From NCBI GenBank assembly GCA_002441045.1, contig DJWQ01000162.1, positions 2,139 to 36,785 on the forward strand: a stretch of DNA of 34,647 bases. Reading direction: 5' to 3'. The stretch comes from Firmicutes bacterium UBA6226. GTDB taxonomy: Bacteria > Bacillota_A > Clostridia > Peptostreptococcales > Acidaminobacteraceae. Both the position numbers and the translations under genes were made by a program. Positions 1 to 34,647 of the stretch are shown in pieces (the stretch's first letter is position 1; each line of letters opens with the position of its first letter). The notes under the pieces are model-generated. The model was given only the letters and a program-made list of their open reading frames with translations. It searched no databases and was not told where the DNA came from.

Positions 1-713
1 GTTTTAGTTAAGTTGGCGGTTTCACAGTTGACCACACGATTGACGTTATTTCTCATCTGTTTTAAAATTCTAACGTTCTCATATTCAAGTAAGGTCTGAT
101 GCGCCCCTATGATATTGAGAAAATCCACAATCTTCTCACTTTCTTTGATATAAACGATAAAATTTTTCTTTCTTATGGTGACTTTTGTACCTAAATCATA
201 CGTATCATTGATAAATTCAACGAGTTCACTTGCGAAAAGTTCATTGTGTGTAATGAGCTCAAGATGATAGCTTTTCTCAGGGGCACTTAAAGAGCCACCC
301 CCAAGATAGATCCCTCTCAAATAGCCCTTTTTACAACAATTTTTTGCCGTTAAACGCTCGGGAAAATGATCGTTGAGCGAATAGGATTCGCCATCAAAAC
401 GCATGATTTCTAGATCTGTCAGTATCTCATTAGCCTTTTCGATGAAAATCTCATAAGTATGGTGTTTGTTGAGCACCTTGTTTTCTTTCATAATGAGCTC
501 TGTATGCAGTTGATACGTTTTCTTAAGTAAAATAATAATCAGCCTTGCAACCGCTGGATTCTCAGTGATAATTCTTAGATTCATTGCATTTCTACCGCCA
601 AATTCTAAAGAACCACTGACCCTTATAATACCTGAGAGAACTGCTCTATTACAGCATTTGCCCTCAGTTCTAATCCTAGTTAATTCATTTTTTGATAAAG
701 ATGAAAATGACAT
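1..713 (-). CDS. whiA: WhiA, DNA-binding protein (3' part cut off by window edge)
   Basis: The first 237 codons of a whiA gene are visible; the family is about 315 residues, so the C-terminal helix-turn-helix end is outside the window. My translation starts MSFSSLSKNE. Around residues 130-150 it has the degenerate LAGLIDADG-type segment (GYLRGIYLGGGSLSAPEKSY), and near residue 225 the family-typical NVNRVVNCETANL that leads into the DNA-binding domain. WhiA proteins lost endonuclease activity; they act in sporulation gene control in Streptomyces and in cell division and chromosome segregation in Bacillus (family knowledge). The ATG overlaps the stop of the upstream NUDIX gene (TAATG), so translation is probably coupled. 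The place next to yvcK and rapZ is the conserved Firmicute order. Confidence 0.93.
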   Translation of the reverse strand, partial: MSFSSLSKNELTRIRTEGKCCNRAVLSGIIRVSGSLEFGGRNAMNLRIITENPAVARLIIILLKKTYQLHTELIMKENKVLNKHHTYEIFIEKANEILTDLEIMRFDGESYSLNDHFPERLTAKNCCKKGYLRGIYLGGGSLSAPEKSYHLELITHNELFASELVEFINDTYDLGTKVTIRKKNFIVYIKESEKIVDFLNIIGAHQTLLEYENVRILKQMRNNVNRVVNCETANLTK

Positions 714-1135
714 TAGTTTTCCTCAAACGTTTTAATTATTTCTAGCGCTTTAGCCAATATATCCCTTTCATCATCATATTTAGCAAGCCCGAGGACGTTA
801 TCTCTGTGGATAAACTTCGCATTAATAAAGCCTTCCTCTCGCTGTGGATGCGCACTTGAATTAATCGCTTTCATCAAGTACCAAAACACCTTTTTTTCAA
901 TGATGTGATTATTTGACCAATAGTTTTTAAATCTATAAGCAGTTTCTCCTATAGGTGTTAAAACTGTTGCTTTTACACCAGCTTCTTCTTTTACTTCTCT
1001 CACTGCTGTCTGTTCGCTGGTTTCATTTTGTTCAATTTTTCCTTTAGGCAATACCCAATCGCCATTGATTTTCTGCAGCATCAAAATACTGTTTCCTAAA
1101 TAAACGACGCCGCCTGAGCTATATACCCTTTTCAT
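713..1135 (-). CDS. NUDIX hydrolase
   Basis: This 140-residue protein has a complete NUDIX box (GKIEQNETSEQ at about residues 32-42, then REVKEEAGV), the Mg-binding signature of enzymes that hydrolyse nucleoside diphosphates linked to another group. The substrate cannot be read from sequence; small Firmicute members include 8-oxo-dGTP, ADP-ribose and RNA-cap-type hydrolases. An AAGGTGAG ribosome site sits just before the ATG. It overlaps whiA by a base and lies downstream of yvcK, matching the yvcI position of the Bacillus yvcIJKL cluster, though here it lies between yvcK and whiA. It has its own extended -10 promoter, and a terminator separates it from yvcK. Confidence 0.9.
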   Translation of the reverse strand: MKRVYSSGGVVYLGNSILMLQKINGDWVLPKGKIEQNETSEQTAVREVKEEAGVKATVLTPIGETAYRFKNYWSNNHIIEKKVFWYLMKAINSSAHPQREEGFINAKFIHRDNVLGLAKYDDERDILAKALEIIKTFEEN

Positions 1136-1164
1136 AGACTCACCTTTGTTTTTTCATTTATATT

Positions 1165-1173
1165 AGTATACCA
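1165..1173 (-). promoter_or_regulatory. Extended -10 promoter for NUDIX-whiA
   Basis: On the minus strand TGG-TATACT forms an extended -10 element about 30 bases before the NUDIX start codon. No good -35 hexamer is present, which is normal for TGn promoters. Confidence 0.55.
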
Positions 1174-1224
1174 TATTGACTGCAATTTATGACATAATTG
1201 GCTGTAAATCTTGCAATAATAAGC

Positions 1225-1267
1225 AAAAATCTAGCCCCTCGAATAATCTTTACTCCTGAAGCTAGAT
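1225..1267 (-). terminator. Terminator after yvcK
   Basis: Minus-strand inverted repeat ATCTAGCTTC / GGGGCTAGAT (10 pairs, two of them G-U) with a 19-base loop, followed directly by TTTTT. It lies 17 bases past the yvcK stop and ends the PHP-rapZ-yvcK transcript ahead of the NUDIX promoter. Confidence 0.6.
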
Positions 1268-1284
1268 CCAATATCTCGATGCTA

Positions 1285-2265
1285 TTAATTCGTGGTCTTA
1301 TACACGCGTTCAATATGTCTAACCAACTCTTTACTGATCTGAGGTGCATCGTGTCTGATATAGCCCTTCTTCTCTTCAACAAAATTACCTTTTATCAGCT
1401 TAATGCTTCTTTCGCTTAAAATTTTCAAATCCTCATCCGTTGGCAACACGGGCTTTGCCCCTTCATTTTCATACTTTTCAAGCGTTGCAACCTCGATGTC
1501 ACCACTATTGACAACCACATAATCGATTCGCTTTAGCTTGGTATACTTCTCTATCGCTAAAAGGTGATCAGAAACAGAAAAACCATCTGTTTCTCCTGGC
1601 TGCGTCATGATATTTGTAATATAGAACACAGGTGCCGTTGCCTTATTGATGGCTTCACACACCTCTTGAATTAATAAATTAGGAATAATACTCGTGAACA
1701 AGCTTCCAGGCCCTAAGACGATCATTTCAGCCTGCTGTATGCGCTTTATAACCACATCAGAGGTTCTGGCATCCTTCGGATCAATCCAAATGTTGTCGAT
1801 GGGTTTACTTCTTTTGATCGCCTCATGAGGTATGTTGGATTCACCAGCGACTACAGTACCATCTGTCAGCTTCGCATAAAGTACGATGTCTTCTTCTGAA
1901 ACAGGATATACCTCACCAGTTATCGCAAAAATGTCTGATATTTTTTTTATAGCCTCTTCAAAACTATCAGATATCCCCACCATGGCCGCGATCATTAAAT
2001 TACCAAAGTTTTGACCTTTTAATCGCCCTTCACTAAATCTATAATGAAATAAGTCCTGTAGAATTGGCTCTTTGTTGGCTAATGCTAAGATACAGTTTCT
2101 TACATCGCCAGGTGGCAGCATGCCAAGGTCCTCTCGAAGAACGCCAGATCCACCGCCGTCATCTGCAACTGTAACCACTGCTGTAATATGATTTGAAACC
2201 TCTTTAAGACCCCTTAATAGAATCGAAAGCCCAGTTCCACCTCCAAGTGCAACGATATTGATCAT
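1285..2265 (-). CDS. yvcK: Gluconeogenesis factor family protein YvcK/CofD-like
   Basis: This 326-residue protein starts MINIVALGGGTGLS, the glycine-rich nucleotide-binding loop of the YvcK/YbhK branch of the CofD-like superfamily, followed by TVADDGGGSGVLR (about residues 31-43) and LGPGSLFTSIIPN near 183-195, all family hallmarks. YvcK is needed for growth on gluconeogenic carbon sources and for normal cell shape in Bacillus; it binds UDP-sugars (family knowledge). The gene begins two bases after the rapZ stop, and its AAAGGA ribosome site is the last coding part of rapZ, so the two are translationally linked. Length is normal for the family, and nothing is truncated. Confidence 0.95.
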   Translation of the reverse strand: MINIVALGGGTGLSILLRGLKEVSNHITAVVTVADDGGGSGVLREDLGMLPPGDVRNCILALANKEPILQDLFHYRFSEGRLKGQNFGNLMIAAMVGISDSFEEAIKKISDIFAITGEVYPVSEEDIVLYAKLTDGTVVAGESNIPHEAIKRSKPIDNIWIDPKDARTSDVVIKRIQQAEMIVLGPGSLFTSIIPNLLIQEVCEAINKATAPVFYITNIMTQPGETDGFSVSDHLLAIEKYTKLKRIDYVVVNSGDIEVATLEKYENEGAKPVLPTDEDLKILSERSIKLIKGNFVEEKKGYIRHDAPQISKELVRHIERVYKTTN

Positions 2266-2267
2266 GA

Positions 2268-3128
2268 CTAATTGTCCTTTCTTATCTCTCTATGGATGGC
2301 ATTTGATGAGTATCCCTGTGTGTTATAGTGATCAGCGAGCTTATTTGCAAAGGTTACAGATCGATGCTGACCACCTGTACAACCTATAGCAACAACAAGT
2401 TGCGCTCTACCATCTTTCACCATACTCGGAATAATTAGATCCAAAAACTGACGCATTTGTTCAAATAAAGCACGACTTTCATCAAAGCTCATAACATAAT
2501 TTTGCACTTCGGCTTCATTGCCCGTCAATGAGCGCAATGCCTCAATATAATAAGGATTTGGTAGGAATCTCACATCAAAGACATAATCAGCATCTAAAGG
2601 AAGCCCCTTTTTAAATCCAAAGGATACAAACGTTACCTGCATAGAGACATGAGGCTCAGTAATTGAGAGCGCTTTAGATATCGTATTTTTAAGCTGTGCC
2701 TGCGTCGTCGTATTTGTGTTGATGACAAAGTCTGCTTGTTCTCTGAGCACTGAAAGCATTTTCTTTTCAGACTGAATGGCATCTTCAATACGACCATTGG
2801 GGTCAAGCGGATGCGTTCTTCTCGTTTCTTTAAAACGTTTTAAAAGAATCTGATCGTCAGCCTCAAAGTAAAACACTTGATAGGTATAACCTTTTTCCTT
2901 TAACAGGTTTAAATTGTTTTCCAAATCTTTAAAGAACTTGCCACCTCTAATATCTATGACAAGTGCAACATGTTGAATGTTCTCTGAGTTTTGTTCCACT
3001 AACTCAATAAAACTTGGAATCAAAGAAGGTGGTAAATTGTCGATACAATAATAGCCCAAATCTTCAAATACCTTTTTCGCTTGGCTTTTACCAGCCCCTG
3101 ACTGCCCAGATAGAATAATAAAATTCAC
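2268..3128 (-). CDS. rapZ: RapZ/YvcJ family RNase adapter and nucleotide-binding protein
   Basis: 286 residues with an N-terminal P-loop GQSGAGKS (residues 8-15), a Walker-B-like region VALVIDIRGG, and the C-terminal GCTGGQHRSV signature that defines the RapZ family. In E. coli RapZ senses glucosamine-6-phosphate and directs RNase E to the sRNA GlmZ; the Firmicute homologue YvcJ binds and hydrolyses GTP/ATP and affects competence in Bacillus. The amino-sugar sRNA role may not apply here. The start codon is GTG, preceded by TAGGAGATT, in which the TAG is the stop of the upstream PHP gene. It is the middle gene of a PHP-rapZ-yvcK operon. Confidence 0.95.
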   Translation of the reverse strand: MNFIILSGQSGAGKSQAKKVFEDLGYYCIDNLPPSLIPSFIELVEQNSENIQHVALVIDIRGGKFFKDLENNLNLLKEKGYTYQVFYFEADDQILLKRFKETRRTHPLDPNGRIEDAIQSEKKMLSVLREQADFVINTNTTTQAQLKNTISKALSITEPHVSMQVTFVSFGFKKGLPLDADYVFDVRFLPNPYYIEALRSLTGNEAEVQNYVMSFDESRALFEQMRQFLDLIIPSMVKDGRAQLVVAIGCTGGQHRSVTFANKLADHYNTQGYSSNAIHREIRKDN

Positions 3129-3137
3129 ATCAATCTC

Positions 3138-3860
3138 CTATTCAATGTTAAAAATTCTTTCCTTTGTTAAACCCGCAATAAATGCTCTGTCCAATGAATG
3201 ATCTACTTTGCCGATGTTTTCAATCTCATGAGCATCGCTACAAACTGCAAACTTTACATCATAGCTCATTGCGATTTTAATTTCCTCAACTGTTAAATGT
3301 CCATGAGAATTGTTAATCTCTAAAAGCGTCCCCTTTGAGGCAGCCGCTTTTGCCACTTCAGCCACGTCGATTGGACCCTTTGCACCAGGATGGGTAATCA
3401 TATTGATTTTGTTGCCAAGGATTGCCCCTACCATAGCCTTTGTGTTAATCTCGATCGCTTTTTTTCTGTAAGATTTAAAAAAGCGACACATAACGTTCAC
3501 AAAGTGAATGCCTAGATCGTGTTTTAAATTTGAACCAAAATGATATCCCGCATTCACCCAGTCTAGTAAACTGAGCATTTCTTCATCGATATCAAGTCTG
3601 CCATCTTTTCCAAGTATATTTGCCTCTAGTCCAAGTAAAACTCGAATCTGAGGATATTTAACGTTCATTTCATCAATTTCTTTTCTCAACGACTTAAAAT
3701 TCTCTTTTTTTATACCGTATCCAGAATGTGCTGGACCATGATCTGTAATTGCGATTTCCTTAAGGTTTAACTCAATCGCTTTACGGACAATTGCCTCAAG
3801 TTCATTTTTACTGTCTCCGCTATATTTCGTATGCATATGATAATCAGCGATAAGTCTCAT
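3138..3860 (-). CDS. PHP-domain phosphatase (YcdX/histidinol-phosphatase-like)
   Basis: 240 residues beginning MRLIADYHMHTKYSGDSK, the first PHP metal motif (HxH), followed by ITDHGP (about 38-43), GLEAN, ITHPGA and a final CSDAH motif near residue 211. These are the metal-binding histidines and aspartates of the polymerase-and-histidinol-phosphatase fold. It resembles the stand-alone YcdX-type group more than true HisK, and no histidine genes are nearby. The substrate is not predictable. It opens the rapZ-yvcK operon, downstream of an extended -10 promoter, with a GTGAGGTG ribosome site. The same PHP-rapZ-yvcK order occurs in other Clostridia as far as I recall. Confidence 0.88.
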   Translation of the reverse strand: MRLIADYHMHTKYSGDSKNELEAIVRKAIELNLKEIAITDHGPAHSGYGIKKENFKSLRKEIDEMNVKYPQIRVLLGLEANILGKDGRLDIDEEMLSLLDWVNAGYHFGSNLKHDLGIHFVNVMCRFFKSYRKKAIEINTKAMVGAILGNKINMITHPGAKGPIDVAEVAKAAASKGTLLEINNSHGHLTVEEIKIAMSYDVKFAVCSDAHEIENIGKVDHSLDRAFIAGLTKERIFNIE

Positions 3861-3885
3861 CTTAACACCTCACTTTCTCAGTTTA

Positions 3886-3894
3886 ATTATACCA
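3886..3894 (-). promoter_or_regulatory. Extended -10 promoter for PHP-rapZ-yvcK
   Basis: Minus-strand TGG-TATAAT, 26 bases before the ATG of the PHP gene. The -10 is a perfect consensus hexamer with the TGn extension; no -35 match at 17 bases. Confidence 0.65.
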
Positions 3895-3934
3895 CTCTTT
3901 TCAGGTTTTAATTTTATTTTGACAAATTCGTTAT

Positions 3935-3965
3935 ATATAAAAAACACTGTTTTCACAGTGTTTTC
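3935..3965 (-). terminator. Rho-independent terminator after murB
   Basis: Minus-strand AAAACACTG-TGAAAA-CAGTGTTTT hairpin followed by T-rich sequence, 11 bases beyond the murB stop. It closes the murB transcript ahead of the next promoter. Confidence 0.8.
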
Positions 3966-3975
3966 ATAATTTTTA

Positions 3976-4878
3976 CTATTCTTTTCCAAATAACCTAACT
4001 TCACGTTCAAGAGTGACACCAAAAGTGTCAAATACAACCTTTTGAACAACAGAAATTAACTCCATTACTTCCTCACAAGTTGCTTTGCCAAGATTGACAA
4101 TAAAACCGCAATGTTTTTCGGAAACCTGTGCATCCCCATGTCTAAGGCCTCTAAGCCCAGCCTCTTCAATCAGTTGTCCAGCATAATGTCCAGGTGGTCT
4201 TTTAAAAGTACTCCCTGCACTTGGCAACTCTAGCGGTTGCTTAGAAACGCGTTTTTTAGTGAGTTCGTTGGTTATTTCTTTTATTATTTCCACATTGCCA
4301 GAAGTTAATTTTATACCCACTCTTAAAACAATATAGTTTAAATTTCTAACAATACTGGTTCTATAGCCAAATTCAAGATCTGCTTTACCGATGCGCTTAA
4401 CCACACCTTCCATCGTCAGTACATCCACCCATTCGACGACGTCTTTCATCTCACCGCCGTAGGCGCCTGCGTTCATGTAGACTGCACCACCTAGTGTTCC
4501 AGGGATACCAGAAGCAAATTCAAAGCCTTGCAAAGCTTCTTTCCACACAACTTTCGACAATTTGGATAAAAGGACACCTGCTTCAGCAACAACTAGATCA
4601 CCCTCGATTTTTATATCAGAAAAGCCTTCGCTAATCTTGATAATAAGCGCTCGAATGCCAGTATCTTCCACGAGGATGTTTGATCCATTGCCCATGATAA
4701 AATAAGGTTGATTCATCGATTTACACAAATCAATCGTCTTTTCGATTTGTTCGATTGTATGAGGCACGACGATAAAATCAGCTTTTCCGCCGATTTTAAA
4801 CGATGTGTGATTTGACATATATTCATCAACCAACACCTGTGTTGGTTCATATATCTTATAAAGTGCATCTAAAAGCAT
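3976..4878 (-). CDS. murB: UDP-N-acetylenolpyruvoylglucosamine reductase
   Basis: MurB reduces UDP-GlcNAc-enolpyruvate to UDP-MurNAc with NADPH and FAD, the second committed step of peptidoglycan synthesis in the cytoplasm. The 300-residue protein has the FAD-binding segment NHTSFKIGGKADF (about 23-35), IMGNGSNILV, the GIPGTLGGAVYMNAGAYGGE core (about 124-143), YRTSIV, LPSAGSTFKRPPG with the proton-donor serine, and the C-terminal HCGFIVNLG. Its length and missing extra loop fit the shorter type IIb enzymes of Firmicutes. It has its own strong promoter in the gap after panD and a terminator after it, so it is probably a single-gene unit that may also receive read-through from the pan operon. 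Confidence 0.97.
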   Translation of the reverse strand: MLLDALYKIYEPTQVLVDEYMSNHTSFKIGGKADFIVVPHTIEQIEKTIDLCKSMNQPYFIMGNGSNILVEDTGIRALIIKISEGFSDIKIEGDLVVAEAGVLLSKLSKVVWKEALQGFEFASGIPGTLGGAVYMNAGAYGGEMKDVVEWVDVLTMEGVVKRIGKADLEFGYRTSIVRNLNYIVLRVGIKLTSGNVEIIKEITNELTKKRVSKQPLELPSAGSTFKRPPGHYAGQLIEEAGLRGLRHGDAQVSEKHCGFIVNLGKATCEEVMELISVVQKVVFDTFGVTLEREVRLFGKE

Positions 4879-4912
4879 TCTTCAAACTCCAATAGTGTAT
4901 TTGACCTTTAAC

Positions 4913-4941
4913 ATTCTAACATAAAATGCAAACGGTTACAA
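4913..4941 (-). promoter_or_regulatory. SigmaA promoter for murB
   Basis: Minus-strand TTGTAA, 17-base spacer, TAGAAT, with a TGT extension before the -10. It lies in the 66-base gap between panD and murB, 35 bases before the murB ATG. Confidence 0.75.
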
Positions 4942-4944
4942 AAA

Positions 4945-5328
4945 CTATTTTATATCGCCGTGTTTTTCAGTATGATCTATTTCTACAATATGATTTTCAG
5001 CGTCTAAAACCACAACATTTGGAACAAACGTCTTAGCTTCTACCGCATCGATTAAGCAATAAGCTATTATGATGACGATATCACCTGGTTGAACGCGTCT
5101 AGCAGCCGCACCATTTAAACAGATAACGCCACTGCCTCTTTTACCTGCGATGGTATAAGTTTCAAGTCTTTCACCATTATTGTTATTGACGATCTGTACT
5201 TTCTCACCAGGTAAAATACCTGCAGCATCTAATAAATCCTCATCTATCGTAATACTGCCCACATAGTTTAAATTTGCTTCAGTTACTGTCGCTCTGTGAA
5301 TTTTACCCTTAAACATAGTTAATAACAT
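4945..5328 (-). CDS. panD: Aspartate 1-decarboxylase precursor
   Basis: PanD makes beta-alanine from L-aspartate for pantothenate synthesis. The proenzyme cleaves itself between Gly24 and Ser25, and the serine becomes the pyruvoyl cofactor; here YVGSITID places Gly24-Ser25 exactly there when the first ATG is used. [19 protein letters not shown] supplies the conserved core, and RGSG is also present. At 127 residues it is full length. It follows panC by 13 bases, as in the panBCD order of many bacteria. No terminator lies between it and murB. Confidence 0.97.
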
Positions 5329-5341
5329 GCCTTACTTCCTC

Positions 5342-6199
5342 CTATGACAAACTCACTTGTCCCCTATAATTATCAATTAAACGCGTTTTACCAAACTTAA
5401 CTGCCAGCGCAATTAAGAATTCATCCTCAATAGCAACTAATGGTAGTAATGTCTTAACATCAACTAATGATACATAATCTATCTCTGCAAGTGGTGAAGA
5501 TTGAATGTGACCCACAATTGCTGCTTTGATTTTTTCAGCGTTTCTTTCACCCTCTAGAATTTTTAGTTTAGCCATTTCAAGTGATTGACTCAAAACGAGC
5601 GCTTCTTTACGCTGTTCAGCGGTGAGGTACGTGTTTCTCGAACTCATTGCAAGTCCATCAGACTCTCTGACGATTGGACAAGGTACAATTTTTACATTCA
5701 TGTTTAAATCTCTGACCATCTTTTCAATAACCGCCACCTGTTGTGCATCCTTTTGACCAAAGAAAGCAAAGTCAGGTTGAACGATATTGAAAAGCTTAGC
5801 AACCACTGAGGTGACACCTTTAAAGTGTGTTGGTCTTGATGCGCCACAAAGTTGCTTTGTTATCTCACCTTCACAGTCTACATAGGTCGAATAACCCTCT
5901 GGATACATTTCAGAAGGATCAGGCGCAAAGATCAGATCTACGCCAACTGCTTCACAGGTATTTTGATCTCTTTTTAAATCACGCGGATACGTTTCAAGAT
6001 CTTCGCCTGGGCCAAACTGCGTTGGATTGACAAAGATACTGACGATGACAACGTCGCATTTTGCCTTAGCTGCCTTCATTAAAGAAGCATGACCTTCGTG
6101 CAAATATCCCATAGTAGGCACAAAGCCAACGCTTTTCCCAGCTTTACGTTTTTCTTCTACAAAAGCTCTTACATCAGATATGGTATTTACTGTTTTCAT
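5342..6199 (-). CDS. panC: Pantothenate synthetase (pantoate-beta-alanine ligase)
   Basis: PanC condenses pantoate and beta-alanine with ATP through a pantoyl-adenylate, the last step to pantothenate. The 285-residue protein has FVPTMGYLHEGHASL (about 24-38, with the HxGH nucleotidyl-transferase motif), VSIFVNPTQFGPGEDL, GVTSVVAKLFNIVQPD, FGQKDAQQ, and SSRN with the KMSKS-equivalent segment near residue 187. Length and motifs are normal. The ribosome site is GAGGTG, eight bases before the ATG. A 103-base gap from panB holds a palindrome and several short repeats, so panC-panD may have some separate control. Confidence 0.97.
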   Translation of the reverse strand: MKTVNTISDVRAFVEEKRKAGKSVGFVPTMGYLHEGHASLMKAAKAKCDVVIVSIFVNPTQFGPGEDLETYPRDLKRDQNTCEAVGVDLIFAPDPSEMYPEGYSTYVDCEGEITKQLCGASRPTHFKGVTSVVAKLFNIVQPDFAFFGQKDAQQVAVIEKMVRDLNMNVKIVPCPIVRESDGLAMSSRNTYLTAEQRKEALVLSQSLEMAKLKILEGERNAEKIKAAIVGHIQSSPLAEIDYVSLVDVKTLLPLVAIEDEFLIALAVKFGKTRLIDNYRGQVSLS

Positions 6200-6302
6200 T
6201 CTTCACCTCATATCTCATTACTATAATAATATGTTATAAATTTATCCTAATAGGATTCATAATAGTGTAATTCTCATAAATAGAGTTCATAAATGGGGCT
6301 CA
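6200..6302 (-). other. Gap between panB and panC with ATCCTA palindrome
   Basis: This AT-rich gap contains a perfect palindrome ATCCTA-T-TAGGAT at 6244-6256 (one-base centre) and three loose repeats of ATTTATGA-type sequence at about 6259-6299. A possible -10 (TATTAT or TATAGT) lies about 20-35 bases before panC but without a convincing -35. It could be an operator or only AT-rich spacer. Confidence 0.3.
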
Positions 6303-7133
6303 TTAATATAATTTGTCTAAAACAGACTCATCAATTTTAAAGGTATGCTTTTCTTCAGGAAATTGTCCACTTTTCACTTCACTTGCATAAGCTCTAGCCG
6401 CATCAATAATGATCGGTTTTAAGTTTGCATACTGTTTGACAAACTTAGGTGTTAAATCAGAGTACATACCAAGCAAATCTTGAATGACCAAAACTTGTCC
6501 ATCACAGCCACTTCCTGCACCAATTCCAATGGTTGGAATGTTGAGTTGACTTGAGATCAACTGTGCTAATTTTGCAGGAATACATTCTAATACAATGGCA
6601 AAGCAACCTATCGACTCCAGTAATTTTGCCTCTTCAATTAATTTTTTAGCTTGCGCTTCTGATTTACCTTGAACTTTAAATCCACCAAAGGCATTAACCG
6701 ATTGTGGTGTTAATCCTAAGTGCCCCATAACAGGGATTTGTGCAGCGATAATTGCCTCTATACGTGTCTTTACATTAAAGCCACCTTCGAGCTTAATCGC
6801 ATGTGCACCTGCTTCCTTTATAAAACGTGCCGCATTTCTTACAGCGTCTTCATCGCTGACATGATAACTCATAAAGGGCATATCAGCCACAACCATAGCT
6901 GCTTTTGCACCTCTTCTAACCGCTTTTGTGTGATGGATCATATCTTCCATCGTCACAGCAAGCGTATCCTCGTAACCGAGCATAGTCATCCCCAAAGAAT
7001 CCCCTACAAGTAGACATTCAATTCCAGCCTCATCTAAAAGACTTGCCATTGAATAATCGTATGCCGTTAGCACGGTAATTTTCTCATGATTCATTTTGTG
7101 GTTTAAAAAAGTTGATGTTGTGATCTTTGTCAT
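6303..7133 (-). CDS. panB: 3-methyl-2-oxobutanoate hydroxymethyltransferase (ketopantoate hydroxymethyltransferase)
   Basis: PanB adds a hydroxymethyl group from methylene-tetrahydrofolate to 2-oxoisovalerate, giving ketopantoate. Motifs seen: LTAYDYSMA near the start, [18 protein letters not shown] with Mg-binding aspartate, [35 protein letters not shown] and [15 protein letters not shown]. The reading frame is open further upstream to 7148, but I choose the ATG at 7133 because a perfect AGGAGG lies six bases before it; this gives 276 residues, [10 protein letters not shown]. The start lies inside the end of the upstream panG-like gene, overlapping it by 50 bases, so the two are translationally coupled and the product of PanB passes directly to the neighbour's enzyme. 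Confidence 0.97.
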
Positions 7134-7962
7134 AATCATCCTCCTCAAGAACAGAAATGATTTCGTCTTTCTTTAACTCTGAATGGTTTGAAAGCGAAAT
7201 GGTTTGTCTGGCTAAGGCAATATACGTTTCTCGGTCCTTTTGAGACAATGCGTTTAGATGCATTTTTATTGTGCCGCTATCTCCACGAGCGATAGGACCA
7301 GTCAATGCCGACTTAGCACCAACTTTTTCTATATTCGCTATCGTATTTATAATGAGTGGCCATAGTGCATTTTGGGAGACTTCAGCAGTATATCCTAGAG
7401 CCATTAACTGATTGATGGCAAGATTTACAACGGTTACCAAATAATTCGATGCGATCACAGCCGAAGCATGATATTGTGCTTTACTTGAGCCATCAACATT
7501 TATACGTAGTGGAAATAGCAAATCAAGTCCTAAGTCTCTCATGATCGATTCATTCTCAATACCATAATAAACTTTTAAGAGTTCATCTGTATTTTCCACA
7601 ATTGAGGTAAATGCTCTCAATGGATGAAGTGTAAAAACATGATTCGAAAGCTGATTTAAACCATTCACAGAATGAACCCCGCTGGTATGAAAAAAAGCTT
7701 TACTTTCCGTCGCTATGCCTTCATTTATGATTTGAGTAATCACTGTGTCGATTTGATCATCTGAAACAGTGATACCAATGATGTCAGCTTGACCAATTAA
7801 CTCATTTAAATCATCCGTTACTTGAGCCTCTATTAACCTCTCATCTAATTTCAACGCCATCGGTTTTCTAGCATAAAACCCCACGAGTTCAAATCGATGT
7901 TTCTTTAAATAAATGGCCAATGATTGTCCTACTTTACCTGCACCTATAAAAGCGATCTTCAT
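7084..7962 (-). CDS. panG: Rossmann and DUF2520 protein, probable alternative ketopantoate reductase
   Basis: This 292-residue protein opens with [16 protein letters not shown], a GxGxxG dinucleotide-binding loop, followed by a Rossmann fold to about residue 120 ([24 protein letters not shown]) and an all-helical DUF2520 C-terminal half ([10 protein letters not shown] near 220). From memory, PanG of Francisella and homologues in Enterococcus and Clostridium are a ketopantoate reductase family distinct from PanE, and I believe they have this architecture. The context supports the role strongly: it is first in an operon with panB, panC and panD, overlaps panB, and without it the set would lack the NADPH-dependent ketopantoate to pantoate step. 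The function is inferred, not shown by active-site residues I can name. The ribosome site is AGGAAGTG. Confidence 0.8.
7140..7145 (-). promoter_or_regulatory. Ribosome site that fixes the panB start
   Basis: Perfect AGGAGG within the upstream coding region, six bases before the ATG at 7133. It argues against the open-frame ATG at 7148, which lies upstream of this site. Confidence 0.8.
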
Positions 7963-8117
7963 CTTTTCACTTCCTGTAACAAAAAATCAAAAAGCTCTTT
8001 CTGCACAAGACAAAAAGAGCATCCATTTCATTATGCTTCTCAGTCTCGGGCAAATGCTCAGAGCCGATTTTCATTGTAAAAATAACACATCCATGTATAG
8101 TCCCATAGGGTACTATC
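7963..8117 (-). promoter_or_regulatory. Structured leader RNA of pan operon (candidate riboswitch or pan-motif RNA)
   Basis: About 150 untranslated bases lie between the promoter and panG. Right at the expected transcript start is a hairpin with a bulged A: ATAGT-A-CCC, TAT loop, GGG-ACTAT (8097-8116). A GAGCAT at 8054-8059 can pair with ATGCTC at 8017-8022; that pairing uses bases of the terminator's 5' arm, so antiterminator and terminator exclude each other. A pan RNA motif, a stem with bulged adenines, has been described ahead of pantothenate operons; I cannot confirm a match to its consensus from memory. Confidence 0.6.
7981..8020 (-). terminator. Intrinsic terminator inside the pan leader
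   Basis: Minus-strand GCTCTTT (8014-8020) pairs with AAAGAGC (7994-8000) across a 13-base loop, followed by TTTTTGATTTTTT. It stands between promoter and first gene, so it is an attenuator rather than an operon end. Confidence 0.75.
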
Positions 8118-8123
8118 ACGTTC

Positions 8124-8132
8124 ATTATAACA
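8124..8132 (-). promoter_or_regulatory. Extended -10 promoter of pan operon
   Basis: Minus-strand TGT-TATAAT with no good -35 element. Transcription would start near 8117, directly before the first leader hairpin. Confidence 0.65.
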
Positions 8133-8233
8133 TAGTTCCTAAGTTAAGATTAATAAAATTTTATGTATTTTCTGTAAATCAAATTAACTTTTGCAAAAAG
8201 CGTCTTAGATGCATTTTTTAAGTATAATTGGAT

Positions 8234-8266
8234 CAAAAAAAAATTGAAGCACACCATTGGTGTGCC
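8234..8266 (-). terminator. Terminator after zinc-ribbon gene
   Basis: Minus-strand GCACACC-AAT-GGTGTGC hairpin, then TTCAA and nine T. It ends the transcript of the zinc-ribbon microprotein at 8312-8467. Confidence 0.8.
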
Positions 8267-8311
8267 TTAAGTTTCAGTAATATTCATTTTTTTATTACTC
8301 TATTCTTTGTT

Positions 8312-8467
8312 CTATTCCTTTGTCTTAGTTTCATACATCATTGCATACTCATAATCCACTTCTGATTCACAAGACTTACAAAGACCAAACTTATTAACTT
8401 TCTTTTCATCGCCACATCTTTTACAATAAGTAACGTCAAATTGATTCTCTTTTACTGCTTCCTTCAT
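8312..8467 (-). CDS. Small zinc-ribbon protein, 51 residues
   Basis: A short open frame with full gene signals: GGAGGTGG ribosome site five bases before ATG, a promoter and operator upstream, and a terminator 46 bases after the stop. The product starts MKEAVKENQF and has two CxxC knuckles, YCKRCG at residues 14-19 and LCKSCE at 29-34, separated by 11 residues, a zinc ribbon of the rubredoxin-knuckle type. The acidic tail ends MMYETKTKE. No enzymatic motif is visible. Such miniature ribbons bind nucleic acid or protein partners, or hold metal; the role here is unknown. It may share control with the upstream kinase-Tad operon, whose last gene overlaps its -35 box. Confidence 0.8.
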   Translation of the reverse strand: MKEAVKENQFDVTYCKRCGDEKKVNKFGLCKSCESEVDYEYAMMYETKTKE

Positions 8468-8484
8468 AAGCCACCTCCAAAACG

Positions 8485-8530
8485 TATTACTGTATACAAT
8501 TATCCTATACCTAAATTGTATACGATAATA
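8485..8530. promoter_or_regulatory. Large inverted-repeat operator over zinc-ribbon promoter
   Basis: GTATACAATT (8492-8501) and AATTGTATAC (8514-8523) form a perfect 10-base inverted repeat with a 12-base spacer. Beyond two mismatched pairs the symmetry resumes for five more (TATTA / TAATA), giving 17-base arms. There is no GC-rich stem or T tract, so it is not a terminator. It covers the -10 hexamer, the usual place for a repressor site. Confidence 0.65.
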
Positions 8531-8543
8531 CCATTTTATGCAA
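8515..8543 (-). promoter_or_regulatory. SigmaA promoter of zinc-ribbon gene
   Basis: Minus-strand TTGCAT, 17-base spacer, TACAAT. The -35 overlaps the stop codon of the kinase gene, and the -10 lies inside the right arm of the inverted repeat. An alternative extended -10 (TGG-TATTAT) lies between them. Confidence 0.55.
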
Positions 8544-9255
8544 GTGTTTTTCTTAAATCCTTCATATTATTTTTTCTTTTATTTGGATCGATCTGGCAGA
8601 GCTTTAAAAGCGACCTCAAATGCGCATCAGTAACACGTCTTTCATTCTTTTGAATGATTTCAAGAAGAGATTTCCCCAAACTATAGAAATCACTTTCACA
8701 ATCAATACGTTGTAATTCCAGCATCATTTCTGGCGGCAGGTATTGGAAAGTTCCAGTCGTTTCTTTAATATGATGCCGTTCTTCATAAGTTGTTGATAAT
8801 GAGAAATCGATCAAATAGACCTGAAAACTATCATCTATAATAATGTTTTCCGGCTTGATATCTAAATGCAACACACCTGCATCATGCAAGGCAAACAATG
8901 TTCTAGTTGCATTTTCAAATACTCGATCAAATGCATTTATCAATTTATACTTATCTTTTTCAACTTCTAGCCACTGTTTTAATGTCTTCCCTTTAATGTA
9001 CTGACAGGTAATTTTCATATAATTCCCTATTATCTCATATCCAAGCATGACAGGAAATCCATTAAACTTCGATTGATTGAGCTTTGATAAAATCGAAATT
9101 TCATTTAACCCTCGATTGATTGGCACAAATTTTTCAATTACAGTCAAACCTGTATTTGAGTCAGTGATTGTATTGGTAAACCCATTGCTTATTGATGGTT
9201 TATTATTACTTGACTTTGAATTCAATTGTACCTTAACAGATAAATCTCTATACAT
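8536..9255 (-). CDS. Ser/Thr protein kinase-like protein (Hanks type, soluble)
   Basis: This 239-residue protein has a kinase catalytic loop HLDIKPEN (residues 130-137; Asp132, Lys134, Asn137), a metal-binding DFS in place of DFG (Asp150), and LPPEMM as the APE-like element. A likely ATP-anchoring lysine is Lys42 in VIEKFV with Glu52 as its partner. A glycine-rich loop is not obvious in the first 35 residues, where the sequence is rich in Ser and Asn. There is no membrane segment or sensor domain, unlike PrkC. It is the last gene of an operon of Tad-pilus-type proteins, 12 bases after the TadE-like gene, with GGAGTG before its ATG. It probably phosphorylates something linked to that surface system; the substrate is unknown. 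Confidence 0.82.
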   Translation of the reverse strand: MYRDLSVKVQLNSKSSNNKPSISNGFTNTITDSNTGLTVIEKFVPINRGLNEISILSKLNQSKFNGFPVMLGYEIIGNYMKITCQYIKGKTLKQWLEVEKDKYKLINAFDRVFENATRTLFALHDAGVLHLDIKPENIIIDDSFQVYLIDFSLSTTYEERHHIKETTGTFQYLPPEMMLELQRIDCESDFYSLGKSLLEIIQKNERRVTDAHLRSLLKLCQIDPNKRKNNMKDLRKTLA

Positions 9256-9267
9256 TCAAACACTCCT

Positions 9268-9864
9268 TTAATTGTTGATAGGTTCATTGGGATAGCAAAC
9301 CTTACATGGTGTATAACCCCCGTCACGCGCTTTTTCAATAGAAATACCAAACTTACTCTTTCTAAGATAATGGCACTCCGATCTATGAAATCTTTCGCCA
9401 TAGGTGGTAATAAATACCGTCTTATTGTTCCTTTGATCACCGTCTGAATAAACCACCGGCGAAAATGGCAGCGCAAATTCATGTCTACCTAAAAAAGTAG
9501 GTAATGTATAATTATATGACAATTTGAACTGACCCATTCCTAGGTCATCAAATGCAACCTCCACCTTTAAATTATGAATTAATTGATCAATCTCAAATTG
9601 CTCTAACTCTTTATTATATAACCATGTGCCTATCTCAGTCAGTATCCCTTCATTTACTGTTCTTCGAATGACTTTATCGTGTCCTATAAAAGGCATACTA
9701 GCAACTTCAAGTTCATTCTTCGCATTTAAAAAGGCAAGTTCAAGTTGCTCATCTATATACAAACTCAATATTGATCCGACTAATGTAATCATGAGCATCA
9801 TCGTCATTGTAATCACAAGTGTCGCCTCTATGGTTATACTTGCTTTGGATTTTTTCACAAGCAC
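9268..9864 (-). CDS. TadE-like pilin protein with C-terminal Cys/His motif
   Basis: 198 residues. The N-terminus (KKSKASITIEATLVIT) with a hydrophobic helix to about residue 37 matches TadE/TadG minor pilins, with the conserved Glu at the start of the helix. The middle is beta-rich without a known motif. The last 50 residues read FHRSECHYL then GYTPCKVCYP, a compact His/Cys arrangement that resembles small zinc-binding tails of secreted Firmicute proteins (recognised by pattern, role unknown). Start is GTG at 9864, three bases after the previous stop, with GGAG six bases upstream; a GTG at 9858 with AGAGG is an equal choice. It would sit in the membrane or pilus with its tail outside. Confidence 0.7.
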   Translation of the reverse strand: MLVKKSKASITIEATLVITMTMMLMITLVGSILSLYIDEQLELAFLNAKNELEVASMPFIGHDKVIRRTVNEGILTEIGTWLYNKELEQFEIDQLIHNLKVEVAFDDLGMGQFKLSYNYTLPTFLGRHEFALPFSPVVYSDGDQRNNKTVFITTYGERFHRSECHYLRKSKFGISIEKARDGGYTPCKVCYPNEPINN

Positions 9865-9867
9865 CTC

Positions 9868-11829
9868 TTACTCCGTTAACTGATTTACAAGCAAATACTG
9901 TCTCATATGTTGGTGAAAGCCACTTTCATCTGTCCAAATAATCTGTAATTCGTGACCTATCGAATAATCGCTTAAACTACTCTTATGCTCTAAACTAGAA
10001 AGCTCATGTGCAAATAAAGACATTGTTCTATTAACTGTCTTCGATTCATCTTGCAGATACAATAGCAACCTCAAGTAATCCATATAGTAGATACCGTATT
10101 GTGTGTTATTTTGCTTTTCTAGCGCATTGATGCCATCAGTGCCCCCGTCTTGTGACAATAAACCATTTAAGCTTGTATGCCACTCTTCGCTTCTTTTTAT
10201 CAATGGAATGGCATTGCCCTTTAGTAATTCGTTAACATCAGTATACGATTCCGCTGCAGACCATAATGTAATGGCACTCGAATAGGCAAAAATTCGCCAG
10301 GGTTGTGGTATAGGAGCAGTTAACACATTGATCTGATTCATTTGCGATTTTGACTGAATGAGTGAAGCCAAGTTAAATGGTAGTCGGATACCTAATACTT
10401 TCAATTTAACTTCAGCCAAACTTTGTCTTTGATTTTCCAAGCCAGTTAATATAAATTCAATCTCACCTTTTATTGAACGTTCCTCATTTAATCTTTCACC
10501 ATAGGGGATTTTTCTAGGACAGTTCAGATCAAAGCTGCTAAAAATTGAAAGTAAGTATTCCGATACCAGAATTTTCGTGGTTAAATCATAATTGACTCTA
10601 TCTTCAATTGTTCTGAAATCATCCGACTCATTTAAAGCAATTGCTTTATCTTCGATGTTTACGCTTTCAAAGAGCTCATCTAGCCTCGTCATCGTATCCA
10701 ATATTTTCAAATAAAGTGATTTTTGATGCTGATTAACAAACTGACTCAATATATTATCGATTTCCTGCCGAATTGCATTGCTCGTTTGAGATAACAGATC
10801 ATTTTGTTCAACTAAAGCGATTGTATCTTCTTCTATCTGTTCAATCCTATCATTAATAACGGCCACTAAATCTTCTTTCTCCTCTTCATTTGAAGGATCT
10901 GATGGCTCGATGTTATCCTCGTCTTTCTCAAGCCGTTTTAAGGTTTCATAAAGCTCGTTCATCTCGCGATTATAGGCGTCTATTATATTTAGATTTTCCC
11001 TAATGCTCGCTTCAACATCTGATAATGTGTTTGCATTTTTCGATACCGACTCGAGAATTAAAGTGATTTGGTCCATTTTGAGGTTAAAATCCTTCTTACC
11101 TTCACTGTAGCTTTCTTTCAAACCAGCATAAAAAGTAGCAGTCTCGTTATTGTCCTCAATAGTATATAAAGACTCTAGCATCATTTCCAACTCTTGATAG
11201 TCCATCTCAAACATATCATCAAATGAATCTATCTCTTGCAACAGATGATTAACTTGATTTTGAATATCTGATATTGATCCAAAGGCATTAATAGACTTCA
11301 GCGTTTTTTCTACATCTTCAAAATCTAGCCTTTCAAAAGCTTTTTTCTCATAACTTTGAAGCGTTTTAACATTAGCCTGAAGCTCAGCATAGGTTTTATT
11401 TTGTTCAAGGAGTGTTGTCCCATATTCTACAAGTGAGATGCATTTAGAACTAATAGCTGCTTGCTTTAGAGCTTTACTGAAGTATTCTGATGACGATATC
11501 TTATTAAACGCAACGATTACCTCAGGTGGTTGGGCAGTTTCGCTGATGTCATTTAAAGCGGCATATTTTTGCACTATACTTTCGAACGGTTGATCAATTG
11601 GTGAAGCCAGCATACCAAACCGTGACATCATAACCCCGCTATATTTAGACAATATGGCGTCACTTGTCGCATGAGCAATTTTCTGCATGTCATTCTCTCT
11701 TTTATAGCTTTCAACCAATTGGAATATTAAGAAACTCCCAATTATAATAACAGGAATTAATATGACCATAAATATTGAAATTGCGCCATCTTGAGTTTGA
11801 AAGTAGCTTACAAATTTATTCTGTCTCAT
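9868..11829 (-). CDS. Large TadG/DUF5702-like membrane protein
   Basis: 653 residues. After MRQNKFVSYFQTQDGAIS comes one hydrophobic helix (about residues 19-40), the layout of TadG-like and DUF5702 proteins found in clostridial Tad loci. Residues about 120-400 are strongly charged and heptad-like, indicating long coiled coils, with an acidic stretch near 310-325. No enzyme motif is visible. The open frame extends to 11868, but I choose the ATG at 11829 because GGTGGAGG lies 11 bases before it and the upstream ATG has no ribosome site. It overlaps the end of the previous TadE-like gene by 14 bases, showing coupling. The protein is probably anchored in the membrane with the coiled coil outside. 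Confidence 0.72.
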   Translation of the reverse strand: MRQNKFVSYFQTQDGAISIFMVILIPVIIIGSFLIFQLVESYKRENDMQKIAHATSDAILSKYSGVMMSRFGMLASPIDQPFESIVQKYAALNDISETAQPPEVIVAFNKISSSEYFSKALKQAAISSKCISLVEYGTTLLEQNKTYAELQANVKTLQSYEKKAFERLDFEDVEKTLKSINAFGSISDIQNQVNHLLQEIDSFDDMFEMDYQELEMMLESLYTIEDNNETATFYAGLKESYSEGKKDFNLKMDQITLILESVSKNANTLSDVEASIRENLNIIDAYNREMNELYETLKRLEKDEDNIEPSDPSNEEEKEDLVAVINDRIEQIEEDTIALVEQNDLLSQTSNAIRQEIDNILSQFVNQHQKSLYLKILDTMTRLDELFESVNIEDKAIALNESDDFRTIEDRVNYDLTTKILVSEYLLSIFSSFDLNCPRKIPYGERLNEERSIKGEIEFILTGLENQRQSLAEVKLKVLGIRLPFNLASLIQSKSQMNQINVLTAPIPQPWRIFAYSSAITLWSAAESYTDVNELLKGNAIPLIKRSEEWHTSLNGLLSQDGGTDGINALEKQNNTQYGIYYMDYLRLLLYLQDESKTVNRTMSLFAHELSSLEHKSSLSDYSIGHELQIIWTDESGFHQHMRQYLLVNQLTE

Positions 11830-12208
11830 GAATTTGCCATCCTCCACCGAAAATCTTAGACGCTTCATTCAAAGTTGCTATGACTGCTCTATTATAATCG
11901 ATATAAGTAAATCGGTGCTTTATAGTATAACTTTCGTTTAATCCTGGGAATTTATATGGATTCATCTGTTCTAACTCAGTATTCGATGCAAAGATTTTCC
12001 CTACGCCAATATTTTGCGTTGAGATGATATTAGAATTTTGAAATTCATATGTATTCATACTCGCATGTGTTGCTGTACTCTCTAAAAAGATCCTAGATTG
12101 AAATATCATTTCAATGCCAATCGACTGCACATAAAATACGAGAATCATTCCTGCTATTAATAAAAGCAGGATGAGTGGAATTATAATTACCAGTTCCAAA
12201 GATGCCAT
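11816..12208 (-). CDS. TadE-like minor pilin
   Basis: 130 residues starting [20 protein letters not shown], a type IV pilin-like N-terminus without a long leader, with a conserved Glu at position 5 ahead of a hydrophobic helix (about 4-28). The rest is a small domain without cysteines. This is the standard TadE layout of Flp/Tad pilus systems. It is the first gene of the four-gene operon, with a GGAGGCGAA ribosome site and a consensus promoter. No cpaF/tadA ATPase, tadB/C platform or prepilin peptidase gene is in the window, so the motor must lie elsewhere or be absent. Confidence 0.72.
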   Translation of the reverse strand: MASLELVIIIPLILLLLIAGMILVFYVQSIGIEMIFQSRIFLESTATHASMNTYEFQNSNIISTQNIGVGKIFASNTELEQMNPYKFPGLNESYTIKHRFTYIDYNRAVIATLNEASKIFGGGWQIHETE

Positions 12209-12250
12209 TTCGCCTCCAAAATACCATTTTTTTACATTTTATTTGGTATT

Positions 12251-12279
12251 ATTTTACATCTTTAGCGCTTGACTGTCAA
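12251..12279 (-). promoter_or_regulatory. SigmaA promoter of Tad-pilin/kinase operon
   Basis: Minus-strand TTGACA, 17-base spacer, TAAAAT, close to consensus. A 7-base inverted repeat AATACCA / TGGTATT (12220-12226 and 12244-12250) lies between promoter and ribosome site. The rest of the 260-base gap, apart from the typA terminator, shows no feature I can name. Confidence 0.8.
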
Positions 12280-12427
12280 TCTTTTCCATCTCAAAATCAT
12301 GTGGTAACTTTCACTTCGCCAAATATACGAGTTAAGCTTCTCATTAACGATTTAACTTTAACGCTTTGGGAATACTTAAAATTTTAGGTATCACACCTAC
12401 ATTTTTTACATCAAATTCATTGCTACA

Positions 12428-12463
12428 AAATAAAAAAATCCCTGTTCTGAGAACAGGGATTTC
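12428..12463 (-). terminator. Rho-independent terminator after typA
   Basis: Minus-strand AAATCCCTGTTC-TCA-GAACAGGGATTT followed by a T tract, six bases after the typA stop. Confidence 0.92.
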
Positions 12464-12468
12464 AAATA

Positions 12469-14316
12469 TTAAACGACTTCTTGTGCTTCTAACTCTTTAT
12501 TCATTTTATTTCTATATCTTACTCGATCCGTTTCATTGAGAATTCTTTTTCTCATTCTTAATGAATCTGGTGTGATCTCAAGCAATTCATCATCTTCTAT
12601 GAAAGTAAGTGCCTCTTCCATATTAAACACTTTTGGTGGTAAAAGTTTGATTGCATCATCAGAACCTGATGCTCTTGTATTGGTTAATTTCTTATTCTTT
12701 GTCGGGTTAACGACCATGTCTTCTTTTCTTGAATTGATACCAATGATCATTCCTTCATAGACTTCAGTACCTGCATCGATCATCATCGTTGCGCGATCAG
12801 ACAAGTTAAATAGGGAATATGCCATCGCTACACCACCTTGTTGAGAGATTAAAACACCATTGCTTCTCTTTGGTATTTCGCCTCTATAAGGTTGGAATTC
12901 GAAGAATGATCTGAGTAAAACGCCTTCTCCTCTAGTAACATTGATAAATTCACTTCTATATCCCAATAGACCACGTGTTGGTACTAAAAACTCTGATCTA
13001 GTAAAACCATCCTCTGAGTGCATACCATCTAATAGGCCTTTTCTTAAGCTAAGCTCTGAAATAACTGCGCCTGAGTACTCATCAGGAACAATCGCAATAA
13101 CACGTTCAATCGGTTCGTATTTTTGACCATCAATCATTTTCATAAGAACCTGTGGCTTAGAAACAGCAACTTCATAGCCTTCACGTCTCATATTCTCTAA
13201 AAGAATCGATAGGTGAAGTTCGCCTCGACCAGATACGCGATAACCATCTTGAACAGAATCTAACGCATCTACTCTTAAGCCCACATTTACTTCCAACTCT
13301 TTGTCCAGTCTGCTTTTTAAGTGTCTGTTTGTTACAAATTTTCCACTTCTACCGCAAAATGGTGAGTCATTGATTAAAAAGTTCATTGAAAGCGTTGGCT
13401 CTTCAATTTCAATCATTGGTAAAGCTTCAACTTTATCTGGGTCACAAATGGTTTCACCAATTGAGATGTCTTGTATACCAGCTATAACGACCATATCTCC
13501 AGCATATGCTTCAGTCACTTCCACCTTTGAAAGACCTTGATAGACATAAAGCTTTGAGACTTTCGCACGCTGTTGTGTGTTATCTCTTTTACTAATCATC
13601 ACTTGATCGCCTTGTTTGATTGTACCTCTAATTAATCTGCCAATTCCAAGTCTTCCGACATATTCGTCATAGTCCAGTGAAGAAATTTGCAGTTGCAAAG
13701 GTTCATCCGAACTGTCGCGATAAGGCTCAACGTGATTTAAAATAGTTTCAAATAAAGGTGACAAGTCAGTACTCTCATCTTCCATACTTAACTTAGCAAT
13801 ACCTTCCTTCGCTATTCCATATACGATAGGAAACTCAAGCTGATGATCGTCTGCATTTAACTCAACAAATAAATCGAAAGTTAAATCAACTACTTCTTCT
13901 GCTCTTTGATCTTTCTTATCTATTTTATTTATAAATAAAATTGGTCTCAAACCTCTTTCAAGAGATTTTTTTAGAACAAATCTGGTTTGTGGCATTGGTC
14001 CTTCACTTGAGTCTACTAATAAGATTACGGTATCGACCGTTTTCATTATTCTTTCTACCTCAGATGAAAAGTCAGCATGGCCTGGTGTATCTACGATATT
14101 GATCTTGTAATCATTGTACATAATAGAACAGTTTTTTGAGTAAATGGTGATGCCTCTTTCTCTTTCCAAATCATTACTGTCCATAACACACTCTGGCACG
14201 AACTCATTTGCTCTAAAAACATTGCTTTGATTTAAAAATGCGTCAACTAAAGTCGACTTTCCTGCATCAACGTGAGCGATAACCGCAATATTGATGATGC
14301 CTTTGTTTTTTAACAT
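12469..14316 (-). CDS. typA: Translational GTPase TypA/BipA
   Basis: BipA is a ribosome-binding GTPase of the EF-G class that helps 50S assembly and growth under stress. The 615-residue protein has the full G domain: AHVDAGKST (G1, about 13-21), RGITI (G3 lead), DTPGHADF (G3), NKID (G4) and a SAL-equivalent region, followed by domain II (RLGIGRLIRG), EF-G-like domains III and V (GRGELHLSILLE; PTRGLLGYRSEF) and the BipA-specific C-terminal domain (SGSDDAIKLLPP). The start ATG has TAGGAGAT before it. It is a single-gene unit with a strong terminator. The upstream AT-rich stretch has only weak promoter matches. Confidence 0.97.
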   Translation of the reverse strand: MLKNKGIINIAVIAHVDAGKSTLVDAFLNQSNVFRANEFVPECVMDSNDLERERGITIYSKNCSIMYNDYKINIVDTPGHADFSSEVERIMKTVDTVILLVDSSEGPMPQTRFVLKKSLERGLRPILFINKIDKKDQRAEEVVDLTFDLFVELNADDHQLEFPIVYGIAKEGIAKLSMEDESTDLSPLFETILNHVEPYRDSSDEPLQLQISSLDYDEYVGRLGIGRLIRGTIKQGDQVMISKRDNTQQRAKVSKLYVYQGLSKVEVTEAYAGDMVVIAGIQDISIGETICDPDKVEALPMIEIEEPTLSMNFLINDSPFCGRSGKFVTNRHLKSRLDKELEVNVGLRVDALDSVQDGYRVSGRGELHLSILLENMRREGYEVAVSKPQVLMKMIDGQKYEPIERVIAIVPDEYSGAVISELSLRKGLLDGMHSEDGFTRSEFLVPTRGLLGYRSEFINVTRGEGVLLRSFFEFQPYRGEIPKRSNGVLISQQGGVAMAYSLFNLSDRATMMIDAGTEVYEGMIIGINSRKEDMVVNPTKNKKLTNTRASGSDDAIKLLPPKVFNMEEALTFIEDDELLEITPDSLRMRKRILNETDRVRYRNKMNKELEAQEVV

Positions 14317-14393
14317 TTTATCTCCTAAACTAATTAAGCGTAATATTCAACCTTATAATAATATCTTATTTTTGCAGTAAAAGATATCATAAT

Positions 14394-14467
14394 TTGAAAA
14401 AAAGACAAAAAATAAAAATCTTTGGACATCGAGTCCTCCGATTTAACCACCCGCTAAGATTGTCGTT
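14394..14467 (-). other. Structured element before typA, possible second terminator
   Basis: Minus-strand AATCTT and AAGATT enclose a GC-richer core with two competing small stems (ATCG/CGAT and GGAC/GTCC), followed by a very T-rich run. It may be a backup terminator for the transglutaminase transcript or a small RNA end. It is the only structured part of the gap upstream of typA besides the terminator at 14470. Confidence 0.35.
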
Positions 14468-14469
14468 AA

Positions 14470-14506
14470 ATAAAAAAACTGCGCTGCAGATAACCACAGA
14501 ACAGTT
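14470..14506 (-). terminator. Terminator after transglutaminase gene
   Basis: Minus-strand AACTG-TT-CTG, loop, CAG-CG-CAGTT with one internal bulge, followed by seven T, within 10 bases of the stop. Confidence 0.7.
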
Positions 14507-14514
14507 AAGAAGGC

Positions 14515-15306
14515 TTAATAAACTTTTGAAACACTATAATCTTTTGCTAATTTGTATATTGAAACAGCTTTGTTTGCTTGTACATACGATGCATCCACTG
14601 TTGTGTCCACTGTTTTCCACGCGCCATTAATATAGATTTCATTCCAAGCATGGTAGACATCACCAGTATTCACAGAGTAACCTTTAACAAGTTTAGTAGG
14701 AATACCAACGCTTCTTGTCATTGCAGCAAATAATGCTGAATAATCGTAACAAATCCCATTTTTTGAAGCAAATGTACTATCGACATTTGGGAAGTAACCA
14801 CTGGTTACAGTTTTTGCTTTATTATAATCGTATTTATAGTTCTTAGTAATATAGTTATAGATTGCTTTTACTTTTGCATCATCAGACGTTAAATTTTTAG
14901 TTAGCTCATATGCCTTTTGAACAGCTAGTGTATCTTCATTCCATTCTATATCTTGAATTGAATTTAGGTATACGACATTCGAGTTTGCTAAATTTAAGGT
15001 AACGGAAGTTTTTGTCAGTTCTTTATAACTATTTCCAGTGGTATTCTGCATCAATCGCACTGTATAAGTGCCATTTCCAAGTTGTAATGGAAATTGGTTC
15101 ACATCTGTGTCTACTATTGGATAAGAGTACCTTTGACCATCTTTTTCAACCAACAATAGAATTTTGCTACTGCTTGAAGTGCTATATTCAACGTTTACGA
15201 TTCCTGTTGCTAAATCTGCTTGAATGGTTTGAGTTGCACCAAAACTGGTCAATGATGCACTGACCAAAACAACCGTCATCACTAATAAACTCAATATTTT
15301 TTTCAT
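14515..15306 (-). CDS. Secreted transglutaminase-like cysteine protease/peptidase
   Basis: 263 residues with a clear signal peptide (MKKILSLLVMTVVLVSASLTS, cleavage near SFGA-TQ). The C-terminal half is a transglutaminase-like domain: catalytic Cys in NGICYDYSALFAAM, His in VYHAWNEI and Asp in VDTTVD. An N-terminal beta domain of about 100 residues precedes it. Such proteins act outside the cell on wall-linked peptides or proteins; the reaction could be hydrolysis rather than cross-linking. The open frame runs to 15381, but the real start is ATG 15306 because the signal peptide begins there, and GGGAGAG lies six bases before it. Two cyclic-di-GMP riboswitches occupy its leader, so it belongs to the lifestyle-switch regulon. 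Confidence 0.88.
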   Translation of the reverse strand: MKKILSLLVMTVVLVSASLTSFGATQTIQADLATGIVNVEYSTSSSSKILLLVEKDGQRYSYPIVDTDVNQFPLQLGNGTYTVRLMQNTTGNSYKELTKTSVTLNLANSNVVYLNSIQDIEWNEDTLAVQKAYELTKNLTSDDAKVKAIYNYITKNYKYDYNKAKTVTSGYFPNVDSTFASKNGICYDYSALFAAMTRSVGIPTKLVKGYSVNTGDVYHAWNEIYINGAWKTVDTTVDASYVQANKAVSIYKLAKDYSVSKVY

Positions 15307-15317
15307 GTTTCTCTCCC

Positions 15318-15400
15318 TTCGGTAGCTAGGCTGCCATTCCTTGTGGAAAGGCCCTATAGCTTTGCGTCCCATCGTTTCCAATGGTTTGCCGTTATCGGTG
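15318..15400 (-). ncRNA. Class I cyclic-di-GMP riboswitch, second copy
   Basis: Minus-strand sequence contains the GEMM-I core: GGCAAACC (15383-15390), GGGACGCAAAG (15360-15370), CCTTTCCACAAGG and GGCAGCC (tetraloop-receptor side). CTCTC just 5' of the aptamer (15400-15404) can pair with GAGAG in the ribosome site GGGAGAG (15311-15317), extending the closing stem. That predicts that ligand binding hides the ribosome site and turns translation off, an inference from pairing only. Confidence 0.9.
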
Positions 15401-15449
15401 AGAGGTTCGTTTCACGTAATGAAATTTTCAAAAAATAGAAAATCTCCTC

Positions 15450-15533
15450 ATTCGGCGACTGGCTGCCACTCCTTGCGGAAAGGCCCTATAGTTTTGCGTC
15501 CCATCGTTTCCGATGGTTTGCCTTTGTCGTGAA
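15450..15533 (-). ncRNA. Class I cyclic-di-GMP riboswitch, first copy
   Basis: Same GEMM-I core in the same orientation: CGAC...GTCG closing stem (15526-15529 with 15456-15459), GGCAAACC (15515-15522), GGGACGCAAA (15493-15502), CCTTTCCGCAAGG and GTGGCAGCC. It is nearly identical to the second copy across the conserved core and separated from it by about 50 bases. Tandem arrangement suggests a sharper or combined response to cyclic di-GMP. Confidence 0.92.
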
Positions 15534-15571
15534 AAGACATCTCTTCACAGAATATTTACTTCTATGCTAAT

Positions 15572-15599
15572 AGTATACCACACTTATAATTTTGTACAA
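15572..15599 (-). promoter_or_regulatory. Promoter of riboswitch-transglutaminase unit
   Basis: Minus-strand TTGTAC, 16-base spacer, TATACT, with a TGG extension. Start of transcription near 15565, giving a leader of about 260 bases that contains both aptamers. Confidence 0.7.
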
Positions 15600-15620
15600 T
15601 TACAAAAACATTACGACTTT

Positions 15621-16334
15621 TTATGGATTTTGTAAAGCATGTATGATTAAACGATGTGTCGGATTCTTTACAGGATCACAGGTAACCAAGGTTAAAATTT
15701 TATCTTCATTATTTTTATATAAAACAGAAATTTCAGTTGGCTCTACGATAAGAGTCTCATATACTGTGTACTTATAGACCTTATTATCTGTAGTGATTTC
15801 AATAACGTCACCTTTTCCTAACTCGTCTAAGCGGTTAAAAAACAAACCATACGATCTACCTCTATGTCCCGCTATTCCTACATTCCCGATTTCACCAAAG
15901 TCTGAAGTGCCCGCAATTACAGCTGCGCCTCTATTTAAATTTTTATCTGTTGCACCCATTAGTATCGGCATTATCAAGTTAATTTTGGATATTTTTATTT
16001 TCCCTATAACACTTTTGTCTACGGTTTTAACTTTCTCCGTAGTAGCTTCTGTTGATGCCTCTGTTGATTCAATTACATCTGTAGACGTTTCAACTGTCGT
16101 CTCTTCTTCACTCGCTTCTATCGCATCACTCGCTTCATAAATCGCTTGTAAAGCAAGAAAATCTGCCTCGGCTTGTTGATCTGCTTCTTCATTTAAAGTC
16201 AATTGACTGTCATATGCTTCAAGTAATTTGTTTTGCCAATAATCAGCATATAATTTGTCAGCAATTGGGAAAGCAGCAATCCCTAAACCTGCTATAATCA
16301 ATCCTGTGGATAGCCATTTTTTCCAACTTATCAT
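15621..16334 (-). CDS. Sortase, class D-like
   Basis: 237 residues. An N-terminal membrane helix (about 9-27) is followed by a long acidic Glu/Ser/Thr-rich linker to about 105, then the sortase beta-barrel. Catalytic residues are visible: His in GIAGHRGRS, Cys in TLVTCDP and Arg in THRLIIH. The motif pattern fits class D more than A or B; this assignment is by eye. Sortases attach LPXTG-type proteins to the wall or build pili. No substrate with an LPXTG tail is in this window. It is downstream of a 56-residue membrane protein (18-base gap), with AGAGGCAG before its ATG, and ends before the riboswitch promoter. Confidence 0.9.
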   Translation of the reverse strand: MISWKKWLSTGLIIAGLGIAAFPIADKLYADYWQNKLLEAYDSQLTLNEEADQQAEADFLALQAIYEASDAIEASEEETTVETSTDVIESTEASTEATTEKVKTVDKSVIGKIKISKINLIMPILMGATDKNLNRGAAVIAGTSDFGEIGNVGIAGHRGRSYGLFFNRLDELGKGDVIEITTDNKVYKYTVYETLIVEPTEISVLYKNNEDKILTLVTCDPVKNPTHRLIIHALQNP

Positions 16335-16352
16335 AATCTGCCTCTTTCAAAA

Positions 16353-16523
16353 TTAGTCGCCGTAATGACGATAGCTGTCTAAAAACATCAGCATTAATCC
16401 AGAACCAATTCCAAACACACTTAATGCCGTTCTAACATAAGGGTCCATCTGTACATTTTTTGTTATCACAATTAATACTATCGTAAATAGTAATACCTTT
16501 ATACCCATTTTCTTTAGGTTCAA
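16353..16523 (-). CDS. Small membrane protein, 56 residues
   Basis: The likely product begins with a TTG codon at 16523, chosen because GAGGTG lies five bases before it; an in-frame ATG at 16541 lies upstream of that ribosome site, and a later ATG (16508) has none. The protein has two hydrophobic helices (about residues 8-20 and 32-46 by this start) and a short polar tail ending YRHYGD. No family is recognised. It opens an operon with the sortase and may assist it, but that is only context. Confidence 0.6.
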   Translation of the reverse strand: MNLKKMGIKVLLFTIVLIVITKNVQMDPYVRTALSVFGIGSGLMLMFLDSYRHYGD

Positions 16524-16528
16524 AGCGA

Positions 16529-16534
16529 CACCTC
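16529..16534 (-). promoter_or_regulatory. Ribosome site that decides a TTG start
   Basis: GAGGTG five bases before TTG at 16523-16521. It is the only ribosome site at sensible distance from any start codon of this small frame. Confidence 0.55.
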
Positions 16535-16553
16535 TTATCATCTTTATTAATTA

Positions 16554-16583
16554 ACCATATCACAATTGAAAACAAAATGTAAA
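16554..16583 (-). promoter_or_regulatory. Promoter of small protein-sortase operon
   Basis: Minus-strand TTTACA, 18-base spacer, TATGGT, downstream of the terminator-like hairpin at 16582-16608. Confidence 0.5.
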
Positions 16584-16608
16584 GAGGGTGTACTATTGCA
16601 CACCCTTT
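16582..16608 (-). terminator. Terminator-like hairpin at end of redox operon
   Basis: GGGTGT / ACACCC stem; the stop codon of the ATPase gene lies in its loop. The following minus-strand sequence (TCTTTACATTTTG) is only moderately T-rich, so termination may be partial. Confidence 0.45.
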
Positions 16609-17141
16609 ATTTCTTGAAGACCTTCTGTTATATATTCTCTTAACCATGTAATAACGTCAAGATTATTAATCGGAACCCCATCTAGTAACTTTCTAATTTC
16701 CTTTGTGTTTAATGTAAACGTCTCGTTGTTTACAGTGTGTGTGTAAATCATATCCATAGACTCACATGCATTGATAATGGTCACCAACGTTTCCGGCATA
16801 TCCCCTAATGGCACACGATCGATATGACTGTGTTTGAAGACGGCAGTTATTTCAGTTCCAGCGCCAAGTTGTGATTTGATTTCAAAATAACCACCACATT
16901 GCTCAGCAGATGATTTAAAAAGTGGTATTCCCAATCCAACCTTTCGTGTCGTTCGAGTTGTATAAAAAGGATCGATTACCCTTCTAACGGTCTCCGCATC
17001 CATTCCAATACCGTCGTCCTTAATTTTAATCGTCAAACGGTCTGCCGCCATATCTTCAATTACGACAATTCTTAAACACTCCGCTTTAGCTGAAATTGAA
17101 TTTTGTGCAATATCCAAAATGTGTAAAGAAAGCTCCCTCAT
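16593..17141 (-). CDS. Histidine kinase-type ATPase domain protein
   Basis: 182 residues. It has a GHKL ATP fold without any sensor or dimerisation domain: N-box ILDIAQNSISA (about 8-18), G1 box KDDGIGMD, F-like segment FYTTRTTRKVGLGIPLF, and GAGTEI near residue 100. The last 70 residues are a different domain with no motif that I recognise. Proteins of this type beside clostridial hydrogenase genes have been annotated only as ATP-binding domain proteins. The start overlaps the previous stop by four bases (ATGA). It is the last gene of the six-gene operon. Confidence 0.8.
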   Translation of the reverse strand: MRELSLHILDIAQNSISAKAECLRIVVIEDMAADRLTIKIKDDGIGMDAETVRRVIDPFYTTRTTRKVGLGIPLFKSSAEQCGGYFEIKSQLGAGTEITAVFKHSHIDRVPLGDMPETLVTIINACESMDMIYTHTVNNETFTLNTKEIRKLLDGVPINNLDVITWLREYITEGLQEIKGVQ

Positions 17142-17842
17142 AATACCTTCCCCAATAAATAATCAATAACTGCTGAACAACTTCTTTCATTTAATTCCAT
17201 AGAATGAACGGGTTCACTAATTTGCTCTAAATAATGTGCATCAGAATTATAGATAATCTGATAATCGTTTGTCAAACCATCCGATATTGGACTGTTTACA
17301 TGTACTTCAACGGTTTTAAATCCTAATGACTCAGGTATAAATCCTAAATTGACGAGTATGCTATTTGATGCTTTATTAATATGTGCAGGAACAACGCATC
17401 CAAAATGCTTTTCTACCAAAGCTTTAACTGCTTCAATTGATAAATCCACCGACATCATAAGCGCTCTTAACTCTTCTCCAATTTGTTCATCATTTTCATT
17501 TAATATGAGCTGATGTCCAAATAACTTAGGTTTATTTAGTATTGGTGTCTTATAAGTTATTAGCACTTCATTAAATTCAAGAAGATCCGATAAACTTCTA
17601 AAGTAGCAAAGTACATGAACCTCTTCTTTTGTTTGAATTTCCATACCAGGAACCAACAGAATATTAAATCTCTCTGCAACTTGAGCAATCGCTTCAAGAT
17701 TGTCACAAGCGTTGTGATCTGTCACTGCAATTATGTCTAATCCTTTTATGTGCGCCATTCCCACGATATTATTAGGCGTCATATCCTCACTACCACACGG
17801 CGATAGACATGAATGTATGTGCAAATCATAGTAAAGTTTCAC
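17138..17842 (-). CDS. PHP-domain protein of hydrogenase-linked operon
   Basis: 234 residues with PHP metal motifs: YDLHIHSCLSPCG (about 5-17), AVTDHN (39-44), PGMEIQTKEEVH (64-75) and IIYNSDAH (196-203), so metal and phosphoesterase chemistry is likely. Compared with DNA-polymerase-type PHP domains it is compact and stands alone. The GTG start overlaps the previous stop codon (TAGTG), supported by the continuous reading pattern; no separate ribosome site is needed. It is the second PHP gene of the window, not closely similar by eye to the one at 3138-3860. Its partners suggest that it acts in signalling or nucleotide turnover rather than in histidine synthesis. Confidence 0.82.
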   Translation of the reverse strand: MKLYYDLHIHSCLSPCGSEDMTPNNIVGMAHIKGLDIIAVTDHNACDNLEAIAQVAERFNILLVPGMEIQTKEEVHVLCYFRSLSDLLEFNEVLITYKTPILNKPKLFGHQLILNENDEQIGEELRALMMSVDLSIEAVKALVEKHFGCVVPAHINKASNSILVNLGFIPESLGFKTVEVHVNSPISDGLTNDYQIIYNSDAHYLEQISEPVHSMELNERSCSAVIDYLLGKVL

Positions 17843-18174
17843 TATTTTACTCCAGCTTCATATAAAATCTTAAAAATTTCAAAAGAATCTAGCTCTGTTG
17901 AAAGAATAACAACTTCTTGCTCATTTGCTTTTTCCAAAATTTCTTGTTCAACTTTAATCCCTTCCGGAATAATAATACAAGCAAAGTCTAATAATGAAGC
18001 GACTGCCAAAATATTATTGTGTGTTTGAACTGTAATCCAAGCGGTATCGTGCTTACCCTTTGCCATTACCCAACTTAACAAGTCACATGAATATGCATTT
18101 TCAATTTTTCTATCTAAATTCTCTCCTGATAAGTGTTTAAAACCAAACTTTTCAATCAATTCTTTTACAAACAT
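17842..18174 (-). CDS. DRTGG-domain-like protein (operon copy 2)
   Basis: 110 residues with a DRTGG/HPr-kinase-like regulatory fold: ENAYSCDLLSWVMA (about 26-39), WITVQTHNNILAVASLLDFACIIIPEG (46-72), then VILSTELDSFEIFKILYEAG. In this family the small domain occurs in phosphotransacetylases and beside CBS domains, and probably binds a nucleotide. No catalytic residues are visible. It follows the hydrogenase-like gene by 51 bases and overlaps the PHP gene by one base. The operon carries a related second copy at 19989-20336, so the two may pair. Confidence 0.72.
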   Translation of the reverse strand: MFVKELIEKFGFKHLSGENLDRKIENAYSCDLLSWVMAKGKHDTAWITVQTHNNILAVASLLDFACIIIPEGIKVEQEILEKANEQEVVILSTELDSFEIFKILYEAGVK

Positions 18175-18225
18175 CTCTATACTCCTCAGCCTAAAATTAT
18201 AATTTATGAATCACTTGTAATAACA

Positions 18226-19470
18226 TTAGCCTTTAGACTGAGTTTTTAACAAGACACAATCTTCTAGCTTTGCATTGCCACTGACGATGTCCTCGGCGAG
18301 AACTCTACAGTTTGGTGCGCCACAGGCACCACAATTGATACCGGGCAACATCTGAGTATACTCTTCTATTTTTGCCATTTTTTCTAGTGCCCGTTTAAAA
18401 TCAGTATCTAATTTGAAAATCGGCATTGGTTTAATTGGTGTATCCCATTCCATATTTTCTGGAATTAAATCAATATCAATGGTAATAGGTTCATCCATTC
18501 CATATTTTTTTGTTAATTTTCTAACGCGATTCTTGCCAATAAACGTGTTTTCAACATTTAATGGCCCTCCGACACATCCGTTGACACAAGCATATCCTTC
18601 AAAGAAATCTAAAGAATTGAGCTTACCAATCTCCATTGACTCAAGTACCTTTATAACTTCATCAATACCATCTACGGCGATATAATCATCAATTTCCATG
18701 GCATAGCTTTGTCCACCAACTCTTGCCCAACCAATCCCTTTTCCAGTTGAACGCTGAAGCGGTTTTAAGTCCGTCACCTTATCGATTATTTTCATTACTT
18801 TGTAATAGATTTCTTCTGTGGACACGGCTTCATCAATACTTGATTTATCTATGCCAATTGGGTTTTTTATACTTGTTATTTTTGCTGGACACGGTGAAAT
18901 ATAGATTATACCGATTTCATCTTCTGCATAGCCTTCTTGAATTAATCTTCTTCTCACATGTCTTGCTGCTATTTCCATAGGTGCTTCAAGTTTTATGATA
19001 TGATCAATTAAAGCTGGATATTTTATTTGAATTAGTCGTGTAATTACAGGGCAATACGTCGATATTAAAGGTTTGTTGATATGCTTTTTTTCAAGCATTG
19101 ATTTCTCATAAACTGCTAGAATTTCAGCGGCATGTGCCGTGTCATACACTTCATCAAATCCTAATTTCAACAATGCATTGTATACCTTATTTGTATCATA
19201 CTCTTCCGCAAATTGACCATAAAATGAAATCGACGGAAGTGCAACTGTGTACTTGTAGTTGTTCAGAGTATCTATCGAACTGACAAGTGCGCCTTTTGCA
19301 TGATAAGGGCAAACTCTTAAGCATTCCCCACAATCAATGCAACGATCTTGAATGATTCGTGCTTTACCGTCGATGATTCTAATGGCTTGTGTCGGACATC
19401 GATCAAGACAGTGTGTGCATCCATTACAGTAGTCTTTTTCGAGCACTACTGAATGCCAGTATTCTCTCAT
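18226..19470 (-). CDS. Hydrogenase-like iron-sulfur protein with degenerate H-cluster motifs
   Basis: 414 residues. N-terminal part: two 4Fe-4S motifs, CNGCTHCLDRCP (15-26) and CIDCGECLRVCP (44-55). Middle: [FeFe] hydrogenase large-subunit fold, but active-site motifs differ from catalytic enzymes: STYCPVI in place of TSCCPxW, SPCPAKI in place of MPCxxK, and GYACVNGCVGGP in place of MACPGGCxxGGG. C-terminal: CGACGAPNC, an extra iron-sulfur domain. This matches the small-domain group D or sensory-like hydrogenase relatives, so a redox sensor is more likely than H2 turnover. The frame is open to a TTG at 19482, but ATG 19470 has GGAGGT four bases upstream. It sits between regulators of the RsbW and DRTGG types. 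Confidence 0.85.
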   Translation of the reverse strand: MREYWHSVVLEKDYCNGCTHCLDRCPTQAIRIIDGKARIIQDRCIDCGECLRVCPYHAKGALVSSIDTLNNYKYTVALPSISFYGQFAEEYDTNKVYNALLKLGFDEVYDTAHAAEILAVYEKSMLEKKHINKPLISTYCPVITRLIQIKYPALIDHIIKLEAPMEIAARHVRRRLIQEGYAEDEIGIIYISPCPAKITSIKNPIGIDKSSIDEAVSTEEIYYKVMKIIDKVTDLKPLQRSTGKGIGWARVGGQSYAMEIDDYIAVDGIDEVIKVLESMEIGKLNSLDFFEGYACVNGCVGGPLNVENTFIGKNRVRKLTKKYGMDEPITIDIDLIPENMEWDTPIKPMPIFKLDTDFKRALEKMAKIEEYTQMLPGINCGACGAPNCRVLAEDIVSGNAKLEDCVLLKTQSKG

Positions 19471-19493
19471 TATTACCTCCAAGTGAGGACTGA

Positions 19494-19940
19494 TTAGTAG
19501 GTGACGACCATCTTAATTTGAGTACCAACGCCAAAAGTTGATTCAATGATAAACTCGTCGCTCACTTTTTCCATGTTTGGCAAGCCCATACCTGCACCAA
19601 ACCCCATTTCTCTTGCGACAGCAGTGGCAGTTGAAAACCCCTTTGTCATCGCAAGATCAATATTTTCAATTCCTGGGCCAACATCTTCAACGTATATTTC
19701 GATACAGTCGGGCTTTATGTATACGTCAATCGTACCACCCAACGAGTGAATGACTAAATTAATTTCTGCTTCATAAGTTGCAATTGCAATTCTTCTAAGA
19801 ATATTTGCATCAATAGCCAATTGTCTAAGCATATTCTTAATCTTACTAGAAGCCTCACCAGCTCTTGAAAAGTCATCTTTTAATATCTCGTAGTGAAGTT
19901 TCATAGCAACGTTTGATTCGTTTCTCATATAGGCGTTCAT
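19494..19940 (-). CDS. RsbW/SpoIIAB-type anti-sigma-like ATPase
   Basis: 148 residues of the GHKL fold: N-box ATYEAEINLVIHS (about 54-66), G1 box VEDVGPGIENI, and a clear GFGAGMGLPNMEKVSD (G2, near 112-127). It resembles RsbT/RsbW and SpoIIAB proteins that bind a partner and hydrolyse ATP; no sigma factor or antagonist gene is in the window. In Clostridia such ATPases sit near hydrogenase-like genes. It may phosphorylate or switch a partner according to the redox signal of the neighbour at 18226-19470. A weak AAGGGG lies 11 bases before the ATG; the next in-frame ATG has no ribosome site. Confidence 0.82.
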   Translation of the reverse strand: MNAYMRNESNVAMKLHYEILKDDFSRAGEASSKIKNMLRQLAIDANILRRIAIATYEAEINLVIHSLGGTIDVYIKPDCIEIYVEDVGPGIENIDLAMTKGFSTATAVAREMGFGAGMGLPNMEKVSDEFIIESTFGVGTQIKMVVTY

Positions 19941-19988
19941 AAATCTCAGATCCCCTTGCCTCTGTAGATTAGTATTACGGTTGACTGA

Positions 19989-20336
19989 TTAAATGGATAT
20001 GCCTCTTAATCCATTGTTATATAGTATACCTGAAACGGTAAATAAAGACTCTCTTGTTGACATTAGCAGTATTTTTTTATCTTCTGCTAGGTTGATCATT
20101 TCATTACATGGTTTCTTGCCTCTTACGAAAAGGATTGCCTTTAAATCAAGCATCTCAGCCGTTCTGATTACCTGCTGATTCGTCAGACCTGTAATTAATA
20201 AAGTGTCATCTTCCACATAAGCTAACACGTCACTCATTAAGTCGGAACCAAAAGCCGTATTGATTTCCAGTTCAAGACCAGGTTCATATGCTAAAACATC
20301 TGCTTTAATTATCTCTTTGATGTATTTTAAGTGCAT
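19989..20336 (-). CDS. DRTGG-domain-like protein (operon copy 1)
   Basis: 115 residues with the DRTGG-type fold: INTAFGSDLMSDVLAYVEDDT (about 25-45), LLITGLTNQQVIRTAEMLDLKAILFVRG, then IINLAED-like KKILLMSTRESLF. It is the first gene of the redox operon. Two ATG codons lie in a row; I use the second (20336), which is five bases from AGGAGG, while the first is only two bases away. Homologous to the 110-residue protein at 17842-18174 in general plan. It probably binds a small ligand such as an adenine nucleotide; no catalytic motif is visible. Confidence 0.72.
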   Translation of the reverse strand: MHLKYIKEIIKADVLAYEPGLELEINTAFGSDLMSDVLAYVEDDTLLITGLTNQQVIRTAEMLDLKAILFVRGKKPCNEMINLAEDKKILLMSTRESLFTVSGILYNNGLRGISI

Positions 20337-20356
20337 CATTGCCTCCTATAACCCAA

Positions 20357-20374
20357 AAGTTAATTATTTAACAA
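20357..20374. promoter_or_regulatory. Rex-box-like operator of redox operon
   Basis: Minus-strand TTGTTAAATAATTAACTT matches the clostridial Rex consensus TTGTTAANNNNTTAACAA at 12 of 14 defined positions. It begins 11 bases after the -10, where a repressor would block transcription start. Rex senses NADH/NAD+. Confidence 0.65.
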
Positions 20375-20385
20375 TTAACACTTAC

Positions 20386-20414
20386 ATTATAGCATCTTTA
20401 CATTCTGAGTTCAA
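20386..20414 (-). promoter_or_regulatory. SigmaA promoter of redox operon
   Basis: Minus-strand TTGAAC, 17-base spacer, TATAAT with a TGC extension. The -35 lies inside the 3' end of tmk. Confidence 0.78.
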
Positions 20415-21030
20415 TTTCTTTTATTACAGCTTTTGTGACCGCTTCTACAGATTGATTTGCATCAATCGTCACGATACGTTTGGGAAAGCGTTCAACTAAG
20501 CTTAAATAGCCTTCTCTTACGCGTTCATGAAAGTGAAGCCCCTCCAAATCAAGCTTATTGATCTCACGATCTGGATTCTGTGCAATCCGATCTAAACCCA
20601 CTTTAGGGTCAACATCGAGATACAATGTCAAGTCTGGTAAAAAGCCCTCTGTCGCAAACAAGTTCATATTATAGACCTCATCTATACCAATTCCTCTAAC
20701 ATAGCCTTGATAGACCATAGACGAATCAACAAATCGATCGATAATCACCAGCTTACCTTGCTTAACTGCAGGTTTCACTTTTTCAACCAAATGCTGTCTT
20801 CTAGCCGCTGCAAACAAAAGTGCTTCTGTTCGAACATCCATTTCAGGCAAATTTTTATCTAAAGTAATGCTTCGAATTTGTTCAGAAATTCTAACACCAC
20901 CTGGTTCTCTTGTAATAATAAAAGGAAGGCTCAAGTCTTGAAAATAAACCGCAATCTGCTCAATAACAGTTGATTTGCCCGCACCGTCTCCACCTTCTAT
21001 AGATATGACTAAAGGTTTCTTGTTAAACAT
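20398..21030 (-). CDS. tmk: Thymidylate kinase
   Basis: Tmk phosphorylates dTMP to dTDP for DNA synthesis. 210 residues with P-loop IEGGDGAGKST (about 11-21), the DRx substrate motif in IIDRFVDSSMVYQG (near 94-107), ITREPGG and RRQHL for dTMP and the lid. Length is typical. GAGGAG is seven bases before the ATG. Between it and hydA stands a strong terminator. Its 3' end carries the promoter of the following redox operon. No holB or psp gene is beside it, unlike many Firmicutes. Confidence 0.96.
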   Translation of the reverse strand: MFNKKPLVISIEGGDGAGKSTVIEQIAVYFQDLSLPFIITREPGGVRISEQIRSITLDKNLPEMDVRTEALLFAAARRQHLVEKVKPAVKQGKLVIIDRFVDSSMVYQGYVRGIGIDEVYNMNLFATEGFLPDLTLYLDVDPKVGLDRIAQNPDREINKLDLEGLHFHERVREGYLSLVERFPKRIVTIDANQSVEAVTKAVIKEIELRM

Positions 21031-21195
21031 GTTTTGCTCCTCGTTTTTAATTTACGTACATTACCATTTTAAACTATTTTGCCTTGCTTTACTATAGTTA
21101 AAGTCTAGGCTTAAGCCATACTTATATCAAATCATATCATTTCTAAAAAAATCTTCAGTCTTAGAGTCCATAAATTTACCTTAAGCGATTTACGA

Positions 21196-21240
21196 CAAAA
21201 TAAAAACCTGCAACTACATGTTGTCATGTAATTGCAGGTG
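21196..21240 (-). terminator. Rho-independent terminator after hydA
   Basis: Minus-strand ACCTGCAATTACATG-ACAA-CATGTAGTTGCAGGT (15-base stem) followed by TTTTATTTTG. It ends the hydrogenase operon 47 bases past hydA. Between it and tmk there is a perfect GGCTTAAGCC palindrome (21108-21117) and weak promoter matches. Confidence 0.92.
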
Positions 21241-21286
21241 ATTTAACGATAACTTGTCATAGTCAAGGTTTGACCAAGAGTTATTA

Positions 21287-23038
21287 TTATTTGTTTAATG
21301 GGAATTTTTCTCTAGCAACATAGTGCGTATGAAGTAATTCATGCGCTTTATGGCTATTTGGTTTACCAAGATACTCATCGTATAAGCGTTTGATCTCTGG
21401 ATTTTTATGAGATTTTCTTACAGTTAAAGCAGCATCTTCTGAATAAAGTGCTTTTGCTCTTTCTGCTCTTATATCGATTACATTTCTAACGTTAGCTGGT
21501 TGAATTGGCTGTCCACCACCATTTACACAACCGCCAGGGCAAGCCATAACTTCGATAAAGTGGTAATCTGCTTCGCCATTTTTAATTTTATCAAGTAAGA
21601 TACCAGCGTTTGTTGTATTGTGCGCAACCGCAACCTTAATATCCATACCAGCAACGTTAACCGTAGCTTCTTTGATACCTTCGATACCACGAACTGCAGT
21701 ATAGTCAACGTTTTCAAGATCTTGACCGCTTAACACATCAGCAACCGTTCTGATCGCTGCTTCCATAACGCCACCAGTCGCCCCGAAGATTACGCCAGCA
21801 CCTGAATAGTCGCCCATGAATGCATCGAAAGTACCTTCTTCTAATTTATCAAACTCAAGTCTAGCTTCTTTAATCATCAGTGCAAGTTCACGAGTTGTAA
21901 TTGATACATCTACGTCTCTATATCCATTAACTTCAAGTTCTGGTCTTACGATTTCTGACTTTTTAGAAGTACATGGCATTACAGAAATTACGAGGATATC
22001 TTTTGGATCGATACCGTGTTTTTCAGCATAGTAGCTTTTTGCTAATGCACCAAACATATTTTGTGGTGATTTACATGTTGAAAGGTGTGGTAAAAGATCT
22101 GGATAGTTAAACTCGATATATCTTACCCAACCTGGCGAACATGATGTGATCATCGGTAAAACGCCACCGTTTTGTAGTCTGTGAAGTAACTCTGTACCCT
22201 CTTCCATAATCGTAACATCAGCAGCCCAGTTTGTATCGAAAATCTTGTCAAAGCCAAGTCTTCTTAACGCTGTAGCTAATTTACCAGTTACGTTTGTACC
22301 GATTGGGTATCCAAACTCTTCACCTAGTGCTGCTCTTACAGCTGGAGCTGATTGAACGATAACGTGTTTAGATTTATCTTCAAGTGCTGCCCATACTTTA
22401 TCGATAGCAGATTTCTCTGTTAAAGCACCTACTGGACAAGTTACCATACATTGACCACAGTAAATACATGGTACATCTTTCATGCTCATTTCAAACGCAG
22501 GTCCTACAGTTGTTTTGAAGCCTCTGTTTAAGAAATCTAAGATACCGATGCCTTGAACATTTTTACATGCGCTTACACAACGACCGCAAAGAATACATTT
22601 GCTTGAATCTCTTACGATTGAAGGAGAAAGATCATCAAAAGATGGCTCTCTTTTTTCGCCTTCATAAGGGATTGTTCTGATGCTTAATTCTTCAGAAAGT
22701 GATTGTAATTCGCAGTTTTTGCTTCTTACGCATGTTGTACACTCTCTGTTATGGTTAGCAAGTAATAATTCTACTGTATTTTTTCTAGCTTTTCTAACTC
22801 TTGTATTGTTAGTGTTAACTACCATGCCTTCACGAACTGGAAGCACACATGAAGCTTGAAGTGCTCTAGCACCTTCCACTTCAACAACACAAACACGACA
22901 AGCGCCAACTTCATTGATATCTTTAAGGAAGCAAAGAGTTGGAATATCGATACCAACTGTTCTAGCAGCTTCTAATACTGTTAAGTTACTTGGTACTTCA
23001 TATTGAATACCGTTTATAGATAAACTTACATTACTCAC
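21287..23038 (-). CDS. hydA: [FeFe] hydrogenase, catalytic subunit HydA
   Basis: 583 residues, the catalytic subunit of a multimeric NAD-linked hydrogenase. N-terminal 2Fe-2S (Cys36, 47, 50, 64), His-ligated 4Fe-4S (His96, Cys100, 103, 109), two 4Fe-4S in C148ILCGRC and C191IYCGQCMVTCP, then the H-cluster domain: L1 TSCSPGW, L2 MPCTSKKSE, L3 MACPGGCVNGGGQP. L1 has Ser where the prototype TSCCP has Cys, a variant I recall from multisubunit enzymes. The fold is complete, and DKxx-type ends are normal. It ends the operon hydC, the ferredoxin-like gene, hydB, hydA. It should exchange electrons among NADH, ferredoxin and protons in the cytoplasm, with the H-cluster built by HydEFG encoded elsewhere. 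Confidence 0.95.
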   Translation of the reverse strand: MSNVSLSINGIQYEVPSNLTVLEAARTVGIDIPTLCFLKDINEVGACRVCVVEVEGARALQASCVLPVREGMVVNTNNTRVRKARKNTVELLLANHNRECTTCVRSKNCELQSLSEELSIRTIPYEGEKREPSFDDLSPSIVRDSSKCILCGRCVSACKNVQGIGILDFLNRGFKTTVGPAFEMSMKDVPCIYCGQCMVTCPVGALTEKSAIDKVWAALEDKSKHVIVQSAPAVRAALGEEFGYPIGTNVTGKLATALRRLGFDKIFDTNWAADVTIMEEGTELLHRLQNGGVLPMITSCSPGWVRYIEFNYPDLLPHLSTCKSPQNMFGALAKSYYAEKHGIDPKDILVISVMPCTSKKSEIVRPELEVNGYRDVDVSITTRELALMIKEARLEFDKLEEGTFDAFMGDYSGAGVIFGATGGVMEAAIRTVADVLSGQDLENVDYTAVRGIEGIKEATVNVAGMDIKVAVAHNTTNAGILLDKIKNGEADYHFIEVMACPGGCVNGGGQPIQPANVRNVIDIRAERAKALYSEDAALTVRKSHKNPEIKRLYDEYLGKPNSHKAHELLHTHYVAREKFPLNK

Positions 23039-23076
23039 GATAAGTACACCTCTTTCATATAATCTTTGTTGTCCAA

Positions 23077-24873
23077 CTATTGCTTAACAATAACTTTCTT
23101 AGGACATTTTGGAATACAAGCGCCACATTTGATACATTTTGCTTGATCGATGACATGATTTTGTTTCACTTCGCCACTGATAGCATCAACTGGGCAAACG
23201 CGTTTACAAGCAGTACAGCCAATACAGCCATCTGTGATGACGATTGACAATAAATCTTGACACATACCAGCTGGACATTTTTTGTCAACTACGTGAGCGA
23301 TGTACTCATCTTTGAAGTACTTAAGTGTTGATAATACTGGATTTGGTGCAGTTTGTCCAAGACCGCAAAGTGATGAGTCTTTTATAGAGTAAGCTAATTC
23401 TTCTAATTTAGTTAAATCTTCCATAGTACCGTTACCTGAAGTGATTTTTTCAAGCATTTCAAGCATTCTCTTAGTACCTTCACGACACGGTACACATTTA
23501 CCACATGATTCATCTACTGTAAAGTCAAGGAAGAATCTAGCGAAGTCAACCATACAGTTTGTATCGTCAACAACGATCATACCACCAGAGCCCATCATTG
23601 AGCCAAGTGCAGTTAAAGTATCAAAATCGATTGGTGTATCAAGATGTGCTTCAGTTAAACAACCACCTGATGGACCACCTGTTTGAACAGCCTTGAACTT
23701 TCTACCATTTGGAATACCGCCACCGATATCATAAATAACTTCTTTAAGCGTTGTTCCCATTGGAATTTCAACAAGACCCGTGTTATTGATTTTACCACCT
23801 AAAGCGAAAACCTTAGTACCAGGTGATTTTTCAGTACCGAATGAAGTAAACCAATCAGCACCGTTTAAGATAATTTGAGGTACAACCGCATAAGTCTCAA
23901 CGTTGTTGATAATTGTCGGTTTTCCAAAGATACCCTTTTGAGCTGGGAATGGTGGCTTTGGTCTTGGCATACCACGCTCGCCTTCGATAGATGCGATAAG
24001 AGCAGTCTCTTCACCGCATACGAATGCGCCAGCACCTAATCTGATTTCCATTTCAAAGTTGAAATCAGTACCAAATATATTTTTACCGAGTAAGCCCATA
24101 GCATTCGCTTGAGCAATCGCAATACCTAAACGCTTAACAGCGATTGGATATTCCGCACGGATATAGACATAACCTTTTTCAGCACCAATTGCATAAGCTG
24201 CAATTGCCATTGCTTCAATGATTGCATGTGGGTCACCTTCAAGGACAGAACGATCCATAAATGCACCTGGATCTCCCTCGTCGGCATTACAAGCAACATA
24301 CTTAATATCGCCTTCTGATTTAGCAGCGAACTCCCATTTTAAGCCTGTTGGGAAACCACCGCCCCCACGGCCACGAAGACCTGATTTTTTCATCTCATCG
24401 ATTACTTGCCCCGGTGTCATTTGAGTTAATGCTTTACCAAGAGCTTGGTAACCATCAAATGCGATATACTCTTCGATGATTTCAGGGTTGATTACACCAC
24501 AGTTTTTAAGTGCAACACGTTTTTGTTTTTTGTAGAAAGTTACTTCATTGATACTGGTTTCAATTTCAGTAACATTTGCTAATTTATCAACATAAAGAAG
24601 ATCTTTTACTATTCTTCCTTTTAATAAGTGCTCGTCAACGATTCTTTCTACGTCTGCTTTTTCAACTCTTGAGTAGAATGAACCTTCTGGATATACGATA
24701 CAGATAGGACCTGCTTCGCAAAGACCGAAACAACCAGTTCTTACAACTTTCACTTCTTTTTCTAAGCCTTTTGCGACTAAAGCATCATTAAACATTTCTT
24801 CGATGGTTGCTGATCCTGAGGATACACAACCTGTACCACCACACACAAGGACATGTGCTCTATAGAAATCCAT
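23077..24873 (-). CDS. hydB: NADH-dependent hydrogenase flavoprotein subunit HydB (NuoF-like)
   Basis: 598 residues: N-terminal thioredoxin-like 2Fe-2S domain (CGGTGCVSSGS, then TGCFGLCEAGP), NuoF core with GRGGGGFPTGLKW (FMN/NAD loop), ACNADEGDPGAFMDR, GAGAYICGEE-type segment GAGAFVCGEETAL, the SLBB region, a 4Fe-4S site SCGKCVPCREG, and C-terminal CIGCTACKRVCP and CIKCGACIPKCP clusters. This is the flavin site where NADH electrons are split or joined (family knowledge). The frame is open to 24921, but ATG 24873 has AGGAGGT six bases before it and starts with MDFYRAHVLVCGG, the typical beginning. Confidence 0.95.
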   Translation of the reverse strand: MDFYRAHVLVCGGTGCVSSGSATIEEMFNDALVAKGLEKEVKVVRTGCFGLCEAGPICIVYPEGSFYSRVEKADVERIVDEHLLKGRIVKDLLYVDKLANVTEIETSINEVTFYKKQKRVALKNCGVINPEIIEEYIAFDGYQALGKALTQMTPGQVIDEMKKSGLRGRGGGGFPTGLKWEFAAKSEGDIKYVACNADEGDPGAFMDRSVLEGDPHAIIEAMAIAAYAIGAEKGYVYIRAEYPIAVKRLGIAIAQANAMGLLGKNIFGTDFNFEMEIRLGAGAFVCGEETALIASIEGERGMPRPKPPFPAQKGIFGKPTIINNVETYAVVPQIILNGADWFTSFGTEKSPGTKVFALGGKINNTGLVEIPMGTTLKEVIYDIGGGIPNGRKFKAVQTGGPSGGCLTEAHLDTPIDFDTLTALGSMMGSGGMIVVDDTNCMVDFARFFLDFTVDESCGKCVPCREGTKRMLEMLEKITSGNGTMEDLTKLEELAYSIKDSSLCGLGQTAPNPVLSTLKYFKDEYIAHVVDKKCPAGMCQDLLSIVITDGCIGCTACKRVCPVDAISGEVKQNHVIDQAKCIKCGACIPKCPKKVIVKQ

Positions 24874-24904
24874 TGATATACCTCCTAAATTTGGTTTGTT
24901 ACAA

Positions 24905-25270
24905 TTACTCTGCTGCACCAATCGTGAATTCAGTTACGATATTGCCATTAACGATGTGTTCTGCGATAATTCTTCTCGCTTTTTCTTCTGTTAATTCAAC
25001 ATAAGTAACTTTTTCGCCGCCTTCTTTGTAGACTTCAACGAGTGGCTCAAGTCTGCAAACGCCAATGCAACCTGTTTGAGTAATCTCTACATCTTTCAAA
25101 CCTCTTTTTTGAACTTCATCCATCAAAGCGGCTAAGATAGGGCGAGCACCTGCTGCGATACCACAAGTTGCCATACCAACGACAATTCTAGTACCTTTGC
25201 GATCTTTTCTTAAATCAACTTTTTTAAGTGCTTCGTCTCTAAGTTGTGTTAATTCAGCTAATGTTTTCAT
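24905..25270 (-). CDS. Small 2Fe-2S ferredoxin-like subunit of hydrogenase operon
   Basis: 121 residues of the thioredoxin-like [2Fe-2S] ferredoxin type: VGMATCGIAAGARPIL (about 48-63) then TGCIGVCRLEPLVEV, giving the four cysteine-type cluster. The first 30 residues form a charged helix. Corresponds to the accessory fourth subunit found in four-subunit clostridial hydrogenase operons (called HydD in some species). The frame runs to 25321, but ATG 25270 has AAGGAGG six bases before it, and the upstream part would overlap hydC. It probably adds an electron-transfer step or anchors the complex. Confidence 0.85.
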   Translation of the reverse strand: MKTLAELTQLRDEALKKVDLRKDRKGTRIVVGMATCGIAAGARPILAALMDEVQKRGLKDVEITQTGCIGVCRLEPLVEVYKEGGEKVTYVELTEEKARRIIAEHIVNGNIVTEFTIGAAE

Positions 25271-25280
25271 TTGTGCCTCC

Positions 25281-25763
25281 TTAATTCGCTTGGTATTTTT
25301 GGATGATGCCAGGGATATCATTTAAAGTCAAACGACCATAGACATCTTCATTTACAGTTAATACAGGCGCAAGACCACATGCACCGATGCATCTTGTCGC
25401 TTCTAATGAGAATTTACCATCTGGAGACGTCTTACCAACTCCAACATTTGTCATCTCAGAAATTTTATCAATTAGTTGTTGCGCTCCTCTTACATAGCAA
25501 GCTGTTCCGAGGCATACTGAGATTAAATAATCGCCTTTTGGTTCTAGTGTAAACTGTGAGTAGAAAGTAACTACGCCATAAATTTCAGCTAATGGTGTAT
25601 TTAACTTTTCCGAGATCACTCTTTGCACTTCCATTGGGATTGCACCGAAAATATGTTGTGCTTCATGAAGAATCGGCATCAAAGGACCTTGCATATCTTT
25701 ATGCTCTTCGATCACTTTGTGAAGCTTTTCGAAATTTTCATCAGTTAAAAAGTTCTTTGCCAT
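25281..25763 (-). CDS. hydC: NADH-dependent hydrogenase subunit HydC (NuoE-like)
   Basis: 160 residues, first gene of the hydrogenase operon. NuoE-type helical N-terminus (MPILHEAQHIFGAIP, about 31-45; IYGVVTFYSQF, 63-73) followed by the thioredoxin-like 2Fe-2S: SVCLGTACYVRG (about 86-97) and EATRCIGACGLAP. It passes electrons between the flavoprotein and the catalytic subunit. The frame is open to 25817, but ATG 25763 is preferred: GGAGG lies nine bases upstream and MAKNFLTDE fits the family. Its leader of about 115 bases contains a Rex-like site and a hairpin. Confidence 0.94.
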   Translation of the reverse strand: MAKNFLTDENFEKLHKVIEEHKDMQGPLMPILHEAQHIFGAIPMEVQRVISEKLNTPLAEIYGVVTFYSQFTLEPKGDYLISVCLGTACYVRGAQQLIDKISEMTNVGVGKTSPDGKFSLEATRCIGACGLAPVLTVNEDVYGRLTLNDIPGIIQKYQAN

Positions 25764-25820
25764 TAAAAAGTTCCTCCTTATCGATTGCTTGTTTAACACC
25801 GTAACCCGCGATGTCAAACC

Positions 25821-25852
25821 CCTTATTCCCTAGTATTTTACTAGGTTTAAGG
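25821..25852 (-). other. Leader hairpin of hydrogenase operon
   Basis: Minus-strand CCTTA-AA-CCTAGTA-AAA-TACTAGG-GAA-TAAGG forms a two-part stem in the untranslated leader, between the Rex-like site and hydC. No T tract follows, so it may protect or shape the mRNA rather than terminate it. Confidence 0.45.
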
Positions 25853-25856
25853 TAGA

Positions 25857-25874
25857 TTGTTAATTCCTTAACCC
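25857..25874. promoter_or_regulatory. Rex-box-like operator of hydrogenase operon
   Basis: Minus-strand GGGTTAAGGAATTAACAA has 12 of 14 defined bases of TTGTTAANNNNTTAACAA; the right half-site is perfect. It starts 12 bases after the -10, the same geometry as the site at 20357-20374. Confidence 0.65.
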
Positions 25875-25886
25875 ATATCATCATGA

Positions 25887-25895
25887 ATTATAACA
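25887..25895 (-). promoter_or_regulatory. Extended -10 promoter of hydrogenase operon
   Basis: Minus-strand TGT-TATAAT without a clear -35 match at 17 bases. It is the only consensus -10 in the 270-base gap between uvrC and hydC, apart from which the gap holds the leader hairpin, Rex-like site and the uvrC terminator. Confidence 0.7.
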
Positions 25896-25962
25896 TATAT
25901 TGTTCACAAAGTATACAACTAAACTTTTTTATATTTTATGTTTTTTTTTTAACACTTTTTGA

Positions 25963-25997
25963 GCAAAAAATCGGGCTTAAAATCTCAAGCCCGATTG
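25963..25997 (-). terminator. Rho-independent terminator after uvrC
   Basis: Minus-strand AATCGGGCTT-GAGATTTT-AAGCCCGATT followed by TTTTTG. The same hairpin does not have a T tract on the plus strand. Confidence 0.92.
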
Positions 25998-26030
25998 ACA
26001 ATCCTTACATTTTTACTTATTTTAACATCA

Positions 26031-27959
26031 TTAATCTTTGTTAGTGTTTTCACCATCTAAATTGTTATAGACTTCACTATTAGGGGTTCTAAAATAATCA
26101 TAAATGGCCTGTGCAACTCTGGCATTGATTCCTACGACTTCTTGTAGTGTTTCAACGCTAGCATCTCTTATCCGTTCAATGGTTTTAAAATGCTTCATTA
26201 GTTCTATTCTTCTCTTTTCACCAACACCTTCAATCTCATCCAAAATTGAATGCGTCATTTCCTTAGATCGTAATGACTTGTGATACTCAATTGCAAAGCG
26301 ATGTACCTCTTCCTGTATTTCATAGACGAGCTTAAATGCATTTCTTCTCGCCTTTAAGCCTCTTCGATCACCATCGTAATACAAATCTTCTGTTTTATGA
26401 TAATCATCCTTTACCATGCCCGCTACAGGAACATAAAGTTTAAGTGCATTTAGTACTTCTAACGCAGCATTTACATGCCCTTTTCCACCATCTATGAGTA
26501 TCAAATCCGGTAGGCCACTGTATTTATCGCCTAAAATACCCGTCTCTTCTGCCATTTTCATTTCTTCAAGAACGCGTTTATAACGTCTGTAAACAACCTC
26601 TTGCATGGAACCATAGTCATTTGGTCCTTCAATGGTTTTAACTCTAAATCGTCTATAATCAGAACGTTTCTTTTTCCCATCTTCGAAAACGACCATACTA
26701 CCAACAGAATAAACACCAGATATATTTGAAATATCAAAGGCTTCAATTCGTTTAATTTTTAAATTATCAGGCAATCCTAACGCTTCACGAAGTTCGCCTT
26801 CAGATAGCGTACTGAAGAGTTGCTCCTTTTCAATCTTTTCTTGGAACTTCATAATGTACTCTTTAGCATTTTTTTCAACCAAATCAATGGTCTTTTTCTT
26901 ATCGCCTCTCTGAGGAACAGAAAATGTTACTTTGTAATCACAAAGTTTACTTAGCCATTCACTATACAGATCCTGATTTTCAAGTTGTTGAGAAAGGTAG
27001 ATTTCTGGCGGCACCATATCGTTTCCAGCATAATATTGCAAAATAAACGAACTAATCAACTCATCACCATTTGCGCCTTCCACATTTGAAAGGTTATAGG
27101 ATTCTCTACCAATTATTTTACCCTCTCTAATTTGAAACAGCATCACGCATGCGCGATCTTCAAATCGATACGAAGCAATATAGTCTTGATTCTTACCTGT
27201 ATTCTGAATCGCTTTTTGTTTTTCATTCAAAGCGCGTAATGCATTGATCTTATCTCTATACTCAGCAGCCTCTTCAAAAGCCATTTTCTCAGCAGAAGCT
27301 AACATCTTTTCATTCAATTCAGTAATGAGCCAATTCTTATCGCCTGCTAAAAAACGAATGATCTTCTGTATATATACGTTATAGGCTTCATCAGTAATCA
27401 TATGATTACAGGCTCCTGCACATCTTCCAATATGGTAATTAAGGCAAGGTCTTTCCACTTTATCTGTAATCTTTTTACTACATTCTCTTATTGGAAATAT
27501 CGTTTGTATGACTTCAAGCGTGGTTTTTACTTGATCTACGCTGGTGTATGGACCGAATACCTTATAGTTTCCTTTTGGAAGCTGTCTGGTCATAAATACG
27601 CGAGGAAAACGTTCACCTACAGAAACAACAATATAAGGATACATCTTATCATCTTTTAACAAAATGTTAAAACGAGGCAAATGCTTTTTGATTAGATTCG
27701 CTTCTAATATTAGTGCTTCCATTTCTGAGTCCGTGATAATGTACTCAAACTCACTGATATTGATTACCATCGTTTGAACTTTAGGGAGATGTGAATTAAA
27801 ACCTCTAAAATATGAGCTAACTCTATTCTTGAGATTTTTTGACTTTCCTACATATATTATTTCTCCTGATTGATCTTTCATAATGTAGATACCAGGAAGC
27901 TGTGGTAACGTCTTAAGCTGTTCCTTTATATGCTCCTTGACTTGAAATCCTTGTTCCAT
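26031..27959 (-). CDS. uvrC: Excinuclease ABC subunit C
   Basis: UvrC makes both incisions around bulky DNA lesions after UvrA and UvrB find them. 642 residues: GIY-YIG nuclease (LPGIYIMKD, IIYVGKSKNLKNRV, about 19-50), cysteine-rich CLNYHIGRCAGACN near 175-190, UVR motif around 205-240, RNase H-like second nuclease with LPDLILIDGGKGH and the EAFDISN motif, and C-terminal helix-hairpin-helix (IEGVGEKRR). Full length. Encoded apart from uvrBA, with its own strong promoter at 28005-28033 and no LexA box that I can find, so it is probably constitutive. Confidence 0.97.
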   Translation of the reverse strand: MEQGFQVKEHIKEQLKTLPQLPGIYIMKDQSGEIIYVGKSKNLKNRVSSYFRGFNSHLPKVQTMVINISEFEYIITDSEMEALILEANLIKKHLPRFNILLKDDKMYPYIVVSVGERFPRVFMTRQLPKGNYKVFGPYTSVDQVKTTLEVIQTIFPIRECSKKITDKVERPCLNYHIGRCAGACNHMITDEAYNVYIQKIIRFLAGDKNWLITELNEKMLASAEKMAFEEAAEYRDKINALRALNEKQKAIQNTGKNQDYIASYRFEDRACVMLFQIREGKIIGRESYNLSNVEGANGDELISSFILQYYAGNDMVPPEIYLSQQLENQDLYSEWLSKLCDYKVTFSVPQRGDKKKTIDLVEKNAKEYIMKFQEKIEKEQLFSTLSEGELREALGLPDNLKIKRIEAFDISNISGVYSVGSMVVFEDGKKKRSDYRRFRVKTIEGPNDYGSMQEVVYRRYKRVLEEMKMAEETGILGDKYSGLPDLILIDGGKGHVNAALEVLNALKLYVPVAGMVKDDYHKTEDLYYDGDRRGLKARRNAFKLVYEIQEEVHRFAIEYHKSLRSKEMTHSILDEIEGVGEKRRIELMKHFKTIERIRDASVETLQEVVGINARVAQAIYDYFRTPNSEVYNNLDGENTNKD

Positions 27960-28004
27960 GATTTCTCCTTAACTATACAACCATTCTTCTCATTTATTAA
28001 CGCT

Positions 28005-28033
28005 ATCATAACTTTGTCCTAAATCTTTGTCAA
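28005..28033 (-). promoter_or_regulatory. SigmaA promoter of uvrC
   Basis: Minus-strand TTGACA, 17-base spacer, TATGAT; perfect -35. It is 45 bases before the uvrC ATG. Confidence 0.85.
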
Positions 28034-28119
28034 CTGACTGAGCTCTCAAAAAACTTATGACGAATGCATATCAGCACCATATACGAAAATGATAAATTCA
28101 TATAGGCACATATAGAAGC

Positions 28120-28142
28120 GACCTGATTCGGTGAATCAGGTC
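28120..28142 (-). terminator. Hairpin after uvrA, weak terminator
   Basis: GACCTGATTC-ACC-GAATCAGGTC, a perfect 10-base stem with a 3-base loop. Neither strand has a following T tract, so it could be an mRNA-end or processing hairpin for uvrBA instead. Confidence 0.4.
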
Positions 28143-28154
28143 ACAAAAATTGGA

Positions 28155-28229
28155 TTATTTTAGTAATTCATCTTGTTGTTCTTCAAACTATTCTTTAAAT
28201 TTTAGTTTAAGCAATCCATAAGCTACACT
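28155..28229 (-). other. Possible gene remnant between uvrA and uvrC
   Basis: One minus-strand frame reads like the charged end of a protein, [15 protein letters not shown], then a TAG, then FEEQQDELLK and TAA. It has no start codon or ribosome site of its own and the TAG could come from CAG. It is too short to call and may be chance. Confidence 0.2.
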
Positions 28230-28233
28230 TCTT

Positions 28234-31149
28234 TTATTCTGGACTTACTTCTTCGCTAGAAGTTTTTAATGATTTTGAAGAAGATTTGCTAGTTGATTTT
28301 TTGGGTTTATCTTTTTCTTTGTAATCTTCAATTAACATACGCTCTAAAAACGCACCAGTATAAGATCCTTTGACCCTTGCAACTTCCTCCGGTGTTCCAG
28401 TAGCGATAACCGTTCCACCATTATCCCCACCATCTGGACCTAAGTCTACGATATAATCTGAGCATTTAATCACATCCAAATTGTGCTCAATTACAACTAC
28501 CGTATTGCCAGCATCAACTAATCTCTGAAGGACGCTAATAAGATTATGAACGTCTGCTGTATGAAGCCCTGTAGTCGGTTCATCTAAAATATATAGTGTT
28601 TTGCCTGTGCTCACTTTACTGAGTTCAGTCGCAAGCTTAATTCTCTGTGCTTCACCACCAGAAAGTTGTGTAGAAGGTTGACCTAATCGAATATAATCCA
28701 GTCCAACTTCATGAAGCGTTTTTAATTTCCTTTTAATTCTTGGAATATTTGAAAAGAACTCAAGCCCCTCTTCTACCGTCATATTGAGAACATCTGCAAT
28801 GTTTTTACCTTTGTATTTTACTTCCAACGTTTCTCTATTATAACGTTTTCCTTTACAGACATCACATTGAACGTAAACATCAGGCAAAAAGTGCATCTCG
28901 ATCTTTATAATACCATCGCCTTTGCAATGTTCGCATCTACCACCACTAACATTGAAGCTAAATCGTCCTTTTTGATAGCCTCTCATCTTCGCTTCAGGAA
29001 CTTGTGCAAATAAGTCACGTATCATATCAAACACACCGGTATAGGTAGCCGGATTTGATCTTGGTGTTCTACCAATCGGGGATTGATCAATTTCAATGAT
29101 TTTATCTATATTTTCAAGTCCAATTATATTATCATGTTTTCCAGCTTTAATTCTACTTTTATTAATCGCAATCGCGCATGACTTGTATAATATTTCGTTG
29201 ATCAAAGTGCTCTTACCGGATCCCGATACACCTGTTATTGCACATAATACACCTAAGGGTATATCAACATCGATGTTCTTTAAGTTATTTTCTGTTGCAC
29301 CAATGATCTTGATCATTTTATCTGAAACTGGACGTCTAAGAGCGGGATAGAGAATTTTCTTCCTGCCACTTAAATACTGACCTGTTATGGAATTCTTATT
29401 GGATAAGATCGCTTTTAGATTTCCCTCAGCGATAATATGTCCACCATGCTCTCCTGCGCCAGGTCCTAAGTCTAAAATATAATCCGCTTCACGGATTGTA
29501 TCATCATCATGTTCAACGACCAATAGGGTATTGCCTAAATCAGTTAAGTCTCTCAACGTTTTCAACAATTTTTGATTATCCTTTTGGTGCAATCCAATAC
29601 TTGGCTCATCGAGGATATACAATACCCCCACTAATCCAGAACCAATCTGAGTTGCCAATCGAATCCTTTGCGATTCGCCTCCAGATAGCGTACTTGCAGC
29701 TCTAGATAGTGACAGATATTCAAGTCCTACATTTTTAAGGAACATCAGACGCGCGTTAATTTCCTTTAAGATTTGCTCAGCAATCTGTGTGTTTGTAGTA
29801 TCTAAAGATAATTTTTCAAAGAAATGAACCGCTTCCTTAACAGATAAACTTGTCACTTCGTGAATGTTTAACCCACCAACAGTAACTGCAAGCACTTCAT
29901 CTTTAAGTCGTCTACCATGACAGGTGTCACACTCAATTAAACTCATAAATTCATCTATTTTTGAACGGATGTACTCTGAGTTGGTAGCCGCATACCTTCT
30001 CTCATAGTTATTTACAAGCCCTTCAAATGGACGATTAAACTCTGCTTCACCAACGTATTTGCTATCGTACATAAATTTTACTTTTCGATCACCTGTGCCA
30101 AAAAAGATTTCATGCTTCACTTTTTCTGGTAAGTCTCTAAAAGGTGTATCAATAGATGCGCCTGCCTCTTCTATTAAGGCGTGAATCATATTGACATAAA
30201 ACGTACCATCGGCACTGTTCGCAATAGGCAATAATGCACCTTCGCTGACGGATATTCTCTGATCCGGAACCAGTAACTCAGGATCTACTTTTTTTGTAAA
30301 CCCAAGGCCATTACAGTCAGGACATGCACCGTATGGCGCGTTAAAAGAAAACATTCTCGGTTCCATTTCTGCAATACCGTGCCCATGTTCTGAACAGGCA
30401 AACTTAGTATTAAATGTTATATCCTCTTCGTCCAGTATATTAATCGTTACGACACCTTCAGCAAGCTTTAAAGCAATTTCAATAGAATCCGTTAGTCTTT
30501 GTTGAATATCAGGCTTTATTACCAATCGATCCACAACAACTTCAATTGTGTTCTTTTTATTTTTTTCGAGTTCGATGGTTTCACTTAAATCCCTAGCTTC
30601 TCCATTGATTCGAGCACGTACATAGCCTTCTTTTTTTAGTGCTTCTAAAAGTTTTTGATGTTGACCCTTCTTTCCTGTAATCATAGGTGCTAGGATTTGT
30701 ATTCTTTTACCTTCCTCGATCATAAATACTTTATCGACGATCTGATCAACAGTCTGAGGCAAAATTTCAATCCCACAGACAGGACAATGTGGAATCCCAA
30801 CTCTCGCATATAGCAATCTTAAGTAATCGTAAATCTCCGTTACAGTCCCTACTGTAGAACGCGGATTACGACTGGTTGTCTTTTGGTCAATAGAAATTGC
30901 AGGTGATAATCCTTCAATATACTCAACATCTGGTTTTTCCATCTGTCCTAAGAACTGTCTTGCATAAGAAGACAAGCTTTCTACATATCTTCTTTGACCC
31001 TCTGCATAAATCGTGTCAAACGCAAGCGACGACTTACCAGAACCACTAAGTCCTGTTACAACTACCAACTGATCTCTAGGAATTGAAACATCAATATTCT
31101 TTAAATTGTGCTCTTTCGCACCTTTTACATAAATGGTGTTTTTACTCAT
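28234..31149 (-). CDS. uvrA: Excinuclease ABC subunit A
   Basis: UvrA is the damage-sensing ATPase dimer that loads UvrB. 971 residues: first ABC half with P-loop [10 protein letters not shown] (about 32-41), zinc sites CPVCG and the CPDCNGLG region, [14 protein letters not shown] signature and a second P-loop [10 protein letters not shown], then [24 protein letters not shown] and [15 protein letters not shown]. It is complete. The last 30 or so residues are a Lys/Ser-rich tail ([15 protein letters not shown], then SSEEVSPE) beyond the usual end. It is 19 bases from the stop of uvrB and thus in the same SOS-controlled operon. Confidence 0.98.
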
Positions 31150-31168
31150 AAAATGTCCTCTTCTAATA

Positions 31169-33148
31169 TTACTTAACCTTTAAAGTCTTTAATTCGACAA
31201 TCATATCACGTAGTTCGGCAGCTCTTTCAAACTGTAAAGTTCTAGATGCTGCAAACATCTCTTCTTCAAGTTGAACGATGTAATCTTTGAGCTCTGCTTT
31301 ACTCATCGATTTAATTTGCTCTGCTTTATACTCTTCCACCGAATCCGCCGCCACTGTCGCTTCGATAACTTCTCGTATGCCTTTAACAATACCTCTAGGG
31401 ACAATACCGTTTTGCGTATTGTAATCCTCTTGAATCTGTCTACGTCGATTGGTTTCATCTATCGCATACTTCATAGAGTCTGTAATGCGATCTGCATACA
31501 TAATTACTTTACCATTGATATTTCTTGCAGCACGTCCAATCGTTTGAACAAGTGATGTTTCAGAGCGTAAAAAGCCTTCTTTATCAGCATCTAAAATCGC
31601 CACAAGCGATACTTCAGGTAAATCTAAACCCTCACGAAGTAAGTTGATGCCGATTAATACATCAAATACGCCTTTTCTAAAATCCCTTATAATTTCCATT
31701 CTCTCTAAAGTTTTTATGTCAGAATGCATGTATCTAACTTTTAGTTCAAGCTTTTTAAAATAGTCGGTTAGATCTTCTGCCATTTTCTTAGTTAAGGTGG
31801 TTACAAGGACTCTTTCATTGCGATCAATGCGCATCGTAATTTCGCTGTACAAATCATCAATCTGACCTTTGATCGGCCTTACATCTATGTGAGGGTCTAA
31901 TAATCCAGTAGGTCTAATAATCTGTTCTGTAATCGACTCGCATTTTTCATACTCGTAAGGACCAGGTGTTGCACTAACATAAAGTGACTGTGGTATCAAG
32001 CTTTCAAACTCAGTAAAATTTAATGGTCGATTGTCCATCGCTGACGGGAGTCTAAAACCATAATCAACCAATGACTGCTTTCGCGTTCTATCGCCTCCAT
32101 ACATCGCTCTTACCTGTGGAATCGTAACATGAGATTCGTCGATAACAAGTAAAAAGTCATCCGGGAAATAATCTATTAATGTATAAGGTCGACTTCCGAT
32201 TGGTCTTCCAGAAAGCACACTTGAATAATTCTCAATCCCTTGGCAAAAACCAACCTCTCTTAGCATTTCAATATCATAACGCGTTCTTTGTTCTATCCGC
32301 TGAGCTTCGATTAGTTTGTTATTGTCTTTGAAATACTTAACACGTTCTTCAAGTTCAGCTTCAATTTTTACTATCGCAGCTTCTAACTTATCTTTCGGTG
32401 TTACATAGTGTGATGCTGGATAGATGGTAAGATGATTTCTATAGCCTAATATTTCTCCAGTTAGGGCATTGATCTCACCTATGCGTTCGATTTCATCGCC
32501 AAACAGTTCAATTCTATAAGCGCGCTCAAACTCATATGAAGGCATGATTTCTATAATATCACCCCGAACTCTAAATGTATTACGTGTAAAATTTAAATCA
32601 TTACGCATATATTGAATATCGATCAATCTTTTTAAAATCTCATCTCTTGATTTTTCCATTCCAGGACGTATGGACAAAGTCATACTTGAATAATCAATTG
32701 GATCACCCAATCCATAAATACAAGATACTGACGCAACTATAATCACATCTCTTCTTTCAAAAAGTGCAGATGTCGCACTGTGACGCAATTTATCAATTTC
32801 TTCATTTATAGAAGCATCTTTTTCTATATAAGTATCCGAATGTGCAACATAAGCTTCAGGTTGGTAATAATCGTAATAAGATACGAAGAATTCAACCGCA
32901 TTGTCTGGAAAAAATTCTTTAAATTCTCCTGCAAGTTGAGCCGCTAGCGTCTTATTATGAGCAATAATTAAAGTTGGCTTTTGCACTTTCTCTATAATGT
33001 TGGCAACTGTAAAAGTTTTTCCAGAACCTGTAACACCAAGTAGTATACTGTGTTCTTTCCCACTTTCAATTCGTTTGACAATTTGGTCTATCGCCTTAGG
33101 CTGATCACCAGTTGGCTTAAATTCTGATTTCACAACAAACTGATTCAT
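31169..33148 (-). CDS. uvrB: Excinuclease ABC subunit B
   Basis: UvrB is the helicase-like damage-verification subunit. 659 residues: P-loop [10 protein letters not shown] (about 38-47), the beta-hairpin region [17 protein letters not shown] as the DExx box, [39 protein letters not shown] and a C-terminal UVR domain that binds UvrC ([13 protein letters not shown]). Length is usual. GGAGGTG precedes the ATG, and a LexA box and consensus promoter lie directly upstream, so expression should rise with DNA damage. Confidence 0.98.
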
Positions 33149-33157
33149 TTACACCTC

Positions 33158-33171
33158 CGAACAAATGTTCT
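33158..33171. promoter_or_regulatory. LexA (DinR-type) SOS box before uvrB
   Basis: Plus-strand CGAACAAATGTTCT fits the Gram-positive box CGAACNNNNGTTCG closely (GAAC/GTTC arms, 4-base spacer). It spans the expected transcript start, so LexA would block uvrBA. Confidence 0.85.
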
Positions 33172-33177
33172 CTTTAC

Positions 33178-33206
33178 ATTATATAGCTTTACTATAAAAG
33201 CGTCAA
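33178..33206 (-). promoter_or_regulatory. SigmaA promoter of uvrB-uvrA
   Basis: Minus-strand TTGACG, 17-base spacer, TATAAT. Confidence 0.88.
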
Positions 33207-33219
33207 ATAGATTCTCTAT

Positions 33220-33264
33220 AAAATAATTCAACCTAGATACGCGATAAAATCGCTTATCTAGGTT
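33220..33264 (-). terminator. Terminator after small tail-anchored gene
   Basis: AACCTAGATA / TATCTAGGTT outer stem plus GCGAT / ATCGC inner stem, followed on the minus strand by GAATTATTTTATAG. The T-rich run is broken, but the stem is strong. Confidence 0.65.
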
Positions 33265-33270
33265 GTCATG

Positions 33271-33471
33271 TTATCTTGTTAACCAATAAGTTAAGAGTGC
33301 CATCATGGCAATTATAGTGCCTAATAGGGTCAATCCAATGATACCGAAGTTCACCTCAGGTTCTTTTTCGACCTTTTGCTCTACAATCGTTTGTTCTTCT
33401 ACTGCTAATGAAATTCGATCAACCAGTTTTTTTATTTCATCGGCCTCAGATTTATACCTTGCAGTATCCAT
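33271..33471 (-). CDS. Small tail-anchored protein, 66 residues
   Basis: 66 residues: charged, helical N-terminal half (MDTARYKSEADEIKKLVDRI) with heptad-like spacing, acidic middle, then one hydrophobic helix (about 43-64) ending WLTR. The layout is that of a tail-anchored protein with the coiled part in the cytoplasm. I recognise no family. It is 16 bases from the stop of the protease gene with a good AGGAGG, so it is in that operon and may be a partner or substrate of the protease, which is only context. Confidence 0.7.
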   Translation of the reverse strand: MDTARYKSEADEIKKLVDRISLAVEEQTIVEQKVEKEPEVNFGIIGLTLLGTIIAMMALLTYWLTR

Positions 33472-33487
33472 AATGCCTCCTAACGGC

Positions 33488-34647
33488 TTATTTTCCTAAT
33501 TCAGTATTCATGATTTCAATTGCTTTTTGTAGCTGATTATCATCTGCATCCGTTGGATTTTCAAGTTCGTAATAGGATTCGTCAAGTTCTACAATGACAT
33601 CTGGTTCAATTCCTACGCCGTGGATATTTACCCCATTTGGCGTAAAATACTCAGAAGTCGTTAATTTAAATCCAGTTTCACCATTATAAGGTTTAACAAT
33701 TTGAACGATGCCTTTACCGAATGTGGTTGTACCCACAATAGTCGCAGCCTTGTGATCTTTTAATGCTCCCGTCAATATTTCAGATGCACTTGCTGATCCA
33801 CCATCAACCAAAACAACGATTTTTGCATCATACTTAGCTGCATCTGAAGTATATTCTTCGTCATCCCCATTACGACTTTCCGTATATACAATCATCCCTT
33901 CACCAAGAAGTCGGTCAGCTATTTCAACACACTGACTTAAATAACCACCTGGATTCTGCCTTAAATCTATGATTACGCCCTTTGCACCCTCTTTTAAAAG
34001 TGCATCCATATGTTTTTCAAATTCTGCAGCGGCATGCTCATCAAACATTGTCAATCTCAAATAGCCTATTTGATCATCTAACATTCTAGATTTAGCAACT
34101 TTGATATCAATCCACTCTCTTACAATTTCAACATCGAATTTTTCTTTGTTTGAAGGTCGATAAATCGTTAGAGTTACTGGTGTCCCTGGTTCACCTTTTA
34201 TCGTCGCAATCGCTTCATCCATAACATCTGCATTTACAGTGTCACCATTGACGCCAATAATTAAATCCTTTGCAATTAACCCAGCTCTATCTGCTGGTGT
34301 GTCTTCAATAGGAGATACAATTTCTATTTCGTTGTCGTCATTAGGAGCTAAATAAATCCCTATACCAGGATACTCGCCAGATGAAGACTCCATATAGTCT
34401 TTAAACTCATCACCGTTCATAAATACTGAGTAAGGGTCATTCAGAACTTCGAAGATCCCTTTTTTCATACCTTCAACCAATGTTTCGTCTGTAACATCCT
34501 TATAGTAATTTTGCTCAATATAGTTTTTTAATTCTTCAACTTCTCGATATTCATCGACAAAAGATTGATAGCTATCAAGGGCGGACTGGCTAATAACTAC
34601 TTTATCGCCAGTGTTAACTTGTAGTAAAGTTGTAACAAAAAATGTAG
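33488..34647 (-). CDS. S41-family carboxy-terminal processing protease (5' end cut off by window edge)
   Basis: 385 residues are visible and the frame stays open to the window edge; the signal peptide or membrane anchor is therefore not seen. A short frame beginning at TTG 34480 is not the true start, because the same frame continues upstream (TLLQVNTGDKVVISQ). A PDZ domain (about GIGIYLAPNDDNEIEIVSPI through GVNGD) is followed by the S41 core: VIIDLRQNPGG, DGGSASASEIL with catalytic Ser, and GTTTFGKGIVQ with catalytic Lys. CtpA-type enzymes cut proteins from their C-terminus in the envelope. Downstream is the tail-anchored protein. ftsEX is often upstream of this gene in Firmicutes, but that lies outside. 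Confidence 0.94.
   Translation of the reverse strand, partial: TFFVTTLLQVNTGDKVVISQSALDSYQSFVDEYREVEELKNYIEQNYYKDVTDETLVEGMKKGIFEVLNDPYSVFMNGDEFKDYMESSSGEYPGIGIYLAPNDDNEIEIVSPIEDTPADRAGLIAKDLIIGVNGDTVNADVMDEAIATIKGEPGTPVTLTIYRPSNKEKFDVEIVREWIDIKVAKSRMLDDQIGYLRLTMFDEHAAAEFEKHMDALLKEGAKGVIIDLRQNPGGYLSQCVEIADRLLGEGMIVYTESRNGDDEEYTSDAAKYDAKIVVLVDGGSASASEILTGALKDHKAATIVGTTTFGKGIVQIVKPYNGETGFKLTTSEYFTPNGVNIHGVGIEPDVIVELDESYYELENPTDADDNQLQKAIEIMNTELGK

Follow-up and report, generated by a model that had tools for sequence, protein, structure and literature searches.

The window, by which we mean the whole stretch of 34,647 nucleotides analysed here, contains six genes in the order D1-R-S-D2-P-G, all on the minus strand between 20339 and 16593 and forming one apparent transcription unit (Table 1). 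Gaps of 48, 11 and 51 nt separate D1 from R, R from S and S from D2; D2 and P overlap by 1 nt, and P and G by 4 nt. Each of the six products matches Pfam above the family's own gathering score: DRTGG for D1, HATPase_c_2 for R, Fe_hyd_lg_C with ferredoxin-type and C-terminal FeS domains for S, and DRTGG, PHP and HATPase_c for D2, P and G. Coordinates and Pfam thus confirm the gene order, the overlaps and the small gaps described in an earlier reading of this DNA made from the sequence alone (the sequence-only reading). Two starts call for comment: D1 may begin at the ATG at 20339 or at the next ATG at 20336, the one taken in the sequence-only reading, and for HydS, the product of S, the ATG at 19470 is likelier than the TTG. 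The promoter-like site ahead of D1 and the terminator-like stem after G may bound the six-gene unit, as consensus hits only; promoter consensus matches across the region (23 found, 20.7 expected) are not above chance.

In this Fusibacter-like host the module lies about 1 kb downstream of the operon of an NADH-dependent (A6) [FeFe] hydrogenase, at 21287-25817, which the interval of the sequence-only reading (16593..20336) omits. The hydA product exceeds its family cut-off and matches HydA1 of PDB entry 7q4v, and hydB and hydC adjoin; this combination is expected of an A6 bifurcating hydrogenase, and bifurcation is predicted for it. We regard hydA as the likely controlled partner of the module. 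The gene between hydA and D1 is, we presume from its sequence, tmk (thymidylate kinase), and several close relatives carry a tmk-like gene at the same place.

Table 1. Genes and candidate signals of the six-gene module and the adjacent hydrogenase operon.
Feature	Position	Strand	Basis
Terminator-like stem after G	16585..16606	-	consensus match only
G: stand-alone GHKL (histidine-kinase-like) ATPase with C-terminal extension, 182 aa	16593..17141	-	Pfam HATPase_c, 55.8 bits
P: PHP-family phosphoesterase, 234 aa, GTG start	17138..17842	-	Pfam PHP, 31.4 bits
D2: second stand-alone DRTGG protein, 110 aa	17842..18174	-	Pfam DRTGG, 33.1 bits
S: HydS-like [FeFe]-hydrogenase homologue, 418 aa	18226..19482	-	Pfam, alignments, residue tallies, PDB fold matches
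R: RsbW/SpoIIAB-like GHKL ATPase, 148 aa	19494..19940	-	Pfam HATPase_c_2
D1: stand-alone DRTGG protein, 116 aa	19989..20339	-	Pfam DRTGG, 29.4 bits
Promoter-like site, extended -10, ahead of D1	20386..20414	-	consensus match only
tmk-like (thymidylate kinase) gene between hydA and D1	20398..21030	-	name presumed from sequence
Terminator-like 15-pair stem after hydA	21206..21239	-	consensus match only
hydA: NADH-dependent [FeFe] hydrogenase, group A6 catalytic subunit	21287..23038	-	NF040763, 923.5 bits (cut-off 765)
hydB: NuoF-like flavin subunit	23077..24921	-	family profile searches
Small [2Fe-2S] thioredoxin-like ferredoxin gene	24905..25321	-	PF01257, 23.1 bits (just under the 24.8 cut-off)
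hydC: NuoE-like [2Fe-2S] subunit	25281..25817	-	family profile searches

HydS consists of two N-terminal [4Fe-4S] sites (C19, C22, C25, C29, C48, C51, C54, C58), an H-domain with all four cubane cysteines intact (C144, C198, C299, C303), and a C-terminal Cx2Cx4Cx16C FeS domain (C384, C387, C392, C409); a PAS domain gave no Pfam match. Among 218 long HydS sequences, in which some genomes are counted twice, all 218 retain the full set of 12 cysteines of the N-terminal sites and the cubane, and 217 have the C-terminal four. These cysteines show HydS to be equipped for four [4Fe-4S] sites. The predicted structure (pLDDT 75, with the Fe-S domains poor) confirms the H-domain fold, its PDB matches being [FeFe] hydrogenases, and is silent on whether the [2Fe] pocket is blocked.

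The same arrangement is found in TamHydS, the group D (M2e) protein of Thermoanaerobacter mathranii (PMC8163306, PMC10407848, PMC11803613, PMC13104023), which likewise has two N-terminal [4Fe-4S] sites, an H-domain, the Cx2Cx4Cx16C site, no PAS domain, and a hydroxyl residue at the M353 position. The window protein carries Y143, S196, K201, Q258, E295 and Y297, of which S196 occupies the M353 position (80 of the 81 aligned sequences have T or S there). It differs from TamHydS in carrying Tyr143 for Ala137, Gln258 for Glu252 and Tyr297 for Leu291. The first of these sites is expected to hold a small residue, mostly Ala (A or S in 75/81), the second is the proton-relay Glu of group D, and Y143 and Y297 place Tyr at two diiron-pocket positions. 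As a reference for numbering, the T. wiegelii HydS (locus L003), which shares 50% identity with the window protein, reproduces the published TamHydS residues A137, S191, E252, E289, L291, C379 and C404. Thus the assignment to a sensory, group D-type relative holds in its N-terminal sites, H-domain, C-terminal cluster and M353-position Ser, with the equivalents of Glu252 and Ala137 lacking. The altered H-cluster motifs reported from the sequence are real, but do not extend to the cubane cysteines. If the window type is defined as Y/F/L143 with Q258 and Y297, it comprises 38 of 228 sequences and requires 2 parsimony changes.

Since TamHydS, the best-studied relative, accepts a synthetic [2Fe] site and shows slow H2 turnover (PMC8163306, PMC11803613), other members of group D can function with an H-cluster. 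Its E252V and E252D variants showed no detectable H2 oxidation; E252Q is not among the variants described in that source (PMC10407848). For the window's clade, H2 turnover appears unlikely, because the proton-relay Glu is Gln and two pocket residues are Tyr; the loss of activity is a prediction from residues.

Conservation of the gene neighbourhood had been set beforehand as the test by which the sequence-only reading could fail, and the neighbourhood proved to be conserved. HydS was found in 159 of 398 phylum-sample genomes, and neighbourhoods were counted at the 66 loci with at least 2.5 kb on either side. An RsbW-like gene lies directly upstream of HydS in 65 of these 66 loci and a DRTGG gene directly downstream in 63; the full order D-R-S-D-P is present in 52, HydA/HydB share the cluster in 51, and hydC-G lies downstream in 42. 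In the order sample, D-R-S-D-P occurred in 23/23 fetched loci with window-type HydS versus 0/37 with other HydS. The module genes cluster far beyond chance. As for G, it often sits inside the hyd operon with hydC on one side and the [2Fe-2S] gene on the other, which is its place in the TamHydS-type layout; in the window it stands beside the PHP gene. An 'AraC-family regulator' is said to flank TamHydS (PMC8163306); in T. wiegelii the gene downstream of HydS encodes a DRTGG protein in which no AraC domain is present.

The two GHKL ATPases and the PHP enzyme retain their catalytic residues. R scores 55.1 bits against NCBIfam TIGR01925, under its 135-bit cut-off, and matches the anti-sigma F factor 1tid in the PDB (E=1.7e-4). 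Its conserved residues (n=169) are E57, N61, D86, G88, G90, G113, G115, G117 and G119, with the N-box E57 and N61 each conserved at 1.00. We take E57 to be the counterpart of the catalytic Glu in RsbW/SpoIIAB kinases, with which R shares the GHKL fold and the Glu-x3-Asn N-box; unlike in those systems, a scan of the ten proteins of the module and the hyd operon found no STAS anti-anti-sigma or sigma factor. In G, residues N14, D42, G44, G46, G69 and G71 are conserved at 1.00 (n=119). P has the complete nine-residue PHP set, H8, H10, D42, H43, E68, H76, H154, D201 and H203, each conserved at 0.98 or above (n=150), which presumably serve as metal ligands. D33 and S36 of D1 (n=155) and D31 and S34 of D2 (n=158) are conserved at 1.00; the AF2 model of D1 (pLDDT 94.5) best matches the fold of 2ioj, the DRTGG protein AF1212. 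The suggestion that the DRTGG proteins hold a nucleotide signal is unsupported.

The module is not confined to hydrogenase loci. Of 80 phylum-sample loci, 12 have a Sec-formate dehydrogenase motif close to HydS, and in six of these the formate dehydrogenase stands in hydA's place, its identity being drawn from the Sec motif in the 12 loci and from a family search on 2 of them. Two loci of the window's clade illustrate the arrangement: HydB-HydA-FDH-tmk-D-R-S-D-P-G (L111) and, in a host with no maturases, HydB-FDH..tmk-D-R-S-D-P (L123). The electron-bifurcating formate dehydrogenase HylABC-FdhF2 of Clostridium acidurici, for which the sources give a cofactor list with no H-cluster (PMC5861303, PMC3519856), is a precedent for the use of a HydABC-like core with formate; our six loci differ from it in that the formate dehydrogenase is fused to a HydA/NuoG-like N-terminus and accompanies the HydS module. 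The module, it seems, follows the HydB/HydC bifurcating core and not H2.

Profile searches found the H-cluster maturases HydE, HydF and HydG all absent from 43 of the 158 phylum-sample HydS genomes tested, and from 14 of 69 in the order sample. HydE and HydG were also missing in 43 of 46 HydF-less phylum-sample genomes; HydF-positive controls had HydG in 25/25 and HydE in 24/25. For three of the 14 order-sample genomes (G065, G087, G130) HydS is the only PF02906 match, and one of these, G130, has the module with a window-type HydS and a formate dehydrogenase close by. Among the 8 sampled relatives nearest to the window, all carry HydF and HydG, and 7 carry HydE. Large HydA genes were read in nine of the 14 maturase-less genomes; because all nine keep the group A H-cluster motifs, absence of the three profiles may not equal absence of a hydrogenase. 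Incomplete assembly alone is unlikely to explain every case, given the joint loss of HydE/F/G and the size of HydS-bearing contigs (3.70 Mb in G422, 3.26 Mb in G061, 4.59 Mb in G092); draft incompleteness, for which completeness values are not given, may explain part. A literature search on maturase-less hydrogenases, with most subscription papers outside its reach, found no relevant paper.

We also considered whether residue loss in HydS equals maturase loss. In the order sample, 14/14 maturase-less HydS have Q258 and 0/17 with intact K201/E258 are maturase-less (Fisher p=0.006, one K-lost/E-kept locus omitted and the test not tree-corrected). As a general rule this fails in the phylum sample, where K/E is intact in 34 of 40 HydF-less loci, versus 37 of 40 HydF-positive ones; since so many HydF-less loci are intact, the two losses do not generally track each other.

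On balance, we lean towards reading the six genes as a redox (ferredoxin/NADH) sensor module, which would control a bifurcating hydrogenase or formate dehydrogenase via its ATPase and phosphatase partners. HydS is probably a gauge of the cell's electron richness, and not a producer or sensor of hydrogen gas. It would receive electrons from ferredoxin or the bifurcating complex, and its redox state would change the conformation of the C-terminal [4Fe-4S] domain. That state could be passed to the adjacent R, a possible Ser/Thr kinase, opposed by P as phosphatase; D1 and D2, each with an invariant Asp and Ser, might be relay or target, and G may act on the HydB/HydC core. The output would adjust the level or the activity of the adjacent HydABC enzyme, or that of a HydBC-formate dehydrogenase in other species.

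A broader form of this reading is offered only tentatively: the module might serve HydB/HydC flavin-bifurcating enzymes in general as a redox checkpoint, whether they use H2 or formate, and be no hydrogen sensor, with HydS lacking [2Fe] in about a quarter of the sampled carrier species of the phylum, and with readout by the RsbW-like kinase, the PHP phosphatase and a DRTGG pair phosphorylated on the invariant Ser. A module that persists beside formate dehydrogenase, and in hosts without maturases, would change the view of what HydS proteins sense, and bears on how the flux of H2, formate and ethanol is controlled when gut communities or industrial cultures ferment.

Parts of this picture are already in print. 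A monomeric sensory M2e hydrogenase adjoining bifurcating HydABC appears in Table 6 of PMC3561251, a Halanaerobium operon (PMC4237134) lists PHP and anti-sigma genes, and TamHydS, too, lies close to HydABC and a histidine-kinase-like ATPase. To call the switch 'undescribed' was therefore too strong. The M2e-HydABC systems resemble the window in neighbourhood type, kinase proximity and regulatory proposal; the DRTGG pair, the maturase-less hosts and the formate dehydrogenase partners find no mention in the M2e-HydABC passages of PMC3561251 and PMC4237134. No paper linking DRTGG to [FeFe] hydrogenase came up in a literature search, most subscription papers being outside its reach. What is new is the Gln/Tyr pocket with 16 Fe-S cysteines kept, the maturase-less HydS genomes and the formate dehydrogenase loci. 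Land et al. (PMC8163306) left open the signal-transfer route of group D; the RsbW/DRTGG/PHP/GHKL set, present in most phylum-sample HydS loci fetched, may be that route.

It is unlikely that HydS is instead a true H2 sensor, with a complete H-cluster reduced by H2 and the ATPases and PHP protein conveying the H2 pressure to the expression of hydABC, a role that has been proposed for HydS of groups C and D. TamHydS assembles the H-cluster in vitro, and the authors who described it compare its properties with those of regulatory [NiFe] hydrogenases (PMC8163306). Deleting hfsB, which belongs to group C, affects regulation (PMC5707799); group C HydS/HfsB is, like the window protein, a hydrogenase-derived presumed sensor, unlike it in having a PAS domain and another gene set. 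The adjoining hydABC, the cubane cysteines with K201, and the maturases of the nearest relatives also speak for such a sensor. Against it stand the Gln and Tyr residues of the window's clade, the TamHydS Glu252 variants, and the persistence of the module in maturase-less genomes and beside formate dehydrogenase; the same facts weaken the H2 half of the redox-or-H2 sensing first proposed, and leave the redox half.

An ATP-driven system for assembly, repair or reductive activation of the HydB/HydC Fe-S/flavin core, with HydS as electron donor, the GHKL ATPases as conformational motors and no signal cascade, would account for the company of either enzyme, for the frequent place of G inside the hyd operon and for the lack of a STAS or sigma partner in the ten proteins scanned. 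We nevertheless judge it improbable: a PHP protein with an RsbW/SpoIIAB-type ATPase would better suit a phosphorylation cycle, and bifurcating HydABC enzymes have been produced in other hosts without the six-gene module. That HydS is a small electron-transfer or formate dehydrogenase/hydrogenase-coupling subunit, with the other five genes unrelated hitch-hikers, is very improbable, for although HydS occurs without the set (alone in 24, and as D-S in 8, of 54 order-sample loci), R and DRTGG genes flank it in almost all of the 66 phylum-sample loci and the partners' catalytic residues are conserved.

The six genes of the module, D1 and D2 (DRTGG proteins), R (an RsbW/SpoIIAB-like ATPase), S (a [FeFe]-hydrogenase homologue, HydS, of 418 aa), P (a PHP protein) and G (a GHKL ATPase), have the same spacings and the same two overlaps as in the sequence-only reading. 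Upstream on the same strand lie, in order, hydC, a [2Fe-2S] ferredoxin gene, hydB, hydA and a thymidylate kinase-like gene (tmk); the family profile places HydA in group A6, with a score of 923.5 bits (cut-off 765). Terminator-like stems 3' of hydA and 3' of G, together with a promoter-like site 5' of D1, point to a separate transcription unit for the six genes; all three features are no more than consensus matches. One homologue is 98% identical and that of Fusibacter bizertensis 88%, and the host is, judging from such sequences, Fusibacter-like. A search for tRNA genes across the window returned none. HydA of this A6 type reads TSCSPGW where CpI has TSCCPGW, placing Ser at the CpI cubane ligand C300; HydA1 of A. 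woodii (7q4v) shares these letters, as do many HydA of the sampled loci.

Positions of the module and of neighboring genes in the window
Feature	Coordinates	Strand	Basis
D1-R-S-D2-P-G, six genes head to tail	20339-16593	-	family searches
hydA	21287-23038	-	family profile
BipA/TypA-like GTPase, transglutaminase-like and sortase-like genes, 3' of the module	12469-16334		presumptive names, given by eye

The module is conserved. In a scan of genome contigs, from which the best 80 of 566 loci were retained, D-R-S-D-P is complete in 63 of the 80, and hydC-G-[2Fe-2S]-hydB-hydA often comes next. In order to escape the bias of best matches, we also searched a phylum-wide sample of 398 genomes, 159 of which contain HydS. 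HydS loci were fetched from 80 of these genomes: 40 of the 46 without the maturase HydF, and 40 HydF-positive ones, half of the latter picked mostly for long contigs, so that the draw is not random. Counted over the 66 loci whose flanks both extend for 2.5 kb or more, R lies directly upstream of HydS in 65, a DRTGG gene directly downstream in 63, the D2-P pair is found in 60, the full D-R-S-D-P in 52, G within the cluster in 57, and HydA or HydB within the cluster in 51. In a sample of the Fusibacter paucivorans order, HydS occurs in 69 of 148 genomes; among the 60 loci fetched, D-R-S-D-P accompanies all 23 HydS of the window type (Tyr, Phe or Leu at 143, Gln258, Tyr297) but none of the other 37, in which HydS is solitary or has a single DRTGG gene. 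Two of our loci, L121 and L076, represent one genome. Three genomes (G118, G076, G004) hold both a window-type and a classical Glu258-type HydS; no module genes were seen alongside the classical copy, which in G004 lies at a contig end.

S has the layout of a group D (M2e) HydS. Because the Thermoanaerobacter wiegelii relative reproduces the published residue numbers of TamHydS (from T. mathranii) exactly, TamHydS positions can be transferred to S: A137, S191, E252, E289 and L291 align with Y143, S196, Q258, E295 and Y297. All 218 long HydS retain the 12 N-terminal and cubane cysteines, and 217 of them the four C-terminal ones (some genomes counted twice). The pocket, by comparison, is altered. 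E252 is the proposed group D proton relay, and H2 oxidation was reported to be undetectable in its V and D variants (PMC10407848). In the window clade the relay position is Gln, position 143 is Tyr, Phe or Leu, and position 297 is Tyr; Y/F143, Q258 and Y297 occur together in 118 of the best 120 of 5814 homologues. A tree was made from 228 sequences after removal of the four key columns; on it the window type (38 sequences) requires 2 changes and Q258 (66 sequences) requires 5. Seventeen of the same best 120 homologues have T, M, Q or R in place of K201, the equivalent of CpI K358, a residue important for the [2Fe] site. Since the layout fits but two residue-level hallmarks of group D are missing, S is classed here as a variant of the group and not as an ordinary member.

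Catalytic residues are intact in R (the N-box Glu and Asn, both glycine motifs), in G (N14, the glycine motifs) and in P (nine metal ligands). Both DRTGG proteins, D1 and D2, contain one invariant Asp and one invariant Ser. The predicted structure of D1 is a DRTGG fold, nearest to those of AF1212, of the CBS/DRTGG pyrophosphatase and of HPr kinase/phosphatase. By sequence, the nearest relatives of solved structure are SpoIIAB for R and, weakly, endonuclease Q for P.

The module occurs with or without matches to the H-cluster maturases HydE, HydF and HydG. HydF exceeds its cut-off in 55 of the 69 order-sample genomes with HydS; profile searches of the other 14 found no HydE and no HydG over its cut-off (four have matches of 219-227 bits against 312), while all six controls have both. 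In three of the 14 (G065, G087, G130; draft contigs), HydS is the sole PF02906 match at E of at most 1e-8. HydF was found in 112 of 158 phylum-sample genomes with HydS (55/80 and 57/78). HydE and HydG are also missing from 43 of the 46 HydF-less genomes, the exceptions being G437 and G470, which keep both, and G541, which keeps HydE; among 25 HydF-positive controls (15 from the phylum sample, 10 from the window clade), HydG was found in 25 and HydE in 24 (E limits 1e-90 and 1e-60). Contigs of near-genome size carry three of the maturase-less HydS loci (G061, 3.26 Mb; G092, 4.59 Mb; G422, 3.70 Mb). HydF exceeds the cut-off in 41 of the 47 genomes covered among the 80 scan loci, and the eight sampled relatives nearest to the window have HydF (8/8), HydG (8/8) and HydE (7/8).

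The module also occurs with either a bifurcating-type hydrogenase or a formate dehydrogenase (FDH). In six phylum loci (L200, L203, L210, L211, L214, L245) the place of hydA behind hydC-G-[2Fe-2S]-hydB is occupied by a fusion of a HydA/NuoG-like N-terminus to a selenocysteine FDH (motif HCARL-Sec-H); the two tested, L211 and L245, score 909-911 bits for TIGR01591 and carry Pfam molybdopterin domains. Counted by motif on either strand within 9.5 kb, a Sec-FDH is present in 12 of 80 phylum loci, and of these 12 genomes 10 lack HydF and nine lack all three maturases. Loci with a catalytic H-domain neighbor are, by contrast, 7 HydF-less versus 27 HydF-positive (Fisher p=2e-4 for the split, not tree-corrected); 34 of the 80 have neither neighbor, partly from contig ends. 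The window clade holds both states: L111 reads HydB-HydA-FDH-tmk-D-R-S-D-P-G, L002 has an FDH upstream of HydC-ferredoxin-HydB-HydA and the module, and L123, from the maturase-less G130, has HydB-FDH, other genes, then tmk-D-R-S-D-P. The FDH motif was not found in the window. There is precedent for a HydABC-like core that uses formate without an H-cluster: HylABC-FdhF2 of C. acidurici (PMC5861303).

Because the FDH-linked and hydrogenase-linked loci have the HydB/HydC core in common, the ferredoxin/NADH state is a better candidate than H2 for the signal sensed. The Fe-S sites of HydS would report electron pressure, R and P would form a phosphorylation cycle whose signal the DRTGG proteins may relay, and G would act on HydB/HydC. 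Against this redox reading stand the handling of H2 by TamHydS in vitro and the seven HydF-less loci with an H-domain neighbor, and it leaves unexplained the intact K/E residues in 34 of 40 HydF-less phylum loci. The large HydA genes, read in nine of the 14 maturase-less order-sample genomes (G061, G066, G075, G083, G086, G092, G094, G113, G189; loci L171-L178 and L183-L186), also count against it: all nine have at least one HydA with complete group A H-cluster motifs, and none has HydE, HydF or an over-cut-off HydG. These HydA may be matured by an unknown route, may belong to Hyl-type complexes, or may have maturases that the profiles missed.

Parts of the arrangement are known. In PMC8163306 and PMC3561251, HydS lies upstream of bifurcating HydABC, flanked by a histidine-kinase-like ATPase, and a sensory role is proposed; PMC4237134 lists one operon with PHP and anti-sigma genes. 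A literature search for DRTGG with FeFe hydrogenase returned no paper, and searches for maturase-less cases listed none that looked relevant.

Solitary HydS of another Q258 type (L150:8786-10024, L157:7921-9207) lie, in both genomes, near a gene with the NAD-kinase-like motif GGDGSFLR. Finally, PHP carries an extra part in L191, L199, L204, L209 and L217, where it is 423-431 aa long rather than the usual ~240; these five loci have a Sec-FDH nearby on the opposite strand, and long PHP frames are also seen in L123 and L247.
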